From positions 961,009-1,025,008 of the forward strand of contig NZ_LT707408.1 in assembly GCF_900156875.1 (NCBI RefSeq): DNA of 64,000 nt, read 5' to 3'. Position 1 is the first letter of the stretch. Each line of letters opens with the position of its first letter. Under the pieces are notes generated by a model. That model was given only the letters and a program-made list of their open reading frames with translations. It was not told the DNA's origin and searched no databases. Both the position numbers and the translations under genes were made by a program. Of the stretch, positions 1 to 64,000 are shown piece by piece. Source of the stretch: Robertmurraya dakarensis (GTDB lineage Bacteria; Bacillota; Bacilli; Bacillales; Cytobacillaceae).

Positions 1-843
1 TCTGGAGAAATTCTATTTAAAGGAAAAGATCTAACTAAGCTTAATGACAAGCAAATGCAAAAAATACGTGGTAAAGACATTTCAATGATTTTTCAGGATC
101 CAATGACCTCTTTGAATCCTACGATGACAGTAGGCAAACAGATTATGGAGCCGATTATCAAGCATCAGAAACTTAGTAAATCAGAAGCTAGGGAAAAGGC
201 TGTTAAATTACTTGATCTTGTTGGGATTCCAAATCCCGAAATCCGATTCAAGCAGTACCCTCATCAATTTTCGGGCGGAATGAGACAGCGTGTTGTAATC
301 GCTATTGCTTTAGCCTGCAATCCGCAAATTTTAATTGCTGATGAGCCGACTACAGCTCTTGATGTAACTATACAAGCGCAAATACTTGAGTTAATGAAAT
401 CTTTGCAAAAGAAAGTGGAGACTTCCATTATTTTCATTACTCACGATTTGGGTGTAGTAGCTAACGTTGCGGATCGTGTAGCTGTTATGTATGGTGGAAA
501 AATCATTGAAGTAGGAACTGTAGATGAAATCTTCTATAATCCAAAGCATCCATATACATGGGGGTTAATTAGTTCAATGCCTGACTTGGAAACAGAAGAA
601 GAGGATGAATTATTCGCAATTCCAGGCACACCACCTAATCTTTTGAATCCTCCAAAAGGGGATGCCTTTGCACCTCGTAACCAGTACGCAATGAAAATTG
701 ACTTAGAGAAAGAACCTCCGATGTTCAAGGTCTCTGACACGCATTATGCTGCTACATGGCTGCTTCACCCTGATGCTCCAAAAGTTGAGCCGCCTGCTGC
801 TGTTCAAAAGCGAATGAAGATGTACCAAGAACAACATAAGTAA
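1..843 (+). CDS. oppD: Oligopeptide ABC transporter ATP-binding protein (OppD/DppD type), 5' end outside window
   Basis: Hydrolyses ATP at the inner face of the membrane to drive peptide uptake. The frame is open from base 1, so the N-terminus, including the Walker A loop, lies upstream of the window. Visible in order: Q-loop (SMIFQDPMTSLNP), ABC signature (FSGGMRQR), Walker B (ILIADEPTTALD), the switch histidine (THDLG), and the C-terminal oligopeptide-transporter extension with the HPYT motif typical of this family. It is followed 15 bases later by the paired OppF ATPase, so the two are one operon. Peptide preference (opp, app or dpp) cannot be told from the ATPase alone; the symbol rests on synteny with spx. 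Confidence 0.88.
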   Translation, partial: SGEILFKGKDLTKLNDKQMQKIRGKDISMIFQDPMTSLNPTMTVGKQIMEPIIKHQKLSKSEAREKAVKLLDLVGIPNPEIRFKQYPHQFSGGMRQRVVIAIALACNPQILIADEPTTALDVTIQAQILELMKSLQKKVETSIIFITHDLGVVANVADRVAVMYGGKIIEVGTVDEIFYNPKHPYTWGLISSMPDLETEEEDELFAIPGTPPNLLNPPKGDAFAPRNQYAMKIDLEKEPPMFKVSDTHYAATWLLHPDAPKVEPPAAVQKRMKMYQEQHK

Positions 844-858
844 AAGGGGGGAATGCTG

Positions 859-1791
859 ATGGAAATGAAGAAAAAACTATTAGAAATCAAGAATCTAAAG
901 CAATACTTCAATGTGGGAAAACCAAATGAAGTGAAAGCTGTTGATGGACTGACTTTCGATATTTATGAAGGTGAAACATTGGGACTTGTAGGGGAATCAG
1001 GCTGCGGGAAATCAACTACTGGCAGAACAATTATTCGCCTTTATGATGCAACAGATGGACAGGTTTTGTTTGATGGTGAGGACGTTCATGGTAAAAAGTC
1101 TAAAGCAGAAATGAAGAAATTCAATCGGGAAATGCAGATGATTTTCCAAGACCCGTATGCATCATTAAACCCAAGAATGAAAGTGGCGGATGTGATTGCT
1201 GAGGGAATTGATATTCATGGCTTAGCAAAAACAAAAGAAGAACGGACGAAAATGGTCCATGATCTATTGGAGACTGTTGGATTAAATAAAGAACATGCAA
1301 ACCGCTATCCACATGAATTCTCAGGCGGGCAAAGACAGCGGATTGGAATTGCTCGTGCTTTAGCAGTAAAGCCTAGTTTCGTAATTGCTGATGAACCAAT
1401 TTCAGCATTGGATGTTTCGATTCAAGCACAAGTTGTTAACCTAATGAAAAAGCTACAGCGAGAGAAGGGCTTAACTTATTTATTTATCGCACATGACTTG
1501 TCTATGGTGAAATATATTAGTGATCGAATTGGCGTCATGTACTTTGGTAAGATGGTGGAGCTTGCTCCAGCAGAGGAACTATATAAGAATCCGATGCATC
1601 CTTATACTAAATCTCTACTATCTGCAATTCCTCTGCCAGATCCAGTATATGAAAGAAATCGTAAGCGCCAAACATATGATCCCTCATCACATAACTATCG
1701 TGAAGGTGATCAAGTCGAGTTGAGGGAAATAACAGCAGGACATTTTGTTCTTTGTTCTGAGAAGGAATACGAAGAATTGAAAAAGCAATAA
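859..1791 (+). CDS. oppF: Oligopeptide ABC transporter ATP-binding protein (OppF type)
   Basis: Second ATPase of the peptide importer, the partner of the preceding OppD. Walker A (GESGCGKST), Q-loop (IFQDPYASLNP), signature (FSGGQRQR), Walker B (VIADEPISALD), switch histidine (AHDLS) and the C-terminal HPYTKSLLSA extension are all intact; about 310 residues. An ATG at 853 is in frame but only one base from the GGGGGG ribosome binding site at 846-851; ATG 859 has a normal 7-base gap and is preferred. The stop at 1789-1791 is directly followed by the terminator stem that the IS element split, so the coding sequence is not damaged by the insertion. Confidence 0.9.
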   Translation: MEMKKKLLEIKNLKQYFNVGKPNEVKAVDGLTFDIYEGETLGLVGESGCGKSTTGRTIIRLYDATDGQVLFDGEDVHGKKSKAEMKKFNREMQMIFQDPYASLNPRMKVADVIAEGIDIHGLAKTKEERTKMVHDLLETVGLNKEHANRYPHEFSGGQRQRIGIARALAVKPSFVIADEPISALDVSIQAQVVNLMKKLQREKGLTYLFIAHDLSMVKYISDRIGVMYFGKMVELAPAEELYKNPMHPYTKSLLSAIPLPDPVYERNRKRQTYDPSSHNYREGDQVELREITAGHFVLCSEKEYEELKKQ

Positions 1792-1792
1792 T

Positions 1793-1811
1793 AAAAAACG
1801 ATCTCTAACTT
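1793..1811 (+). terminator. Left half of the oppF terminator, split by the IS element
   Basis: The stem arm AAAAAACGATCTC (1793-1805) and loop TAACTT (1806-1811) match the arm GAGATCGTTTTTT at 3507-3519. Rejoined without the IS they form a perfect 13-bp stem with a 6-base loop and a T-run, placed right after the oppF stop. This is the ancestral oppF terminator, now separated by about 1.7 kb. Confidence 0.9.
1806..1811. repeat. Target-site duplication TAACTT, left copy
   Basis: TAACTT directly outside the left inverted repeat; the same six bases occur at 3501-3506 directly outside the right one. The duplicated bases are exactly the loop of the interrupted terminator. Confidence 0.88.
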
Positions 1812-1826
1812 GGAGGGCACTGAAAA
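1812..1826. repeat. Left terminal inverted repeat of the IS
   Basis: GGAGGGCACTGAAAA, perfectly complementary to 3486-3500. Confidence 0.88.
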
Positions 1827-1840
1827 AGCCCCTTAAAGGA

Positions 1841-1887
1841 AAAAAGGGAAGGATTTCTCAATTATTTTGAGGAATCCTTCCCTTTTT
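1841..1887 (+). terminator. Terminator just inside the left IS end
   Basis: Arms AAAAAGGGAAGGATT (1841-1855) and AATCCTTCCCTTTTT (1873-1887) pair over 15 bp and extend inward with TCTCA/TGAGG; the T-run lies on the plus side and, because the arms begin with A, also on the minus side. It should stop transcription arriving from oppF before it reaches the transposase gene. Confidence 0.85.
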
Positions 1888-1927
1888 GTTTTATAATTAG
1901 GTTAACAATTTTAAGCGGGTGGTTTCA

Positions 1928-3382
1928 ATGATTCAAAAACAACAATCAATGGCATTAAGTCCATATATGGAACTCTATAACTTAATCGTTCCTGCAGACA
2001 ATATGTTACGAAAAATTAATGAACTAATTGACTTCTCTTTTGTTTATGAAGAATTGAAAGATAACTATTGCTTGGATAACGGGCGAAATGCCATTGACCC
2101 TATTCGTATGTTCAAATATTTATTTTTGAAGACCGTCCATGACCTATCTGATGTTGATATAGTAGAACGTTCTAAGTATGACATGTCTTTTAAATACTTT
2201 CTCAACATGGCACCAGAGGAGCAAGTAATTGATCCTAGCTCTTTAACAAAGTTTAGAAAATTACGGTTAAAAGATATTAATCTTTTAGATCTGCTTATCA
2301 ATAAGACTGTAGAAATAGCTATTGAAAAGGAAGTCATCAAAAGTAATTCTATTATTGTTGATGCCACCCATACAAAAGCTCGGTATAACCAAAAAACTCC
2401 TAAAGAGGTCCTTATGGACCGTTCCAAAAAACTGAGAAAAACGATATATCAAATAGATGAAAATATGAAGAGTAAGTTTCCATCCAAAACGACAACGGAT
2501 GTACTAGAGGATGAAATCAAATATTGCCAAGATCTCATTGATGTGATTAAAAAGGAAGAAGTTCTTGTTCAATATCCAAAAGTAAAAGAACAGTTAAATC
2601 TTCTGGAAGAAACCGTTGCCGATGATGTTGAACAATTACAGATATCAGAAGATAAAGACGCAAAAGTTGGACATAAAAGTGCGGATTCCGCATTTTTTGG
2701 ATACAAAACACACCTTGCCATGAGTGAAGAGAGAATTATCACAGCGGCAACAATAACCACTGGCGAAAAGAATGACGGAAAGCAATTAGAAGCGCTAATT
2801 GAAAAAAGTATCGAAGCTGGAATGGAAGTTGAAACTGTAATTGGTGATGCAGCATATTCTGAAAAGGGAAATATAGAATATGCCAATAAAAATGAAATAA
2901 AATTAGTAGCTAAACTAAACCCTTCTGTCACACAAGGATTTCGTCCAAAAGAGGATGAATTTGAATTTAATAAAGATGCTGGAATGTATGTCTGTAAAGC
3001 AGGGCATATGGCTATAAGGAAAGCGAAACAAGGAAAAAAAGGGGAAGGTAGAAACCAAGTAACTACGTACTATTTTGATATAGAAAAATGTAAACATTGT
3101 CCGTTTAAAGAAGGATGTTATAAAGAAGGGGCTAAAAGTAAGACTTATTCTGTAAGTATCAAATCAAACGAGCATACAGAACAGGCAAAATTTCAGGAAA
3201 GTGAGTATTTTAAAGAAAAATCTAAAGAACGATATAAAATAGAGGCTAAAAATAGTGAATTAAAACACAGGCACGGGTACAATGTTGCAAAATCCTCGGG
3301 TCTATTAGGCATGGAATTACAAGGTGCAATGTCTATATTTACAGTAAATCTAAAAAGAATATTGAAGCTAATGAATCAATAA
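1928..3382 (+). CDS. IS1182-family DDE transposase
   Basis: Catalyses movement of the surrounding element. About 484 residues, full length for the family. The N-terminal DUF772-like region (about 20-120) is followed by an RNase H-fold catalytic core: candidate acidic residues are D145 (IIVDATHTKARYN), D307 (VIGDAAYSE) and E444 (AKNSELKHRHGYN), plus a Cys-rich insert around the KCKHCPF stretch. GTG 1919 is in frame, but ATG 1928 sits 5-6 bases after GGGTGG and is the better start. No frameshift or stop is present, so the enzyme is probably functional. Confidence 0.92.
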   Translation: MIQKQQSMALSPYMELYNLIVPADNMLRKINELIDFSFVYEELKDNYCLDNGRNAIDPIRMFKYLFLKTVHDLSDVDIVERSKYDMSFKYFLNMAPEEQVIDPSSLTKFRKLRLKDINLLDLLINKTVEIAIEKEVIKSNSIIVDATHTKARYNQKTPKEVLMDRSKKLRKTIYQIDENMKSKFPSKTTTDVLEDEIKYCQDLIDVIKKEEVLVQYPKVKEQLNLLEETVADDVEQLQISEDKDAKVGHKSADSAFFGYKTHLAMSEERIITAATITTGEKNDGKQLEALIEKSIEAGMEVETVIGDAAYSEKGNIEYANKNEIKLVAKLNPSVTQGFRPKEDEFEFNKDAGMYVCKAGHMAIRKAKQGKKGEGRNQVTTYYFDIEKCKHCPFKEGCYKEGAKSKTYSVSIKSNEHTEQAKFQESEYFKEKSKERYKIEAKNSELKHRHGYNVAKSSGLLGMELQGAMSIFTVNLKRILKLMNQ

Positions 3383-3409
3383 TAAGGGGATATAGACCCC
3401 AATCCACAC

Positions 3410-3448
3410 AAAAAACGACTCAGAAAATAAAATTCTGGGTCGTTTTTT
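3410..3448. terminator. Bidirectional terminator downstream of the transposase gene, inside the IS
   Basis: Arms 3410-3425 (AAAAAACGACTCAGAA) and 3433-3448 (TTCTGGGTCGTTTTTT) form a 16-bp stem with one mismatch; A-run before and T-run after allow termination in both directions, isolating the element from its surroundings. Confidence 0.85.
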
Positions 3449-3485
3449 GATCCACTTCTATAATCCCTCCGAAAAATCCGAAGGA

Positions 3486-3500
3486 TTTTCAGTGCCCTCC
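3486..3500. repeat. Right terminal inverted repeat of the IS
   Basis: TTTTCAGTGCCCTCC, perfect complement of the left repeat. Confidence 0.88.
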
Positions 3501-3519
3501 TAACTTGAGATCGTTTTTT
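3501..3519. terminator. Right target-site copy (3501-3506) and right half of the split oppF terminator (3507-3519)
   Basis: TAACTT followed by GAGATCGTTTTTT. On its own this arm cannot form the hairpin; it pairs only with 1793-1805 on the far side of the IS. Confidence 0.85.
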
Positions 3520-3532
3520 ATTATATAAAGAG

Positions 3533-3718
3533 TTATTTCTTAATACCGCCTACACTTTTCCAGCCTGTTTGCCCCTTTTTGGTGTAGTCAACATGAATTG
3601 TTTTTTGTTTGCCGCCAAAAAGCTTTATCCCAATGCCATTTGCGATGACTCCATTCGTTGCAGTAATACCGATGACAAGTGCTGCAACGATTGCTAAGTC
3701 TAGTAGAAAGCCAACCAT
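3533..3718 (-). CDS. Small membrane protein of unknown function (61 aa)
   Basis: Not recognised as a named family. The N-terminal 30 residues are hydrophobic (FLLDLAIVAALVIG) and predict one or two membrane-associated segments, followed by a basic, hydrophilic tail ending GWKSVGGIKK. The upstream ATG at 3739 is in frame, but ATG 3718 lies 8 bases behind a GGGGG ribosome binding site and is preferred. The gene is on the opposite strand to its neighbours, between the IS and yjbC, and its stop at 3533 is just past the broken oppF terminator, which in the ancestral state could have ended both transcripts. Confidence 0.6.
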   Translation of the reverse strand: MVGFLLDLAIVAALVIGITATNGVIANGIGIKLFGGKQKTIHVDYTKKGQTGWKSVGGIKK

Positions 3719-3883
3719 GATAAAACCCCCATCCTTCATCTTCCCAGAATGAATTAGTTTACAACCCTAACTCTATTTTAAAAGAACTTTCCCTGCATTA
3801 AAAGAGGGAATTGAACAAATACTTTCAATATCCAGTTATATGCTGTTAAAACAAGGCTATTCCGAGTCAAAAGGAGGAAGACG

Positions 3884-4459
3884 ATGCATTGGTATGAGAA
3901 GCTGAATCAATATTTTCCGGTTGCAGAAATGAAATCTCAGGAGCATATGGAGACTTTGTTAAAAGAAAGATCTGACATCTACCATAAAGATGAGGGGAAA
4001 TATCATGTACTTATGTATGTGGAGCTTGAGAATTTCGTCTTTATAGATTACTTATTTGTATCAAAAGAGAGTCGTGGACAAGGAATCGGCCATAAACTTA
4101 TTGAAAAATTGAAATCAAAAGAAAAACCGATCATTCTCGAAGTGGAGCCAATAAACTATGAAGACTCAGATACAGAGAAAAGACTTCATTTTTACAAGCG
4201 CGAAGGGTTTAAGCACGCAAAATCAATCGGCTATCGCAGGAGGTCGCTGGCAACGAACGAAGTGAATCCGATGGAAATTTTATATTGGTCTCCAAATAAT
4301 GAAAGTGAAAGCATGGTTTATGAAGCTATGAAAAAAACTTATGAACTGATACATACGTATAAAGATGAACAAATATATGGAGAGTCCTATCAACCTGTTG
4401 AAGATGTATTAACCTATGACGAGGAGAGGAGTTCGTCAAACCTCATGGACCATATTTAA
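3884..4459 (+). CDS. yjbC: GNAT-family N-acetyltransferase, YjbC-like
   Basis: A 191-residue protein with a GNAT acetyl-CoA binding motif around residues 60-85 (FVSKESRGQGIGHKLIEKL, the R/QxxGxG loop) and a downstream FYKREGFKHA segment typical of the fold. The C-terminal third is unrelated to the fold and acidic. RBS AAAAGGAGG sits 6 bases before the ATG. In B. subtilis the homologous gene lies directly upstream of spx and can be co-transcribed with it; here there is a roughly 400-base gap with its own promoter signals. Substrate unknown. Confidence 0.8.
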   Translation: MHWYEKLNQYFPVAEMKSQEHMETLLKERSDIYHKDEGKYHVLMYVELENFVFIDYLFVSKESRGQGIGHKLIEKLKSKEKPIILEVEPINYEDSDTEKRLHFYKREGFKHAKSIGYRRRSLATNEVNPMEILYWSPNNESESMVYEAMKKTYELIHTYKDEQIYGESYQPVEDVLTYDEERSSSNLMDHI

Positions 4460-4621
4460 TAACCTTATGCTATTTTCATTACAAAATACGTAATTGAGAA
4501 TAAATAGTGGTTTATTTAGTGTTTCATTTGGGTATTAACAATGTATATAACAGGATAAATAGGACAAGGTGTTTCTCTGTGTTTTTTTAGTAAAAAAATA
4601 TCGAAAAAATGTTAAAAAAGA

Positions 4622-4658
4622 TGAAACTTTTTGACGGTTGATACGTTTAATCTAATAG
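4622..4658 (+). promoter_or_regulatory. Candidate ECF-sigma (SigM/SigW type) promoter overlapping a SigA-like promoter, upstream of spx
   Basis: TGAAAC (4622-4627), 16 bases, then CGTTTA (4644 onward) fits the extracytoplasmic-function sigma consensus used by SigM and SigW. An overlapping TTGACG (4631-4636) with TAATAG 16 bases further fits SigA loosely. B. subtilis spx is known to have a SigM-dependent promoter upstream, so the position agrees. The 4460-4856 gap holds no gene I can support. Confidence 0.6.
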
Positions 4659-4856
4659 AGTAGATTTTTATTATAACACCTTCAAAATCATGAAAAAAAG
4701 ATACCACTCTGACCAAATGTGGTGTATAATAATTAATATAAATTACTTATTTAAAGTAATTTTAAAGTGCATGTATTTTCCTAGCCTTTTAAGAAAATTT
4801 ACTCACATAGATTCTGATTCAAATGCAAGTCAAAACTGAAGGAGTGTGAAAGATTA

Positions 4857-5252
4857 ATGGTCACATTATATTCTTCACCTAGTTGCACATCGTGCCGAAA
4901 AGCAAAAGCGTGGCTTGAAGAGCATGAAATCCCTTATATTGAACGGAATGTATTCTCAGAACCATTATCTATTGACGAAATAAAAGAAATTCTGAGAATG
5001 ACGGAAGACGGAACAGATGAAATCATTTCAACGAGATCCAAAACATTTCAAAAATTAGATGTAAATTTAGAGACAATGCCGCTTCAAGATTTATTTGAAC
5101 TAATAAAAGAAAATCCAGGTCTGCTTCGACGTCCTATCATTATTGATGAGAAGCGCCTGCAAGTAGGCTACAATGAAGACGAAATCCGGAGATTTCTTCC
5201 TAGAAAAGTACGGACATTCCAACTTCGAGAAGCTCAACGTCTTGTGAATTAG
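4857..5252 (+). CDS. spx: Transcriptional regulator Spx
   Basis: ArsC-fold protein that binds the alpha C-terminal domain of RNA polymerase and switches on thiol-stress genes when its CxxC disulfide forms. 131 residues, the standard length; the redox centre CTSC is at residues 10-13, the RPII segment and the conserved C-terminal RRFLPRKVR tail are intact. Nearly identical to the B. subtilis protein as I remember it. The protein is normally degraded by ClpXP with the adaptor YjbH, encoded at 10070-10945 in this window. The ribosome binding site AAGGAG is unusually far (about 12 bases) from the ATG. Confidence 0.97.
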
Positions 5253-5260
5253 CAAGACAG

Positions 5261-5290
5261 CCTCCGATCATTAGTATTGGAGGTTTTTTT
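5261..5290 (+). terminator. spx terminator
   Basis: CCTCC (5261-5265) pairs with GGAGG (5279-5283), with flanking bases extending the stem, and is followed by seven Ts. Confidence 0.75.
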
Positions 5291-5494
5291 GTTTATAAAT
5301 CCATAAAGAGCACTTAAACATTGAGTGTGTTTTAGTTTTCTGTTAAGATACTACAAATAGGGTTTTAAATAAAATCCATTTAATGAAAAATATAAGGTTC
5401 TCTTGTTGAATGGAGAGATTCTTATAGGCACTCTATAGGCATATAATGGTTTTTTGATTTCCGCCATATTTTATTTCCCTTTCTCGTTGTTTTA

Positions 5495-5545
5495 TCATAA
5501 AATATAAGTACAAGGTAATATTACAATTTACCTCATATTTTATGA
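5495..5545. repeat. Imperfect long inverted repeat in the mecA leader region
   Basis: TCATAAAATAT (5495-5505) is perfectly inverted at 5535-5545, and an inner AGGTAA/TTACCT pair lies between them, giving a two-part hairpin with a bulge. It lies about 95 bases before the mecA start within a 350-base gap (5291-5640) that otherwise shows no gene. There is no T-run, so a terminator is unlikely; a regulator site or mRNA structure is possible. Confidence 0.45.
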
Positions 5546-5640
5546 CAATCCTCATAAGAATGATGGGTAAAGGGTAACACGTTTTCTGCATGGGGGTATA
5601 TATGTCCCTTCCAATAATGCAAGAAGGGAGAGGTTACTGG

Positions 5641-6300
5641 ATGGAAATTGAACGCATCAATGATAACACGGTAAAGTTTTACATTTCATATGGTGATATA
5701 GAAGAAAGAGGCTTTGATCGTGAGGAAATTTGGTATAATCGCGAAAGAAGCGAAGAATTATTTTGGGAAATGATGGATGAAGTTCATCAAGAAGAAGAAT
5801 TTACGATTGAGGGGCCGCTTTGGATTCAAGTACAAGCATTAGACAAGGGCTTAGAGATTCTTGTTACGAAGGCTCAGGTATCTAAAGATGGGCAAAAGTT
5901 CGAGCTGCCGATACCTGAAAATAAACTAAAGGATCTTCCAGTTGATGATCGAATTGAAGAGCTGCTTGATCAACATTTTAACCCTCAGGATGAAGATTCT
6001 TATTATGACAGTTCACTGGAGTTTTTAATCGCATTTAAAGATTTCGAAGACCTTATTTCTTTAGCAAATCGTCGGATTTTAGACTCTTTAAATACAAAGC
6101 TGTATTCCTTTGAAGGAAAATATTATTTATACGTAGAATTTCCAGAAGATACATTTGAAGAAGAAGAGATTGATAATAGCTTAAGTATGCTGCTTGAATA
6201 TGGGCATGAAACACATCTCACCATACATCGAGTTGAAGAGTATGGTAAGTTAATTCTTTCTGAAGATGTTTTTGAGGAATTAAGAAAATATTTTAATTGA
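5641..6300 (+). CDS. mecA: Adaptor protein MecA
   Basis: Adaptor that assembles ClpC into its active form and delivers ComK, ComS and other proteins to ClpCP. 219 residues from ATG 5641; an in-frame start at 5590 is possible, but 5641 matches the known N-terminus MEIERIND and has AGAAGGGAGAGG 7 bases upstream. The N-terminal substrate-binding domain (about 1-80, with DREEIWYNRERSEELFWEM) and C-terminal ClpC-binding domain (about 120-218, ending LTIHRVEEYGKLILSED) are joined by an acidic linker. Neighbours spx and coiA match the conserved B. subtilis order. Confidence 0.96.
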   Translation: MEIERINDNTVKFYISYGDIEERGFDREEIWYNRERSEELFWEMMDEVHQEEEFTIEGPLWIQVQALDKGLEILVTKAQVSKDGQKFELPIPENKLKDLPVDDRIEELLDQHFNPQDEDSYYDSSLEFLIAFKDFEDLISLANRRILDSLNTKLYSFEGKYYLYVEFPEDTFEEEEIDNSLSMLLEYGHETHLTIHRVEEYGKLILSEDVFEELRKYFN

Positions 6301-6303
6301 TAT

Positions 6304-6337
6304 TACCGATTTCATATATGAAATCGGTATTTTTTTT
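6304..6337 (+). terminator. mecA terminator
   Basis: A continuous palindrome TACCGATTTCATA / TATGAAATCGGTA at 6304-6329 followed by eight Ts. Confidence 0.88.
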
Positions 6338-6420
6338 GTAATGTTCATCAATACGACAAGATTGTGAAAAGGGAGGAAGACCTTTTAGTTGAATACATTA
6401 GGAGAAAGGAGTGAATCACA

Positions 6421-7614
6421 TTGCTTACCGCAAAAATAAAGGATGGAGAAGTTATTACCCTAAACGCAAAAGCTGAAAAGATTGCATTAATGGATCTTAG
6501 AAAGAAGGTGAAATTTACTTGCCCGATCTGCTCACAAGAGGTGATTTTGAAGATGGGCAGCAAACGAATACCTCATTTTGCACACATCAGGGGTGATGCT
6601 TGTACAGAACAATATGACCGAGAGTCAGAGTATCATATGCTTGCGAAACTGAAACTATTTGAGTGGTTGAATCAGCAAGGCCTTTCCCCGGTGCTGGAAC
6701 CTTATTATCCAAATATCAAGCAAAGAGCAGATATCGCCTTCAAATACAATGACGAATTGTATTGTCTTGAATTTCAATGCTCAACAATTTCTGAGGAACT
6801 ATTTAGAAGACGAACTGAAGGATACCGTAAATTATCCATGCATCCCATTTGGCTTCTGGCAGGTAAAGGAATCAACAGAAAAAACTCCTCATTAGCTTCA
6901 CTTTCGAGCTTTCATTATTTATTTGCAAATAAGAATTCTTCACAGCAATGGTACATTCCCTCTTATTGTCCAATAATCAACCAATTTATCTTCCTGAAAA
7001 CAATTGTTCCTGTTTCTGTTCGAAATAGTTTTCTAGCTATTGAGATGAAACCTTTGGAAAGAACATCTTTGCTTGACCTCCTTAATCCGGATGGGAATTA
7101 TAAGTTTAGACCTGAACAATGGAGCAAGGAAATATTTAAGTTCAAAATCTCGCTTCTTACCCATAAGAGCACTACCTATTATCCGTTTCTTCGGGAACTT
7201 TATCGTCAGTCCCTAAATCCTCAATTACTGCATCCCATTGTAGGTGTTCCATTAACAAATAACATCATTTTAGAAAGTTCTCCTTTTATTTGGCAAGCCT
7301 ATGTTTATATAGATCATCTTCATCATCAATCAATTGGAACTCCTCTTTATCTTCATGCACTCGTTAAAACAACTTGGCAGAGAGTCAATAAAGGCCAAAT
7401 AAAGCTTAGAAATCTGCCCAATATAAGAGAGTTGCTGCTGCGTGAGCTTCTATATGAATACTTAATTTTTTTAAGAAAAGCAGGGGTGCTGCAAAAGCAA
7501 AAAGAGCATGAATTCGTAATAGCGAAAGAATTAAAAGCTGCGTCAACGATGGATGAATGGAAACAACAGGAAAAAGGTTTAAGAAAATTGCTATTAATGA
7601 TGACGGAGGAATGA
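6421..7614 (+). CDS. coiA: Competence protein CoiA
   Basis: Required for recombination of incoming DNA during natural transformation. 397 residues, TTG start 9 bases behind AGAAAGGAG. An N-terminal zinc-like module at about 34-56 reads CPIC-x13-PHFAH; the middle (about 60-140) is a restriction-nuclease-like core with RADIAF and LEFQCSTIS, the ExQ-type catalytic strand; the C-terminus is helical. In B. subtilis coiA is ComK-controlled; I see no convincing AAAAN5TTTT pair upstream. The zinc-like module recurs in YjcD in this window. Confidence 0.88.
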   Translation: MLTAKIKDGEVITLNAKAEKIALMDLRKKVKFTCPICSQEVILKMGSKRIPHFAHIRGDACTEQYDRESEYHMLAKLKLFEWLNQQGLSPVLEPYYPNIKQRADIAFKYNDELYCLEFQCSTISEELFRRRTEGYRKLSMHPIWLLAGKGINRKNSSLASLSSFHYLFANKNSSQQWYIPSYCPIINQFIFLKTIVPVSVRNSFLAIEMKPLERTSLLDLLNPDGNYKFRPEQWSKEIFKFKISLLTHKSTTYYPFLRELYRQSLNPQLLHPIVGVPLTNNIILESSPFIWQAYVYIDHLHHQSIGTPLYLHALVKTTWQRVNKGQIKLRNLPNIRELLLRELLYEYLIFLRKAGVLQKQKEHEFVIAKELKAASTMDEWKQQEKGLRKLLLMMTEE

Positions 7615-7728
7615 ACATAATATATAAGGATGAGCAATCACCAGCTTAAAGTTTGGATGATTATGTTACTTACGTTAGAATAGTCTCATAAGCTTACTGA
7701 ACAGTACTATGTGAATGGAGGATGAAGA

Positions 7729-9549
7729 ATGGGAAATGAAACAGCAAAAAGGCTTCCATCTAGAAGTGAAATAAAGGTTGAAGACACATGGCGATTAGAG
7801 GATATTTTTCCTACAGATGATGCATGGGAAAAGGAGTTTCAAGACGTTAAAGCATTAATCCCTGGAGTTGAAGATTATCAGGGAAAGTTAGGGGAAAGTG
7901 CTGACCAGTTATATGAAGCACTCCAGAAACAGGATCAACTCCTTGAACGTCTTAGCAAGCTATTTACATATGCACATATGCGTTATGATCAAGATACTAC
8001 CAATTCGTTTTATCAAGGTTTAGATGACCGAATGAAGAATCTGTATTCACAAGCTGCAAGTTCCCTGGCCTATATCGTTCCAGAAATACTTTCTATAGAT
8101 GAAGAAAAAGTAAACATGTTTTTAAATGAAAAGGAAGAATTAAAGCTATACAAACATGCAATTGAAGAAATAAACCTGCAAAGGCCGCATGTTCTATCTG
8201 CAGAGCAAGAAAGTTTGTTAGCGCAAGCATCAGAAGTTATGAACTCATCGAGTACTACTTTTGGAATGCTAAACAATGCCGATCTAGAATTTCCAAGCAT
8301 TAAGGATGAAAATGGAGAAGAAGTAGAAATCACACATGGTCGCTTTATTCGCTTTTTAGAGAGCAGTGACCGACGAGTGCGTGAGGACGCATTTAAAGCT
8401 GTTTATGAAACATATGGGAAATTTAAAAATACTTTTTCTAGTACACTAAGCGGACAAGTGAAAAAAGATAATTTTCATGCAAGAATTAGAAATTACCAAT
8501 CAGCACGGCATGCAGCACTTTCTGCAAACAATATTCCTGAAGAGGTTTACGATAACTTGGTCAGTACGATTCATAAGTATTTACCGCTATTACACCGATA
8601 TGTAAAACTTCGCAAAAAGGTGTTAGGCGTAGATCAGCTTCATATGTATGATTTATATACACCGTTGGTGAAAGATGTAAAGATGGAAATTCCGTACGAG
8701 GAAGCAAAGGATTTAATATTAAAAGGACTAGCTCCATTAGGGGAAGATTATTCTAATGTGTTAAAGGAAGGTTTTGAAAATCGCTGGGTGGATGTTCATG
8801 AGAATAAAGGCAAGAGGAGTGGGGCTTATTCCTCAGGGGCCTATGGGACAAACCCATATATTTTAATGAACTGGCAGGACAATGTAAATAACTTGTTCAC
8901 CCTGGCCCACGAGTTTGGACATTCTGTTCATAGTTACTATACGAGAAAAACCCAGCCGTATCCTTATGGGGATTATTCTATTTTTGTAGCAGAAGTGGCT
9001 TCTACATGTAATGAAGCACTTTTAAACGATTATCTATTAAAGACCATCGATGATGAGAAAAAGCGCCTATATTTACTAAATCACTTCCTAGAAGGATTTA
9101 GAGGTACTGTGTTCCGTCAAACAATGTTTGCTGAATTTGAACACCTGATCCATCAAAAAGCCCAAAACAATGAAGCTCTAACCGCTGAATTATTTACGAA
9201 GGAATATTATGAGTTAAATAAGAAGTATTTTGGTGAAGAAGATATTGTGATTGATGAGGAAATTGGCTTGGAATGGTCGAGAATTCCACATTTTTATTAC
9301 AATTACTATGTATACCAGTATGCGACAGGATATAGTGCGGCGACAGCCTTGAGCAAACAGATTCTTGAAGAAGGTGCTCCTGCTGTTGACAGGTATATTG
9401 AGTTTTTGAAATCTGGAAGTTCAGATTATCCGATAGAGGTTCTCAAAAAGGCAGGCGTTGATATGACGAGTTCGAAGCCAATTGAGGAAGCGTGCAAAGT
9501 ATTCGAAGAGAAGTTAATTGAAATGGAAGGATTGCTATCTCAATTTTAG
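7729..9549 (+). CDS. pepF: Oligoendopeptidase F (M3 metallopeptidase)
   Basis: Cytoplasmic zinc endopeptidase cutting peptides of roughly 7-17 residues. 606 residues, full length. The zinc site HEFGH is at residues 394-398 within LAHEFGHSVHSYY, with the third ligand expected in the FVAEVASTCNE helix about 25 residues later. The N-terminal lobe begins LPSRSEIKVEDTW, typical of PepF. RBS GGAGG lies 8 bases before ATG. It is separated from coiA by 114 bases that contain nothing I can name. Confidence 0.95.
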   Translation: MGNETAKRLPSRSEIKVEDTWRLEDIFPTDDAWEKEFQDVKALIPGVEDYQGKLGESADQLYEALQKQDQLLERLSKLFTYAHMRYDQDTTNSFYQGLDDRMKNLYSQAASSLAYIVPEILSIDEEKVNMFLNEKEELKLYKHAIEEINLQRPHVLSAEQESLLAQASEVMNSSSTTFGMLNNADLEFPSIKDENGEEVEITHGRFIRFLESSDRRVREDAFKAVYETYGKFKNTFSSTLSGQVKKDNFHARIRNYQSARHAALSANNIPEEVYDNLVSTIHKYLPLLHRYVKLRKKVLGVDQLHMYDLYTPLVKDVKMEIPYEEAKDLILKGLAPLGEDYSNVLKEGFENRWVDVHENKGKRSGAYSSGAYGTNPYILMNWQDNVNNLFTLAHEFGHSVHSYYTRKTQPYPYGDYSIFVAEVASTCNEALLNDYLLKTIDDEKKRLYLLNHFLEGFRGTVFRQTMFAEFEHLIHQKAQNNEALTAELFTKEYYELNKKYFGEEDIVIDEEIGLEWSRIPHFYYNYYVYQYATGYSAATALSKQILEEGAPAVDRYIEFLKSGSSDYPIEVLKKAGVDMTSSKPIEEACKVFEEKLIEMEGLLSQF

Positions 9550-9550
9550 A

Positions 9551-9585
9551 TTAAAAGAGATGATCAAATAGGTCATCTCTTTTAA
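9551..9585. terminator. Bidirectional terminator between pepF and the small minus-strand gene
   Basis: TTAAAAGAGATGA (9551-9563) and TCATCTCTTTTAA (9573-9585) form a perfect 13-bp stem with A/T-runs on both sides. Its right arm overlaps the stop of the minus-strand gene. Confidence 0.82.
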
Positions 9586-9761
9586 TTTCTAAACCCTTTG
9601 AAGCGATTTCGATCATTCAAGGAAAGAAAGAAAAGCAGGAATGCGATAAATAAAATCGGGGACGTTATGAGCAGAGGAACCAACTTCATTAGTCCCAACA
9701 AATTGAACACAAAGGCAAACAAGATTATGAAAAGCAAAATCCAAAATTTCAATTTATGCAT
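9582..9761 (-). CDS. Small membrane protein, YizD-like by position (59 aa)
   Basis: A short gene read on the minus strand. ATG at 9761 lies 10 bases behind GAGGAG. The product is mostly two hydrophobic segments (about residues 6-22 and 28-47; FWILLFIILFAF and LLITSPILFIAFLLFF) with a basic tail NDRNRFKGFRN. B. subtilis has a comparably small gene (yizD) between pepF and yjbH, so position supports a homologue, but I cannot confirm sequence identity. The opposite strand carries an overlapping open frame that looks like its shadow. Confidence 0.7.
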   Translation of the reverse strand: MHKLKFWILLFIILFAFVFNLLGLMKLVPLLITSPILFIAFLLFFLSLNDRNRFKGFRN

Positions 9762-9982
9762 GGCAGAATTGCTCCTCTTACGTAGAATTGCTGTTTCTTA
9801 AAATATATTCTTTGTGACTTAGTTTATGACAAATTTGTGAAAGAACACACAATCTTATTGTCGGGGTTGTAACACCATGATATATTAATGTCATGAAGTT
9901 AATCACTAGCAAACATATACCCCTTGTTTGACCGTGAAAAATTTCTCCCATCCCCTTTGTTCGTATATATAATTAGAAAAGA

Positions 9983-10013
9983 CCTTGCAGGTAAGCTGCA
10001 AGGTTATTTTTTA
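9983..10013 (+). terminator. Orphan terminator-like hairpin
   Basis: ACCTTGCAG (9983-9991) and CTGCAAGGT (9997-10005) form a perfect 9-bp stem, with TATTTTTT after it on the plus strand. No plus-strand gene ends here; pepF already has a terminator 430 bases upstream. It may end a short unannotated transcript. Confidence 0.5.
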
Positions 10014-10024
10014 ATACTAAATAA

Positions 10025-10058
10025 TAAAAAAGGGACCTCGTGCGAACATGGTCCAAAA
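10025..10058 (-). terminator. Terminator of the yjbI-yjbH operon
   Basis: GGACC (10033-10037) pairs with GGTCC (10050-10054); read on the minus strand the stem is followed by CCTTTTTT. Located just past the yjbH stop. Confidence 0.65.
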
Positions 10059-10069
10059 GTTTTAAGGAG

Positions 10070-10945
10070 CTAAGATTGGTCATTATATCGCCAAAAGACG
10101 CCGTATTTTGCTGGAATCTGTTCAACTAATTGTTTAAGTTGTAATTTCTTCATTTCCCGGTTCACTTCATTTACAGTCATATTATAAACCTCTGCAATCT
10201 CTTTGGAAGCGACAAGCTTAAAGTATTTCAGGAAAGATTCAATAGGTGGTGGAGTTGAACGTTCTGGTTTAAAAGGCAGCATCTCGGCCAAAATTTGTTC
10301 GTAAATCTCATAGGAATAAAATCCAGTGATTTTTATCCCTTCCTCTTCAATATTTTCATTAAAGAAGACCAGAGTGGGAATCTCTTGAACATCCATTTCT
10401 GTTGTTATTTTTAAATCACATTGAAAGGCTTTTGCTGCGCTGTCCGAGTGAATGTCTGAGATGAACTCATTAACATCGAGTCCAGCACTTGCTGCACAAT
10501 CTTTTAGGACTTCCAGTTCTGAGATATTTTGTTTTTCCAGGAAAAGACCTTCCTGGACTTTCCTGAAAAAGCGTATTCCGGCTCTCCGCCCTTGCAATTC
10601 CGCTGCTTTGATCGCTACAGATACAATATGGGGAGAGGAGACGGGATTTTCAAACCAGAGTGTTCCATCACAGGACATCCCGGTTCTAGTTGCTGTTTTT
10701 TCCCAAAGCTCTGCAATATCTTCATAATTCTGCTTTTTTGACAAATTAAGCATCGCTAATTTTCCGCTGAGTACATGCTTAATTGAAAAATAGCGTCCGT
10801 ATTCAATTTGCAGCTTTTTTATGATAGGTTCAAGGGCCCAGCATTCAGGACAAAGCGGGTCTAGGAACATATATATTTCTATAGGCTTCTTCTCATTGCC
10901 ATGGCAATGATGTGGTGTTAATGGTTTAAGACGTTCGTTTCTCAA
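10070..10945 (-). CDS. yjbH: ClpXP adaptor YjbH (DsbA/thioredoxin-fold)
   Basis: Adaptor that presents Spx to ClpXP in unstressed cells. 291 residues. An N-terminal His/Cys patch (HHCHG) likely binds zinc; the thioredoxin-like domain opens [13 protein letters not shown] with a CPEC centre near residues 33-36, and the C-terminal winged-helix-like end contains [17 protein letters not shown], conserved with B. subtilis. A TTG start overlaps the TGA of yjbI by four bases and lies 6 bases behind GGTGAG, so translation is probably coupled. The target Spx is encoded about 5 kb away. Confidence 0.92.
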
Positions 10946-11349
10946 TGGTTCTCACCCTTTAAGGATCCATTTTCTGGTGTATTGATCATATGCTGTGCTG
11001 TTAATATTAGTCTTGAAAAGAAGTCTTTTCTTATCGGTCCCTCAAGCCCTGCTTCATCCATTGCTTCATTCATGCAGGTTAACCATGCCTTGGCACGAGT
11101 TTCAGTAACTTCGAATGGAAGATGCCGGGCCCGCAGCATTGGATGTCCATGTTCTTCGGTATATAGAGGCGGTCCCCCTAAATATTGTGTCATAAACTGC
11201 TTTTGCTTTCGTGCAGTCTCTGTTAAATCATCTGGGAAAATAGGTTTAAGGTCGGGGTGTTCATGGACCTTTGCATAAAAAAGATCAATTAATTGATGTA
11301 ATTTATATTCCCCGATTTCTTCAAATGGTGTACGAAATTTCTCGACCAT
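10942..11349 (-). CDS. yjbI: Truncated haemoglobin YjbI (group II)
   Basis: Haem protein of about 135 residues with a 2-on-2 globin pattern: [18 protein letters not shown] near the N-terminus, then [26 protein letters not shown], where the histidine of HGHP region/RARH is the expected proximal ligand, and a tryptophan in AKAWLTCM typical of group II. In B. subtilis it is co-transcribed ahead of yjbH, as here, and is needed for YjbH stability or function in Spx control. Oxygen or redox chemistry is inferred from the family. Confidence 0.9.
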
Positions 11350-11548
11350 ATCAAAAAACTCCTTTTAATGAGCTTATATAAGAATATATATTTAGTGTGA
11401 AAATTATTTGCCAATCTTTAAGTTTCCTTTATTTTAACAATGGGGTCATAATATCTCAAACAATCGGCTTACAGGAGATTTTGATTATCTTGTCATTGCA
11501 TTTCTTTTAACGTTACATAATTGTTACAATTACACTTCTAATGTACAC

Positions 11549-11586
11549 AAAAAATCCGTTAGTGGCTATAAACTAACGGATTTTTT
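11549..11586. terminator. Terminator downstream of yjbJ
   Basis: AAAAATCCGTTAGT and ACTAACGGATTTTTT form a stem of about 13 bp with A and T runs on both sides, so it can work in either direction; it most likely ends the minus-strand yjbK-yjbJ transcript. The gap 11350-11616 otherwise holds the yjbI promoter region. Confidence 0.85.
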
Positions 11587-11616
11587 AAGGTGGGAAATTA
11601 TTCCTTCAAAAAAGAA

Positions 11617-12237
11617 CTAAACAGTTAAATAGTTCCTGATCTTATTTACATAGTTTTGAGTTTCTTTGAATGGGGGGATTCCATTGTATTTATCAACATT
11701 ACCTGGACCCGCATTATAGGCTGCTAGGCTCAAGTCTATATTCCCATCATATCGGTCTAGCATTTGTCTTAAGTATTTGCTGCCCCCAAAAATATTTTCC
11801 TTTGGATCGAAGATGTTTGAAACACCAAGAGCTTTTGCTGTTGCAGGCATCAGCTGCATGAGGCCTGAAGCACCAGCTGGACTTTGAGCATTGCTGTTGA
11901 AGTTAGATTCCTGTTTGATTACTGCTTTGATCAAATTAACTGGAAGGTTATATGTTTGTGCAGCTTTTTCAATGATATCTTCATATTTGCTATCTGTATT
12001 CTTATTCAACTTGGTTAAAGTAATAGGCGGGAGAGACACTGGCAGGGCAGCCGTTTTTTGCTCAGACACTTGGTTTAATTGAAGTCTAGATTGCTGAAGC
12101 AGCAGGTCATCTCGTCCATTGCTCACCATTTCGGTTAATAAATCTTGGAACAACGATCCATTATTTGAAGAACTCTTTGTATTGAAATTTTGCAATGCTT
12201 GCAGCTGCAGCATGGCCCTTAGTTGCTCGACATTCAT
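11617..12237 (-). CDS. yjbJ: Lytic transglycosylase domain protein, YjbJ-like
   Basis: A soluble-lytic-transglycosylase (SLT) domain occupies the C-terminal 110 residues: [26 protein letters not shown] has the catalytic glutamate in KQESNF, followed by [10 protein letters not shown] and the [10 protein letters not shown] motif, all standard. It cleaves the MurNAc-GlcNAc bond of peptidoglycan. The N-terminal 85 residues are polar and low-complexity. No clear signal peptide is seen, as with the B. subtilis protein. RBS AAGGAG sits 7 bases before ATG; yjbK ends 12 bases upstream, so they form one unit. Confidence 0.86.
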
Positions 12238-12249
12238 TCTCGTTCTCCT

Positions 12250-12831
12250 TCATTCGTTACGGTATTTTTCATGATAAAATCTTTGTATCTTATTATCGGA
12301 TTTTCTAATTGGAATATTTAGCTTCTTTAACAGGTGATGAAACCTTTTTTGACCTGTTTCAAAATCTTCTACTTCATATTCTAACTCATAATCTTCCTTG
12401 TTTAAATAGCTGCTGTGATCTAAAACAATTAAACCGCCATCGTAGTTTTTCTCGGCTCTGCTTGTCGTCAATGAACCAAAATATTCAAGCTTATCCAATG
12501 GTATGTTCAATCTCGATAACTGATCTTTTACCGGTCCCTCAATTATAATTCCGTGCTGCATCATCTTTTCAGCGTCTTTAGTATTCAACTGTTGGTTTGT
12601 TTCCAACAATCCTGTTTCTAACGGCTCTTTTAGTGTTACTTCATATTTATTATTTTTCATACGAATTCTTAGTGCGCAGCCTAATTCCTTTAAACAAAAA
12701 TTACTAGTATCAAAATAATGATTTTCTTGCGTGTGGAACATGGATTCACTCAGGTTTAAATAATCTTTTAAAAGGGTAAATTCCTCTTTTGTAAGCATAT
12801 TTTTAAATTCTATTTCAATTTCCTGACTCAC
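12250..12831 (-). CDS. yjbK: CYTH-domain protein, YjbK-like
   Basis: CYTH proteins bind triphosphorylated ligands in a closed beta-barrel. The diagnostic EIEIEFK stands at the N-terminus, then alternating strands with RIRMKNNKYEVTLKEP and later YELEYEVEDFETG carry the charged residues that line the tunnel. About 193 residues. The GTG at 12831 (8 bases behind AAAGGA) gives MSQEIEIEFKN, like the B. subtilis start; the ATG at 12840 leaves no room for a ribosome binding site. Substrate is unknown; the proximity of relQ and NAD kinase hints at nucleotide phosphate metabolism. Confidence 0.85.
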   Translation of the reverse strand: MSQEIEIEFKNMLTKEEFTLLKDYLNLSESMFHTQENHYFDTSNFCLKELGCALRIRMKNNKYEVTLKEPLETGLLETNQQLNTKDAEKMMQHGIIIEGPVKDQLSRLNIPLDKLEYFGSLTTSRAEKNYDGGLIVLDHSSYLNKEDYELEYEVEDFETGQKRFHHLLKKLNIPIRKSDNKIQRFYHEKYRNE

Positions 12832-13013
12832 GATCCTCATCCTTTCTTACGACATCATTTACCTAGAATAATGATATTTGCTACATTTATAATAAGGCCT
12901 ATTTTATCCATATGAAAGTGTTGAATATAATACGGCTAACTTGATCTTCTTCTGCTAGTGGGATAACATTTTTACTTATGATAAAATAGAAATAAGGTTT
13001 GGAGGATATATAT

Positions 13014-13382
13014 ATGAGGAAAAAAATATCGATTATAAAAACAAATAATGTAAATGAAGATGCCCTGCTGCTTTATACAGAGCCGTCAATTGCTTTGGAC
13101 CATTTAAGAGCAACGGGTCAAATGTTAGTAGATTCTGATGGATTATCCTTTATTTACCTGACAGAAAATGCAGATGAATATACATATATTAGCATTAGCG
13201 ATGGGGTTTGGAATGACTTAAAAAAGGCAATGGACTTAAATATGCCCGTTTATGTATCAAACGAAAAAGATACATTAGAGCTAGTGAATTTTCTGGAAGA
13301 ACTCAGCTACCTTATTGAAAATATAAAGGGGAATAGCAATTACGGTGAGGAAATGGTTGCAAAAGTGGAATCGATCTTTTAA
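13014..13382 (+). CDS. yjbL: Conserved hypothetical protein, YjbL-like
   Basis: A 122-residue acidic protein without membrane segments or motifs I can assign. ATG 13014 lies 8 bases behind TGGAGG and is preferred to an in-frame TTG at 12999. In B. subtilis a gene of the same size in the same place is yjbL, of unknown function. It leads a plus-strand run with relQ, NAD kinase and a pseudouridine synthase; the divergent yjbK lies 180 bases upstream. Confidence 0.72.
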   Translation: MRKKISIIKTNNVNEDALLLYTEPSIALDHLRATGQMLVDSDGLSFIYLTENADEYTYISISDGVWNDLKKAMDLNMPVYVSNEKDTLELVNFLEELSYLIENIKGNSNYGEEMVAKVESIF

Positions 13383-13476
13383 GTGAGATACAGCTATTCA
13401 TCCGGCAAAAAAACATGGCTTAAACCTTATAATATTTAGCCAAATATAATTAAAAATCGGATGAGGTGAATATATT

Positions 13477-14109
13477 TTGAAGCATTGGGAGAACTTTTTA
13501 GCACCTTATAAACAAGCGGTTGACGAATTAAAAATTAAATTAAAAGGGTTGAGAGGACAGTTTGAACTTCACTCAAATCATTCACCCATTGAGTTTGTAA
13601 CAGGTAGAGTGAAGCCAATTGCAAGCATTTTAGATAAAGCAAATGAAAAAGGAATCCATCTTGATAGACTTGAGAGTGAGATGCAGGACATAGCTGGACT
13701 TAGAATGATGTGTCAGTTTGTCGATGACATCAAGGTGGTGGTTGACCTTCTCCGTAAGCGTAATGATTTTGAAATTGTTGAGGAGAGAGACTATATTTCT
13801 AATAAAAAGGCCAGCGGCTATCGTTCCTACCACGTCGTGATTCGCTATCCGGTGCAGATGATCACTGGGGAAAAGAAAATTTTAGTTGAAATTCAGATCC
13901 GCACGCTTGCCATGAATTTTTGGGCAACAATTGAACATTCATTGAATTACAAATATAAAGGTCAATTTCCAAAAGATATCCAAATGCGTCTGCAAAGAGC
14001 CGCTGAGGCTGCTTTTAGGCTAGATGAAGAAATGTCACTTATACGTGGCGAAATTCAAGAAGCACAAGCCTTTTTTACGATGAAAAAGGAAATGCAGCAG
14101 GATGGTTAA
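13477..14109 (+). CDS. relQ: Small alarmone synthetase RelQ (YjbM)
   Basis: Makes (p)ppGpp from ATP and GDP/GTP. 210 residues, a lone synthetase domain with no hydrolase or regulatory region. Key stretches: SPIEFVTGRVKPIASI, DIAGLRMMCQFVDDI, SGYRSYHVVIRY, and the EIQIRTLAMNFWATIEHSLNYKYK block conserved in RelQ. TTG start, 8 bases behind GAGGTG. In B. subtilis the protein (SAS1, YjbM) forms a tetramer activated by pppGpp. It directly precedes NAD kinase, 44 bases apart. Confidence 0.93.
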   Translation: MKHWENFLAPYKQAVDELKIKLKGLRGQFELHSNHSPIEFVTGRVKPIASILDKANEKGIHLDRLESEMQDIAGLRMMCQFVDDIKVVVDLLRKRNDFEIVEERDYISNKKASGYRSYHVVIRYPVQMITGEKKILVEIQIRTLAMNFWATIEHSLNYKYKGQFPKDIQMRLQRAAEAAFRLDEEMSLIRGEIQEAQAFFTMKKEMQQDG

Positions 14110-14153
14110 AAATTTTTAAGAAGCAGAGTAAACGTTAGGGGAGCCAAATTAAG

Positions 14154-14948
14154 ATGAAATTTGCTATTACCTCAAAAGGGGACACAAAATCAAATACTCT
14201 TATGCATAAAATGCGGTCTTATTTGCTTGATTTCGAGCTTGTCTATGATGAAGACCAGCCAGATATTGTAATTTCTGTTGGTGGAGATGGAACCCTTCTA
14301 TATGCTTTTCATCGCTACCGAAATCGCTTGGATAAGACCGCATTTGTAGGGGTTCACACAGGTCACTTAGGTTTTTATGCTGATTGGGTACCGGATGAGA
14401 TTGAGAAACTAGTGATTGCCATCGCCAAAACACCTTTCCAAGTGGTTGAATACCCGCTTCTCGAAGTCATTATACGGTATTCGCACGGCGGAAAAGAAAA
14501 CCGTTACTTAGCATTAAACGAATCAACAGTTAAAAGTGTGGATGCCACCCTCGTAATGGACGTTGAAATTCGCGGCCAGCATTTTGAACGATTTAGAGGT
14601 GATGGGCTATGCCTATCGACGCCATCGGGAAGTACAGCGTATAACAAAGCACTCGGAGGAGCCATTCTCCATCCGTCCATTCCTGCCATACAATTGGCAG
14701 AAATGGCTTCTATCAATAATCGTGTTTTTCGTACAGTCGGCTCACCCTTGGTCCTGCCAGCTCATCACACTTGTATGCTCAAACCAGTATATGGGCCGGA
14801 TTTTCAAATTACGATTGACCACCTGACTCTTCTTCATAAAGATGTTAAGTCAATTCAGTTTCGAGTAGCAGATGAAAAGATACGTTTTGCTCGTTTCAGA
14901 CCTTTCCCTTTCTGGAAAAGGGTACGCGATTCATTTATCGCAGATTAG
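14154..14948 (+). CDS. ppnK: NAD kinase
   Basis: Phosphorylates NAD to NADP with ATP. 264 residues, with the signature GGDGT at residues 43-47 ([13 protein letters not shown]), the NE/S region ([10 protein letters not shown]) and the glycine-rich [24 protein letters not shown] block that binds NAD. Size and sequence match the short Bacillus NAD kinase. Sits between relQ and the pseudouridine synthase in an operon-like run. Confidence 0.95.
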
Positions 14949-14974
14949 ATTAACATCGACGGGAGATATCTACG

Positions 14975-15877
14975 TTGTCACGTTATAGAATTCAATGGGT
15001 TATTGAAGAAAAAGATCATGATAAGCTAGTAAAAGAATTTCTGAAGGAGCAGGAGATTTCAAAGAGGGCTTTAGCGGCGATTAAATTTAAGGGTGGAAGC
15101 ATTCTTTTGAATGAAAAACCCGTGACTGTAAGAAAATCACTGGAGACAGGGGATAAATTAATGGTGGAATTCCCTGAGGAAACCCGGAGTGAAGGGATGA
15201 TTGCCGAACAAATCCCTCTTGATATTATATACGAAGACCCTTATATACTTATCATAAATAAACCACAAGGGATGAATACGATTCCCTCCAGAGAGCATCC
15301 TGTTGGAAGTCTAGCAAACGGCATCGCCGGCTATTATGAAGGCTCGGGCTATCAATCAACCGTACATATTGTTACTAGACTTGATCGGGATACTTCTGGT
15401 ATTGTATTGGTTGCAAAGCATCGGCATATCCATCATCTATTCAGTGAACAGCAAAAAAAAAGCTTAATCAATAGGACATACGAGGCTTTTGCATCTGGAA
15501 TCTTTAATGAGGTTAAAGGAACAATACAAAAGAATATAAGAAGAAAAATGGATAGCATTATTGAAAGAGAAGTTCATCCTGAAGGTCAATATGCTTGCAC
15601 ACATTTTGATGTCATCCATCAGTATCCATCTTTTGCATTAGTGAAGCTAAAATTGGAAACTGGAAGAACACACCAGATCCGTGTTCATCTTGCCTCTATT
15701 GGTCATCCGTTATTGGGAGATGATCTTTATGGAGGTCCTGTAAAGCTTATCAAAAGGCAAGCCTTGCATTGCCGATACCTTCAATTCTTCCATCCAATTT
15801 TGCAAAAAGAATTTCATTTTGAGGCACCGCTGCCTGAAGACCTACAAAAGCTGCTTAATGGAGAAGCCGGAAAATAG
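14975..15877 (+). CDS. yjbO: RluA/RluD-family RNA pseudouridine synthase (YjbO-like)
   Basis: Converts uridine to pseudouridine in structured RNA. An S4-like N-terminal region (about 1-85) is followed by the catalytic domain, with the active-site aspartate in VTRLDRDTSGIVL and the ARTHQIRVHL-type motif here as TGRTHQIRVHLA. 300 residues, TTG start. Which RNA site it modifies (rRNA or tRNA) cannot be told; Bacillus has several paralogues. It ends the run that starts with yjbL. Confidence 0.9.
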   Translation: MSRYRIQWVIEEKDHDKLVKEFLKEQEISKRALAAIKFKGGSILLNEKPVTVRKSLETGDKLMVEFPEETRSEGMIAEQIPLDIIYEDPYILIINKPQGMNTIPSREHPVGSLANGIAGYYEGSGYQSTVHIVTRLDRDTSGIVLVAKHRHIHHLFSEQQKKSLINRTYEAFASGIFNEVKGTIQKNIRRKMDSIIEREVHPEGQYACTHFDVIHQYPSFALVKLKLETGRTHQIRVHLASIGHPLLGDDLYGGPVKLIKRQALHCRYLQFFHPILQKEFHFEAPLPEDLQKLLNGEAGK

Positions 15878-15893
15878 CCGGCTTCTCTTTATT
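15861..15893 (+). terminator. Terminator of the yjbL-relQ-ppnK-yjbO run
   Basis: GAGAAGCCGG (15861-15870) and CCGGCTTCTC (15878-15887) form a 10-bp stem, then TTTATTT. The left arm overlaps the last codons of yjbO. Confidence 0.85.
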
Positions 15894-15930
15894 TCTCAAG
15901 CTGAAAGATTTAATTGCATGATCGAATAAT

Positions 15931-16671
15931 TTACTCAATCTCTCGGAATTTTTCAGGTGTTAACGGCATGGAGGAGGGAACATCTACAAAATCCATCTCT
16001 GGGTATCGAAGAGCTGTTAATTTTCCGCCAAAGACAGCACCTGTGTCTATATTACAGGTATTCCCAACAAGTCTAGGTTTTTTTACTGGAGTGTGCCCAT
16101 AAACGATAAAGGCGTCACCCCTGTATTTACTTGCCCAATCGCGGCGGATAGGTGAGCCGTCAGGATGTTTTTCTCCAGTAATATCACCATACAATACAAA
16201 AGTTTTTACTTTTGAGTTGTTTTTACCGATATAATCCTCGCGTATGCCGGCATGAGCGATCACGAGTTTTTCGTTATCAAGAACTTGGTAAAGCGGTGCT
16301 TGTTCATATAGCTCCATAAACATATCCCTAACTTTTTTCTGTTGTGCTTTTTCTAAGGCTTGATACTCTTCAACAGTAGTTTCAAGTCCATGTGTGATTT
16401 GGACTTTATTCCCAAGAAAATATCGGTAAAGTTTATTACAATGGTTCCCTGGAACATAGCGGGCTGTTTGTTCCTGAATGACAAGCTTCCACACGACTTG
16501 TATTACTTTTAAGGACTGGGGACCGCGATCTGTGAGATCTCCGACAAATGCAAGTTTGCGTCCGTTAGGATGAGTTGGGATATCATTTTCCCAATCATAT
16601 CCAAGTTTCTTAGTCAGTTCTTGAAATTCTTGGTAGCATCCATGGATATCTCCAATGATATCTAAATTCAT
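15931..16671 (-). CDS. prpE: PrpE-type metallophosphatase (diadenosine tetraphosphatase family)
   Basis: PPP-family phosphoesterase with a two-metal site: [25 protein letters not shown], plus later AHAG and YGHTP histidines, all present in order. 246 residues, full length. In B. subtilis PrpE hydrolyses Ap4A and protein phosphate in vitro and affects spore germination. RBS AAAGGAG lies 8 bases before ATG. Read divergently from mgtE across a 206-base gap. Confidence 0.92.
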
Positions 16672-16877
16672 ATAAAAAACTCCTTTAAAGAATTGAATTA
16701 TTACATATTTTTAACATTGTTCAGGCACTTAACTACATAAATATTTTATGTTAGATCAGTATAAATAACATATTGTGAAACTCATTTTTTTCTTTTGTCT
16801 ATAAAATGAATGGCTATGAAACGACAAAAAAAACAACTTCTGCTATATTTATTAACGGATAGAGAGGGGGTAATGCG

Positions 16878-18251
16878 ATGCAAGAAACTAATCAGGATCA
16901 TACAGTACATGTTGACAAAGAGTTATTGCTCCAGTTTTTGGAGAATGAAGATATAGATCTTTTCAGGGAAGAATTCTTGCAAATGCATCCGTATGACCAG
17001 GCTTCATTTTTTAAGGATTTAGATGAAAGTGTTCGGGCGAAGATTTATCATTACCTTTCTCCTGAGGAAATGGCGGAACTGTTTGAGAACCTTGAGGTTG
17101 AGGAAGAGGAATACCGTGACGTCTTTTCAGAAATGAATCCAACATATGCTGCAGAAATGCTTTCGAATATGTATGCGGATGACGCGGTGGATGTTTTAAA
17201 TGAACTCGATAAGGATCAGGTTGCCAGTTATTTAACGATCATGAATGATGAAGCGGCTGATGAAATTAAGGGATTGCTTCACTACGATGAATATACTGCC
17301 GGAAGTATCATGACAACTGAGTTTGTCGCGATATCAGCAAATCAAACCGTTCGTTCAGCTATGTATATTTTAAGAAATGAAGCCCCTCGGGCAGAGGTAA
17401 TTTACTATGTCTATGTAGTGGACCAGGATAAAAAGTTAGTTGGCGTCCTTTCCTTAAGAGACTTGATTGTCAGTGATGATGATACGATGATTTCAGATAT
17501 TATGAATGATCGTGTTTTGTCAGTTTCAGTCGGAGAAGATCAGGAAGAGGTTGCAAGGAGAATTAGAGATTATAATTTTTTAGCCCTTCCCGTTGTTGAT
17601 TTTCAAAATCATTTATTGGGAATTATAACAGTAGATGATATTGTCGATGTCATTGATGAAGAAGCTTCAGATGACTATTCAAAGCTCGCAGGGGTTTCAG
17701 ACATTGATTCGCTGGATCGAAGTCCATTTGCTGCTGCACGCAAACGGCTTCCTTGGCTGGTTATCCTGCTTTTTTTAGGAATGATGACAGCTAGTTTGAT
17801 TGGCCGTTTTGAGGATACATTAGATCAAGTTGCGATATTGGCTGTTTTTATTCCATTGATAGCAGGTATGGCAGGGAACTCCGGAACGCAGGCTTTAGCC
17901 GTCGCTGTTAGGGGAATAGCTACTGGGGATGTAGAAAAAGAAAGCAAATCTAAGTTAATACTAAGAGAAGCGGGTACAGGGTTAATTACTGGAACGATTT
18001 GCGGAATTCTGGTAACCTTTATTGTGTTTTTTTGGCAGGGTGATTTTTATTTAGGAATACTAGTCGGGATATCAATTTTATCGACATTAATTGTCGCGAC
18101 TTTAGCTGGTGCTCTCGTTCCGTTGATTATGCACAGATTGAAAATAGACCCAGCCGTAGCTTCAGGACCATTTATTACGACCATTAATGACATCATAAGT
18201 ATATTTATTTATTTCGGCATGGCTACCCTCTTTATGAGTTATTTAATTTAA
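16878..18251 (+). CDS. mgtE: Magnesium transporter MgtE
   Basis: Mg2+ channel gated by cytoplasmic Mg2+. 457 residues: MgtE N domain (about 15-135, HPYDQASFFKDLDE), two CBS domains (about 140-265; ILRNEAPRAEVIYYVYVVD and FLALPVVDFQNHLLGI), then five transmembrane helices (about 285-455) with the pore motif PLIAGMAGNSGTQALAV. All regions are intact. The 206-base upstream gap does not show an M-box magnesium riboswitch, which many Bacillus mgtE genes have. It is not part of this locus in B. subtilis. Confidence 0.93.
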   Translation: MQETNQDHTVHVDKELLLQFLENEDIDLFREEFLQMHPYDQASFFKDLDESVRAKIYHYLSPEEMAELFENLEVEEEEYRDVFSEMNPTYAAEMLSNMYADDAVDVLNELDKDQVASYLTIMNDEAADEIKGLLHYDEYTAGSIMTTEFVAISANQTVRSAMYILRNEAPRAEVIYYVYVVDQDKKLVGVLSLRDLIVSDDDTMISDIMNDRVLSVSVGEDQEEVARRIRDYNFLALPVVDFQNHLLGIITVDDIVDVIDEEASDDYSKLAGVSDIDSLDRSPFAAARKRLPWLVILLFLGMMTASLIGRFEDTLDQVAILAVFIPLIAGMAGNSGTQALAVAVRGIATGDVEKESKSKLILREAGTGLITGTICGILVTFIVFFWQGDFYLGILVGISILSTLIVATLAGALVPLIMHRLKIDPAVASGPFITTINDIISIFIYFGMATLFMSYLI

Positions 18252-18321
18252 CTGTTGCAGCAATTGCTTATGATTTTAAAAAAACAACAAACATTATATT
18301 TTTGAAAAAGGGGGAGTGTTA

Positions 18322-20181
18322 ATGGAACATGGTGCTTCGGTTTCGTCGCTTGTTATCGTCATCGTTGTTGCTTTTCTAACACCGTTATTATTACACCGGT
18401 TTAAATTAAACTTCGTACCTGTTGTAGTGGCAGAAATCCTCATGGGATTAATTATTGGTAAAAGTGGATTTGATATTGTACAGGAAGATATGTGGCTGGA
18501 GACTCTCTCCATGCTTGGTTTTATCTTTCTAATGTTTTTAAGTGGACTGGAAATTGACTTTTCTGCTTTTTCAACTTCGAAAAAGAAAGAAAAACTTCCA
18601 AATGGAAAAGCTGAACCTAACACATTTGTTGTGGGTACAATTGTTTTTGTTGGAATTTTTGTTGTTTCGTTAGGTTTATCCTATATTTTTGTTCTGACAG
18701 GCTTTATAGATAATGTTTTTCTAATGACCTTAATTATTTCAACAATATCGTTAGGTGTCGTCGTTCCAACCTTAAAAGAAGGACATCTAATGAAAACCAA
18801 CATTGGACAAATTATTTTACTGATTGCCGTTATTGCAGACTTAGTAACGATGATTTTGTTGGCAGTGTTCGTTTCCATTTACGATGGGGGAGAAGGAAAT
18901 ACATGGCTGCTGCTTGTCTTATTTGCTGCAGGGATCATTCTTTATTTTGTGGCGAAACGTTTTCAAGGAAGAGAGCTTCTCGATGCCTTAAAAACTGGTA
19001 CTGTTCAGATTGGTACAAGGGCTGTTTTTACATTAATTATCCTATTGGTAGCCATCTCTGAAACGGTAGGAGCCGAGAATATTTTAGGTGCGTTTTTAGC
19101 TGGAGTTCTTGTGTCATTACTAGCCCCAGACAAAGAGCTTGTTCATAAACTCGATTCTTTTGGATATGGTTTCCTTATTCCGATTTTCTTTGTAATGGTC
19201 GGTGTGGACTTAAATATTTGGCAATTGCTCGGCGATCCAAGATTACTTATTTTAATCCCGCTATTATTGATTGCATTGTTAATTTCAAAGCTTGTGCCAA
19301 CTCTCATTTTAAGAGTGTGGTATGACTCGAAAACGGTTTTGGCAGCTGGTTTTCTATTAACATCTACACTTTCTCTTGTTATTGCAGCAGCAACAATTGG
19401 GGAGCGCATGGGAGTGATAACCTCTGAAATGAGTGGAACACTCATTCTAGTTGCTGTTATAACAAGTGTATTCACTCCTATTGTATTCAAAAAATTTCTG
19501 CCTAAAGAAATTATTAAAGAAAAGCAGCTTAAGGTGGCATTCATTGGGGCAAATCAATTAACATTACCGATTTCCCGCGAATTGGAGTCTACACTCTACG
19601 ATCCAGTCGTGTACCATACTAAACAGACGAAAATTGATCATCAAAATTCTGAATCATTATTTCATATTGTTGAAATACCAGATTATTCTTTAGAAACATT
19701 AGAGAATACAGATGTTTTTGATGCAGATATAGTCGTTGTTTCCTTGGGAGACGATGAATTAAATGCAACGCTTGCCATTGCTTTAAAGGATAAAGGTATT
19801 GAACGAGTGATTGTAAGGATTGAGAGCCCTGACTTAGAGGAGGGGCTGAGAGAAGAAGGAGTTGAGGTGTTTTCTGTCTACAATTCAACGAAAGCCCTGC
19901 TCCGTGCGTTAATTGAATCACCACGTGTTATAAGTATATTAACGAACCAGGAAACTGCGCTGTATGAAATTCGTTTATTAAATGATGAATATGAAGGAAT
20001 GTCGGTCAGAAGATTTCCGTTTACAGGCGATGTCATTTTCGTCCGGATATTCCGTGGAAAAGATTCTATTGTTCCTCATGGGGATACTGAATTGCAAATA
20101 AACGATCGTTTAATCGTGACCGGAACAAAGGAATATGTTGATGAACTTAAGCGGGAGCTAGAATTTTGCGAATGGTGCTAA
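18322..20181 (+). CDS. yjbQ: CPA2/KefB-type monovalent cation:proton antiporter with RCK domains (YjbQ-like)
   Basis: About 619 residues: 10-12 transmembrane helices in the first 390 (family Na_H_Exchanger), then a Rossmann-like RCK_N region (about 400-505) and an RCK_C/TrkA_C domain (about 515-610, GDVIFVRIFRGKDSIVPHGDTEL). The usual GxGxxG nucleotide loop is degenerate (IGANQLTLPIS), so nucleotide control may be altered. ATG 18322 follows GGGGG by 8 bases; an in-frame GTG at 18316 is less likely. Position between prpE and fabI matches B. subtilis yjbQ, a K+/H+ or Na+/H+ antiporter by family. Confidence 0.85.
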   Translation: MEHGASVSSLVIVIVVAFLTPLLLHRFKLNFVPVVVAEILMGLIIGKSGFDIVQEDMWLETLSMLGFIFLMFLSGLEIDFSAFSTSKKKEKLPNGKAEPNTFVVGTIVFVGIFVVSLGLSYIFVLTGFIDNVFLMTLIISTISLGVVVPTLKEGHLMKTNIGQIILLIAVIADLVTMILLAVFVSIYDGGEGNTWLLLVLFAAGIILYFVAKRFQGRELLDALKTGTVQIGTRAVFTLIILLVAISETVGAENILGAFLAGVLVSLLAPDKELVHKLDSFGYGFLIPIFFVMVGVDLNIWQLLGDPRLLILIPLLLIALLISKLVPTLILRVWYDSKTVLAAGFLLTSTLSLVIAAATIGERMGVITSEMSGTLILVAVITSVFTPIVFKKFLPKEIIKEKQLKVAFIGANQLTLPISRELESTLYDPVVYHTKQTKIDHQNSESLFHIVEIPDYSLETLENTDVFDADIVVVSLGDDELNATLAIALKDKGIERVIVRIESPDLEEGLREEGVEVFSVYNSTKALLRALIESPRVISILTNQETALYEIRLLNDEYEGMSVRRFPFTGDVIFVRIFRGKDSIVPHGDTELQINDRLIVTGTKEYVDELKRELEFCEWC

Positions 20182-20206
20182 CCTGATTCTCTAAAGAATT
20201 TTTAAG

Positions 20207-20240
20207 GCAGTAATACTTTCTGTATTGCTGCTTTTCTTTT
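20207..20240 (+). terminator. Terminator after the antiporter gene
   Basis: GCAGTAATAC (20207-20216) pairs with GTATTGCTGC (20222-20231), one G-T pair, then TTTTCTTTT. Confidence 0.72.
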
Positions 20241-20258
20241 AATAAAGAATATTGTAGA

Positions 20259-20277
20259 ATTAGCACTAGGTACTAAT
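20259..20277. promoter_or_regulatory. FapR-type operator in the fabI promoter
   Basis: ATTAGCACTAGGTACTAAT is an imperfect palindrome that fits the FapR consensus (TTAGTACC-N-GGTACTAA style). FapR is the malonyl-CoA-sensing repressor of fatty-acid synthesis in Bacillus and fabI is one of its known targets. A TTGTAG (20252-20257) and TAATAA-like -10 16 bases later overlap the site. Confidence 0.7.
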
Positions 20278-20343
20278 AACATGTAATAATAGATTGCGTT
20301 AAGTAAAAGATTGATACTTTTGATAACAGGAGGGAAAGATACT

Positions 20344-21114
20344 ATGTCTCTTTCTTTAGAAGGAAAAAATATTGTTGTAATGGGTGTAGCGAATAAGCGC
20401 AGCATTGCATGGGGGATTGCACGGTCACTTCATGAAGCAGGCGCAAGATTGATTTTTACATATGCTGGTGAGAGATTAGAAAAAAATGTTCAAGAATTAG
20501 TTGAAACATTAGAGAATAATAACTCTCTTATTTTGCCGTGTGATGTAACGGTGGACGAAGATATAGCTAAATGCTTTGCAGCGATTAAAGAAGAAGTGGG
20601 AGTTATTCATGGGGTTGCACATTGTATTGCATATGCTCATAAAGAAGAATTACAAGGTGAGTTTGTAAATACGTCGCGTGATGGATTTCTTTTAGCTCAG
20701 AATATCAGCTCATTTTCTTTAACAGCTGTTGCAAAAGAAGCTAGAGAGCTTATGACGGAAGGCGGAAGCATCGTTACATTAACATATTTAGGCGGAGAAC
20801 GTGTCATTAAAAACTATAATGTCATGGGTGTAGCAAAAGCATCTCTTGATGCAAGTGTAAGATATCTTGCGAACGACCTCGGGCCGCAGGGGATCCGTGT
20901 AAACTCTATCTCTGCAGGACCGATCCGGACTCTTTCTGCAAAAGTAATTGGGGAATTCAATACGATCCTTAAAGAAATTGAAGAAAGAGCACCTTTAAGA
21001 AAAACAACGACACCAGAAGAAGTTGGAGATACGGCTTTGTTCTTGTTCAGTGACTTATCACGGGGAATGACAGGTGAAAATCTTCACGTCGACTCTGGAT
21101 ATCATATTCTCTAA
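20344..21114 (+). CDS. fabI: Enoyl-ACP reductase [NADH] FabI
   Basis: Last step of each fatty-acid elongation cycle, reducing trans-2-enoyl-ACP. 256 residues of SDR fold: GVANKRSIAWGIA nucleotide loop, then the FabI-specific Y-x6-K arrangement (TYLGGERVIKNYNVMGVAKA) and the SAGPIRTLSAK loop. ATG 20344 lies 9 bases behind AGGAGGG and gives the standard MSLSLEGKNIVVMG start; an in-frame start at 20311 lies upstream of this and has no ribosome site. A FapR-like operator precedes it. Confidence 0.95.
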   Translation: MSLSLEGKNIVVMGVANKRSIAWGIARSLHEAGARLIFTYAGERLEKNVQELVETLENNNSLILPCDVTVDEDIAKCFAAIKEEVGVIHGVAHCIAYAHKEELQGEFVNTSRDGFLLAQNISSFSLTAVAKEARELMTEGGSIVTLTYLGGERVIKNYNVMGVAKASLDASVRYLANDLGPQGIRVNSISAGPIRTLSAKVIGEFNTILKEIEERAPLRKTTTPEEVGDTALFLFSDLSRGMTGENLHVDSGYHIL

Positions 21115-21141
21115 GCTAATTGATAATAGCAATTACATTCT

Positions 21142-21166
21142 ACCCACTTTAAAAAGTGGGTTTTTT
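21142..21166 (+). terminator. fabI terminator
   Basis: ACCCACTTT / AAAGTGGGT stem followed by TTTTTT. Confidence 0.85.
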
Positions 21167-21263
21167 GCGTTTTTTGAACAATCGTCAAGAGTTGTCTTTG
21201 GCAACGATAAAGTCCTGTTTGCATATAGATAGAATGAATCTTAACGTTTGCGGAGGTGTCATC

Positions 21264-21851
21264 ATGAGAAAAACAGAAAAGAAACGAGAACCGCTTTTTT
21301 ATATTCAACAGCCGCCATTTAAAGCCCCAAATGGAAAAATGCAGGATACTTTTTCTGCTAAAAAAGCACAGGCACAAAAAAAGCAGCTAATGAAAGAAAA
21401 TGAAAGTGAAAATCAAAAAGAGAAGGTTGATGGCAAGGCTCAAAAAGTGCCTTTGGAAGAATTAGGAGCAGAAACAAGTGTGTTTGGAAAAAAGCCAAAT
21501 GTGGAAGAGTTAGCCAAACTTTCTACTGATGAGGTAAAGGAAACCATTCAAAAATCTGATATTGAGAATAGTGAAAATGATTCGCAATCAAGAAATCAGT
21601 CCCATTCATCTTTTAATCGTGTTAAGCCTTTTAAAGAAATGAATGTGTTAGAGAAAATTGAGTATTTACACAACTTCCCGAAACAATTACCACCAGTTCC
21701 ATGTCAATTTCAGACTACACAGGAAGTATTTCGAGGTATCATCAAAGAAAAATCAGATCATGAGCTTGTGTTAGCACTTCCTAATCAAGGAGAAGCCGTA
21801 ATTCCGATAAAAGACTTAATTGATATAAAAATGATGGGATTTAATTCGTAA
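21264..21851 (+). CDS. cotO: Spore coat protein CotO
   Basis: Morphogenetic coat protein made in the mother cell. 195 residues; the N-terminal half is Lys/Glu-rich and low-complexity (AKKAQAQKKQLMKEN), while the C-terminal 80 residues carry the conserved CotO core (FKEMNVLEKIEYLHNFP ... PCQFQTTQEVFRG). ATG 21264 lies 7 bases after GGAGG; the long in-frame extension to 21156 runs through the fabI terminator and is rejected. In B. subtilis (yjbX) it also follows fabI and cooperates with CotH-dependent outer coat assembly. Confidence 0.88.
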   Translation: MRKTEKKREPLFYIQQPPFKAPNGKMQDTFSAKKAQAQKKQLMKENESENQKEKVDGKAQKVPLEELGAETSVFGKKPNVEELAKLSTDEVKETIQKSDIENSENDSQSRNQSHSSFNRVKPFKEMNVLEKIEYLHNFPKQLPPVPCQFQTTQEVFRGIIKEKSDHELVLALPNQGEAVIPIKDLIDIKMMGFNS

Positions 21852-21870
21852 ATTTTTCATCAAAAAATGA

Positions 21871-21895
21871 AGCCAGTCGTATAGAACGACTGGCT
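21871..21895. terminator. Convergent terminator between cotO and cotZ
   Basis: AGCCAGTCGT / ACGACTGGCT perfect 10-bp stem with a 5-base loop; short T/A tracts on both sides (TCATT; on the minus strand TTCATTTTTTG). Confidence 0.8.
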
Positions 21896-21930
21896 CATTC
21901 ATATGATCAATTATGATCGACTCATCTTAA

Positions 21931-22425
21931 TTAGTCTTCACAGATATCTAAGTCAACATCAGCCACACACTGGATTGCACAGAAGCAGCTTAAGTCTACA
22001 GTGATACAGTCATTTGTTGCTTCGAAGCGTTCAACATGACAAACCTTCTTAAGATCGATGCAGCAATCGTCTGTTAAATCCACTGCTTCGCCGCCATACT
22101 TAACAGGTTTGATTACTCTTAACGTTGCACAGCAGTTATCAAATACCTCTTCTACTCTGAAGAAGATTGATACACACGCACAATCATCTCCTCTGAAGAA
22201 AGCATGGAATGGTGATCCATCTGCTGTTTTTAATACGAATACACGAGTATCAGCATTTTGTCTTTTTGCCGGGGCAACTAATGAACCTAGAGGCTCTTGG
22301 AAACAATTTGTAGGGCATTCGCAACGGTCTTCAGCTGCATCCTGGATATCTTTAATCGCGCGGACTACATCGCAAACACAGTTGCTTCTTGCGCCAAATT
22401 TATCGTCTTTTTTTCCACAACCCAT
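21931..22425 (-). CDS. cotZ: Cysteine-rich spore coat/crust protein CotZ (CotY/CotZ family)
   Basis: 164 residues with 17 or so cysteines spread along the chain (SNCVCDVV, RCECPTNCF, DDCACVS, DNCCATL, DDCCIDL, LSCFCAIQC), the pattern of CotY/CotZ, which self-assemble into the disulfide-linked crust layer. RBS AAGGAGG precedes the ATG. In B. subtilis cotX-cotY-cotZ follow here; only one CotY/Z member is visible in this window. The region upstream on the minus strand (22426-22563) should hold a SigK-GerE promoter, but I cannot define it confidently. Confidence 0.88.
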   Translation of the reverse strand: MGCGKKDDKFGARSNCVCDVVRAIKDIQDAAEDRCECPTNCFQEPLGSLVAPAKRQNADTRVFVLKTADGSPFHAFFRGDDCACVSIFFRVEEVFDNCCATLRVIKPVKYGGEAVDLTDDCCIDLKKVCHVERFEATNDCITVDLSCFCAIQCVADVDLDICED

Positions 22426-22563
22426 TGATTTATTCCTCCTTAATTTTCTTTAGAAGTAATTCTACATTAATAACATATTGCTTTAGGGGCATTTGCGTAA
22501 CGGACAATCGCCTTGTTTATGAAAAATGGGCGGGGATTTGACTATAAAAAGGACTGAATTCAT

Positions 22564-22917
22564 ATGAATATTACTGGGTTAGAGTTAGTCATTATCTCGT
22601 TTGCGAGCTTTCGTCTTACAAGATTGATTGTATTTGATAAGATAACTGAATTTATAAGGGCTCCCTTTTTTGAAGAAGTATTTGAAGTAAATGAAGAAGG
22701 GGAAGAGGAAGTTTACTTCGTTCCTAAAAAAGGACGTATGAAAGGATTCATAGGAGAACTAATCAGCTGCTATTGGTGTACGGGTATTTGGTCTTCCGTA
22801 GGACTTTGCCTTTTTTATCTTTTTTGGCCATCGATCGCAACACCCATCTTAATTATATTAGCTGTAGCTGGAATAGCAGCAGTTATTGAAACCTTTATAG
22901 GTAAGTGGTTGAATTAG
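22564..22917 (+). CDS. yjcA: DUF1360 sporulation membrane protein, YjcA-like
   Basis: 117 residues. Two hydrophobic stretches (about 7-20 and 78-105) flank an acidic middle with the family landmark ELISCYWCTGIW, a CxxC-like motif near residue 70. In B. subtilis yjcA is a sporulation gene of unknown role in this position. The start ATG has only a weak ribosome site (AAAAGGACTG about 7 bases upstream). Confidence 0.8.
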   Translation: MNITGLELVIISFASFRLTRLIVFDKITEFIRAPFFEEVFEVNEEGEEEVYFVPKKGRMKGFIGELISCYWCTGIWSSVGLCLFYLFWPSIATPILIILAVAGIAAVIETFIGKWLN

Positions 22918-23017
22918 AGAGGAAGAATTTTTTACAAGTAGGCGAAACATTTACACGAGCTTAATTTTTTTGCATAACCTACCATATCGATAATTCATTA
23001 CGGATGGAGGAGCATGA

Positions 23018-23128
23018 TTGTTTAACTCAAAAAAACCCACAACCTCAAATGGACTACAGCCCAAAAAGGTAAACAAGAAGGCTAAAAAGAAAAAAAGCTG
23101 CGGCTGCGGCAAAAAGAAAACGAAATAA
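23018..23128 (+). CDS. Tiny lysine-rich protein with a CGCG motif (36 aa)
   Basis: A TTG codon 7 bases behind GGAGG opens a 36-residue frame, basic throughout (KKVNKKAKKKK) and ending SCGCGKKKTK. The good ribosome site, a downstream terminator at 23201-23241 and the location among sporulation genes argue for a real gene, perhaps a small spore-associated protein; size and composition bias argue for caution. I do not recognise the family. Confidence 0.45.
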   Translation: MFNSKKPTTSNGLQPKKVNKKAKKKKSCGCGKKKTK

Positions 23129-23137
23129 TGAAGTAAA

Positions 23138-23165
23138 ACCTGCTGATTTTCTGTTAGCGGGTTCG
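23138..23165. repeat. Hairpin element, copy A
   Basis: AACCTGCTGATTTTCTGTTA then GCGGGTT; AACC-GCT arms pair with AGC-GGTT. A close relative occurs at 23763-23792. Here there is no T-run. Confidence 0.4.
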
Positions 23166-23200
23166 GATTTCGGATGCAAAAACTAAATTAGCATACCAAT

Positions 23201-23241
23201 AAGCAGTCCTATTCGTAACTGAATTAGACTGCTTTTTTTTT
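23201..23241 (+). terminator. Terminator downstream of the 36-aa gene
   Basis: AAGCAGTC (23201-23208) pairs with GACTGCTT (23227-23234), followed by a run of eight or more Ts. Confidence 0.8.
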
Positions 23242-23280
23242 GTTGATGTAAATGGGGATTACTAAAATAAAACCGATAAA

Positions 23281-23592
23281 TCGCCCTGAATTTCGACCCC
23301 TTTTTAACATGGTGTCATAAGTTTTTGTCGGCATGAAAATTCGCATGCTAGTTAAATAAAGCAGAAATTTCTTATCCTTAATTGAGTAACCTCTGTTTTA
23401 TAAATAAGGGGAATTTTTCCCGTTAGCCAACAGAATAGGGCTCGGAACGGGGGATATAAGGGGAGTTTTTCCCGTTAATGCAAAGCAAAATGGACCATTT
23501 TCATGTTTTTTGAACAAATAGGGGGAATTTTTCCCTCTATTCAATTTACTTTTCGTGCTATTTCCTTAATAAGAGGAATTTCGCCCCTTATT
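23281..23592. repeat. Cluster of short palindromic repeats (GGGGAATTTTTCCC type)
   Basis: Four imperfect copies of AAGGGGAATTTTTCCCGTTA lie at about 23406, 23458, 23518 and 23568, 50-60 bases apart, each able to fold on itself (GGGGAA/TTCCC); a fifth degenerate half-copy (GAATTTCGACCCCTTTTT) lies near 23285. The unit spacing is irregular and the intervening bases differ. This fills most of a gene-free stretch (23242-23893) that otherwise shows only hairpin copy B. Confidence 0.6.
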
Positions 23593-23762
23593 TTAGTAGC
23601 TAATTTTATTTGCTAGCAATTCCTAAATATTTTGGAGAATCGCTAACCGGGCAACAAGCATTTTTCTTTTCGAATTTTCTTGCCAAATTGCTTTTTAATT
23701 TTGGTGCGAATTAATATACGAAAGCAATAATGTTAATTCATATTTTGTATTTCAGAACAGAA

Positions 23763-23794
23763 ACCTTTCAATTTCTGTTAGCAGGTTTTTTTCT
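23763..23794 (+). terminator. Hairpin element, copy B, with T-run
   Basis: AACCTTTCAATTTCTGTTAG then CAGGTTTTTTT; AACC pairs with GGTT across it and a T-run follows. It shares TTTCTGTTAGC-GGTT with copy A at 23138. No gene ends just upstream. Confidence 0.4.
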
Positions 23795-23893
23795 TGATTT
23801 TGGAAGAAAATCTTATTTGGAAGAAACATTCATAAATAAGTCTGATTCTGTGAAAAATAGCAATAATGAAATTTGTGTTAGGAAGGGAATCCA

Positions 23894-24367
23894 ATGAAAA
23901 GAAAATGGTTTTTGTCATGTATGATCGTAATACTTGCTTTATTGGCTGCTTGTAACAACGATGGTCATAAGGAGGATGGACTGTCGCTAATAAAGGCAAC
24001 TCATCCTAAACCAATGTCTTTTGATAAAGAGACAACGGAGGAAGAAGATCTCATTCAGTCCGTTCAAAAGGATATTGAAGGATTTGAAGAAATTTATGAT
24101 GTAGCGGTTTTAAAAGGAAAAGAAGACATTCTTGTTGCCTACAAAGTAAAACACCTCCAGCGCTTCCATATGAAAAGCATTGAGAAGAAAATGAAAGAAA
24201 AGTTAAAGAAAAAGTATCCGAAAGAAACTTTCACCGTCTCAAGTGATTACAAAATATTTCTTGAAGCAGTTGAGTTAGAGGAAAATATGAAGGATCCCAA
24301 TTACTCCAATGAAAAGGCAGAAAAAAAGCTGCAAGAAATAATAAAACTTAAAAATGAACTAACTTGA
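23894..24367 (+). CDS. YhcN/YlaJ-family sporulation lipoprotein
   Basis: 157 residues. The N-terminus is a lipoprotein signal: MKRKW, hydrophobic stretch, then the lipobox LAAC with the lipidated cysteine at about residue 20. The rest is charged and fits the YhcN/YlaJ spore lipoprotein family, which sits in the spore inner membrane. It is 13 bases ahead of spoVAC, so it is the first gene of a yhcN-spoVAC-spoVAD-spoVAEb operon. RBS GGAAGGG precedes ATG. Confidence 0.75.
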   Translation: MKRKWFLSCMIVILALLAACNNDGHKEDGLSLIKATHPKPMSFDKETTEEEDLIQSVQKDIEGFEEIYDVAVLKGKEDILVAYKVKHLQRFHMKSIEKKMKEKLKKKYPKETFTVSSDYKIFLEAVELEENMKDPNYSNEKAEKKLQEIIKLKNELT

Positions 24368-24380
24368 AAGGAGAGTCGAG

Positions 24381-24854
24381 ATGGGAAAGAAAAAAAATGC
24401 TACGCCGGAGCAATTACAATACCAAGAACTTGAGAAAAAGCATGAAATGAAAAGGCCAGTAGTAAAAAACTGCATAAAAGCGTTTTTGGTAGGTGGATTT
24501 ATATGTTTTATTGGACAGGCTGTTTCCTATTTCTATATTTACTTTTTTAATTTCACAGAACAAACGTCAGGAAATCCAACTGTAGCGACAATGGTGTTCT
24601 TTTCCATGTTATTAACTGGCTTTGGCGTCTATGACCATATTGGACAGTTTGCTGGTGCAGGAAGTGCTGTGCCTGTTACAGGTTTTGGTAACTCTGTCAT
24701 ATCCGCAGCAATGGAACACAGGTCTGAGGGATTTATTCTCGGGGTTGGGGGGAATATGTTTAAACTAGCTGGCTCTGTCATATTATTTGGTGTTTTTTCA
24801 GCATTTATTGTTGCTTTAATTAAGACCCTTTTAATTCGATGGGGGGTTATTTAA
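24381..24854 (+). CDS. spoVAC: Stage V sporulation protein AC
   Basis: Inner spore-membrane protein of the SpoVA channel, which moves calcium-dipicolinate into the developing spore and out during germination; SpoVAC acts as a mechanosensitive part. 157 residues with a polar N-terminus and four membrane helices; the family block GVYDHIGQFAGAGSAVPVTGFGNSV is clear. RBS AAGGAG 7 bases before ATG. Its stop codon shares one base with the spoVAD start, so the genes are translationally coupled. Confidence 0.92.
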   Translation: MGKKKNATPEQLQYQELEKKHEMKRPVVKNCIKAFLVGGFICFIGQAVSYFYIYFFNFTEQTSGNPTVATMVFFSMLLTGFGVYDHIGQFAGAGSAVPVTGFGNSVISAAMEHRSEGFILGVGGNMFKLAGSVILFGVFSAFIVALIKTLLIRWGVI

Positions 24855-25870
24855 TGTTAATCGGAAAACAATCATGGGCTTTTCCAAATAAGCCGGTAAT
24901 AGCCGCAACTGGAGTTTCAGGGGGACCTTTTGAAGCAAATGGCAACCTTGCTGAAGACTTTGATATTTTACATGATGACTTATGGATGGGAGAAGAATCC
25001 TATGAGAAGGCACACCGGGTGTTAATGGAAGAAGCAGCTCAAACAGCATTGGAGAAGGGAAATATTCAAAAGGAAGATGTTCAGTTTTTTATAGCTGGGG
25101 ATTTAATCAATCAAATAACACCGACTAGTCTGGCGGCAAGGACAATTCAGCTTCCATATTTCGGGATATTTGGTGCATGCTCTACTTCAATGGAAGGGTT
25201 GGCGTTAGCATCTTTTATTATTAATTATCAGGGAGCGAAATATATCCTAACAGGGGCTTCAAGCCATAATGCGGCAGCAGAGAAGCAATTTCGTTATCCA
25301 ACCGAATACGGAGGACAAAAGCCGCCAACTGCTCAGTGGACTGTCACCGGGGGAGGTGCAGCACTGCTTAGGGCAAACGAAAATGAAAAAGGAGTGATTG
25401 TTACTACTAGTGCGACAATCGGAAAGGTCATAGATATGGGCTTAACAGATCCCTTTAATATGGGGGGAGCGATGGCGCCAGCCGCTGTAGATACAATAAT
25501 GGCCCATTTCAAGGATACAAATCGAGATCCCAGCTATTATGATCTTATTGTTACAGGTGACTTGGCCCGTATAGGAAGGGAGACAACACTCGAATTGCTT
25601 CAGAAGAATGGATTAAACATAGAAAGAGATAAATTTCAAGACTGCGGTTTGATGATTTATAAAGAGGACCAGCCGGTCCAGGCAGGAGCTAGTGGTGCAG
25701 GTTGTTCGGCTGCTGTGTTATATGGGCATTTATTGAATCAAATGAAGCAAGGTGTTTATAAAAAAATACTTGTGGTAGCAACAGGAGCATTATTATCTCC
25801 ATTAACATTCCAGCAAGGTGAGAGTATTCCTTGCATTGCCCATGCGGTTTCGATAGAAATGGATGAATAG
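24854..25870 (+). CDS. spoVAD: Stage V sporulation protein AD
   Basis: Thiolase-fold protein on the outer leaflet of the spore inner membrane that binds dipicolinate. 338 residues; conserved stretches include FGACSTSMEGLALAS, SSHNAAAEKQFRYPTEYGGQ, DPFNMGGAMAPAA and VVATGALLSP. ATG 24854 overlaps the spoVAC stop (TAATG) and lies 8 bases after GGGGGG, giving MLIGKQSW; the frame could extend to 24839, but that would bury it in spoVAC. Confidence 0.94.
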   Translation: MLIGKQSWAFPNKPVIAATGVSGGPFEANGNLAEDFDILHDDLWMGEESYEKAHRVLMEEAAQTALEKGNIQKEDVQFFIAGDLINQITPTSLAARTIQLPYFGIFGACSTSMEGLALASFIINYQGAKYILTGASSHNAAAEKQFRYPTEYGGQKPPTAQWTVTGGGAALLRANENEKGVIVTTSATIGKVIDMGLTDPFNMGGAMAPAAVDTIMAHFKDTNRDPSYYDLIVTGDLARIGRETTLELLQKNGLNIERDKFQDCGLMIYKEDQPVQAGASGAGCSAAVLYGHLLNQMKQGVYKKILVVATGALLSPLTFQQGESIPCIAHAVSIEMDE

Positions 25871-25916
25871 AACACTTGATTTTATAAGACATTGGAAAGA
25901 TTAGGAGGGGTTATGA

Positions 25917-26273
25917 ATGTTACCAATGTTTTTTTGGGCTTTTGTGGTTGGGGGGCTCTTTTGCGTAATTGGACAATTGTTATTTGATGTTGCAAAATTG
26001 ACTCCAGGACATACATTAAGTTTATTTGTTGTAATAGGAGCGATTTTAGAAGGGTTTGGTCTGTATGAACCTCTTGCAGATTTCGCTGGTGCTGGTGCTA
26101 CTGTGCCAATCACAAACTTTGGCTACACATTGACACATGGTGCTATGCAGGAAGCAGAGCAGCATGGGCTAATAGGAGTTTTAACGGGGATGTTTGAAGT
26201 AACAAGTTCTGGAATCTCAGCAGCGATTGTATTCGCGTTCATCGGTGCACTCCTTTTTAAACCAAAAGGATAA
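25917..26273 (+). CDS. spoVAE: Stage V sporulation protein AE (SpoVAEb type)
   Basis: 118 residues, four predicted membrane helices, with the SpoVA-family block [25 protein letters not shown] that resembles the one in SpoVAC. It completes the trio needed for a SpoVA channel. ATG 25917 lies 7-8 bases after AGGAGGGG; the alternative ATG 25913 is in another frame. The operon lacks spoVAA, AB, AEa and AF. Confidence 0.9.
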
Positions 26274-26347
26274 TGATAGGAAAGAATCATTTACATAGAA
26301 TGCCGCAGCCTTTAAGGATGCCTGCCCAAACATTATGGAGCTGCCTC

Positions 26348-26375
26348 ACATATGTTGTAATGAAACCATATAAAG
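26348..26375 (+). promoter_or_regulatory. Candidate SigK promoter of the yjcZ gene
   Basis: AC at 26348-26349, a 17-base gap and CATATAAAG at 26367 fit the SigK consensus (AC, N16-17, CATAnnnTA) except for the last bases. Located 20 bases before the start codon. Confidence 0.4.
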
Positions 26376-26391
26376 TGAGGTGACTGATGAT

Positions 26392-26529
26392 ATGGGCTTT
26401 GGATTTGGCGGCTGCGGTTATGGCGGCTATGGCTACGGTGGTGGCGGTTCTTACGGAGGTTCAACTTTCGTATTGATCGTTGTGTTGTTTATTTTATTAA
26501 TTATTGTTGGAGCTAGTTTCTACAACTAA
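26392..26529 (+). CDS. yjcZ: YjcZ-family sporulation peptide (45 aa)
   Basis: A Gly/Tyr-rich head ([16 protein letters not shown]) followed by a single membrane helix ([15 protein letters not shown]) and a short tail, the hallmark of the tiny YjcZ sporulation family. B. subtilis yjcZ lies in the same place. RBS GTGAGGTG is about 10 bases before the ATG at 26392. A second family member is at 61481-61588. Confidence 0.85.
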
Positions 26530-26541
26530 TAATTAAAGATC

Positions 26542-26578
26542 AAAAAAATGTCGTTTCCATTAGGAGACGGCATTTTTT
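26542..26578 (+). terminator. Terminator after yjcZ
   Basis: AAAAAATGTCGTTTC pairs with GAGACGGCATTTTTT, two mismatches, ending in six Ts. Confidence 0.8.
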
Positions 26579-26662
26579 AATTTATAACCATAAATATGTA
26601 TAATTCATATTTTTATGAATTTTCTAAATAGTTATTGAATAATTTAATAGAGCCTGTATACT

Positions 26663-26697
26663 TATAATTAAGTTAATGAACATACTAACCGGTTAGT
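26663..26697 (+). promoter_or_regulatory. Promoter -10 with a perfect 14-bp operator, probably for the TetR regulator of this operon
   Basis: TATAAT at 26663-26668 is followed at 26684-26697 by the perfect palindrome ACTAACCGGTTAGT, near the expected transcription start. Its length and symmetry suit a TetR-family dimer, and a TetR-type gene is second in the operon (27608). No strong -35 is seen. Confidence 0.55.
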
Positions 26698-26783
26698 TAA
26701 TAAAAAAACAACAGCAAAGTTAAAGTTACATAGGCTTTATGGATTTATCATTTAAGAAATGAATATAGAAAGCAGGGGGATTT

Positions 26784-27554
26784 ATGCACGTTAAAGAACT
26801 GTTTGATTTAACTGGAAAGACTGCCATTGTAACTGGAGGAGGCAGAGGCCTGGGAGAAACGATTGCTGTAGGATTCGCTGAAGCAGGTGCAAATGTGGTG
26901 GTTTGCTCACGTAAAGTTGAAGCGTGTGAAGAAGTAGCAGAGAAGCTGAGAAGCTTAGGGGTTCAAGCATTGGCACTTAAATGTGATGTTGCGAATCGAG
27001 AAGATGTACAAAATGTCGTGGATCAAACGATAGAAAAATTTGGAAGAATTGATATTCTGGTTAACAACAGTGGTGCTACTTGGGGCGCTCCAGCTGAAGA
27101 AATGCCGTTAGAAGCTTGGGAAAAGGTAATGAACGTCAATGTGACCGGTACATTCTTAATGAGTCAAGCAGCAGGAAAACATATGATTAAACAAAAGTCG
27201 GGAAAAATTATTAACATTGCTTCTGTAGCAGGCTTAGGTGGTTCAGACCCGAAAGTTATGGATGCACTGGGATACAATACCAGTAAGGGAGCAGTCATCA
27301 CATTTACAAAAGATTTGGCTGTTAAATGGGGAAGACATAATATTAATGTTAATGCGATTGCCCCAGGAGTATTCCCTACGAAAATATCTAGAGTATTAAT
27401 TGAAAAGGGAAAAGATTACTTCCTTGAAAAAACTCCATTAGGCCGTTTTGGTACTGATGATGACATGAAGGGTGTAGCTCTATTTTTAGCTTCAAATGCT
27501 TCCAATTTCGTAACGGGTGATGTAATTGTTGTAGACGGTGGAACAAACGCTTAA
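26784..27554 (+). CDS. SDR-family oxidoreductase (gluconate 5-dehydrogenase / 3-oxoacyl reductase-like)
   Basis: NAD(P)-dependent short-chain dehydrogenase of 256 residues: TGGGRGLGE cofactor loop at about 17-25, NNSGA, catalytic serine in NIASVAG, and Y-x3-K in YNTSKGA. Substrate is not deducible; the operon also has a second SDR, a hotdog thioesterase and an enoyl-CoA hydratase, which points to acyl-CoA or polyketide-like beta-oxidation chemistry. First gene behind the operator palindrome. Confidence 0.85.
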   Translation: MHVKELFDLTGKTAIVTGGGRGLGETIAVGFAEAGANVVVCSRKVEACEEVAEKLRSLGVQALALKCDVANREDVQNVVDQTIEKFGRIDILVNNSGATWGAPAEEMPLEAWEKVMNVNVTGTFLMSQAAGKHMIKQKSGKIINIASVAGLGGSDPKVMDALGYNTSKGAVITFTKDLAVKWGRHNINVNAIAPGVFPTKISRVLIEKGKDYFLEKTPLGRFGTDDDMKGVALFLASNASNFVTGDVIVVDGGTNA

Positions 27555-27607
27555 TGTTTCCTCTGACATATTCCCAGACAATATTCTAAGATTGTGAGGA
27601 TTATGTT

Positions 27608-28174
27608 GTGAAGCAAAAAATAACGGAAAGCAGCATCCAATTATTTGAAAAAAAAGGGTTCAAGGAAACATCCATTCAAGATATTGTTGAATCACTCGGT
27701 GTAACGAAGGGAACGTTCTATTATTATTTTTCCAGCAAGGAAGAATTACTAATGGATATCCATCTCCAGTTCATAAATGAGCTGCTCAGACATCAGGAAG
27801 TAATACTGTCTGATGAAGAAAAAAGCTGCAAATCAAAGCTTTATGACATTATTTTTATGTTGATTAAAAGTATTAAAAAGCAAGGTTCCAGTGCAAAAAT
27901 ATTTAATAGGGAGCTCCAGAATTTAAAAGATGAAAGCGTTTCGAAAATTATTCCTAAGAGGGACCAGTTTCGCTACAACATGGAGGAGATTATTCGCGAT
28001 GGAATCTATAAAGGAGAGTTTCGTTCGGATTTGAATCCTTCAATCGTAACGTTTGGCATTTTAGGAATGACCAATTGGAGCTATTATTGGTTTCAACCAT
28101 TTGGTGACATCTCTGATCAAGAAGTCTCTGAAATATTTGTTGAGATGGTTCTCAGAGGTATAGGGGTAGAATGA
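27608..28174 (+). CDS. TetR-family transcriptional regulator
   Basis: 188 residues with an N-terminal TetR helix-turn-helix: AIQLFEKKGFKETSIQDIVESLGVTKGTFYYYFSSKEE pattern around residues 8-48 (seen as SIQDIVESLGV and KGTFYYYFSSKEEL). The C-terminal ligand domain is helical and resembles FadR-like acyl-CoA-responsive members. GTG start 8 bases behind GAGG. Likely autoregulates the operon through the palindrome at 26684. Confidence 0.85.
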   Translation: MKQKITESSIQLFEKKGFKETSIQDIVESLGVTKGTFYYYFSSKEELLMDIHLQFINELLRHQEVILSDEEKSCKSKLYDIIFMLIKSIKKQGSSAKIFNRELQNLKDESVSKIIPKRDQFRYNMEEIIRDGIYKGEFRSDLNPSIVTFGILGMTNWSYYWFQPFGDISDQEVSEIFVEMVLRGIGVE

Positions 28175-28196
28175 TTTTTATGTTGGGGTGTAGAGT

Positions 28197-28604
28197 ATGC
28201 ATGAAATTGAAGTTAGGGTACGTTTTTGTGAAACAGATGCATTAGGCCATGTTAACAATGCAAGCTATTTTCAATACATGGAGGAAGCAAGAATTCGATT
28301 TTTTGAGGATCTTGGTTATAAAATTGAAGATAAGAGTAAGAACTGGAACTTTGTTGTAGCATCTGTAGGTTGTGATTTTCTTAGTCAAGCTTTCTTTAAT
28401 CAAAGTATTAAAATCCAGACGTTTGTAAAAAAAATCGGATCAAAAAGTTTTACACTTGAGAACATGATGGTTGATGCTCAAACAGGGAAGCCCATCGCCA
28501 AGGGGCATGCAGTTGTTGTCATTTTTGATTTTGAAACTCAAAAGAGTACCAGCATACCGGAGTATTTGTACGAAGGTTTAACTCAATCACTTATCCATCA
28601 ATAA
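28197..28604 (+). CDS. Acyl-CoA thioesterase, 4-hydroxybenzoyl-CoA thioesterase family
   Basis: Hotdog-fold protein of 135 residues with the family motif CETDALGHVNNASYFQYMEEAR near the N-terminus, containing the catalytic Asp/His-Asn region (DALGHVNN). It hydrolyses an acyl-CoA to free acid by family role; chain preference unknown. Lies 22 bases after the TetR gene. Confidence 0.82.
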   Translation: MHEIEVRVRFCETDALGHVNNASYFQYMEEARIRFFEDLGYKIEDKSKNWNFVVASVGCDFLSQAFFNQSIKIQTFVKKIGSKSFTLENMMVDAQTGKPIAKGHAVVVIFDFETQKSTSIPEYLYEGLTQSLIHQ

Positions 28605-28732
28605 TTTTTTCAATTTTCAATCATCAAGAAGAGAGATATTAATAGTTTAGTAGATGTAAAAAAAGAAGCTGTTACCTGCGATTTGCCGATCATGTTGGGA
28701 TGATAAAAATTATAAATTTAGGGGTGTAATAC

Positions 28733-29509
28733 ATGCGTTTTAATGACAGTATTGCTTTAATAACAGGAGCAGGAAGTGGAATTGGGAAAGCAACAGCTGT
28801 TCGATTAGCTAATGAAGGAGCTAAGGTTATACTAGTTGGTCGTACTAGGTCAAAATTAGAAGCTGTAGCAAGCGAAATTAATGAGACGAAAAAAATCCCG
28901 ATGGCAGAGGTCTTTACTGCAGATGTAAAAGATCCTGGCGATATTCAGGAAATGGCCGATTACGTAAAAGAACAGTTTGGTGACCTTCATGTAATAATTA
29001 ACAATGCTGGAGGTTCCGCAAATGGAAAAATTTTAGAAGCAAGTGAAGAGATATGGGACCATGCCCATGATCTTAACTTAAAAAGCGTATTTTTAATCTG
29101 TCAAAAACTAGGCCGTATTATGGTCGAGGGTGCTGAAAGGGATCAGGGATCACAAAATCGGTCAATTGTTAACGTAGCATCATTGTCGGGGTATAAAGCA
29201 GGAGCTCAGTTTGTTCCTTATAGTACATCTAAGGCGGGAGTTATTAGTTTCACAAAAGCTTTAGCTCTAGAGTTGGCTCCACATGGTATTAGGGCAAACT
29301 CTGTATCTCCAGGATTCGTTGAGACTCCTCTTACTGAAGGAGGCCTTCAAAACGAAAAGTTTAAGCAGCTTGTTGAGAAGAAGACAGCATTAGGAAGAGT
29401 TGCCAAGCCTGAGGAAATTGCTAATATTATTGCTTTCTTAGCATCTGAAGAAGCATCATACATGACAGGTACGGATGCACTTTGTGACGGCGGCTGGTAT
29501 ATTAAATAA
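28733..29509 (+). CDS. SDR-family oxidoreductase (FabG/BDH-like)
   Basis: 258 residues. TGAGSGIGKA cofactor loop, NNAGG, catalytic serine in NVASLSG, and YSTSK with the Tyr/Lys pair; C-terminal YMTGTDALCDGG closure. Likely a 3-hydroxyacyl-CoA/ACP dehydrogenase or related alcohol dehydrogenase. A 128-base gap separates it from the thioesterase; no terminator is evident there, so it probably stays in the operon. Confidence 0.85.
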   Translation: MRFNDSIALITGAGSGIGKATAVRLANEGAKVILVGRTRSKLEAVASEINETKKIPMAEVFTADVKDPGDIQEMADYVKEQFGDLHVIINNAGGSANGKILEASEEIWDHAHDLNLKSVFLICQKLGRIMVEGAERDQGSQNRSIVNVASLSGYKAGAQFVPYSTSKAGVISFTKALALELAPHGIRANSVSPGFVETPLTEGGLQNEKFKQLVEKKTALGRVAKPEEIANIIAFLASEEASYMTGTDALCDGGWYIK

Positions 29510-29567
29510 TTCTATATATATCTGAATCTATAAAGATTAAAAAATTTATAAAAATGGAGTGGTTATC

Positions 29568-30344
29568 ATGAGTCAAGATTTATTAGTGGATATTTCGGAA
29601 TCGGTTTTAACATTAACGTTAAATAGACCAGAAAGTCTAAATGCTTTCAGTGCCGACATGATTTTAGGAATTACAAATGCTATTAAGGAAGCTCGGACAA
29701 ATCCAGAAATTAGAGCGATTGTCATTAGGGGTGCGGGAAGAGCTTTTTGCGCAGGCGGTGATGTGAAAAGTATGGGTTCAGGCGGACCAATCAACACATA
29801 CGATTTTATCGCAAGACTCAACGAATGTATTTTAACGATGAGAGACACTGAGAAACCAATCGTTGCGGTTGTTCATGGATATGCAGCTGGTGCTGGTTCA
29901 AGTTTGGCGCTTGCAGCGGATTTAATTTTAGCAGCAGGGGGAAGCAAGTTCGCTTTAAGTTTCGCACAAGTCGGACTTATTTCTGACGGAGGGGGTTCAT
30001 ACCACCTTACAAAATTAATCGGTCCTTATTTAGCGAAACAATTTTACTTCAGCGCGGAGCCGATTCCAGTAGAGAGAATGTACCAGCTGGGAGTGGTTAA
30101 CGAGATTGTCCCTCAAGAGAATTTAGACGAAGAAGTACGAAAGCTTGCCCAAAAGTTAGCTAATGGCCCAAGCAGAGCCCATGGCGTACAGAAAAAGATC
30201 ATCAACCGTGCAGTAACGGCCACTTTGGAAGAGGTTCTAGAAATGGAACGCATTTCGCAGCCGCTTATGAACTTAACAGAAGATCATAAGGAAGGCGTTA
30301 CGGCGTTTAAGGAAAAGAGAAAGCCTGTCTTTAAAGGAAAGTAA
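29568..30344 (+). CDS. Enoyl-CoA hydratase/isomerase family protein
   Basis: Crotonase-fold protein of 258 residues. Oxyanion-hole segments IRGAGRAFCAGGDVKSMG and ADLILAAGGSKFALSFAQVGL are present; the second catalytic acid position reads VGLISDGGG. ATG 29568 is 8 bases after TGGAG and fits better than GTG 29559. As the last gene of the TetR operon it would act with the two dehydrogenases on an acyl-CoA. Confidence 0.85.
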   Translation: MSQDLLVDISESVLTLTLNRPESLNAFSADMILGITNAIKEARTNPEIRAIVIRGAGRAFCAGGDVKSMGSGGPINTYDFIARLNECILTMRDTEKPIVAVVHGYAAGAGSSLALAADLILAAGGSKFALSFAQVGLISDGGGSYHLTKLIGPYLAKQFYFSAEPIPVERMYQLGVVNEIVPQENLDEEVRKLAQKLANGPSRAHGVQKKIINRAVTATLEEVLEMERISQPLMNLTEDHKEGVTAFKEKRKPVFKGK

Positions 30345-30351
30345 TTAGAAA

Positions 30352-30396
30352 AAAAGAAGCAGAACTTCACAGACAATGTGAATTACTGCTTCTTTT
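30352..30396 (+). terminator. Terminator of the TetR operon
   Basis: AAGAAGCAG pairs with CTGCTTCTT, with an inner TCAC/GTGA helix, then TTGCTTTT. Confidence 0.8.
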
Positions 30397-30462
30397 GCTT
30401 TTAGAGTGACAAATGGCTAATGGACAATGATTGGTTTTTTTAGAAGGTCTATCCGAGAAATC

Positions 30463-30490
30463 ACCTTTTCTTGCTGTTTTCATAGAATGA
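30463..30490 (+). promoter_or_regulatory. Candidate SigK promoter of spoVIF
   Basis: AC (30463-30464), a 16-base gap and CATAGAATG (30481-30489) resemble the SigK consensus AC-N16/17-CATAnnnTA. The B. subtilis gene is mother-cell expressed late in sporulation. Confidence 0.45.
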
Positions 30491-30523
30491 AAGTAGCTTG
30501 AAAAGGGAGGAACAGTTCTAATT

Positions 30524-30778
30524 ATGGATAATCAATTCTTTAAAAATATTGAAAAGAAAACGGGCGTCAATATGAAAGATGTGTTTGACTTAGCCAACTC
30601 ACTGCAAGGAGCAAATTTTAGTGACGAGAAAACTGTCAGAAATGTAATCAGAAGAGTATCTCAAATTGCCAATAAACCTGTAACAAAAGAGATGGAAAAT
30701 AAAATTGTCGAATCAATTGTTAAAGATGGAAAGCAGCTGGACTTTTCTACGATTTCTAAAATGCTTAATAAAAAATAA
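30524..30778 (+). CDS. spoVIF: Stage VI sporulation protein F
   Basis: 84-residue soluble, helical protein (KKTGVNMKDVFDLANSLQGANF) matching SpoVIF (YjcC), a late coat-assembly regulator acting with GerE-dependent genes in B. subtilis. RBS GGGAGG 9 bases before ATG. Its terminator overlaps the end of the converging yjcD. Confidence 0.88.
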   Translation: MDNQFFKNIEKKTGVNMKDVFDLANSLQGANFSDEKTVRNVIRRVSQIANKPVTKEMENKIVESIVKDGKQLDFSTISKMLNKK

Positions 30779-30783
30779 ACTGA

Positions 30784-30818
30784 GAAAAGTCGCTTATGTT
30801 AAATCAAGCGACTTTTTT
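30784..30818. terminator. Convergent terminator between spoVIF and yjcD
   Basis: AAAAGTCGCTT / AAGCGACTTTT perfect 11-bp stem followed by extra Ts; A-run on the other side allows bidirectional use. Confidence 0.85.
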
Positions 30819-33126
30819 CAGTGGCAGACATTCGAGTTTGGTTAATGGGTGTTAAAAATCTTGATGGATGAGCTTTTTTTCCTCTTCTTCGTTCAGGAAT
30901 CGAGATATAAATCTGCTCCATAGAGCGTGTTAAGGCGACGTACAGTAATCGTCTTTCTTCCTCAAGAGGTGCTGAATCGCCATTTCTGTAGGAATCAAGA
31001 GCATAATCATGAGGGATACTTCCATCCACACAGCCAATCAAGTAAACAATCTTGTATTCTAAACCCTTTGAACGGTGAATCGTGCTTAAAGTGATTACAT
31101 TTTCTTCTGTTTTCCGTGCGCTTTTTATTTCTTTGTTCATGGCTGTCATATGATCGACATGATCAAGAAACTCTAAAATAGAAGAGAACCCTTTAGCAGC
31201 TACCTTTAAGTCACGAATGTCATCAGAACCTTTATCAAGTTTATTTCCCTCATTGCCCCGTTTTTTGATAAAATCTCCAAAGCCCAAGTCTTTTTCAATT
31301 TTTTCAATTGCATCAACAGGGGGGAGGTTCTGTAAAGAACGAATAACAGGAAGCAGCTTTTTAAGTTTTCGTTCTTGAAACGCATACCCAGTCTTTGCTG
31401 TACTGAGACATTCAAGGATGGAGCAATCATTAAGAATGCTTTCCGCTTTTATGTCCTGCAAAATGCTTTGTTTTACAAATAAAGCTGGAAGAATGGCACG
31501 GACCGCATGATGGTCATCTTCATTTAGTGAAAGCCTCAAGAATGACAGCATGCCCTTTACAAGAAATCGCTCATAAAACGGTTCAATATCCAAGTCAATC
31601 TTGAATGGGAGACTCGAATTCGTCAGTCTTTCGAAGATAGCCCGACTGCCCGTATTGATTCGAAAAAGAATAGCAAAATCACTTGGCTGATATCCGCTTT
31701 CAATCTTTTCCTGGATATCATTTACGATCATGGTGGCTTCTTCTTCCTCGTCATAGGGGTGGAACATTAAAGGTGGTTTCTTGTTTGAGAACTGTGCAGT
31801 CATTTTTTTATCTCTGCGCACTTTATTTTTCGTAATAATTCTGTTAGCAGTCGTTACAATTTCATGTGATGAGCGGTAATTTTCATTTAAGATGACAACC
31901 TCAGCATTTGGAAAATCTTTTTCGAATTGAAGCAGGTAATTGGGGTCGCTGCCTCGAAATGAATAAATAGATTGATCATCATCCCCAACCGCACATATAT
32001 TCTTCGATTTTGCTCCCAGCATCTTAATTAATTGGTACTGTACTTTATTAATATCTTGAAACTCGTCTATGAGAAAGTATTGAAAGCGATTTTGATATGT
32101 TTCTAGAAGGTTAGGGTTTTCCTGAAAGAGTTGAAAGCATCCAATAAGCATATCATCAAAGTCAAACATTGTCTGTTTTAATTTCATTTGCTCGTAATAA
32201 TTATAAAGATGAGCAACTTTTTCTTCCCAAGATGAAGTTGGCCGGACATGCTTTGGAAGAATTAAGGAGTTTTTCCAAAAGCCAATTTGCTGCAGCGCAA
32301 GGTCATAAGCAAACTCTTTTTCATCCAAATTCAGCTCTTTCCCACCATCTTTAAGGATTAACTCCTTCTGCCAATCTTTTTTTAATAATTTTTCAGAATG
32401 CCACTTTTCACGATTATGGAAAAATAGTATTCGATAAAAGATACTGTGAAACGTTCCAGCGACGAGCTGTTGAACTTGTGAGTTTTTCAGGTTTGGATAA
32501 GACATCAGTCTATTCTTCATTTCGGTTGCAGCTTTTGCAGTAAAGGTGACTAGCATGATTGTCCTTGGATCGATATCATGTTCAGTTAGAATAAAGGCCG
32601 TTCTGGTTGTCAATACACGAGTCTTCCCGCTTCCAGCACCTGCAACGACAAGCATGGGGCCAGCCGTATTGGTAACAGCCTTTAGCTGACTTTGATCTAA
32701 TTTAATAGCATGTTCTTCTAGCAGTTGAATATAAGGTGTACCTTCTTTAGGTGGACTGGGTTTGGTTTCCTCCTCAAAGGCCGGAATTTCCTTAACATGC
32801 TTAGCTTGTTTAAAGGCTTCTGGTTGAGGAGCGGCCGTGATTGAACGGGAGACAGGCATTTTAAAACCGTTTCGTTCAACATACTCAGTTTTCACTTTAG
32901 TTTCTTCATTCGCAACGTTTTCTAGCTCATCCTGACAAGCTGTATCATTTTTAATTATATGGTAAAAATGAGGCTGTTTCTCGATACCTAAATACAAACG
33001 CACTTTTTCTCCACAAACAGGGCAGTGAAGATTTCCTTTTTTTCCTGCCAAATAAAGTTCTTGATACTTTTCTCTATGTAATCTATTGATATGAATGCGT
33101 TCCTTGTTGTATATCACTGTTTTCAT
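30799..33126 (-). CDS. yjcD: UvrD/Rep-family ATP-dependent DNA helicase YjcD
   Basis: Superfamily 1A 3'-5' helicase of 775 residues. Walker A VVAGAGSGKTRVL near 165, motif Ia, motif II FLIDEFQDIN, motif III GDDDQSIYSFRGSDP, motif IV/V TIHRSKGLEY, motif VI VALTRSMEQIYIS. Ahead of the helicase lies an unusual N-terminal module (about 1-60) with CPVC at 35-38 and PHFYH 13 residues later, the same spacing as the CoiA N-terminus in this window. The start ATG 33126 follows AAAAGGGG by 7 bases. Role in B. subtilis is unknown; DNA repair is inferred. Confidence 0.9.
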   Translation of the reverse strand: MKTVIYNKERIHINRLHREKYQELYLAGKKGNLHCPVCGEKVRLYLGIEKQPHFYHIIKNDTACQDELENVANEETKVKTEYVERNGFKMPVSRSITAAPQPEAFKQAKHVKEIPAFEEETKPSPPKEGTPYIQLLEEHAIKLDQSQLKAVTNTAGPMLVVAGAGSGKTRVLTTRTAFILTEHDIDPRTIMLVTFTAKAATEMKNRLMSYPNLKNSQVQQLVAGTFHSIFYRILFFHNREKWHSEKLLKKDWQKELILKDGGKELNLDEKEFAYDLALQQIGFWKNSLILPKHVRPTSSWEEKVAHLYNYYEQMKLKQTMFDFDDMLIGCFQLFQENPNLLETYQNRFQYFLIDEFQDINKVQYQLIKMLGAKSKNICAVGDDDQSIYSFRGSDPNYLLQFEKDFPNAEVVILNENYRSSHEIVTTANRIITKNKVRRDKKMTAQFSNKKPPLMFHPYDEEEEATMIVNDIQEKIESGYQPSDFAILFRINTGSRAIFERLTNSSLPFKIDLDIEPFYERFLVKGMLSFLRLSLNEDDHHAVRAILPALFVKQSILQDIKAESILNDCSILECLSTAKTGYAFQERKLKKLLPVIRSLQNLPPVDAIEKIEKDLGFGDFIKKRGNEGNKLDKGSDDIRDLKVAAKGFSSILEFLDHVDHMTAMNKEIKSARKTEENVITLSTIHRSKGLEYKIVYLIGCVDGSIPHDYALDSYRNGDSAPLEEERRLLYVALTRSMEQIYISIPERRRGKKAHPSRFLTPINQTRMSATEKSRLI

Positions 33127-33249
33127 ACTATATCCCCTTTAAAAAGATAAGACAAAAACAATGATATCAAAACGAATACATATACTAAAGGGAAATTAAC
33201 GAAATGTTTGTATTTACCTTTTAGTATCGAAACGATGGAGGTGTGGAAA

Positions 33250-33525
33250 ATGGGTTATATTGCTCCAGTTCCAAACTACCAATACAGTCAATATGCAGAG
33301 AGAGAGGTCAATCAGAAATATGATCCGTTTCGTTTTGTACCTATTGACCCGACAAAGGCATTATCAAATGGAAATCATTCAATCATGCTTAAACGGGAAG
33401 AGAGCAGAACGAAAACGAATCATAAAAATAAAGCTGGAATAAAAAAAGTAAAGACTCAGAAAGTCATCGATAAAATTTACAGTGAGGTTACAGGGAAGGG
33501 AGCACTTTTTAATGAGTCAGTTTAA
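33250..33525 (+). CDS. Hypothetical basic protein (91 aa)
   Basis: I do not recognise it. Soluble and basic, with a Tyr-rich start (MGYIAPVPNYQYSQYAER) and a Lys-rich second half (KTNHKNKAGIKKVKTQK). ATG 33250 lies 8 bases after GGAGG; the frame extends upstream to 33208 without a ribosome site. It stands alone between divergent yjcD and the converging DUF421 gene. Confidence 0.65.
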   Translation: MGYIAPVPNYQYSQYAEREVNQKYDPFRFVPIDPTKALSNGNHSIMLKREESRTKTNHKNKAGIKKVKTQKVIDKIYSEVTGKGALFNESV

Positions 33526-33547
33526 ACATATGCAGAGAAGGAAAAGC

Positions 33548-34222
33548 TTAATGCTTTTGCACATGTAATGGTTTTCCTTCCTGCCACTCTGCATATAGAA
33601 CTTCTTTTACGGAATGTACTCCGTTAGATTTCAGTTCTGATAATAATTTTGTTGTATCCCAATTGATCATCTTTAAATTATCAAATAGTATTTCCCCATC
33701 GAGTACGACTGTGACAGGCAAGGTTACGGAATTTAAAGGGAGGTTTAAATCTGCCGCCGTAACAGAGGCAAAATTGGGTTTCTTTAATACGCTTAGCTTA
33801 CCGTCCGTCTCTAAAATAGCATATTCACATTCTGTCACGGAAAAGATGTCCTTCGATCTTAATAAATGCTGCAGCTGGTTTAAATCAAGATGCGCTCCTT
33901 TTAAGATCTTATAGTCAATCTTCCCTTTGCGTATCACAATGGAAGGTTCTCCCTCCAGCACTCTTCTAAACTTCCTTGATTTCTGAGTAATCATCTCCGT
34001 GCTGAAAATCAGTAATCCCCAAATTGCAACTGCAAAAAGGACTTTGCCGATTCCAGTCTCATTATCGTATAGGGCATTACCAACCAATTCCCCTAAAACA
34101 ATGGCTGAAATAAAGTCAAACGCAGTAATTTGAGTGATTTGTGTTCTTCCTAACATTTTCGTTAAGAGCAGAAGAGCAAAGAAGCCAAAAACCAATTCAA
34201 TCAGAATCTCGAAAAAATCCAT
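33548..34222 (-). CDS. DUF421 membrane protein (YetF/YdfS type)
   Basis: 224 residues: three membrane helices in the first 85 (LVFGFFALLLLTKMLGRTQITQ, then two more), followed by the soluble DUF421 domain in two halves with EGEPSIVIRKGKIDYKIL and ECEYAILETDGKLSVLKKP motifs. Such proteins occur in spore membranes and in mobile spoVA operons, where one member affects heat resistance and germinant response; whether this one does so is open. A second family member is at 61771. Confidence 0.82.
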   Translation of the reverse strand: MDFFEILIELVFGFFALLLLTKMLGRTQITQITAFDFISAIVLGELVGNALYDNETGIGKVLFAVAIWGLLIFSTEMITQKSRKFRRVLEGEPSIVIRKGKIDYKILKGAHLDLNQLQHLLRSKDIFSVTECEYAILETDGKLSVLKKPNFASVTAADLNLPLNSVTLPVTVVLDGEILFDNLKMINWDTTKLLSELKSNGVHSVKEVLYAEWQEGKPLHVQKH

Positions 34223-34305
34223 TGTACTTAATCCCCACTTTTGTATAATACATCTAGTCCTAGTATGGTCTTTCTCTAATTAGAATATTGATGAAATCAA
34301 AAAAC

Positions 34306-34337
34306 AAAAGAACTTGATCACGCGATCAAGTTCTTTT
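34306..34337. terminator. Hairpin at the end of yjcF
   Basis: AAAAGAACTTGATC / GATCAAGTTCTTTT perfect 14-bp stem with a 4-base loop; the yjcF stop codon lies inside its right arm. Confidence 0.85.
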
Positions 34338-34766
34338 AACTTCATATATATTTTTAACCATCGTCTTATGCGGGATTCCAGCATCTAAAAATTCATCCGA
34401 TACCACATCATAGCCAAGGTTGGTATAAAATGGGATCGCGTGAGTTTGTGCATTTAATTTTAACTTTTCTATTCCTGTTTCTTTTGCGTATTCCTCAATC
34501 TTCATCATAATGGCTTTTCCTGCCCCTGTACTACGCTTATCTTTAAGCACACAAATTCTTTCTACTTTCCCTGCGCCTTCTACCACTCTGAAACGTCCCG
34601 CACCAATTGGTTCATTATGATCATAGGCTACAAAGTGCTTTGCTTCATTTTCTAGCTCGTCAATTTCTTCTTCAGGCGGTACATTTTGTTCCTCAACGAA
34701 TACGATCTTTCTTACGAAAAAAGCATCCTCTAATTCTTGTTGATTTTCTACGATTTTAACTTCCAA
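34326..34766 (-). CDS. yjcF: GNAT-family N-acetyltransferase YjcF
   Basis: 146 residues; acetyl-CoA loop seen as RICVLKDKRSTGAGKAIM (about 75-92) and C-terminal AHAIPFYTNLGYD-like segment (NAQTHAIPFYTNLGYD). TTG start behind AAGGA, two bases after the yjcG stop, so the yjcH-yjcG-yjcF order of B. subtilis is kept. Substrate unknown. Confidence 0.85.
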   Translation of the reverse strand: MEVKIVENQQELEDAFFVRKIVFVEEQNVPPEEEIDELENEAKHFVAYDHNEPIGAGRFRVVEGAGKVERICVLKDKRSTGAGKAIMMKIEEYAKETGIEKLKLNAQTHAIPFYTNLGYDVVSDEFLDAGIPHKTMVKNIYEVKRT

Positions 34767-34768
34767 TT

Positions 34769-35284
34769 TTATGATTCCTTTCCAAGTCGAAATGTTTCAA
34801 ATACGGTCCATGAGCCATTTTCTAATTGATACAGCAGATGGAAACGGTCAACTAATTCGTAATGATCAACCTGCTGTAATTTTAAAGAACCATATACATC
34901 AGAGTGTTCATCATTTGAAAGCTTTTGCCCTACAGTAATATGTGGAACAAAATTATATTCAGGGTTTTGACCTCCTAATGATTCATAAATGGACTCATGT
35001 AAATTGATAATTTCCTTTGTTGGTTCAATTTTCATATAAATGACGTTGTTAACCGGCTGAAATGAACTATACTTGGTTACATGTATTTGGAAAGGCTCAA
35101 TTGTTTTTGCTGCCAAATTACACTTTTTAGCTATTTCTTTCCCGTCAATTTCCCCAGCTTCAAATGAATTAGCTAAAGTGATATGGGGTGGAATTAAGGA
35201 ATAATGGGGGTCATACCTTTTTCGGTAAGAGTTAGCTAAATCTTGTAATTGTTTTGTTGGAAAAATGACAATTCCATATTTCAT
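34769..35284 (-). CDS. yjcG: 2H phosphoesterase / 2'-5' RNA ligase-like protein YjcG
   Basis: 171 residues with the two HxT motifs of the 2H superfamily, HITLAN (about 36-41) and HITVGQ (about 118-123). Members cleave or join 2'-5' or cyclic phosphodiesters; the biological substrate of YjcG is unknown. RBS AGGAGG precedes ATG. Confidence 0.87.
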
Positions 35285-35464
35285 AGCGTAACCTCCTGTT
35301 TTATTTACAATTTACTTCTTGAATCTGATAATAGTTAATCGTTATTATATCAAATTTTCTAAATATATTGTATATGGATTTGGAAAGCGATTCATCCTAT
35401 ATTTGTTTACCCCAAATGTACAGGGAGCATTCTTAACAAAGGGAAGAGTTTATACTAACGCTAG

Positions 35465-36196
35465 CTATTTTACTGAAATCATCTTTTTTAAAATACGTTT
35501 TAAATCTGGCTGCCAGTATTTCCAAGTGTGATTTCCGTCCATTTCCTCATAAAAATAAGGAAAAGCCTTGCTTTCGATAACCACATTCGCTTCTCGGTTT
35601 GGTGAAAGAAAATCTTCTATGCTATTATTGGTTGTCTTCACTTCAGTTTCTTCTTTCCCAATTGTATGATAGATGGAGATTAAATGCGGTTGATCAAAAT
35701 CCTCAATCATTTCTAAGACTTTTTCATTAATAAAAGGGGATTGTAATATCACTTTCCCGAAAGTATTAGGGTATCGAAGTGCTGTCATAAGAGATACTGT
35801 CGCAGCTAAGGAATCACCTATTAAAGCACGTCCTCCTCCCATTTGATAAGTTGGGTATTGCTCATCTAAAAAGGGCACTAGTTCATGAGCTAAAAAGCGG
35901 ATGTAAGCATCATTTTGGCTTCCGTTTGGATGATACTTTTTTCTGCGGTCCTGAACATCTTTATAGGGGACCCCAATGATAATCACATCATCCATTTCAT
36001 TTTTATAGATTAGCTCATCGGCCACACGCCCGATTCTGCCGAACTGGAAATAATCCCGTCCATCCTGAGCAATTAGAAGATTATATTTCTTTAGCGGCGT
36101 AAAGGCAGCAGGAAGATACACAAGAAAAGGGATGTCCTCATCTAATTCTTTGCTGTACAAACTGTTGTCATTAATACTGCCTTTTGGAAATGGCAT
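35465..36196 (-). CDS. yjcH: Alpha/beta-hydrolase esterase YjcH
   Basis: About 243 residues, enterochelin-esterase-like (Esterase D family). Nucleophile in GDSLA (RALIGDSLAATV), Asp/His expected in the C-terminal part (EMDGNHTWKYWQ provides the histidine). The second ATG (36196) sits 6 bases after GGAGGG and is preferred to 36202, which is directly adjacent to it. The 180-base gap before yjcG (35285-35464) shows no gene. Confidence 0.85.
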   Translation of the reverse strand: MPFPKGSINDNSLYSKELDEDIPFLVYLPAAFTPLKKYNLLIAQDGRDYFQFGRIGRVADELIYKNEMDDVIIIGVPYKDVQDRRKKYHPNGSQNDAYIRFLAHELVPFLDEQYPTYQMGGGRALIGDSLAATVSLMTALRYPNTFGKVILQSPFINEKVLEMIEDFDQPHLISIYHTIGKEETEVKTTNNSIEDFLSPNREANVVIESKAFPYFYEEMDGNHTWKYWQPDLKRILKKMISVK

Positions 36197-36314
36197 ATTC
36201 ATCCCTCCAAGTTTTAGATAAATGGTCTGTTAAAATTTTAGCATACGTTCCCACAAATGGCATGTAATGGGATTTTGAGGAAAAAAACATAATATATGTA
36301 ATTAGTCATAATAT

Positions 36315-36342
36315 TTGACATTTAACTATAGACTTGTATAAA
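36315..36342 (+). promoter_or_regulatory. SigA-type promoter of the TRAP transporter operon
   Basis: TTGACA (36315-36320), 16 bases, TATAAA (36337-36342), about 40 bases before the TAXI protein start. Confidence 0.65.
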
Positions 36343-36384
36343 ATTAATAACGGTCAAATAGATTAATTTAAAGGGGGAAAAAGT

Positions 36385-37413
36385 ATGAAAAAGAAACATT
36401 TTCTTCTCGTAACTGCTCTTTTGCTAGCGCTTTCTATGTTTTTGGCAGCTTGTGGAGGCGGTTCAGAAACTGAGGAAGGCACCAACACAGATAATGGCGG
36501 TGGAGAAGCAGAAGGTACTGAAGAAACTGCTGAAAAACCAGATTTTCTTAGTATTGTAACTGGCGGTACAGGTGGTACATATTATCCACTTGGCGGTTCA
36601 TTTGCTAACATGGTTACTGATGCTACAGGTATTCAAACAACAGCTGAAACATCAGGTGCTTCTGCAGAAAACATGACGACATTAAAAAATGGTGACGCAG
36701 AGATTGCATTCAGCCAAACAGATATTGCTTCATATGCTAAAGAAGGTAAATTAATGTTTGAAGGCAATGCAGTTGAGAATGTTCAAGCAATTGGTACTTT
36801 ATATCCAGAAACAATCCAAATTGTAACAACTGCAGATTCAGGAATCACATCTGTAGAAGATTTAAAAGGTAAGAAAGTATCTATTGGTGCTCCAGGGTCT
36901 GGCACAGCGGCAAACGCAGAACAGATTTTAGAAATCCACGGCTTAACATTAGATGATATTGAAAAGCAAGACCTTTCATTCGATGAGTCTACTGCGGGAA
37001 TTCAAGATGGAAACATCGATGCAGCATTCGTTACAGCAGGTACACCAACTGGATCTGTTGAAGGACTATCTGCTACGGAAGATGTTGTGATTGTACCGAT
37101 TACACAAGAAAAAATTGATGCTTTAATCGAAAAATATCCTTATTATGTTAAAGACGAAGTTCCTGCTGGAACATATGGATTAGAAGAAGCAGTAACAACT
37201 GTAGCAGTTCAAGCGATGCTAGTAGTTACTGATTCACTTTCAGAAGATGTTGTTTACGAAATTACAAAGGCTATCTTTGAAAACCTTGATAAAGTAACAC
37301 ATGCTAAAGGTGAAGTAATTAAAGCTGAAAATGCAGTAAATGGAGTTGGAATCGACATTCATCCAGGTGCACAAAAATACTATGATGAAAAAGGTATTAC
37401 TCCTGCACAATAA
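36385..37413 (+). CDS. TAXI-family TRAP transporter solute-binding lipoprotein
   Basis: 342 residues. Lipoprotein signal with lipobox LAAC at about residue 22, then a low-complexity acidic linker (EEGTNTDNGG), then the TAXI receptor domain (FLSIVTGGTGGTYYPLGG, SGASAENM). In a Gram-positive it is lipid-anchored outside the membrane and passes an organic anion, often a dicarboxylate, to the fused permease encoded at 38066. RBS AGGGGG precedes ATG. Confidence 0.92.
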   Translation: MKKKHFLLVTALLLALSMFLAACGGGSETEEGTNTDNGGGEAEGTEETAEKPDFLSIVTGGTGGTYYPLGGSFANMVTDATGIQTTAETSGASAENMTTLKNGDAEIAFSQTDIASYAKEGKLMFEGNAVENVQAIGTLYPETIQIVTTADSGITSVEDLKGKKVSIGAPGSGTAANAEQILEIHGLTLDDIEKQDLSFDESTAGIQDGNIDAAFVTAGTPTGSVEGLSATEDVVIVPITQEKIDALIEKYPYYVKDEVPAGTYGLEEAVTTVAVQAMLVVTDSLSEDVVYEITKAIFENLDKVTHAKGEVIKAENAVNGVGIDIHPGAQKYYDEKGITPAQ

Positions 37414-37438
37414 ATTTGCGGTATAACCACAAAAAATA

Positions 37439-37479
37439 TGACCGGCTGTAAGACCTGAATTAGGTATTTACGCCGGTCA
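37439..37479 (+). other. Strong intercistronic stem-loop
   Basis: TGACCGGC-T-GTAA pairs with TTAC-GCCGGTCA, a 12-bp stem with a bulge and an inner ACCT/AGGT helix. No T-run follows on the plus strand, so it may protect or partly attenuate the mRNA between the highly expressed receptor gene and the permease genes. Confidence 0.6.
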
Positions 37480-37551
37480 AATTCCTTTAATAGAGGCTTT
37501 TTTTCTCAATTAATAGAAAATAGTAAACACCAATTTCTAGGCGGGGTTTAA

Positions 37552-38076
37552 ATGAAAAAGAAAAAGCGTTACACGATTATCTTTTTGGTACCCCTCGTGG
37601 CTTTATTCATCATCCTTGCATTCATCCCTTTTAAGCATGCCTTAGTATTTGAATATCAAAATACTGAGCAGATTCTTGCCTATATCCCCTTTTCGGAGGA
37701 ACACAAATTTAAAATTAAATATATTCATTCTATCCATCTTTCTGATGTAGTAGAAAGCTATGTCGTTACAAAGGATGAACAAATACAGCAGTATGAACTT
37801 ATGTATGAGGACTATGGAATAGGTATGCCTTCTAATGCCTCAGAGGGTGAAATATTTGAGCAAAAAGATGGGAAGTACTATATAAAAAATATGAAGCGTA
37901 TTTTCCCATTCTTTGATCTGCGAATCGGCCAGGTTGTAGCTAATCATACTGTAATCTATAAGAATCGTGAATACGCGCTATCAGAGTATATGGAACCGGG
38001 CACATGGGTGCGCATTAAAATTGTTAAACTTAATTTCTTTCAACAGTTGAAGGGAGTGAATATCCTTGAGCAATAA
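37552..38076 (+). CDS. DUF1850 protein of the TRAP transporter
   Basis: 174 residues. One N-terminal membrane helix (IIFLVPLVALFIILAFIPF), then an extracytoplasmic beta-rich domain with KIKYIHSIHLSDVVESY. DUF1850 genes are found almost only between TAXI receptors and TRAP permeases; their role is unknown. It overlaps the permease start by 11 bases. Confidence 0.82.
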   Translation: MKKKKRYTIIFLVPLVALFIILAFIPFKHALVFEYQNTEQILAYIPFSEEHKFKIKYIHSIHLSDVVESYVVTKDEQIQQYELMYEDYGIGMPSNASEGEIFEQKDGKYYIKNMKRIFPFFDLRIGQVVANHTVIYKNREYALSEYMEPGTWVRIKIVKLNFFQQLKGVNILEQ

Positions 38077-40024
38077 TGGGGAAACGTTATCTCAAGAAGA
38101 ACAGCAGAAATTATTAGAAAAATATGACCCCGAAGCAGGGACGAGAAAGCTGACTGGTATATTAGGCTGGATTGTTTTTCTAGGTCTTTTATCTTTTTCG
38201 TTATTTCAATTATATACGGGCATCTTTGGTATGCTTACAGCGCAATTACAGCGGTCTATCCATTTAGGTTTTGCGCTATCATTAATTTTCTTATTATTTC
38301 CTGCTCGAAAAAAGGACCGAGGGGTCAAACACAAGCCTGCATGGTATGACATTATCTTAGCCATCGCGTCGGTGGTAGTTGGTGCATACTGGCCGATGAT
38401 GATTGATGAACTGGTGATGCGTGCAGGTGTGATCACACAAGTTGATTTTTACATTGGATTACTAGCGGTGCTTCTGGTCCTCGAGGCAACAAGACGTGCT
38501 GTTGGCATGCCGATCACGATTATTGCCGCACTGTTTCTACTGTATGCCATCTTTGGACAGCAAATGCCTGGGTTCTTGGCACACCGCGGATTGTCATTAG
38601 AACGTCTTATCCAAACGATGTTTTTCACAACTGAAGGGATACTAGGGACCCCGCTGGGAGTATCGGCCACATTTATTTTCTTGTTCCTATTATTTGGCTC
38701 ATTTCTTGTGAAAACTGGTGTAGGACAATATTTCAATGACTTGGCTGTATCTTTAGCAGGTAAAGCTACAGGAGGACCTGCTAAGGTTGCTATTTTTTCC
38801 AGTGCACTTCAAGGAACAATTAGCGGAAGTTCTGTAGCAAACGTGGTAACATCAGGGTCGTTTACGATTCCGATGATGAAAAAGCTTGGCTACAAAAAAG
38901 AATTTGCTGGTGCCGTTGAGGCTGCTGCTTCAACTGGGGGACAGTTAATGCCTCCAATTATGGGTGCAGCGGCATTCTTAATGGTTGAGTTTATTGGCGG
39001 TGTGACCTATTGGGAAATCGCAAAAGCAGCTGCCATTCCAGCTCTCTTGTATTTTGCAGGAATTTGGATTATGACTCATTTTGAAGCAAAACGGATTGGG
39101 CTGCGCGGCTTAACGAAGGAAGAAATGCCTAATCGTAAAGAAGTACTGAAAAAGATTTATCTGTTAACACCGATTCTAGCTGTTATCGTCTTGCTTATGT
39201 CGGGGATGAGTGTCACTCGTGCCGCATTATGGTCGATTGTCATCACAATATTAGTCAGTGCGATTCGAAAAGAAACACGAATTGGTTTCAGAGGGATGAT
39301 TGAAGCACTGGTAGACGGTGCGCGTACTGCTCTAGGAGTAGCTGCCGCTACTGCTGCTGCAGGGATCATTGTTGGGGTAGTGACGAAAACAGGTCTTGGT
39401 TTAAAGCTTGCAAATGGGTTATTAGATTTGGCAGGAGGAGTATTGATTCCAACGTTAATGCTGACAATGGTAGCAGCTATTGTTTTAGGAATGGGCTCAC
39501 CAACGACAGCAAACTATGTTATCACATCAACCATTGCTGCTCCAGCAATTATTTTGCTAGGAGTGCCTGATCTGTCAGCTCATTTATTTGTATTCTATTT
39601 TGGAATTATTGCTGATATCACACCACCGGTTGCACTTGCAGCATTTGCTGCCGCAGGGGTGTCGGGCGGTGAACCGATTAAGACAGGTGTTAATTCAGCG
39701 AAGCTCGCCATTGCGGCCTTTATTATTCCATATATGTTTGTGCTTTCACCTGAATTGCTCATGATCGATACAACCTGGACCTACCTCATATGGGTCGTCT
39801 TTACTGCGCTGGCAGGAATGATGGCGATCGGAGCAGGTGTCATTGGCTATTGGGTGAGAAAGCTATACTGGTTTGAACGTATTGCAGGTATTGTTGGAGG
39901 TCTCTTACTAATTTATCCAGAAGGAGCCTCGGACATCATCGGCTTAGTTGTCTTTATTGTCTTAGTTGCACTTCAATATGTAATCAAAAGAAAAGACACA
40001 GCTAAACCGCAGACGGCTAATTAA
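38066..40024 (+). CDS. TRAP transporter fused permease (TAXI type)
   Basis: 652 residues, about 16 or more membrane helices: the small DctQ-like part is fused N-terminally to the large DctM-like channel. Landmarks include QGTISGSSVANVVTSGSFTIP, AAASTGGQLMPPIMGAAAF and MGSPTTANYVITST, which line the transport core. Uptake is driven by an ion gradient. TTG start 6 bases behind AAGGGAGTG, within the end of the DUF1850 gene, so translation is coupled. Confidence 0.92.
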   Translation: MSNNGETLSQEEQQKLLEKYDPEAGTRKLTGILGWIVFLGLLSFSLFQLYTGIFGMLTAQLQRSIHLGFALSLIFLLFPARKKDRGVKHKPAWYDIILAIASVVVGAYWPMMIDELVMRAGVITQVDFYIGLLAVLLVLEATRRAVGMPITIIAALFLLYAIFGQQMPGFLAHRGLSLERLIQTMFFTTEGILGTPLGVSATFIFLFLLFGSFLVKTGVGQYFNDLAVSLAGKATGGPAKVAIFSSALQGTISGSSVANVVTSGSFTIPMMKKLGYKKEFAGAVEAAASTGGQLMPPIMGAAAFLMVEFIGGVTYWEIAKAAAIPALLYFAGIWIMTHFEAKRIGLRGLTKEEMPNRKEVLKKIYLLTPILAVIVLLMSGMSVTRAALWSIVITILVSAIRKETRIGFRGMIEALVDGARTALGVAAATAAAGIIVGVVTKTGLGLKLANGLLDLAGGVLIPTLMLTMVAAIVLGMGSPTTANYVITSTIAAPAIILLGVPDLSAHLFVFYFGIIADITPPVALAAFAAAGVSGGEPIKTGVNSAKLAIAAFIIPYMFVLSPELLMIDTTWTYLIWVVFTALAGMMAIGAGVIGYWVRKLYWFERIAGIVGGLLLIYPEGASDIIGLVVFIVLVALQYVIKRKDTAKPQTAN

Positions 40025-40040
40025 ACATAAAGATGATCAA

Positions 40041-40075
40041 AAAGAAGTTCTCACCTGTTAGGTGAGAACTTCTTT
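40041..40075. terminator. Convergent terminator after the TRAP operon
   Basis: AAAGAAGTTCTCACC / GGTGAGAACTTCTTT perfect 15-bp stem with a 5-base loop. The right arm reaches the stop codon of the minus-strand gene. Confidence 0.9.
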
Positions 40076-40340
40076 ATTGGCTTGCCATCACATCCATGTC
40101 CATCCCATACACACAATTTGCAGAAAACTGTCTTTCTCTGGTACCAGGTACCGATAAGGCTAGCACATTTTCGATAGAAAATAGTCGAGGTTGTTTCCTT
40201 ACATAACAGTAGGCCCGAAAGGAGGAACCTTTTATTTCATGAATTAACACTTTGCGATGGGTAATTTGATTTCGGGATGAGAGATACATCATCTCTAAAG
40301 GTATTTTTTCATTTATAGATCGCTGCAGAAGTTTAATCAT
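40074..40340 (-). CDS. Small WYL-domain-like protein (88 aa)
   Basis: Reads as a fragment-sized WYL fold: IPLEMMYLSSRNQITHRKVLIHEIK, then SSFRAYCYVRKQPRLFSIENVLAL, the pattern of strand-turn-strand seen in WYL sensor domains, without a DNA-binding part. Such stand-alone genes are common in Bacillaceae; function unknown. It reads toward the TRAP operon. Confidence 0.6.
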   Translation of the reverse strand: MIKLLQRSINEKIPLEMMYLSSRNQITHRKVLIHEIKGSSFRAYCYVRKQPRLFSIENVLALSVPGTRERQFSANCVYGMDMDVMASQ

Positions 40341-40469
40341 TTATGTTCACCAACTTTGTTTAGTTTTTACTATTATATACAAACATACGTTCTTTATACC
40401 ACAGATACACAAACGTTTGTTCTGTTTTTTGTTTCCAATTGAAGATACTGATAATTTTTATATATTACC

Positions 40470-40497
40470 TTGACTTCTTACATAAAATAAGTATAAT
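40470..40497 (+). promoter_or_regulatory. SigA promoter of the tRNA-Val gene
   Basis: TTGACT (40470-40475), 16 bases, TATAAT (40492-40497), ending 22 bases before the tRNA. The rest of 40341-40519 shows no gene. Confidence 0.75.
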
Positions 40498-40519
40498 TAA
40501 ATTTGTACTTAGTAAATAC

Positions 40520-40592
40520 GATCTGTTAGCTCAGTTGGGAGAGCATCACCTTGACAGGGTGGGGGTCGGGGGTTCAAGTCCCTCACAGGTCA
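40520..40592 (+). tRNA. tRNA-Val, anticodon GAC
   Basis: A complete 73-base cloverleaf: acceptor GATCTGT/ACAGGTC (one G-T pair), D-arm GCTC/GAGC, anticodon stem TCACC/GGTGG with loop TTGACAG (anticodon GAC), T-arm GGGGG-TTCAAGT-CCCTC, discriminator A. CCA is not encoded. It stands alone with its own promoter and terminator rather than in a tRNA cluster. Confidence 0.92.
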
Positions 40593-40596
40593 TCGC

Positions 40597-40640
40597 AAAA
40601 GCATCAATTCCTTAAAGCGTTAGGAATTGATGCTTTTTTT
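40597..40640 (+). terminator. tRNA-Val terminator
   Basis: AAAAGCATCAATTCC pairs with GGAATTGATGCTTTT, then more Ts. Confidence 0.88.
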
Positions 40641-40741
40641 GTCATGTTAAAACGATCTTGAATCGAAAAAACAAGAAGGTATACAACCCCGACAGTCGAA
40701 TATATATTTTATGGTAAGAGAAAAGTGAAAGGGGTGAAAGT

Positions 40742-41782
40742 ATGAGCTTTTCTGCAGAAAAAATTGAGATGAAGGACGCATTAGAAGCAATTGAATATTA
40801 TTTTCAAAAAGGGTGGACAGATGGTCTGCCGGTTGTACCTCCGACAGGAGAAAAAATACAAGCAATGTTAGAAAGTGTTAATATGTCACCTGATACGGTA
40901 GTCGGATCTATTCCTGAACGTGACCGTGCTTTTACAGCTGAAATTATCGCTATTAATGCTGTGATGGCTGGCTGTTTACCTGGGTATTTTCCAGTTGTAA
41001 TGGCTGCTGTTCAAGCAATCACTGATCCAAAGTTTGGTGCTCACGGACCTACGGCAAGTACGCATGGAGCAGCTATCATGATCATAGTGAATGGACCCAT
41101 TGCCAAGCAAATTGGAATGAATGATGGGGAAAATGCCTTTGGTCCGGGGAATCGTGCAAACGCTACCATTGGCAGAGCCGTCCGGCTTTTATTAATGAAT
41201 GCTGGCGGTTCGCCTGAGTTTGACCGATCAACATTGGGGCATCCAGGTAAATACAGTTTCTGCTTTGCTGAAAAGGAGACAGAATGGACACCATTACATG
41301 TACAACGCGGGTTTGATAAAAATGATAGCACTGTTACGGTATTTGCATGTGAAGGACCTAATCAATTCCAAAATCATGGTGCTTTAAAAGCAGAGAATAT
41401 TTTGCGAACACTAGTTGACCGAATGTCAGCGTTAGGATCCTTTCATATGGCCAGCGACACAGAGATGGCTGTTACTATATGTCCAGAGCATTATAAAGAC
41501 TTAAAAGAACAGGGATGGACAAAGGAATCCGTTCAGCAATATCTATTTCAGCATGCAAAGCGATCTGTTGCTGATATGAAGAATGGTGGATTAATAGAAG
41601 AGCAGATTCAAGATGGTGATGATCAAAAGTTTAAGAAAGTTGTTTCATCTCCGGAGCAGATCCTTTTAACCGTGGCTGGAGGAGAAGCTGGGCGTTTTTC
41701 AGCGTGTATGCCTGGTTGGTTTAGCTCAAAACTGTCCAGGGCTATAACAAAATCGATTGCAGTTGCAACAGGTTTTACATGA
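40742..41782 (+). CDS. Uncharacterised protein with WTDGLPVVPPT motif, partner of the UGSC protein
   Basis: 346 residues, soluble, no signal peptide. I do not know its biochemistry. The N-terminal YYFQKGWTDGLPVVPPTGEK motif and the central HGPTASTHGAAIMIIVNGP, FGPGNRANATIGRAVRLL blocks are strongly patterned and look like a catalytic or cofactor site. A few cysteines occur (AGCLPGYFP, FSACMPGWFS). It is 54 bases upstream of the UGSC selenoprotein gene with no terminator between, so the two are one transcript and probably one function. RBS GAAAGGGGTG precedes ATG. Confidence 0.7.
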   Translation: MSFSAEKIEMKDALEAIEYYFQKGWTDGLPVVPPTGEKIQAMLESVNMSPDTVVGSIPERDRAFTAEIIAINAVMAGCLPGYFPVVMAAVQAITDPKFGAHGPTASTHGAAIMIIVNGPIAKQIGMNDGENAFGPGNRANATIGRAVRLLLMNAGGSPEFDRSTLGHPGKYSFCFAEKETEWTPLHVQRGFDKNDSTVTVFACEGPNQFQNHGALKAENILRTLVDRMSALGSFHMASDTEMAVTICPEHYKDLKEQGWTKESVQQYLFQHAKRSVADMKNGGLIEEQIQDGDDQKFKKVVSSPEQILLTVAGGEAGRFSACMPGWFSSKLSRAITKSIAVATGFT

Positions 41783-41836
41783 GCAGACTGCTAATGCCAA
41801 TAGTTTATTGGCGGTAAAAAATATAGAGGTGAATAT

Positions 41837-42364
41837 ATGGGAATTACAGTATATAACCCGACTAGCGGGCCGAGCTTGAAGGAATTAAAGATGGCAAAAA
41901 GAGGTAAGTCATTGGAAGGAAGCATTGTCACGATCATTGATAACGGAAAGAAAAATTCTGATCATGTCCTAAACTTCATTGGAGAAAAGTTAAAGAAACA
42001 CTATAACGTGAAGGAAGTCAATGCATATAAAAAGCCTTCGTTTTCTCATGGAATTGATGAAGCTGAAGCAAAAAGAATAGCAAGTCAATGTGATTTTATC
42101 ATTTCAGGCATCGGTGACTGAGGGTCCTGCAGCTCGGGCAGTTTGCTCGATGGAATTATTATGGAAAAGTTAGGTGTACCTACTGCAGTTGTGAATACTG
42201 AACCATTTATAGCTTCTAGCCAAGCGATGGCAGTTTCACAAGGAATTCCAGATTATCCGTTTGTAATTATTCCTCACCCAATTGCTGCAACAGAAAAAGT
42301 CGTACTTGAGGAATGGGCTGACAAAGCAATAGAGGAAATCGTAAATATTTTACTACCCGAATAA
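41837..42364 (+). CDS. UGSC-family selenoprotein (in-frame TGA read as selenocysteine at residue 95)
   Basis: ATG 41837 behind GAGGTG opens a frame that meets TGA at 42119-42121 and continues in the same frame to TAA at 42362-42364, 175 residues in all. Around the TGA the translation is SGIGD-U-GSCSSGSLLDG, exactly the UGSC redox motif that names this family; the sequence on both sides keeps good codon use and protein character (TVITIIDNGKK-like start, EPFIASSQAMA later). Reading the TGA as stop would cut the protein at 94 residues, before its motif. Needs SelA/SelB/SelC/SelD, none of which lie in this window. Function unknown; a thiol/selenol redox role is inferred. Confidence 0.85.
42119..42142 (+). 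promoter_or_regulatory. Candidate bacterial SECIS element directly after the Sec codon
   Basis: CTGC (42127-42130) can pair with GCAG (42138-42141) around the loop AGCTCGG, starting five bases after the TGA. Bacterial SECIS hairpins lie right after the UGA within the coding region, as here, but this stem is short and I could not fold it by computation. Confidence 0.35.
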
Positions 42365-42382
42365 TGAGTTGAGCACGACAAG

Positions 42383-42421
42383 GCGAGTGTAAATTCGAAA
42401 AATGAATTACACTCGCTTTTT
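42383..42421 (+). terminator. Terminator of the UGSC operon
   Basis: GCGAGTGTAA (42383-42392) pairs with TTACACTCGC (42407-42416), then TTTTT. Confidence 0.9.
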
Positions 42422-42589
42422 CTGGTTTAGAAACATGGATACGCGAAAGTTTTATTTAGGAAATTCAAGGAAAGCCATGATCCATTTGGCTTAATTATCA
42501 TAGAAGATAGCTGGTATAAATTTGCTAATAAAATTTCTATGTAATACATAATATATGAGCATTTTATAGTAGAATATAATTAACCCTAT

Positions 42590-42682
42590 GAACATAGTGA
42601 AAAAGGCAAACTTATCGAAAGGTAAGGACGCAAAGCTTCGAGTCTAAAGTCCAGAAGGGCTATGACAGTCGGGCTGCCGGAA
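42590..42682 (+). ncRNA. Cyclic-di-GMP-I (GEMM) riboswitch
   Basis: The core runs AAAAAGGCAAAC, a stem CTTATC-GAAA-GGTAAG with the GNAA tetraloop, then GGACGCAAAGC, a second helix ending TCTAAA and GTCC-AGAA-GGGC, and the closing GTCGGGCTGCC. These are the conserved parts of the GEMM-I aptamer in the right order (compare Vc2). It lies in the leader of a GGDEF-EAL protein, so it probably reports c-di-GMP to the gene that makes or destroys it. Confidence 0.92.
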
Positions 42683-42750
42683 AATAAACAGGATTGTTGT
42701 TTATTTAAGGCTGCATTTTATGTAGTCTTTTTCTTATATAAGAAAAAGAC
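42683..42750 (+). terminator. Riboswitch expression platform
   Basis: Three hairpins follow the aptamer: AAATAAACA/TGTTTATTT (about 42683-42709), GGCTGCA/TGTAGTC (42709-42727) followed by TTTTT, and CTTTTTCTTATATAAGAAAAAG (42726-42748), whose left arm overlaps the T-run. The second resembles an intrinsic terminator and the third could compete with it. Whether ligand turns the gene on or off cannot be told by eye. Confidence 0.55.
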
Positions 42751-42793
42751 ACACCGGTGAAATTAGGTTGTATAAAGGAGTGTACCTATTATT

Positions 42794-45349
42794 TTGAGCA
42801 GCGATGAAAAGATTAATATTCTACTAGTGGATGACAGAGCAGAAAATCTATTAGCACTGGAAGCTATTATTGAAAGAGAAGAATACCATTTAATCAAAGC
42901 TTCATCGGGTGAAGAGGCATTAAAATTTTTACTTAAGTATGAATTTGCTGCGGTATTATTAGATGTTCAGATGCCTGGTATGGATGGATTTCATACAGCT
43001 AAAATTATAAAGGCGCGTGAAAAGACAAAAAATACTCCAATACTTTTCATTACAGCAAATAGTCTGGAATCAGAGCATATATTTACCGGCTATTCTATTG
43101 GTGCGATTGACTATATTCTTAAACCGTTTGATCCGATTATTTTAAAAGCAAAAGTAGATGGATTCGTTCAATTGTATAAAATGAATCAGATGCTGATTCA
43201 ACAGGCTCAGAACTTATCTGAAAAGAAAAAGGAATTAGAGACTGCCTATGAGAAGCTCTCTGACATCACTAGCGAATTACGAGTTTCAGAAGCGCTGGCA
43301 AATGTTATTAACGAGACATCGCTTGATTCTATGCTGATCATTGACCAAGAAGGGGAAATTATGAAAGTGAACCCTTCGGTTGAGAGGATGTTTCTCTATG
43401 ATGAAAACAGCATTATAGGCAGCAATATTTCGATGCTGTTTAAAAATCATGCATCAAAGGATTTTATCCATCATGTTCTAGCTTCGATTAATAATCTAGA
43501 ACATTCGCTTGGGTATGACAACTTAAATGAAGTGGTCGTTACTAGAAGGGATGGAACAACATTCCCTGCTGAAATTCAAATTGGGAAAAGAATTGTACAG
43601 GACCGTTTTATCATCGCATGTACGATTCGAGACATTACAAAACAGAAACAATATCAAGAAAAAATTTCTCATATGGCGTACCATGATGGATTAACAGAAC
43701 TGCCAAATAGACGTTTTTTTAATCATGTTTTGAATGAAATGATTCATGCCGCTAGAGAATCTAACCAGCCTCTTTCTATTATGTATGTCGATATGGACCG
43801 TTTTAAATATATTAATGATTCTCTCGGTCATTTCATCGGGGATAAGGTCCTGCAGGGCATTGCGCAAAGATTATCTGCAACCGTGGACGAGACCGATTTT
43901 GTTTCCCGTATTGGCGGCGATGAATTTACGATCTTGCTGCCGAATACTGACAGGGAGAAAGCTTTAGAAACGGCTGAAATGATTCTAGAAGAGTTTAAAA
44001 AGCCCTTTTATGTGGATCAATATGAATTATTTATTACGACTTGTATAGGAATTAGTGTTTTTCCTTATGATGGGGAAGATGCGCTAAGTATATCAAAGAG
44101 TGCGGATGCTGCGTTATATCGGGCTAAGGAACAAGGGAAGAATCAGTATAAAGTCTATCACTCAGGCATGGATATTAGATCTTATCGATCGTTTATTTTG
44201 CAAAATGAATTGCGAAAAGCCATTGAACGAGAAGAGTTTTCGCTTGTCTTTCAACCTAGAGTGAATATCGAAACAGGAGATATTCCAAGTGCTGAGGCAT
44301 TGATACGCTGGGAACACCCTGGCTGGGGGACACTTTTACCTTCGGAATTCATTTCTTTGGCAGAGGAAACTGGTCAGATTGTTGCTATTGGTGAATGGGT
44401 ACTGAGGACAGCTTTAAAACAAAGTAAGGTCTGGCAACAAAAAGGATTAAATCCTATCCGAATTGCTGTTAATTTCTCTGCACAGCAATTCCTGCAAAAA
44501 GATCTTATCAGTATCATTGAAAACATCATAAGCGAGGTGGGTGTCGAACCTGAAGTATTAGAAATTGAAATAACAGAGACTGTCTTAATGGGAAATGAGA
44601 GTACTGTTAGTAACGCATTAAATAAGCTTAAAAAACTCGGGATTGTGATAAGCATGGATGACTTTGGAACGGGTTACTCTTCACTTAGTTACTTAAGACG
44701 CTTCCCAATCAATACAATTAAGATTGATAAATCGTTTATAAGAGATTTATCATCAGGCTCAAAAGAAAGTTCACTGTTAATTTCAACCATTATTTCACTA
44801 GCTCATAGTTTAAATATGTCCGTGATTGCTGAAGGTGTCGAAACAGATGAACAATTAAATATGCTGCGTAAACATAATTGCTCTATTATTCAAGGATATC
44901 TATTTAGTCCGCCTGTTCCTGCAAATGAATTCGAATCTTTCCTACTTGAAAGTCAGCTTAAAGATAATGACAGAAAAAATAACGATAGAACCCTTTTAGA
45001 AGCTAAAGAGTCAGGTAGGAAAATAGAGGCTGACAATCCATCGCTGCTAGAAGGCAGCAGCCTTGAAGATAATAAAGACATTATGGATATAGCATTACAT
45101 CATCTGAAAGAGTCTTGTTCTCTATCAATAAGGGAAATGGATGTATTCGAGCTGATTGTAAAAGGTCTTAATAATAAGGAAATTTCCGATAGCTTATTTA
45201 TAAGTGAGCATACAGTTAAGAATCATATCACACGAATTTTTCAAAAACTAACGGTTAATGACCGTCTTCAGGCAATGGCGAAAGTCTATCAAACTTGTAT
45301 GGAACATGGATTAAATCCGGGAAGCAGCGTAAGTGAGCAAAGGCAATAA
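42794..45349 (+). CDS. Response regulator with PAS, GGDEF, EAL and LuxR-type DNA-binding domains
   Basis: 851 residues, TTG start behind GGAGTG. Order: REC (1-120; phospho-acceptor D57 in LLDVQMPG, K in LKPF), short coiled coil (135-165), PAS (165-285), GGDEF (about 300-455; active site RIGGDEF at 372-378), EAL (about 475-715; EALIRW at 499, NFSAQQ, EITET, DDFGTGYSS near 622, KIDKSF, AEGVET all present), then a LuxR/NarL helix-turn-helix (about 775-835; EISDSLFISEHTVKNHITRI). Both catalytic sites look intact; the inhibitory I-site RxxD is DETD, so product feedback is probably lost. It makes and/or hydrolyses c-di-GMP and may bind DNA; next genes suggest phosphorylation by the hybrid kinase. 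Confidence 0.9.
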   Translation: MSSDEKINILLVDDRAENLLALEAIIEREEYHLIKASSGEEALKFLLKYEFAAVLLDVQMPGMDGFHTAKIIKAREKTKNTPILFITANSLESEHIFTGYSIGAIDYILKPFDPIILKAKVDGFVQLYKMNQMLIQQAQNLSEKKKELETAYEKLSDITSELRVSEALANVINETSLDSMLIIDQEGEIMKVNPSVERMFLYDENSIIGSNISMLFKNHASKDFIHHVLASINNLEHSLGYDNLNEVVVTRRDGTTFPAEIQIGKRIVQDRFIIACTIRDITKQKQYQEKISHMAYHDGLTELPNRRFFNHVLNEMIHAARESNQPLSIMYVDMDRFKYINDSLGHFIGDKVLQGIAQRLSATVDETDFVSRIGGDEFTILLPNTDREKALETAEMILEEFKKPFYVDQYELFITTCIGISVFPYDGEDALSISKSADAALYRAKEQGKNQYKVYHSGMDIRSYRSFILQNELRKAIEREEFSLVFQPRVNIETGDIPSAEALIRWEHPGWGTLLPSEFISLAEETGQIVAIGEWVLRTALKQSKVWQQKGLNPIRIAVNFSAQQFLQKDLISIIENIISEVGVEPEVLEIEITETVLMGNESTVSNALNKLKKLGIVISMDDFGTGYSSLSYLRRFPINTIKIDKSFIRDLSSGSKESSLLISTIISLAHSLNMSVIAEGVETDEQLNMLRKHNCSIIQGYLFSPPVPANEFESFLLESQLKDNDRKNNDRTLLEAKESGRKIEADNPSLLEGSSLEDNKDIMDIALHHLKESCSLSIREMDVFELIVKGLNNKEISDSLFISEHTVKNHITRIFQKLTVNDRLQAMAKVYQTCMEHGLNPGSSVSEQRQ

Positions 45350-45379
45350 AAGAATTAATTACAGTTCAAGGAGCTCCAT

Positions 45380-48300
45380 ATGAAAATTAAAACAAAGTTA
45401 TTAATGGTCTTAAGTACTTTGCCTCTGCTAATTTTTCTTTTGATATGTACAAGCTGGTTTCAAATTTCAGGCCTTCAAAAAATGAGTGAAACGGCACAAT
45501 CAAACTACGAATCATCATTTTTAGCGAGTCAAATTCATAGAGAAATTAAGAATATGGCGATTACTTTAAGGGATATCGTCATTCTTACTGACCAAGAAGC
45601 TGTTGAAAAGGAATTACTATTGTTAGAACAGCAGAGTGAGAATGTCCGGCAAAGTATTTCACTGTTTGAGACAAAGGTGAAAACGACGGAGCATGAAGAA
45701 TTGATAGGGAATTTAAAGAATATTAATCAAGATTTTACTGTTTATAGTGATCAGGTTGTGAACCTAATTTCCAGCGGTGATCGGGAAGAAGCCATTGTAT
45801 TAATGATTAATGATGGACGTGCGATTCATAATGAGTTTTTACAAGTCATTAATGATTTGACCGATACTTTTGAAGAGAATATGAATTCGTCCTTTCAAAG
45901 TTTCTTAATGGATTATAGGCAGCAAATTATTACAGGGAGCATCATTACGTTAGCGGGACTTTTAGTCGTGATTGGTCTAGTATTTCGCAGTGTCTGGCAG
46001 CTTGCGAGACGGCTGAATCATGTTTCAAGTGTTATGAACAAGGTAGCAAATGGAAACGGAGATCTAAATACAAAGGTGGAAGTCGTCGCAAATGATGAGA
46101 TAGATGAGGTGGCTGCTTCTTTTAATAAAATGGTTGAATCACTTGATAAACAGACCAGAAAAGAACAAGATCTTACTTGGGTTAAGACGAATATTGCAGA
46201 AATTACAACGAGTTTAACCGGTATGCATGATCTTGAAACATTGGCCCGAACGTTTTTAACAAAAATAGTACCGTTGACCGAGGCAAGTCAAGCTGTCTTT
46301 TATATAAAAGACGGGGAGAAAGAAGATGATGACCTAAAATATAAGCTGCTTGCTTCTTATGCTTTCAAGGAAAGAAAGCATCTTTCTAATACATTCGCTG
46401 AGGGAGAAGGTCTTGTTGGGCAAGTTGTGTTAGAAAAAACACCGATTATCTTAACGAATGTTCCCGCAGATTATGTTGTTGTGAAATCAGGGTTAGGAGA
46501 AGCGCCTCCGTTGAATCTTTATGTGCTGCCAGTCATTTTTGAAGGAAATGTAAATGCTGTGGTCGAATTGGCTTCTTTTAAACCCTTTACGTCAACACAG
46601 CAAACCTTTTTAGAAGAAACAATTGCAGGCCTGGGGATTATTATCGATGGTCTTATGAGAAGAATTCAATTAGCTAAGGCATTAGAAGAATCTCAAATGT
46701 TGATGGAGGAAATACAAGCACAGTCCGAGGAGTTACAATCACAGCAAGAGGAATTGCGGATTACCAATGAAGAGCTTGAGGAGCAAACTCAGTCCCTTCG
46801 CCAATCAGAAGAAAAGCTCCAACTCCAGCAGGAAGAACTAGAGCAGACCAATAGTGAATTGAAGGAAAAGGCTGTTCGATTAGAAGAACGAAACAAGATG
46901 ATTGAGTTAAGTAATAAAGAAATGGAAATGTATCAAACGGAATTAGAAGAGAAAGCAAAACAACTTGCATTAAGCTCTAAATATAAGTCTGAGTTTCTAG
47001 CAAATATGTCACATGAACTTCGAACTCCTTTAAATAGTTTATTGCTGCTGTCTAAATTACTCGGAGATAATCAAGGCGGGAATTTGACTGAAAAGCAAGT
47101 ACAATATGCTAAAACGATCTACTCCTCTGGGAATGATTTATTAACGTTAATCAATGACATTCTTGACTTAGCCAAAATCGAATCCGGTAAAGTTGATGTG
47201 AATCCCAGCGAGGTCTATATTGAAGATTTAGCAGAATTTGTTGAAGCAACCTTTAGACCGTTAGCTATTGATAAGGGTTTACAATTCGATATTCTACTAG
47301 GAGAAAAACTTCCGCGATTTATTTTCAGTGATCAGCAAAAATTACAGCAGGTTCTAAAAAATCTGCTATCAAACGCCTTTAAATTCACACTTAAAGGGAA
47401 AGTGACGCTTGCTATTGATTGTATACAGAATGATGATCGTAACGAATTCTTGTTTTCTGTCAAAGATACAGGGGTAGGCATACCGAAGGACAAGCAAGAA
47501 CTAATTTTCCAAGCGTTTCAGCAAGCTGATGGAACGACAAGCCGAAAATTTGGCGGAACTGGTTTAGGGTTATCGATTTGCCGTGAAATTGCCGATCGTT
47601 TGGGCGGAGATGTTACCGTTGATAGTGAATTAGGGATAGGGAGCACCTTTACCTTCTCTGTAAGTGACTATAATGAGAAGGAAATCAATGAAAAGTCGCT
47701 GTTTTCTGTTGAAGAAGCGGCCGCAGCAATTGAAAAAGTGGATGAGCAATCCCCGGTTACTCTGGCAGAACAACCTATTGAGACAGCCCCTTTACAAACT
47801 AGTCATGATATTAAAAGACTATTGATTGTTGATGATGATCAAGTTCAGCGAAATAGTTTGATGGAGTTCATTGGGGACCGGAACGTTATTATTAAAGCTG
47901 TTTCAACTGGAACAGAAGCCATTGAAGAGCTTAAAGTAGATCAATTTGACTGTATTGTCCTGGATTTAGGATTAAGTGATACATCTGGCTTTGCTTTATT
48001 GGAAAAGATTAAATCTAAATCAGAATACGATGAAGTGAAGGTATTTATTTACACTGGGCGGGAATTGTCGTCCAAGGAGGAGATGTACCTTAATAAGTAC
48101 GCGCACAGTATTATTATTAAGGATGTGCACTCCCCTCAGCGTTTGAAGGATGAACTTGCTATCTATTTGAACTCAGGCAGTGAAGAGGCAAAAGAGAGAG
48201 AATGTGAAGTCGATGAGATTAGTATTGATCCTGCGCTTGAGGGCAAAAAGATTCTGCTTGTTGATGATGATGTTCGCAATGTATATGCATTATCCAGCAT

Positions 48301-48628
48301 ACTTGAATTATACGGATTAAGAATTACATTCGCAGAAAATGGTGTGGAATGCTTAGAAATACTAAAAGTTGATTCTGAATTTGATTTAATTCTGATGGAT
48401 ATCATGATGCCAGAAATGGATGGTTATGAAACAATTCAAAGAATTAGAGCTGTGCCGGAGTTCTTACATCTCCCAGTAATTGCATTGACAGCAAAGGCAA
48501 TGAAAGAAGATCGGGAAAAATGTATAGAAGCTGGTGCGTCTGATTATATAATGAAACCAATTGACACGGATAAACTGATTTCCCTGATTAGAGTTTGGTT
48601 ATTTTCACAAGAAAGCGGTTTGAAGTAA
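45380..48628 (+). CDS. Hybrid sensor histidine kinase (4HB sensor, HAMP, GAF, HisKA, HATPase, two REC)
   Basis: 1082 residues. TM1 (about 8-28), extracytoplasmic four-helix-bundle sensor (30-182), TM2 (184-206), HAMP (208-262), GAF (275-415), long Glu/Gln coiled coil (425-535), HisKA with H545 in NMSHELRTPLN, HATPase (NLLSNAFKF, DTGVGIPKD, GGTGLGLS), REC1 with D862, REC2 with D1007 (LMDIMMPEMDG). Resembles the B. cereus-group style of multi-domain kinase. It starts 30 bases after the c-di-GMP regulator, so phosphate may pass to that protein's REC domain. Signal unknown. Confidence 0.9.
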   Translation: MKIKTKLLMVLSTLPLLIFLLICTSWFQISGLQKMSETAQSNYESSFLASQIHREIKNMAITLRDIVILTDQEAVEKELLLLEQQSENVRQSISLFETKVKTTEHEELIGNLKNINQDFTVYSDQVVNLISSGDREEAIVLMINDGRAIHNEFLQVINDLTDTFEENMNSSFQSFLMDYRQQIITGSIITLAGLLVVIGLVFRSVWQLARRLNHVSSVMNKVANGNGDLNTKVEVVANDEIDEVAASFNKMVESLDKQTRKEQDLTWVKTNIAEITTSLTGMHDLETLARTFLTKIVPLTEASQAVFYIKDGEKEDDDLKYKLLASYAFKERKHLSNTFAEGEGLVGQVVLEKTPIILTNVPADYVVVKSGLGEAPPLNLYVLPVIFEGNVNAVVELASFKPFTSTQQTFLEETIAGLGIIIDGLMRRIQLAKALEESQMLMEEIQAQSEELQSQQEELRITNEELEEQTQSLRQSEEKLQLQQEELEQTNSELKEKAVRLEERNKMIELSNKEMEMYQTELEEKAKQLALSSKYKSEFLANMSHELRTPLNSLLLLSKLLGDNQGGNLTEKQVQYAKTIYSSGNDLLTLINDILDLAKIESGKVDVNPSEVYIEDLAEFVEATFRPLAIDKGLQFDILLGEKLPRFIFSDQQKLQQVLKNLLSNAFKFTLKGKVTLAIDCIQNDDRNEFLFSVKDTGVGIPKDKQELIFQAFQQADGTTSRKFGGTGLGLSICREIADRLGGDVTVDSELGIGSTFTFSVSDYNEKEINEKSLFSVEEAAAAIEKVDEQSPVTLAEQPIETAPLQTSHDIKRLLIVDDDQVQRNSLMEFIGDRNVIIKAVSTGTEAIEELKVDQFDCIVLDLGLSDTSGFALLEKIKSKSEYDEVKVFIYTGRELSSKEEMYLNKYAHSIIIKDVHSPQRLKDELAIYLNSGSEEAKERECEVDEISIDPALEGKKILLVDDDVRNVYALSSILELYGLRITFAENGVECLEILKVDSEFDLILMDIMMPEMDGYETIQRIRAVPEFLHLPVIALTAKAMKEDREKCIEAGASDYIMKPIDTDKLISLIRVWLFSQESGLK

Positions 48629-48631
48629 AGT

Positions 48632-49459
48632 ATGAATCATAATGAAGACTTAGAGAAAATTGAAATAGAACTGCTTTTACAGGGCTTATATTCTTGGTGC
48701 GGATATGATTTTAGAAACTATGCTTATAGCTCATTAAAACGAAGAATATGGCATCGAGTTCATGCAGAGAATTTAACTTCTATAACGGGCCTTTTAGAAA
48801 AAATTCTTCATGATCCAGCATGCTTGAAAAGGCTGGTGTCCGATTTCTCGATAAATGTAACAGAAATGTTTCGTAATCCAACGTTTTTTCATCATTTTAG
48901 AGAGAATGTTGTCCCGATACTGCGAACATATCCATCAGTCCGAATATGGCATGCGGGATGCGCAACAGGTGAGGAGGTCTATTCAATGGCCATCCTCCTG
49001 CATGAAGAAGGTGTTTATGAGAAGACGAAAATCTATGCAACTGATATTAATCCTGATGTGTTGAAAACCGCTAAAGCAGGAGTTTATTCATTAGAAAATA
49101 TGAGGAAATATACGAATAACTACATTAGATCAGGCGGGAAAAATGCATTTTCAGATTATTATATCGCTAAAGACAATGGAGTGAAATTCCACTCCTACCT
49201 AACTAAGAATGTGATCTTTGCTCAGCATAATCTTGTTACAGATTCGTCTTTTAATGAATTTCATGTGATTTTTTGCAGAAATGTTTTAATTTATTTTAAT
49301 AAGTCATTACAACGAAAGGTCCAAGACCTTTTTTACGAAAGTTTAGGGATGTTTGGAATACTTGGTCTAGGGGAGACGGAAACCATCGACTACACCAACA
49401 AAGAAGATTGCTATGAAATGATCGCTCCAGGTCAGAAGCTGTATAGGAAAGTGAAGTAA
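48632..49459 (+). CDS. cheR: CheR-type protein-glutamate methyltransferase
   Basis: 275 residues. N-terminal helical domain (GLYSWCGYDFRNYAYSSLKRR) and SAM-binding core with WHAGCATGEEVYSMA and IFCRNVLIYFNK, the hallmarks of CheR. Starts three bases after the kinase stop, so it belongs to the same unit. No CheB or chemoreceptor gene is present here; it may methylate the receptor-like kinase upstream, whose sensor and HAMP resemble those of chemoreceptors. The ribosome site is weak, consistent with coupled translation. Confidence 0.88.
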   Translation: MNHNEDLEKIEIELLLQGLYSWCGYDFRNYAYSSLKRRIWHRVHAENLTSITGLLEKILHDPACLKRLVSDFSINVTEMFRNPTFFHHFRENVVPILRTYPSVRIWHAGCATGEEVYSMAILLHEEGVYEKTKIYATDINPDVLKTAKAGVYSLENMRKYTNNYIRSGGKNAFSDYYIAKDNGVKFHSYLTKNVIFAQHNLVTDSSFNEFHVIFCRNVLIYFNKSLQRKVQDLFYESLGMFGILGLGETETIDYTNKEDCYEMIAPGQKLYRKVK

Positions 49460-49468
49460 TCAAAGATT

Positions 49469-49510
49469 GACCCTGTTCCAGCTGTAGTAAAGCTGGAACA
49501 GGGTCTTTTT
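49469..49510 (+). terminator. Terminator of the c-di-GMP/kinase/cheR operon
   Basis: GACCCTGTTCCAGCT / AGCTGGAACAGGGTC perfect 15-bp stem, then TTTTT. Confidence 0.92.
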
Positions 49511-49604
49511 CATAAGATGATAACCATTTAAAATGGAAGGTAAATCACGGCAGCTGCCGAATATACTATGTACGGGATTAATATTATTTATGAGGAGTGA
49601 AATC

Positions 49605-50393
49605 ATGGAGTTTTTATCAATACGTCAAAATGAAACTATCGCCTATATTACGCTAGAAAATCCGAAAGAATTTAATTCCTTATCATTAAAGCTTCTTCAA
49701 GAATTAGAACAAGTTTTAAAAGAAATTGGTAAAAAGAGAGAATGCAAGGTTGTTATTATTGAAGGGGCAAAGAAGGCTTTTTGTGCCGGCCATAGTTTAC
49801 GTGAAATAGAAAATAATACAGAAGATGATGTATTTGTCATTTTTCAAACCTGCCAACAAGTGATGAAGACGATGAGAGAAATTCCTCAATTGATCATTTC
49901 AAAAGCAGAGGGAGTAGCGGTCGCTGCAGGCTGTCAATTAGTAGCTGCTTCTGATATGGCAGTAGCAAGTGAAGAAGCAAGGTTTGGAACCCCTGGTATT
50001 AATAGCGGGTTATTTTGCAGTACACCGGCTGTTTTTTTAAGCCGTAATATTGGCAGGAAAAAGGCTGTTGAATTATTATTTACGGGCAATTTAATGTCTG
50101 CTCAAGAGGCACTGGAGCATGGACTTGTAAATAAGGTCGTCCCTGCAGCTGTATTAGATGAAGAAACGGATAAATTGGCGGGAGATGTTGCGAAACAAAG
50201 CTTAAATATTATTGAAATTGGTAAGAGACAATTTTATCAACAGCTTAATATGGAAGACTTTCAAGCACTTCAATATTCAACCGAGGTCATTGTAAGAAAT
50301 AGTAAACACCCTGATGCAGTAGAAGGCATCCGATCTTTCTTTGAAAAAAGACCTCCTATCTGGAATGATCACCCCGCTAAAGAAACCAAATAA
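49605..50393 (+). CDS. Enoyl-CoA hydratase family protein
   Basis: Crotonase-fold protein of 262 residues: oxyanion-hole segments IIEGAKKAFCAGHSLREI and ASDMAVASEEARFGTPG; C-terminal VRNSKHPDAVEGIRSFFEKR. It resembles the ECHDC3-like subgroup, which usually lacks one catalytic glutamate (position reads INSGLFCS). ATG 49605 lies 7 bases after GAGGAG; the in-frame extension to 49533 has no ribosome site. Stands alone. The following gap (50394-50588) holds only a weak TCCCTC/GAGGGA inverted repeat. Confidence 0.82.
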   Translation: MEFLSIRQNETIAYITLENPKEFNSLSLKLLQELEQVLKEIGKKRECKVVIIEGAKKAFCAGHSLREIENNTEDDVFVIFQTCQQVMKTMREIPQLIISKAEGVAVAAGCQLVAASDMAVASEEARFGTPGINSGLFCSTPAVFLSRNIGRKKAVELLFTGNLMSAQEALEHGLVNKVVPAAVLDEETDKLAGDVAKQSLNIIEIGKRQFYQQLNMEDFQALQYSTEVIVRNSKHPDAVEGIRSFFEKRPPIWNDHPAKETK

Positions 50394-50567
50394 GGATGGG
50401 TTCCCTCCCGAGTATTGCTCTCAATATTTTACTTCAGTGAGAGGGACTTGCCTTAATCTTGTTCCTTACTTAATACATCCCCTCCAATTTCTACAATCTT
50501 AAAATTCTACTTTTATTTTTGAGTAATCTCATATGTGAAGAAAATGTGAAAAACTATACAAAAGTAT

Positions 50568-50608
50568 TTACAATAGATCTCTATGTTATATAATACCCTT
50601 ATAGGTAT
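50568..50608 (+). promoter_or_regulatory. Promoter and operator O1 of the CoA-disulfide reductase gene
   Basis: TTACAA (50568) and TATAAT (50589-50594) form a plausible SigA promoter; overlapping the -10 is ATACCCTTATAGGTAT (50593-50608), an ATACC-N6-GGTAT inverted repeat also found upstream of the next two genes. Pattern and targets suggest a CsoR/CstR-family persulfide-sensing repressor. Confidence 0.6.
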
Positions 50609-50708
50609 GTGAAATACCATATAACCTATAACGAAGAACGTTCTAGGAACTAGGTTAATACTAGAAAAACTCATTTACTATTAAATATATAAATTATGGA
50701 GGGATACC

Positions 50709-52652
50709 ATGGCAAACAAAGTGATTATTGTCGGTGGAGTAGCAGGAGGAGCAACAGCGGCAGCTAGACTTAGAAGAATTAGTGAAGATGTAGAGATTAT
50801 TATGGTTGAAAGAGGAGAACATATCTCTTTTGCCAACTGTGGTCTTCCTTACTATATTGGTGAAACAATTAAGGATCGCAGCAAGTTACTTGTACAGACT
50901 GTTGAAGGTATGTCAGATCGTTTTAATTTAGATATCCGTAACTTAAGTGAAGTAACAAGCATAGATCCAGAAAATAAAAAAGTTAAAATCAAGAACTTAA
51001 AAACTGACGAAGTATATGAAGAAAATTATGACAAATTATTATTATCACCTGGAGCAAGACCGATCGTACCGCCAATTCCAGGGTTAAAGGAAAATAATAC
51101 ATTATTTACGCTGAGAAATATTCCAGATACAGATAAAATTAAAAACTATGTTGACCAAGAACAACCAGAAAAAGCCGTTGTGGTTGGAGGCGGTTTTATT
51201 GGAATAGAGATGGCTGAAAACTTAGTTGACCGCGGCATCAAAGTAACTATTATCGAAATGGCAAATCAAATTATGGCTCCAATTGATTTTGAAATGGCAA
51301 GCATTCTTCACTCTCATTTAAAAGAAAAAGGTGTGGACTTAATTCTAAAAAATGGTGTTGCATCATTTACAAATGAAGGAAAAAAAATCATTTTAGCTGA
51401 TGGATCTGAAATTGACACAGATATGACGATCCTTTCTATTGGAGTAAGACCAGAGAACGAGTTAGCGAAAAACGCGGGTCTTGATTTAGGGGAACGCGGC
51501 GGGATTATTGTTAATGAATATCTTCAAACATCCAATCCAGACATCTATGCAGTAGGGGACGCAGTAGAGGTTGTGGACTATATGAGCGGTACAAAAGCAA
51601 TGATACCTCTAGCAGGTCCTGCTAACCGTCAAGGCCGTATTGCTGCCAATAATATCATGGGTAGAGAAGAAAAGTATCAAGGTACACTTGGAACATCCAT
51701 TGCGAAGGTTTTTGACTTCACTGTAGCAGCAACTGGAAACAATGAAAAAACATTAAAACAGTTAGGTGTTGAATATGAGGTCGTTCATATTCACCCAAGT
51801 TCTCATGCTGGCTACTATCCTGGAGCAGCACCAATTGCACTTAAATTAGTATTCGATAAAGAAACAGGAAAAATCTTCGGTGCGCAGGCAGTTGGGATGG
51901 ATGGAGTCGATAAACGTATTGACGTCATTGCTACTGCGATTAAAGGAGGATTAACAGTTGAGGATTTAACAAATTTAGAGCTTTCGTATGCACCGCCATT
52001 CTCATCAGCTAAAGATCCGGTAAATATGGCAGGTTATGTGGCAACAAATATTATGGAAGGTGAACTAGAACAAGTTCAATGGCATGAAATTGATGAAATC
52101 ATTGCTAATGGAGGGCTTCTAATTGATGTCCGTGAACCGATGGAACGTGAATTTGGTTTTATTAAAGGATCAGAAAACATCTCTTTAAATTCACTAAGAG
52201 AAAATTTAGATAGACTGCCAAAAGATCAGACTATTTATGTTAGCTGTCAAGTCGGATTACGTGGATATTTAGCGAGCCGAATTCTAAAAAATAACGGTTT
52301 CCAAGTGAAAAATGTTGACGGTGGTTGGAAAACCTATTCATCTGTTTTCGGCAGCAATATCACCCAAGAGGTAAAAACAACTACAAATGACTTAGGTGAA
52401 GCGGTTGTGGAAAATAATAATCCTTTCAAGGTCGATTCAGTTGTGGATGTAACAGGGCTAACATGTCCGATGCCGATTGTTAAGCTTAAGAAGGGAATCG
52501 ATACATTAGAAAGCGATCAAGTCATTGAACTGCATGTGACAGACAGAGGGGCTTTAAAAGACCTTCCAGCTTGGGCAAGAAATGCAGGGCATTCCATTTT
52601 AAAAACAGAACAAGATGGAACATTAATTAAATTTTGGATTAAGAAGAAATAA
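50709..52652 (+). CDS. CoA-disulfide reductase fused to rhodanese and TusA domains
   Basis: 647 residues. FAD/NAD pyridine-nucleotide-disulfide oxidoreductase part (1-450) with GGVAGGATAAARLRR and the single active cysteine C44 in SFANCGLPYY; rhodanese domain (about 465-560) with catalytic C513 in CQVGLRGY; TusA/SirA domain (about 575-647) with C586 in GLTCPMPIVKLKKG. Reduces CoA-disulfide or CoA-persulfide and relays sulfane sulfur. CoADR-rhodanese proteins are known in Bacillus; here TusA is added. RBS GGAGGG precedes ATG. Confidence 0.9.
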   Translation: MANKVIIVGGVAGGATAAARLRRISEDVEIIMVERGEHISFANCGLPYYIGETIKDRSKLLVQTVEGMSDRFNLDIRNLSEVTSIDPENKKVKIKNLKTDEVYEENYDKLLLSPGARPIVPPIPGLKENNTLFTLRNIPDTDKIKNYVDQEQPEKAVVVGGGFIGIEMAENLVDRGIKVTIIEMANQIMAPIDFEMASILHSHLKEKGVDLILKNGVASFTNEGKKIILADGSEIDTDMTILSIGVRPENELAKNAGLDLGERGGIIVNEYLQTSNPDIYAVGDAVEVVDYMSGTKAMIPLAGPANRQGRIAANNIMGREEKYQGTLGTSIAKVFDFTVAATGNNEKTLKQLGVEYEVVHIHPSSHAGYYPGAAPIALKLVFDKETGKIFGAQAVGMDGVDKRIDVIATAIKGGLTVEDLTNLELSYAPPFSSAKDPVNMAGYVATNIMEGELEQVQWHEIDEIIANGGLLIDVREPMEREFGFIKGSENISLNSLRENLDRLPKDQTIYVSCQVGLRGYLASRILKNNGFQVKNVDGGWKTYSSVFGSNITQEVKTTTNDLGEAVVENNNPFKVDSVVDVTGLTCPMPIVKLKKGIDTLESDQVIELHVTDRGALKDLPAWARNAGHSILKTEQDGTLIKFWIKKK

Positions 52653-52673
52653 CTTAAATAATTAGTTAGCAGG

Positions 52674-52706
52674 GCATGACTTCTGTAGAGGGAGTCATGC
52701 TTTCTT
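52674..52706 (+). terminator. Terminator after the CoA-disulfide reductase gene
   Basis: GCATGAC (52674-52680) pairs with GTCATGC (52694-52700), then TTTCTT. Confidence 0.7.
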
Positions 52707-52806
52707 AAATTTCTCTTAAACTTTGGAAATCGCATGGTGTCCATAACCTTTGCGATCTAAATTACTTCAGCCAGAAGGAGAACATCTTTTACCATTATTT
52801 ATAAAA

Positions 52807-52835
52807 TTGACATAATACCAATAGGGGTATAATAT
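52807..52835 (+). promoter_or_regulatory. Promoter with operator O2 of the rhodanese-like gene
   Basis: TTGACA (52807-52812) and TAATAT (52830-52835) 17 bases apart; the inverted repeat ATACCAATAGGGGTAT (52815-52830) fills the spacer, an ideal place for repression. Confidence 0.7.
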
Positions 52836-52873
52836 ATTGTTTGCAGGAACTTTATTGGAATGAGGTAAATGAA

Positions 52874-53215
52874 ATGACAATATTAATTTTGGGATTATTA
52901 CTTATATTTTTGGGGCTGATTTTTATTAGATATATCCCTGTTGCAGGTGTTAAATGTAGAGAATTATGCAACCTAAATGAGACATTTAAAATTGTCGATG
53001 TAAGAGATTACAATGAATCGTACCAAGACCAGATACTGAACGGCATCAACATACCTATTGCCTATATTAAAAGACATTATCATGAAATAAACCATTCGAA
53101 GATTTTTGTGGTAGCATCAAATCATTTAGAAAAAAACATCAGTATTCGCTTATTGAGAAAAAAAGGTTTTGTAGTAGTAGGTTATTCATTAACGGTTTGT
53201 GATTGCAGTAAATAA
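52874..53215 (+). CDS. Membrane-anchored rhodanese-like protein lacking the catalytic cysteine
   Basis: 113 residues from ATG 52874, 8 bases behind GAGG; an in-frame TTG at 52841 has no ribosome site. One N-terminal helix (ILILGLLLIFLGLIFI), then a rhodanese fold (FKIVDVRDYNESYQ, NIPIAYIKRHYHE). The active loop reads VVASNHLEKN, with serine where C is expected, so it is probably not a sulfurtransferase by that site; two cysteines lie at the C-terminus (CDC) and two near the membrane (KCRELC). Confidence 0.75.
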   Translation: MTILILGLLLIFLGLIFIRYIPVAGVKCRELCNLNETFKIVDVRDYNESYQDQILNGINIPIAYIKRHYHEINHSKIFVVASNHLEKNISIRLLRKKGFVVVGYSLTVCDCSK

Positions 53216-53238
53216 ACCTTTGTTTGAAGAGATATAGG

Positions 53239-53281
53239 TTGACAATCTTGTAATCTATCATTAATATACCAATAGGGGTAG
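53239..53281 (+). promoter_or_regulatory. Promoter with operator O3 of the DsrE-like gene
   Basis: TTGACA (53239-53244), 17 bases, TAATAT (53262-53267); ATACCAATAGGGGTAG (53266-53281) overlaps the end of the -10. Confidence 0.68.
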
Positions 53282-53303
53282 CAGTATTTTTTTACGAAAT
53301 AAA

Positions 53304-53319
53304 ATACCCATTAAGGTAA
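53304..53319. promoter_or_regulatory. Operator O4 upstream of the DsrE-like gene
   Basis: ATACCCATTAAGGTAA, the same 5-6-5 layout as O1-O3 with one change in the right half. It lies between the promoter and the start codon, giving this gene two tandem sites 38 bases apart. Confidence 0.55.
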
Positions 53320-53356
53320 TTTAAAATATAAAACATATACACTTAAGGAGGATATT

Positions 53357-53836
53357 ATGTCAGAGAAGAAAAAGACAACGATCGTATTATTTAGTGGAGA
53401 TTATGATAAAGCAATGGCGGCTTATATTATTGCAAATGGAGCAGCTGCTTATGATCATGAAGTAACCATTTTCCATACTTTTTGGGGCTTGAATGCATTA
53501 CGTAAAGAAGAAAATATTCCTGTGAAAAAAGGATTTATGGAAAAAATGTTTGGGAAAATGATGCCAAGAGGTGCAGATAAAATGGGGCTTTCAAAGATGC
53601 ACTTTGCTGGAATCGGCCCTAAGCTGATTAAAGATGTTATGAAGAAGCATAATGCTCTGCCGTTACCTCAATTAATTGAGATGGCGCAAGAACAAGATGT
53701 TAAGTTAGTAGCTTGTACAATGACTATGGACTTGTTAGGACTTCAACAGGAAGAACTACTAGATAATATCGAATTAGCAGGTGTTGCAGCATATTTGGCT
53801 GATGCTGAAGACGGAAATGTAAACCTATTTATTTAA
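53357..53836 (+). CDS. DsrE/DsrF-family sulfur carrier protein
   Basis: 159 residues of DsrE2 type: TTIVLFSGDYDKAMAAYIIANGAAAYDHEVTIFHTFWGLN start pattern, Lys/Met-rich middle (MEKMFGKMMPRGADKMGLSKM), and the conserved cysteine in KLVACTMTMDLLGL. Such proteins receive or pass persulfide sulfur alongside TusA and rhodaneses. RBS AAGGAGG precedes ATG. Confidence 0.88.
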   Translation: MSEKKKTTIVLFSGDYDKAMAAYIIANGAAAYDHEVTIFHTFWGLNALRKEENIPVKKGFMEKMFGKMMPRGADKMGLSKMHFAGIGPKLIKDVMKKHNALPLPQLIEMAQEQDVKLVACTMTMDLLGLQQEELLDNIELAGVAAYLADAEDGNVNLFI

Positions 53837-53867
53837 TAGAATATAGAGCTAGTCAAAAAGTAAATTT

Positions 53868-53917
53868 AAGAGACAAAGAAAAAGTCGAGTTGAAACGTGG
53901 CTTTTTCTTTGTCTCTT
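53868..53917. terminator. Convergent terminator between the DsrE-like gene and the resA-like gene
   Basis: AAGAGACAAAGAAAAAG / CTTTTTCTTTGTCTCTT 17-bp stem with an additional imperfect inner helix; A/T-rich on both sides. Confidence 0.88.
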
Positions 53918-53922
53918 ATTGT

Positions 53923-54510
53923 TTAGTTAATATCTTTTGTCAAACTCTCCATCATGTTCTCATCCATAGGTCCGACAATTTTCTTGGTAATGATTCCCTT
54001 AGTATCTAATATATAACTTGTAGGGATCGTGAAAGCCTGATACGCAGCACCTATTTCTCCATCCTGATCTAACGGTATTGGAAAGGTTAGTCCGTAATCT
54101 TTAACAAAGCTTTCAATCGCTTCAGATCCATTGTCCATGTTAGTTAGATTCACTGCCAATATTTCAATTCCTTTATCCTTGTTTTCTTCATAGAAGTTTT
54201 GCATATGAGGCATTTCAGCCTTACAAGGAGGACACCAAGTTGCCCAGAAATTCAAAATAACTTTTTTACCTTGATAGTCAGATAATCTTACTGTTTCACC
54301 TTCTAATGTAGTTAATTCAAAGTCAGGTGCAGGATTTCCTTCTTTTACTGAGCTAAGGTCAATTCCAGGAGCGTCTTCAAATGAACTAACTTCATTTTCA
54401 TCAACAGCTGCTTCCTTGTTAACATCCGATTTAGATGAATTCATAAAATTAACAACTACAATGGCAACTGCCAAGATAATAATTGCGATAGATAAAAGAT
54501 TTTTATTCAT
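53923..54510 (-). CDS. resA: Membrane-anchored thiol-disulfide oxidoreductase, ResA/TlpA family
   Basis: 195 residues. N-terminal anchor (LLSIAIIILAVAIVVVNF), acidic linker, then AhpC/TSA-thioredoxin domain with WCPPC (FWATWCPPCKAEMP). ResA-type proteins reduce apocytochrome c haem sites or other extracytoplasmic thiols, receiving electrons from CcdA, encoded at 57384 in the same run. The start overlaps the stop of the upstream gene (TCATGA). The name is by family; another ResA paralogue may exist elsewhere. Confidence 0.82.
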   Translation of the reverse strand: MNKNLLSIAIIILAVAIVVVNFMNSSKSDVNKEAAVDENEVSSFEDAPGIDLSSVKEGNPAPDFELTTLEGETVRLSDYQGKKVILNFWATWCPPCKAEMPHMQNFYEENKDKGIEILAVNLTNMDNGSEAIESFVKDYGLTFPIPLDQDGEIGAAYQAFTIPTSYILDTKGIITKKIVGPMDENMMESLTKDIN

Positions 54511-55129
54511 GACAGTTATCTCTCCTTTTGGGATTCATATAAAGAATAAGCATAGTAACAGCTATCCAAGTAAAGGTCAACGTTTCTAATGTGAGAAAGG
54601 ATTGGAAAAAACTAAAGATCAATAATTCCAATAGGAATATCAAGATGAAAATTTGTTTTGATATAGGCGAATTTTTATTTTTAAAATGGTTAAATAAAGC
54701 ACAGCAGCTTGCCAGTAAAACGAAATGTACAAGTGCTTCCATGTAGTTTTGCTCCAATAGACTGATAACCACTTCATAGGAAATAAAATAAAAAAGGAAA
54801 ACCGGTACTCCTTCACTATAAATAGAAGGATGCTTTATCCCTGCCATAAAAAGAATGTAGAAAGAAAGCGATGCTAAAGCAAGAATGTGTCCTGTTGTTC
54901 CTCCATTGAAATAAACGATGGAAAGTGGCATATTTAAGAAGATTTTGAAATTAAACAGAACATAGCTCAGCTTCCATACTAGAAAGTAGAGAAAAAAACC
55001 ATTCCAGTACCATTCGCCAACTTTCTCTCTTGTATAAAGTCTTTTGAATAGTGATCCTATGAAAAGGCTTATAACAGCTGCAAGCCAAATAGAGGGAATT
55101 GTTAAGTTGCCTATTTCAAAATATGTCAC
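54503..55129 (-). CDS. Polytopic membrane protein of unknown function
   Basis: 208 residues with about seven hydrophobic helices. The opening (YFEIGNLTIPSIWLAAVISLFIG) and the NGGTTGHILALASL segment faintly recall prolipoprotein diacylglyceryl transferase (Lgt), but the essential histidine-glycine motifs of Lgt are not clear, so I leave it unnamed. GTG start overlaps the OsmC stop by one base, and its stop overlaps the resA-like start; it is tightly linked to thiol-redox genes. Confidence 0.65.
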   Translation of the reverse strand: MTYFEIGNLTIPSIWLAAVISLFIGSLFKRLYTREKVGEWYWNGFFLYFLVWKLSYVLFNFKIFLNMPLSIVYFNGGTTGHILALASLSFYILFMAGIKHPSIYSEGVPVFLFYFISYEVVISLLEQNYMEALVHFVLLASCCALFNHFKNKNSPISKQIFILIFLLELLIFSFFQSFLTLETLTFTWIAVTMLILYMNPKRRDNCHE

Positions 55130-55530
55130 TACTCATCACCAGTTGTTTCCGTTGACTTAATAGTAAAGACGATTTCAATGCAATTAATGACAGATTGTAT
55201 CATTCCGCAATTCTTAACGACTAGCTTTGAAATCTTATCGTTTTGGTCTGCTGATAATGGCTTCTCAGTATAAACAAGAGCATTTATTGAAATTTGCTCA
55301 ATTCGGTTTGCCTGATCTGGATTCCGTATAGAGGAAACTTCCATTTCAATCTTATCGTAAGGCTGTCTCTTTTTTACTAGAATATCCCTAAGCAGTGTGC
55401 CGCTGCACCCTGTTAGTGAAGATACAAAAAGTTCGAATGGACGATAACCAACCTGTGCGTTTGGTGATATGTCAAGAGCTCCGAATTCTAGATTTCCAAT
55501 TAGTTTTTCATTTTCGATTATAAATTTCAT
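55129..55530 (-). CDS. OsmC/Ohr-family protein
   Basis: 133 residues; the two family cysteines occur in SSLTGCSGTLL and VVKNCGMIQSV. OsmC proteins reduce organic hydroperoxides, and related ones handle sulfur-containing thiols. RBS AGGAGG precedes ATG. Sits between the two-component system and the resA-like gene. Confidence 0.8.
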   Translation of the reverse strand: MKFIIENEKLIGNLEFGALDISPNAQVGYRPFELFVSSLTGCSGTLLRDILVKKRQPYDKIEMEVSSIRNPDQANRIEQISINALVYTEKPLSADQNDKISKLVVKNCGMIQSVINCIEIVFTIKSTETTGDE

Positions 55531-55579
55531 AGCTGCACCTCCTCAAGAGCAATTATGAAGCTGTTTTGTTAAGAACTGA

Positions 55580-56674
55580 TTAAGAATCTTCTTTTTCAAG
55601 CGTCCGATATTCATATTTTTCTTTGAGTGGGAACTCTATTTTAAATTTATGGTGTGTACCGTCTGTTTCTAACTCAACATTCCCTTCGTGTGCTAGAATG
55701 ATGCTCTTGGCAATTGCCAGGCCTAGTCCTGCTCCATGAGATTTAGTGCTTCGTGATTCCTCCAGACGGTAAAATCGTTCGAAGATAAGATCTTTTTTTT
55801 CATGATTAATAAACTGACCAGTATGAGAAAAGGTAATCCTGCATGTTTTATCTTTTTTCACTGCCAAAATTTCCAGTTCATCTCCAGTATTATAATCTAG
55901 GATGTTTTGCAGGATATTGGAAAAGGCTTGTATGAGTCCATCGCTGTTTCCTACTATTGCTGCCTCGTCTATATGAATAGATATATTTTGGAACTTCTCT
56001 TGCATCTTTAATTGAAAGGACGTAATGGTGTCTTTTAAAACGCGATCAATTTTAATAATATTGAATTGTTTATCTGAAAAATAATTCCCTTTTTCCCATG
56101 AATTTAATTCAGTTAACAGTTCAACAATTCTTGTTATGCGGCGAGATTCCTCAAGAAGCGATCCAAATAAATCAGCGTTCCCCTCTATAACATTATTCTT
56201 AAGTGCTTCAAGATAACCATTCATATTGGTCAATGGCGTACGAAGCTCATGCGCAATGTCTCGAAGCATATTATTACGTTGTTCTTGAGCAGCCATGAGT
56301 GTTTCGGACATAGAATTGAAGTTCTCAATTAACTCTAATATCTCTCCGGATGAAGTCATGCTGATGTTGGAAGGAATTTTACCTTCCTGAATATCCTTAG
56401 AGGCTTTTGATAGATGTTTGATTGGTTCCACGATTCTCTTTACTGTAAAATAGTGAAATAGTCCTGCGATAATAAAGGCTAGAATGCTGACTTTTAAAAG
56501 AAATCCATTCAGTGTATCAACTAATTGCTGCCCCACAATTGCTTCGGAGTTGACTAAGAAGCAGGCGTACTGAGTAACGGAAAATGCTGCAAGCATAATG
56601 ACGAGTAGAATTACAAGACTATTCAAGGCAACGAGCTTTGACAGTAAATTAGACAGTCTTTTAATGAGCCACAA
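55580..56674 (-). CDS. Sensor histidine kinase (HAMP type)
   Basis: About 364 residues from TTG 56674, 7 bases behind GGGG and overlapping the end of the regulator gene; a longer frame to 56764 would bury 100 bases in that gene. TM1 about 10-37, short extracytoplasmic loop, TM2 about 53-75 (VSILAFIIAGLFHYF), HAMP, HisKA with RDIAHELRTPLTNM, HATPase with NILQNILDY and GAGLGLAIAK. The loop between helices is only about 15 residues, so it may sense within the membrane. Confidence 0.85.
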   Translation of the reverse strand: MWLIKRLSNLLSKLVALNSLVILLVIMLAAFSVTQYACFLVNSEAIVGQQLVDTLNGFLLKVSILAFIIAGLFHYFTVKRIVEPIKHLSKASKDIQEGKIPSNISMTSSGEILELIENFNSMSETLMAAQEQRNNMLRDIAHELRTPLTNMNGYLEALKNNVIEGNADLFGSLLEESRRITRIVELLTELNSWEKGNYFSDKQFNIIKIDRVLKDTITSFQLKMQEKFQNISIHIDEAAIVGNSDGLIQAFSNILQNILDYNTGDELEILAVKKDKTCRITFSHTGQFINHEKKDLIFERFYRLEESRSTKSHGAGLGLAIAKSIILAHEGNVELETDGTHHKFKIEFPLKEKYEYRTLEKEDS

Positions 56675-57356
56675 ATTTATACCCCATTCCTCTAACCGTT
56701 TGTATATAATCTTTAGGTGTTTTTTCTCTAATCTTTTCCCGTAAATTTTTAATATGGACATCAATTGTACGGTCTGTAACTGTCTTTTGATTATGATCGT
56801 AAATAAAGTCTAGTATTTGTTCTCTTGATAATACTTGTTCTGGATGCTGCATAAATGTATGAAGAAGCTTATACTCAGAATACGTTAAGTGGAGTTGTTC
56901 TCCGTTAATCCAAGCTTCTCCCTTTGTTGGTTTAATGGTTAAGCCGGTAAAGCTTAGTTTTCCGCATCTGCTCGCCGTTCTCCTTAATACCGCTTCAATT
57001 CTCACCATGAGCTCTGCAGGACTAAATGGTTTGACAACGTAATCATCAGCACCTAGTTTGAATCCTTTAATTCGATCTTTTTCGGATACTTTTGCAGTAA
57101 GCATAATGATTGGTACCATGCTTTTTAAATCTTCACGAACCCATCTGCAAATTTCTTCACCCTTAATCCCTGGAAGCATAAGATCCAGTATTAATATACA
57201 AGGATCTAACTGCTGTATTTTTTCTTTCGCTTCAATGCCATCTACTGCTTCGATCGCTTCATAACCTTCTTTTATTAAATAAATTTTTACAAGTTCACGG
57301 ATCTTCGGATCATCTTCAACTATCAATACTGATTTACCAATCAGGTTTTTTTGCAT
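56661..57356 (-). CDS. OmpR/PhoP-family response regulator
   Basis: 231 residues: REC domain with D in CILILDLMLPG and K in VVKPFSP, then winged-helix DNA-binding domain (SYSEYKLLHTFMQHPEQVLSREQILDF; VDVHIKNLREKI). Partner of the following kinase, with which it overlaps. Located between ccdA and OsmC, so probably controls thiol-redox or sulfur genes of this block. Confidence 0.9.
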   Translation of the reverse strand: MQKNLIGKSVLIVEDDPKIRELVKIYLIKEGYEAIEAVDGIEAKEKIQQLDPCILILDLMLPGIKGEEICRWVREDLKSMVPIIMLTAKVSEKDRIKGFKLGADDYVVKPFSPAELMVRIEAVLRRTASRCGKLSFTGLTIKPTKGEAWINGEQLHLTYSEYKLLHTFMQHPEQVLSREQILDFIYDHNQKTVTDRTIDVHIKNLREKIREKTPKDYIQTVRGMGYKFVAH

Positions 57357-57383
57357 AGATTTAATAACCTCCCAACTACCGGT

Positions 57384-58091
57384 TTAAAATAAACTATAAG
57401 CAGACAGCCAGGCACTAATTTTCTGCATTTGTCCGCTTAATACAAGGAAACCTAGTAAAACCATTATCATTCCATTAACAAATGCCAGCTTTGATAAGTA
57501 TTTATTAATTTTCTTTATTGCATTTAGTGAGTAAGAAATAATGATTGAGATGATTAGAAAGGGGATAGCCATTCCAAGTGAATATGCACCAAGTAATAAA
57601 ATTCCTTGATTCAAAGTATCTGAAGAGCTTGCTAGTAATAGGATGGACGATAAAGCCAGTCCCACGCAAGGAGACCATCCGGCAGCAAATGCCATTCCCA
57701 GCAGTATGGAACTAAAGATACTTTTCGGTTGAGTCCCAGTCTGAATTCTTTTTTCCTTCATTAGATACTTAAATTTTAACAATCCTGCCATTTGAAGGCC
57801 AAAAATAATGATTAATAACCCTGCAATTTGCATGATTAATACTCGATAACTCATCAATAATGTCCCAATAAAACTTGCAGATGCCCCTAAAACTATAAAA
57901 ATAATGCTAAAACCAATAATAAATCCAATAGATCTAACATAAAGAGTTCTCCGTTTTACCTCTATTATAGAGTTCTCTATTTTTCCACCTGTTAAATGTG
58001 TGACATAGGCAGGTAAAAGTGGAAATACGCATGGTGAAAAAAAAGATAAGGCTCCTCCGAATAAAGCAAATAATATACCAACTTCGTTCAT
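57384..58091 (-). CDS. ccdA: Cytochrome c biogenesis / thiol-reducing membrane protein CcdA
   Basis: About 235 residues, six membrane helices. The cysteine pair that carries reducing power across the membrane is visible in FFSPCVFPLLPAY (near the N-terminus) and GWSPCVGLAL (near residue 125). ATG 58091 follows AAAGGAG by 8 bases; the frame extends to GTG 58100. Supplies electrons to ResA-type proteins such as the one at 53923. Confidence 0.9.
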   Translation of the reverse strand: MNEVGILFALFGGALSFFSPCVFPLLPAYVTHLTGGKIENSIIEVKRRTLYVRSIGFIIGFSIIFIVLGASASFIGTLLMSYRVLIMQIAGLLIIIFGLQMAGLLKFKYLMKEKRIQTGTQPKSIFSSILLGMAFAAGWSPCVGLALSSILLLASSSDTLNQGILLLGAYSLGMAIPFLIISIIISYSLNAIKKINKYLSKLAFVNGMIMVLLGFLVLSGQMQKISAWLSAYSLF

Positions 58092-58339
58092 CAATAACAC
58101 TCCTTTCGAATCTTAATGATGCACATGGTTTGTTAAAGTTTTATGAATTTAGATTGATAAAAAAGTATGTTATAAAAATAACTTTCAAAATTCTTAGATT
58201 GAAGGAAGTTTGGCAGTTATCTGTTTACTTGCAGACCATCATAGAAACTATGTTAGATTACCTTACAACATGAGTGAGTTATTATTGGACTATTGTTATG
58301 ATGTGGTCATAGACCAAACGCTATGTGAGGAGTGTTAAT

Positions 58340-59941
58340 ATGGCTACTAAAGTTGAAGAATTGAAGGCGAATACGAGTTTTGAAGAAATTTGGAGTAAAA
58401 TTTTACATTATGGCAAATCAGGGTGGGAGCAAATTACAAATGATGATGCTCAACTTTTAAAATATTATGGTGTTTACCTCAGAAAAAAGACCCCAGGGTA
58501 CTTTATGATTCGTGTTCGTGTCCCTGGAGGCATTTTGGAAAACGGCAAATTTACAGTCAGTCAGTTGAAAGTACTTGCAGAGATTGTCGAGAAATATGGG
58601 CGGGATTTTCTTGATATTACCACTAGACAGTCGATTCAGTTACGATGGGTCAAATTTGAGGATGTTCCAGAAGCTTTAGGAAAGTTAAATAAAGTTGGTC
58701 TTACAAGCATGCAAACAGGATTTGATAATATCCGAAATATAACAACTTGTCCAGTTGCAGGGCTAGGTGCAAGTGAAGTAATCGATACACGTGCAATCGT
58801 AAAAGAAGTACATGAAGCCCTTATCGGAAACTGGAAATATGCCAATCTTCCAAGAAAGCTCAATATCACGATCATTGGCTGTAAGGATGACTGCACACAT
58901 GCAGAAATTAATGATATCTCATTCACTCCAGCAGAAAAAAATGGTGTTGTCGGTTTTCATGTATGGATTGGAGGTGGTTTGGGTCCTTGGGGTACTCAAA
59001 AGTCGTGGTTTCTTGATAGTTTTGTCAAGGAAGAGCAAGTGAAGGAAGTCTGCCTCCGTATTATAGATCTATACTCAGAATTTGGAAATAGAGAAAAACG
59101 TAATAAGGCAAGACTGAAATTTTTAATTGATGAGTGGGGCATAGATGCTTTTAAAGACAGATTGCAAAGTATTCTTTCTTTCAAACTAGAAAAAGGAGGG
59201 GAAGAGCTTACAAATCCCCATCCACAGTCTGATCATATTGGAATTCATCCACAAAATAACCGTAACTATGTGTATGCCGGCATGAATGTAGTCACTGGCC
59301 GGTTATATTTAACACAAATTCGAGAGTTAATCTGCATGGCAGAGGAGTATGGAAATGGAGAAGTGCGTCTAACGACAGATCAGAATATTATTATTCCGAA
59401 TGTTAAAAAAGACAGAATCCCAGAATTTAAGAATGAAGCTGTTCTATCAGAACTATCAATCAATCCAAGTCCATTTAATCGAGGTTTGATTGCTTGTACA
59501 GGAAATACATTTTGTCCGTTTGCATTAATTGATACAAAGACACGGGCGAAAGAGCTGGCCGATTACCTCGATGAAAAAATTGGTAATCAAGTATTAAAAG
59601 CGGCAGGAGGACTTACCATCCATGCTTCAGGGTGCCCCAATTCATGTGGAAACCCTCATACTGGCCAAATTGGAATTATTGGAAAAAAGATAAAGCTAAA
59701 TGGCAAGCCAGTGGAAGCGGCTGACCTATATTTAGGAGCAGAACATGGATTAAATGGAGGTTTTAATGAATTATGGAAAGCAAGAGTCCCATTTAATGAC
59801 GCTGGTCCACTTTTGGTAGAGATAATCAAACGATTTATAGCTGAAAAATATGAAGAAGAGACATTTAGAGAGTGGTGCATCCGTTCTGGGGAGATTAAGG
59901 GTGATACGAAGGAGTTCGCGCCCATGCTTATCGGAGAATAA
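58340..59941 (+). CDS. Siroheme nitrite/sulfite reductase (ferredoxin type)
   Basis: 533 residues with two repeats of the nitrite/sulfite reductase half-domain. The 4Fe-4S/siroheme ligands are in ACTGNTFC and GCPNSCGN (C-x5-C and C-x3-C); arginine/lysine anion-site residues appear in DITTRQSIQLRW and EVRLTTDQNI. Six-electron reduction of nitrite to ammonia or sulfite to sulfide; context with sulfur-handling genes favours sulfite. ATG 58340 lies 8 bases after AGGAG; GTG 58325 is in frame but less likely. An inverted repeat TATGA-N5-TCATA lies about 40 bases upstream. Confidence 0.88.
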   Translation: MATKVEELKANTSFEEIWSKILHYGKSGWEQITNDDAQLLKYYGVYLRKKTPGYFMIRVRVPGGILENGKFTVSQLKVLAEIVEKYGRDFLDITTRQSIQLRWVKFEDVPEALGKLNKVGLTSMQTGFDNIRNITTCPVAGLGASEVIDTRAIVKEVHEALIGNWKYANLPRKLNITIIGCKDDCTHAEINDISFTPAEKNGVVGFHVWIGGGLGPWGTQKSWFLDSFVKEEQVKEVCLRIIDLYSEFGNREKRNKARLKFLIDEWGIDAFKDRLQSILSFKLEKGGEELTNPHPQSDHIGIHPQNNRNYVYAGMNVVTGRLYLTQIRELICMAEEYGNGEVRLTTDQNIIIPNVKKDRIPEFKNEAVLSELSINPSPFNRGLIACTGNTFCPFALIDTKTRAKELADYLDEKIGNQVLKAAGGLTIHASGCPNSCGNPHTGQIGIIGKKIKLNGKPVEAADLYLGAEHGLNGGFNELWKARVPFNDAGPLLVEIIKRFIAEKYEEETFREWCIRSGEIKGDTKEFAPMLIGE

Positions 59942-59959
59942 TCGTTCTAGACTTTTAAT

Positions 59960-59999
59960 AAAAAAACATGCTGTTGAAACGCACAACAGCATGTTATCC
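59960..59999. terminator. Convergent terminator after the reductase gene
   Basis: AACATGCTGTTG / CAACAGCATGTT perfect 12-bp stem, A-rich before and TATCCTT after. Confidence 0.82.
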
Positions 60000-60003
60000 T
60001 TCA

Positions 60004-61026
60004 TTATTCTCCCACTATAACAGCATCTTTTGTCATTTCTTCTGTTAGGGTAATTCCTTCTTCTTCAGCGGCCTTTTTATTAATTACTAGTTCAAGATTT
60101 TCTGGGAAGCCTACTGGGATTTCACTAGGCTTTTTACCGTTTAGAATTTCAACAGCCATTTTTCCAGTTGAGTATCCAAGATCATGATAATCAAGTCCAT
60201 ATGATGCGAATGTACCGCGTTTCACGGAATCACCTTCACCAACAAATGTTGGGATATCATATTCATTCGCAACAGTCATTACTGATTCAAGTCCAGCAAC
60301 GACTGTATTGTCTTTTGGAATATAGAAAACATCAATACGATCTAGTAAGGATTCAGCAGCTTGTTTTACTTCAGCACTTGTCGAAACAGATGCTTCAACA
60401 GGTGTCAGACCAATTTCCTCCATCGCAACTTTTGCGTTTTCTACGTTAACAACTGCATTAGGTTCTCCAGAGTTATAAATAACCCCAACATTTTTGGCAT
60501 CTGGGAAAAATTCTTTTATGGCACCAATTGTCTTTTTAATTGCGTCTGGATGAGTGTCAGATGTACCAGTTACATTTCCGCCTGGGCTTTCTAAGCTTTC
60601 AACAAGACTTGCTCCAACAGGATCTGTGATTGCGGTAAATAAAACTGGGATTTCACTCGTTGCTTGTACAACGGCCTGTGCACTAGAAGTAGCAATCGCT
60701 AAGATAACATCATTTTCGTCAGCAACTAAATTCTGAGCAATTGTTAAGTTATTATTCGGGTCCCCTTGAGCATTTTGATAATCAAGTTCCATATTCTTTC
60801 CGTCTTCATAACCTGCATCGGCTAAAGCAGCTTCGAAACCTTCTCTTGCAGCATCTAATGAAGGATGTTCAACTAATTGGATGATTCCAACTTTCACAAT
60901 TTCTTCTTCTTTACTGTTGTTTTCATTGCTGTTGCTCTCATTGTTGCTGCTTTCTTGACTTCCTGAGCCACATGCAGTAAGTAACAACATTGCACTGCAA
61001 AGCAGCAAAGCAAAAATCTTCTTCAT
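60004..61026 (-). CDS. ABC transporter substrate-binding lipoprotein (TrpX/YtlA-like)
   Basis: 340 residues. Signal peptide with lipobox LTAC at about residue 20, Ser/Asn/Glu-rich linker, then the ABC_sub_bind domain (VGIIQLVEHPSLDAAREGFEAAL, ILAIATSSAQAVVQAT, VLFTAITDPVGASL). Related proteins bind tryptophan or other aromatic or unknown small ligands; the permease and ATPase would be expected downstream on the minus strand but instead the reductase gene converges there, so this receptor is an orphan in the window. TTGTCA/TAAAAT on the minus strand about 100 bases upstream is a possible promoter. Confidence 0.85.
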   Translation of the reverse strand: MKKIFALLLCSAMLLLTACGSGSQESSNNESNSNENNSKEEEIVKVGIIQLVEHPSLDAAREGFEAALADAGYEDGKNMELDYQNAQGDPNNNLTIAQNLVADENDVILAIATSSAQAVVQATSEIPVLFTAITDPVGASLVESLESPGGNVTGTSDTHPDAIKKTIGAIKEFFPDAKNVGVIYNSGEPNAVVNVENAKVAMEEIGLTPVEASVSTSAEVKQAAESLLDRIDVFYIPKDNTVVAGLESVMTVANEYDIPTFVGEGDSVKRGTFASYGLDYHDLGYSTGKMAVEILNGKKPSEIPVGFPENLELVINKKAAEEEGITLTEEMTKDAVIVGE

Positions 61027-61311
61027 TTTAAGTCCCCCTATTTTTTCTATACATTTCCTACTTTAGCAATAAAGTTGATGCATCACTTTAATGCTTTAAA
61101 GCAAAAGTTGTTTAATACATCTATTTTACATAATTAATAATATTTTGACAATATATTTTAATAGAATAAGGTAATTTAATATTTAATTTAATTAATTTAT
61201 AGAAAGAAAGCCTTTTTAAAAATAGGGGAGTAAACGCCCTAACCAAAGTGGAGAGCTTGTCATAGTCTATCCTAAGCCATATCCCTTGTGACTCTTGTAA
61301 TACCATCAGAT

Positions 61312-61475
61312 GGGAAGCCTTTATGGCTTCCTTTTACATAACTAATGTCTTGTTTTTATAAATGAAGGTATCAGACTATTATACAAGGATATAATAGTCT
61401 GATTTTTTGCACTTTACGATCGCTAATTCCTTAGAAAAACAAGTAAACTACACCCTTAAAGGATGTAGTTTACAA
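61312..61475. terminator. Three hairpins in a 450-base gene-free gap
   Basis: The gap 61027-61480 holds no gene I can support. Hairpins: GGAAGCC/GGCTTCC (61314-61331) then TTTTAC; CAGACTATTAT/ATAATAGTCTG (61373-61403) then ATTTTTTG, a good plus-strand terminator; and AAACTACA/TGTAGTTT (61445-61472), probably ending the minus-strand peptide gene. What transcript the first two end is unclear. Confidence 0.55.
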
Positions 61476-61480
61476 ATGAC

Positions 61481-61588
61481 TTAGTAGCCGCCATTGCCAT
61501 AACTGCTGCCTACAATAATAAGCAGGATGAAAAGGACTACTAAAAGAACGAAACCGTTAGATCCGTATCCACCTCCGGAGTAACCCAT
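61481..61588 (-). CDS. YjcZ-family sporulation peptide (35 aa)
   Basis: MGYSGGGYGSNGFVLLVVLF start, one membrane helix ([15 protein letters not shown]) and a Gly-rich tail, matching the tiny YjcZ family; paralogue of the peptide at 26392. RBS GGAGGTGA precedes ATG 61588. On the minus strand CATAGGATA (61617-61625) matches a SigK -10 (CATAnnnTA), although the -35 is not clear. Confidence 0.82.
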   Translation of the reverse strand: MGYSGGGYGSNGFVLLVVLFILLIIVGSSYGNGGY

Positions 61589-61770
61589 AAGATCACCTCC
61601 TTTGTTAGAGTCAATATATCCTATGAAAGAACCTTGCTTATGGACAAGGCTTTTATTATAAATAGGTCAAAAATAGATTTATATCTAATCAGTTCAATGC
61701 TGAATATAAAAAAAACAAAGTGATTAAACTAAATGGGATAATAATAATAGGTAAGTAATGGGGGATGTAA

Positions 61771-62466
61771 ATGGGAACTGGCGAGTTGTTAATGAGAATT
61801 ACGATTGCATTTTTTGTACTGTTTGTGCTGGCAAGAATAATGGGCAGAAAAGAAATTAGTCAAATGACCTTTTTTAATTGGGTTTCAGCGATTTCGATTG
61901 GTTCGATTACTGCAAATCTTGCGGTTAATCAAAACTTAAGCATTCAAAATGGTGTTTTAGCTTTAGTTGGCTGGTCCATTTTTACAATTTTTATGGGTAT
62001 TATAGATATTAAATCAAAAGTAGCAAGAAAAATTACAACAGGACAACCTGAAATGGTCATAAAAGAGGGGAAAATTATGGAAGGTGCATTGCGTAGGCTT
62101 CGTATGGATGTTGATGAACTATCAGCAATGCTTCGTCAAAAAAATGTATTCGCAATGTCAGATGTTGATTATGCTATCTTGGAGACAAGCGGGCGGCTAT
62201 CTGTGATGAAAAAAGAAGAGAAACAAGCTTTGACAAAAAGCGATGCAAATATTTTTTATCAACAACCAAAGAAGTTTAAAATGGCTACACAAGTCATATC
62301 TGATGGAAAGGTAATAACTCAAAACTTATCTAAATTGCATTTGGATTCCAGCTGGCTAGAGAAACAACTCGAAAAAGCCGGAGTTTATTCTGTAACCGAT
62401 GTCTTTTTCGCGGAAGTACAGCCTGACGGAAGTCTTTATATAGATAATAAGAATGATATTCATTAG
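61771..62466 (+). CDS. DUF421 membrane protein (YetF type)
   Basis: 231 residues, same design as the protein at 33548: three N-terminal membrane helices (ITIAFFVLFVLARIMGRKEISQ), then two soluble DUF421 halves (QPEMVIKEGKIMEGALRRLRM; DVDYAILETSGRLSVMKK). The two share the motif ExxxVIxxGKI and YAILET-GxLSV-KK. Neighbouring coat and YjcZ genes hint at a role in spores. Confidence 0.82.
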   Translation: MGTGELLMRITIAFFVLFVLARIMGRKEISQMTFFNWVSAISIGSITANLAVNQNLSIQNGVLALVGWSIFTIFMGIIDIKSKVARKITTGQPEMVIKEGKIMEGALRRLRMDVDELSAMLRQKNVFAMSDVDYAILETSGRLSVMKKEEKQALTKSDANIFYQQPKKFKMATQVISDGKVITQNLSKLHLDSSWLEKQLEKAGVYSVTDVFFAEVQPDGSLYIDNKNDIH

Positions 62467-62479
62467 ATATCCTAATACC

Positions 62480-62511
62480 AAAAGACCTTGCCAGCTCATG
62501 CAAGGTCTTTT
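62480..62511. terminator. Convergent terminator between the DUF421 and coat genes
   Basis: AAAAGACCTTG / CAAGGTCTTTT perfect 11-bp stem with inner GC pairing. Confidence 0.87.
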
Positions 62512-62520
62512 GATTTGTTA

Positions 62521-63135
62521 TTACTGAAGATTACCTTGGTTAAAGGTATTCATAGTAGATGGCATTTGATGCATTGGATGTTGCTGCTGCATATTGCCTG
62601 CCGGCTGGAACATACTTGTCATTTGGGCAGTTTGTTGCGTATTGAAAGTTGGGGGTTGGTAATAACCATTCTGATTCATCCATGTCCAAATATCGTATGC
62701 CATTTCCTGACACATATTGGCACCATTCACATGGTACATTCGAAGGTTTGGATCAACACATTCATTTGCCCACTGCATGCCCATAACAGAACCGGACTTA
62801 TGTGTATTTAGAGCAAGAGTTGCAATTGTTTGATCTGACAATGTTTTTGCATTAGTCATCGGTGTGGACATCGTCACTTGCTGCTGCTGCATGTCAGTAT
62901 TAAGATTTTGCATGGTGAAATTAGGATGCTGGTGTGTCACCATAGCTCCTTTTCCTTGCATTAAATTTATTCCTTGTTGGTAGGCCGTCATCATCTGCTG
63001 CTGGTGCTTCACAAGGATGGATTTTAATCGTTGATCGTCACACATATTTGCAAAGGCACCATGCTGTTCGATTTCTGCTGCTTTCGTTCTAAGCGCTTCA
63101 GAAGTTTCAAGAAGTTCGTGTGCGGCAAAATTCAT
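62521..63135 (-). CDS. Spore coat protein, CotF-like
   Basis: 204 residues, with a Coat_F-type helical start (NFAAHELLETSEALRTKAAEIEQHG pattern; visible ELLETSEALRTKAAEIEQHG) and a second helical part (MCQEMAYDIWTWMNQNGYY), separated and followed by Gln/Met-rich low-complexity stretches. The metal-rich His/Gln/Met tail (MQQQHPMHQMPS) is typical of several coat proteins. RBS GGGAGG precedes ATG. Follows the next gene on the minus strand, 28 bases apart. Confidence 0.78.
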   Translation of the reverse strand: MNFAAHELLETSEALRTKAAEIEQHGAFANMCDDQRLKSILVKHQQQMMTAYQQGINLMQGKGAMVTHQHPNFTMQNLNTDMQQQQVTMSTPMTNAKTLSDQTIATLALNTHKSGSVMGMQWANECVDPNLRMYHVNGANMCQEMAYDIWTWMNQNGYYQPPTFNTQQTAQMTSMFQPAGNMQQQHPMHQMPSTMNTFNQGNLQ

Positions 63136-63163
63136 GATTTTTCCTCCCTTTTATGTTAAAGAT

Positions 63164-63532
63164 TTATTGATGAAATGTAGGCTGGAATGTATTATGACTA
63201 TGGCTTTGGCCAAACATCGGCTGCTGTGAAACTCCTGCTGTTTGGGTTCCAAATCCAGAGGAGTGAGATAGTCCTTGTTGAATTTGGTTACAAATATTAA
63301 CGACCTCTTGGCATCGTTGTACGGCCAATTCATGGTTATGAAGACTTTGTTCAAGCACTTGAACAGCTTGTCTTTCTCTTTGGAGCATCTGTTCAAGCAT
63401 TTGGACATTCTGCTGTTCTTTTTGCAGCATCATACGATATTGCTGGCTTCCTTGCTGAGTTTGTTGGATCAATTGCTGGGCAATTTGTCGAGCTTGGTTA
63501 GCTTGTTGGAAACCATGCTGTGTTGTATGCAT
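63164..63532 (-). CDS. Gln/His-rich helical protein, probable spore coat partner
   Basis: 122 residues from ATG 63532, 6 bases after GGAGGG; the open frame reaches 63604 without a ribosome site. Long amphipathic helices rich in Gln (QQANQARQIAQQLIQQTQQG) and a tail rich in Gly, Ser, His, Phe (GQSHSHNTFQPTFHQ). No known family recognised; its operon with the CotF-like gene and its composition suggest a coat component. Confidence 0.65.
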   Translation of the reverse strand: MHTTQHGFQQANQARQIAQQLIQQTQQGSQQYRMMLQKEQQNVQMLEQMLQRERQAVQVLEQSLHNHELAVQRCQEVVNICNQIQQGLSHSSGFGTQTAGVSQQPMFGQSHSHNTFQPTFHQ

Positions 63533-63721
63533 AAAATCCCTCCGTATAAGTAGAATGGGTGGAAGCAAGTTCCTTTGGTATTTTGTGCTTCTTCTTTGCA
63601 ACAAACACTGTAAACATCAACCATTTAATTAAACGAATAGAACATTATCATTTAAGTAATATTAAGAGCATCAAATAAGCGAATATTTCCATCATTTTGA
63701 AAAACGGTTAATTTATCGACA

Positions 63722-63754
63722 AAAAAGTGTCCCAAACAAAAGTCCAGGACACTT
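63722..63754 (-). terminator. ilvD terminator
   Basis: On the minus strand AAGTGTCC pairs with GGACACTT and is followed by TTTTGTCG. Located just past the ilvD stop. The gap 63533-63721 shows no gene. Confidence 0.8.
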
Positions 63755-63769
63755 ATTACTCGATTAAAC

Positions 63770-64000
63770 TTAGATTTTCATAACTCCACCTGTACTTGCA
63801 TTTGTAACAAGCTTAGAATAACGGGCTAAGTAGCCTTTTTTCACTTTTGGTTCAAAGCCTTTCCAATTAGCTTTTCGTTTTTCCATTTCTTCATCAGAAA
63901 TTTCTAATTGAATACTACGATTATTTAAGTCAAGTTCAATGATATCTCCATCTTCAACAAATGCGATTGGTCCGCCTTCCGCAGCTTCTGGAGAAATATG
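63770..64000 (-). CDS. ilvD: Dihydroxy-acid dehydratase, C-terminal fragment (5' end outside window)
   Basis: The last 76 residues are present. The end reads [18 protein letters not shown], preceded by [13 protein letters not shown] and [20 protein letters not shown], as in IlvD, the Fe-S enzyme that dehydrates dihydroxy-isovalerate and dihydroxy-methylvalerate in valine and isoleucine synthesis. The catalytic and cluster-binding parts lie beyond 64000. Confidence 0.9.

Follow-up and report, generated by a model that had tools for sequence, protein, structure and literature searches.

How should a frame that runs straight through a TGA codon be read? We analyzed a 64,000-nucleotide stretch of Robertmurraya dakarensis DNA (contig NZ_LT707408.1, positions 961,009–1,025,008; hereafter the window) in which the frame at 41837–42364 on the plus strand is interrupted only by the TGA at 42119–42121. 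The codon could specify selenocysteine (Sec), or it could mark a broken gene.

The in-frame TGA is the Sec codon of a UGSC-family gene

With TGA read as Sec, the frame yields a 175-residue protein that ends at a TAA stop and carries Sec95 within the sequence GIGDUGSCSSG. Under the standard code, the same interval yields two ORFs, one of 94 aa and one of 73 aa that starts with TTG. A preliminary description of this DNA had proposed the continuous frame (GD-U-GSCSSG) and foreseen the split, and it was right on both counts. The read-through protein scored 165.4 bits against the Pfam family PF24696 ("UGSC"; cut-off 25) and 141.1 bits against NCBIfam NF041046 ("UGSC family (seleno)protein"; cut-off 125); both curated cut-offs are thus exceeded, and the alignments extend on both sides of the codon.

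Eighteen of the 193 genomes of the host's taxonomic family contain UGSC matches, 22 in all with the window's own counted. Exactly one TGA lies inside the match in 21 of the 22, and it is found at the motif in all 21 that reach it, including the truncated copy L039. The remaining match, L043, is a 26.8-bit remnant that stops short of the motif. Because the TGA is kept at the motif across so many genomes, a sequencing error, which the preliminary description had listed as a way for its proposal to fail, is implausible. It had also recommended a search for homologues with Cys at this codon, and such homologues exist at greater distance: CGSC in L130 (Natrialba) and L048, and CAGC in L123. The Cys forms among members of the phylum are CGSC, CGTC and CGLC. 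The first position of the motif is occupied by Sec in the window (TGA-GSC at 42119) and by Cys in these homologues. As a separate observation, the remnants L039 and L043 come from two host-family genomes (G061 and G057, respectively) and suggest loss of UGSC together with the partner gene described below.

The genome (5.48 Mb in 11 contigs) encodes tRNA-Sec, SelA, SelB and SelD, the set expected where a bacterial selenoprotein is made. The tRNA-Sec at C10:1427044–1427136 (57.1 bits, cut-off 47) has the anticodon TCA, and ARAGORN concurs. The genes selA (564.5 bits, cut-off 267.9), selB (361.9 bits, cut-off 242.25) and selD (400.2 bits, cut-off 125) were all identified, with selD ~2 kb from selA. 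selD itself contains an in-frame TGA and reads AG-U-GC, and a TGA in frame at a UH motif is also present in two formate dehydrogenase-like genes, of which L230 scores above the family cut-off and L234 below it. The machinery, whose absence would have spoken against the preliminary proposal, is thus present. Sec use had also been called scattered, a term that does not fit the host family: selA is above cut-off in 172 of the 193 genomes, which makes Sec use the rule, and all 18 UGSC-bearing genomes have a selA match at E 3.1e-164 or better.

The two fragments obtained under the standard code would also suit a pseudogene, with the TGA as a nonsense mutation or a sequencing error. Such an origin is extremely improbable for a codon that is conserved across 18 genomes and stands at the motif in every host-family match reaching it, in a protein that passes both family cut-offs with alignments flanking the codon, in a genome with Sec machinery and with a hairpin that covaries (see below). 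The same evidence bears out the preliminary claim of a selenoprotein, and the assignment of 42119–42121 as the Sec codon of a UGSC-family selenoprotein is strongly supported by computation. The family itself is already described. It is among the major selenoprotein families of ocean surveys (PMC2398784, PMC9402790), and the accessible portions of PMC2398784, PMC9312934 and PMC13188914 treat UGSC as a protein of unknown function.

A covarying hairpin follows the UGSC codon

A SECIS-like hairpin of 7 bp lies at 42134–42150 on the plus strand, and its GUU loop (42141–42143) begins 19 nt past the UGA. A bacterial SECIS element is a hairpin shortly past the UGA with G among the first two loop positions, and the window has this arrangement twice, with the loop at 19 nt for UGSC, at 20 nt for its partner and with GUU in both. 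Among 110 UGSC genes with a TGA and enough sequence, the loop of the best hairpin starts 19 nt past the UGA in 86, and the loop is GUN in 89.

Covariation was evaluated with 59 rows (58 distinct), hand-chosen from the 110 without near-duplicates and without most loci from the phylum search, in which the best hairpin is often elsewhere (16–28 nt); the figure thus describes the main form of the hairpin. In this set, 96.3% of cells were paired and both sides had changed in 40 cells, compared with at most 9 in slid controls. Two further measures, the number of pairs and the number of pair types, were less telling: 22 and 151 of 500 shuffles, respectively, did as well. Since the hairpin region is also coding, part of the constraint could come from the protein, but residue changes on one arm accompany pair-keeping changes on the other. 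Stability alone is no evidence for a SECIS element here, because the folding energy of the region is ordinary when compared with shuffles (z 0.43). In this genome, SelD, UGSC and the partner each have a SECIS hairpin with a GUU loop; the SelD hairpin was found at 33 nt.

Profile comparison relates UGSC to the Sec domain of GrdB

We compared a UGSC profile (46 rows) with a 16-row GrdB profile built from phylum members, using hhalign. The alignment covered 93 columns in the C-terminal Sec region of GrdB, with 97.1% probability and a pairwise E of 6.2e-11, a value not calibrated on a database. Sec fell on Sec and HPI on HPL, and G[IL]P and HP[IL] blocks are common to both. The negative controls gave 0.1% for the partner against GrdB and 2.3% (E 0.02) for UGSC against GrdE. 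The GrdB/PrdB family models considered were PF07355, TIGR01917, TIGR01918 and TIGR04483. UGSC did not match PF07355, and the NCBIfam models gave weak matches that span the Sec (E 0.048 with PrdB for the window protein, 0.047 for the fusion L040, 0.0011 for the fusion L036 and 2.3e-5 with gly_red_sel_B for L145) and no match for L075. Cut-offs were not reached, with 13.1 bits against 300 for the window protein (PrdB) and 23.5 bits against 602.2 for L145 (TIGR01917). Given a strong profile alignment and only weak NCBIfam matches, computation places UGSC as a distant relative that has a Sec domain homologous to that of GrdB and is not a member of the GrdB family. The window's genome also has a short 163-aa GrdB-like frame (G000:C11:983531–983932) with no in-frame stop and 41.4 bits to PF07355.

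The 2008 ocean survey suggested, in its accessible text, a thioredoxin-like fold for UGSC (PMC2398784). UGSC would then be a thiol/selenol oxidoreductase and the partner its redox client, and consistent with this, 1 of 14 UGSC members matches Thioredoxin_5 (0.0043) and the UxxC spacing of the partner (see below) is common in redox proteins. The profile comparison speaks for GrdB, the weak NCBIfam GrdB/PrdB matches span the Sec, the HP[IL] block after the Sec is common to UGSC and GrdB, and 5 of 14 members match Peripla_BP_2 (best E 3.7e-6). Searches of the PDB by sequence returned weak unrelated matches for UGSC. The thioredoxin-like fold is thus not supported by sequence, and a thioredoxin-like UGSC with a client partner appears unlikely. 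We favor kinship with GrdB.

UGSC is usually accompanied by a partner of an unnamed family

Directly upstream of UGSC on the plus strand lies an ORF that, as read to its TGA, extends from 40742 to 41782 and encodes 346 residues (the partner). At E 0.001 it belongs to no family in Pfam or NCBIfam, and a 58-member alignment returned nothing but weak scattered matches to these libraries at E up to 1. In the PDB, a 58-row profile matched nothing at E up to 10 and a broader profile gave weak unrelated matches. GrdB and PrdB have pyruvoyl proproteins of the GrdE/PrdA type as partners. Against the GrdE profile the UGSC partner scored 0.1%, and a GrdE-like pyruvoyl role was ruled out on this comparison.

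The partner is found directly 5′ of UGSC in 14 host-family loci, and the order is reversed in two (L038 and L041). In four further host-family loci a partner-homologous domain is fused to UGSC; these include a second copy in the window's genome, L040, whose partner domain is 40% identical to the window partner over 340 residues. A scan of the genome collection with the partner as query yielded at least 587 relatives, the best 80 of which were examined. A same-strand UGSC is present within 900 nt in 69 of these 80. Among the 11 exceptions, L142 has a convergent neighbor, four (L105, L113, L121 and L143) are near contig ends and six (L104, L114, L116, L124, L139 and L147) are without UGSC. By computation, the partner is the usual neighbor or fusion partner of UGSC. 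The accessible part of PMC2398784 describes UGSC fused to a domain called "Unknown_1", which may be the partner family of the window.

Several variants of the pair were observed. L040 (G000:C11:1220147–1220656, minus strand) combines UGSC and the partner domain with a C-terminal domain whose NifU match is weak and below cut-off (0.0023). Six fusions from phylum members (L045, L047, L049, L064, L066 and L070) have, on visual inspection, a lipoprotein-like start (LSGCG), which makes export of these selenoproteins likely. In the fused homologues L059–L062, GDMGTS replaces UGSC; as these lack both Sec and Cys there, a variant without either may exist. Some genomes have several UGSC matches, such as four in ~11 kb (G502:C1:371061–382117) and seven in the 2.1-Mb genome G288, which suggests paralogues with different substrates.

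We compared 19 neighborhoods: the window, the second copy and 17 others from Bacillales. Besides the partner and UGSC, no gene family occurred in more than 5 of them. In the wider neighborhoods of the 80 partner loci (the best 80 of at least 587), no enzyme recurred more than 10 times besides the pair and, judged by eye, apparent antisense ORFs. The neighborhoods examined thus contain no conserved neighbor pointing to a substrate. A TRAP-TAXI transporter encoded upstream (genes at 36385–40024) was rejected as context, since transporter genes were present in the window only among the 19 neighborhoods. On the other side of the pair, a c-di-GMP-I riboswitch at 42595–42681 (plus strand, 90.9 bits) precedes a long gene at 42794 that by eye is response-regulator/GGDEF-EAL-like.

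The partner appears to end in a hidden Sec tail

The TGA at which the partner ORF ends (41780–41782) is followed in frame by codons for ADC and then by TAA (41792–41794). Read as Sec347, it would be the first residue of a C-terminal UxxC, U-A-D-C, and the gene at 40742–41794 would encode 350 residues. TGA ends the partner in all 14 partner-first host-family loci, and the frame beyond reads GFT-U-[SAH]-[DEN]-C. This tail is followed at once by a stop in eight loci (TGA in one), by one Ser and a stop in five (TGA in two) and by one Gly and a TGA stop in the remaining one. When 397 genomes of the order were searched, four genomes besides the window's own had such tails: U-H-E-C, U-A-D-C and two of a CxxxxU type. 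This second type is exemplified by C-T-D-G-G-U-Q-L in L075 (Bacillus piscicola), and one of the two CxxxxU loci of the order, L158, is the L075 contig again. In the host-family split pairs L038 and L041 and in L044, UGSC comes first and the partner has no Sec tail.

Cys forms of both tails were found. The end could be read in 134 partner domains, a few of them counted twice where loci overlap; two more run off the sequence end. Of the 134, 14 have CxxC (for example IGVCIDC), 9 have CxxxxC (for example CVDGTCEL), 15 have a Sec tail and 96 have neither. Gammaproteobacteria account for nine of the 23 Cys tails. The other Cys tails, two of which belong to fused proteins of the host's phylum, come from Alphaproteobacteria, Acidobacteria, Chloroflexi and further groups. 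Each type of Sec tail thus has a Cys counterpart at the same protein end (CxxC for UxxC, CxxxxC for CxxxxU), with Cys at the partner's Sec position. Given the 96 domains without a tail and the tailless partners of L038, L041 and L044, the basic reaction must be able to proceed without it.

As the tail consists of only four residues, its coding signal rests on comparison. Just 3′ of the TAA, at 41795–41813 on the plus strand, is a SECIS-like hairpin of 8 bp with a GUU loop (41803–41805) 20 nt past the UGA; the loops behind the partner Sec tails of the host-family and order loci are GUU, GGU or GGC. Covariation was assessed on 14 rows (11 distinct), leaving aside L034, whose best hairpin is out of register at 29 nt, and the later-found L156–L159. 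In these rows, 96.6% of cells were paired, and the covariation score was 0.984 compared with at most 0.168 when slid and was attained by 0 of 500 shuffles. Both sides had changed at 8 of 8 pairs, a count reached by 78 of 500 shuffles. The median hairpin score was attained by 0.4% of composition-preserving shuffles of the downstream stretches. The window's hairpin is part of the minimum free energy structure when the 48-nt stretch starting at the UGA is folded; without the UGA in the fold, a longer competing stem (−9.6 kcal/mol) beats it.

We also applied a control rule that called for seven or more base pairs in the stem and for G in the first two positions of the loop. It was satisfied by 18 of 18 partner-first Bacillales loci (L022–L035, L075, L156, L157 and L159) and by 1 of 46 other TGA-ended partner homologues, with the reservation that rule and groups were fixed after tails and hairpins were known, that the 18 loci are related and that most controls are from other phyla. 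Under the same reservation, Cys (TGC or TGT) was present at +3 in 16 of the 18, the other two being CxxxxU, versus 0 of the 46 controls.

UGSC could be a selenoprotein while the partner's TGA is an ordinary stop and the hairpin an intergenic regulatory or RNA-stability element. Bacterial SECIS elements are placed inside the coding region in the accessible text of PMC13188914, and the partner's hairpin is behind the TAA; the many partner domains without any Cys or Sec tail point the same way. An ordinary stop would leave unexplained the Cys at +3 that separates the Bacillales loci from the controls, the homologues with CxxC or CxxxxC at the same end and the existence of two Sec tail types, each with its Cys counterpart. 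The hairpin, moreover, has UGSC-like spacing, and its GUU loop in the window is that of the SelD and UGSC hairpins. We therefore consider an ordinary stop very unlikely. The computational case for the Sec tail is strong, and the partner appears to be a second selenoprotein, its last four residues hidden behind an apparent stop codon. This second apparent selenoprotein escaped the preliminary description. Such a tail is lost to any annotation that accepts a TGA-ended ORF as complete, and the same blind spot may conceal comparable Sec tails elsewhere.

A proposed two-subunit selenoenzyme

The two-gene unit very probably specifies a selenoenzyme of two subunits, each containing Sec, in which the tail would relay electrons or a carbon group. 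One subunit would be the UGSC protein (41837–42364), with its UGSC motif as the counterpart of UGTC in GrdB, and the other the partner (40742–41794), which carries the U-A-D-C tail and comes from a family that the searched libraries do not name. SelB with Sec-tRNA would recode each UGA, aided by the hairpin whose loop lies 19–20 nt downstream. The partner core and UGSC may together form the active site, into which the flexible C-terminal UxxC tail would swing to reduce a selenenyl-sulfide of UGSC. Alternatively, by analogy with selenoprotein A in its service to GrdB, the tail might carry a group taken from the substrate. With a tailless partner, the tail's task would fall to an external thiol protein. 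Complex formation between partner and UGSC, the role of the tail and a reductive reaction are parts of the model that we infer.

A broader proposal, which we put forward tentatively and as somewhat doubtful, is that UGSC and its partner constitute a new class of reductive selenoenzymes related to glycine reductase. The partner's C-terminal Sec tail would replace a separate selenoprotein A, two Sec encoded in tandem genes would form one catalytic relay and the partner would represent a large unnamed enzyme family with at least 587 relatives. The kinship with glycine reductase, the usual partner and the apparent second Sec site give UGSC a testable enzyme class.

Comparison with known systems

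The window protein resembles the UGSC family (PF24696; NF041046) over its whole length, in the motif and in the Sec position. Unlike the window pair, UGSC is presented without mention of a selenoprotein partner in the accessible portions of PMC2398784, PMC9312934 and PMC13188914. Table 1 of PMC13188914, which gives 119 families and subfamilies by name only, has no entry recognizable as the partner. A literature search, most subscription papers being outside its reach, returned no report of a selenoprotein partner of UGSC.

PrdB was compared through its NCBIfam model only (0.048 for the window protein). Going by their names, the UXX-star and KCU-star families have Sec near the C terminus, and the partner is like them in this respect. 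They are other, named families (listed in the accessible text of PMC13188914), and the partner differs from them in having a UxxC tail on a protein of ~350 residues, CxxC-ended homologues and no NCBIfam model.

UGSC is like GrdB in the aligned Sec column (UGSC versus UGTC) and in the G[IL]P and HP[IL] blocks. It is unlike GrdB in lacking a PF07355 match, and the window partner is not GrdE. According to the accessible text of PMC13188914, glycine reductase relies on Sec both in subunit B and in another selenoprotein, GrdA, and grdA-grdB are two selenoprotein genes in one operon. The window pair resembles that operon in joining UGSC to a second, apparent selenoprotein.
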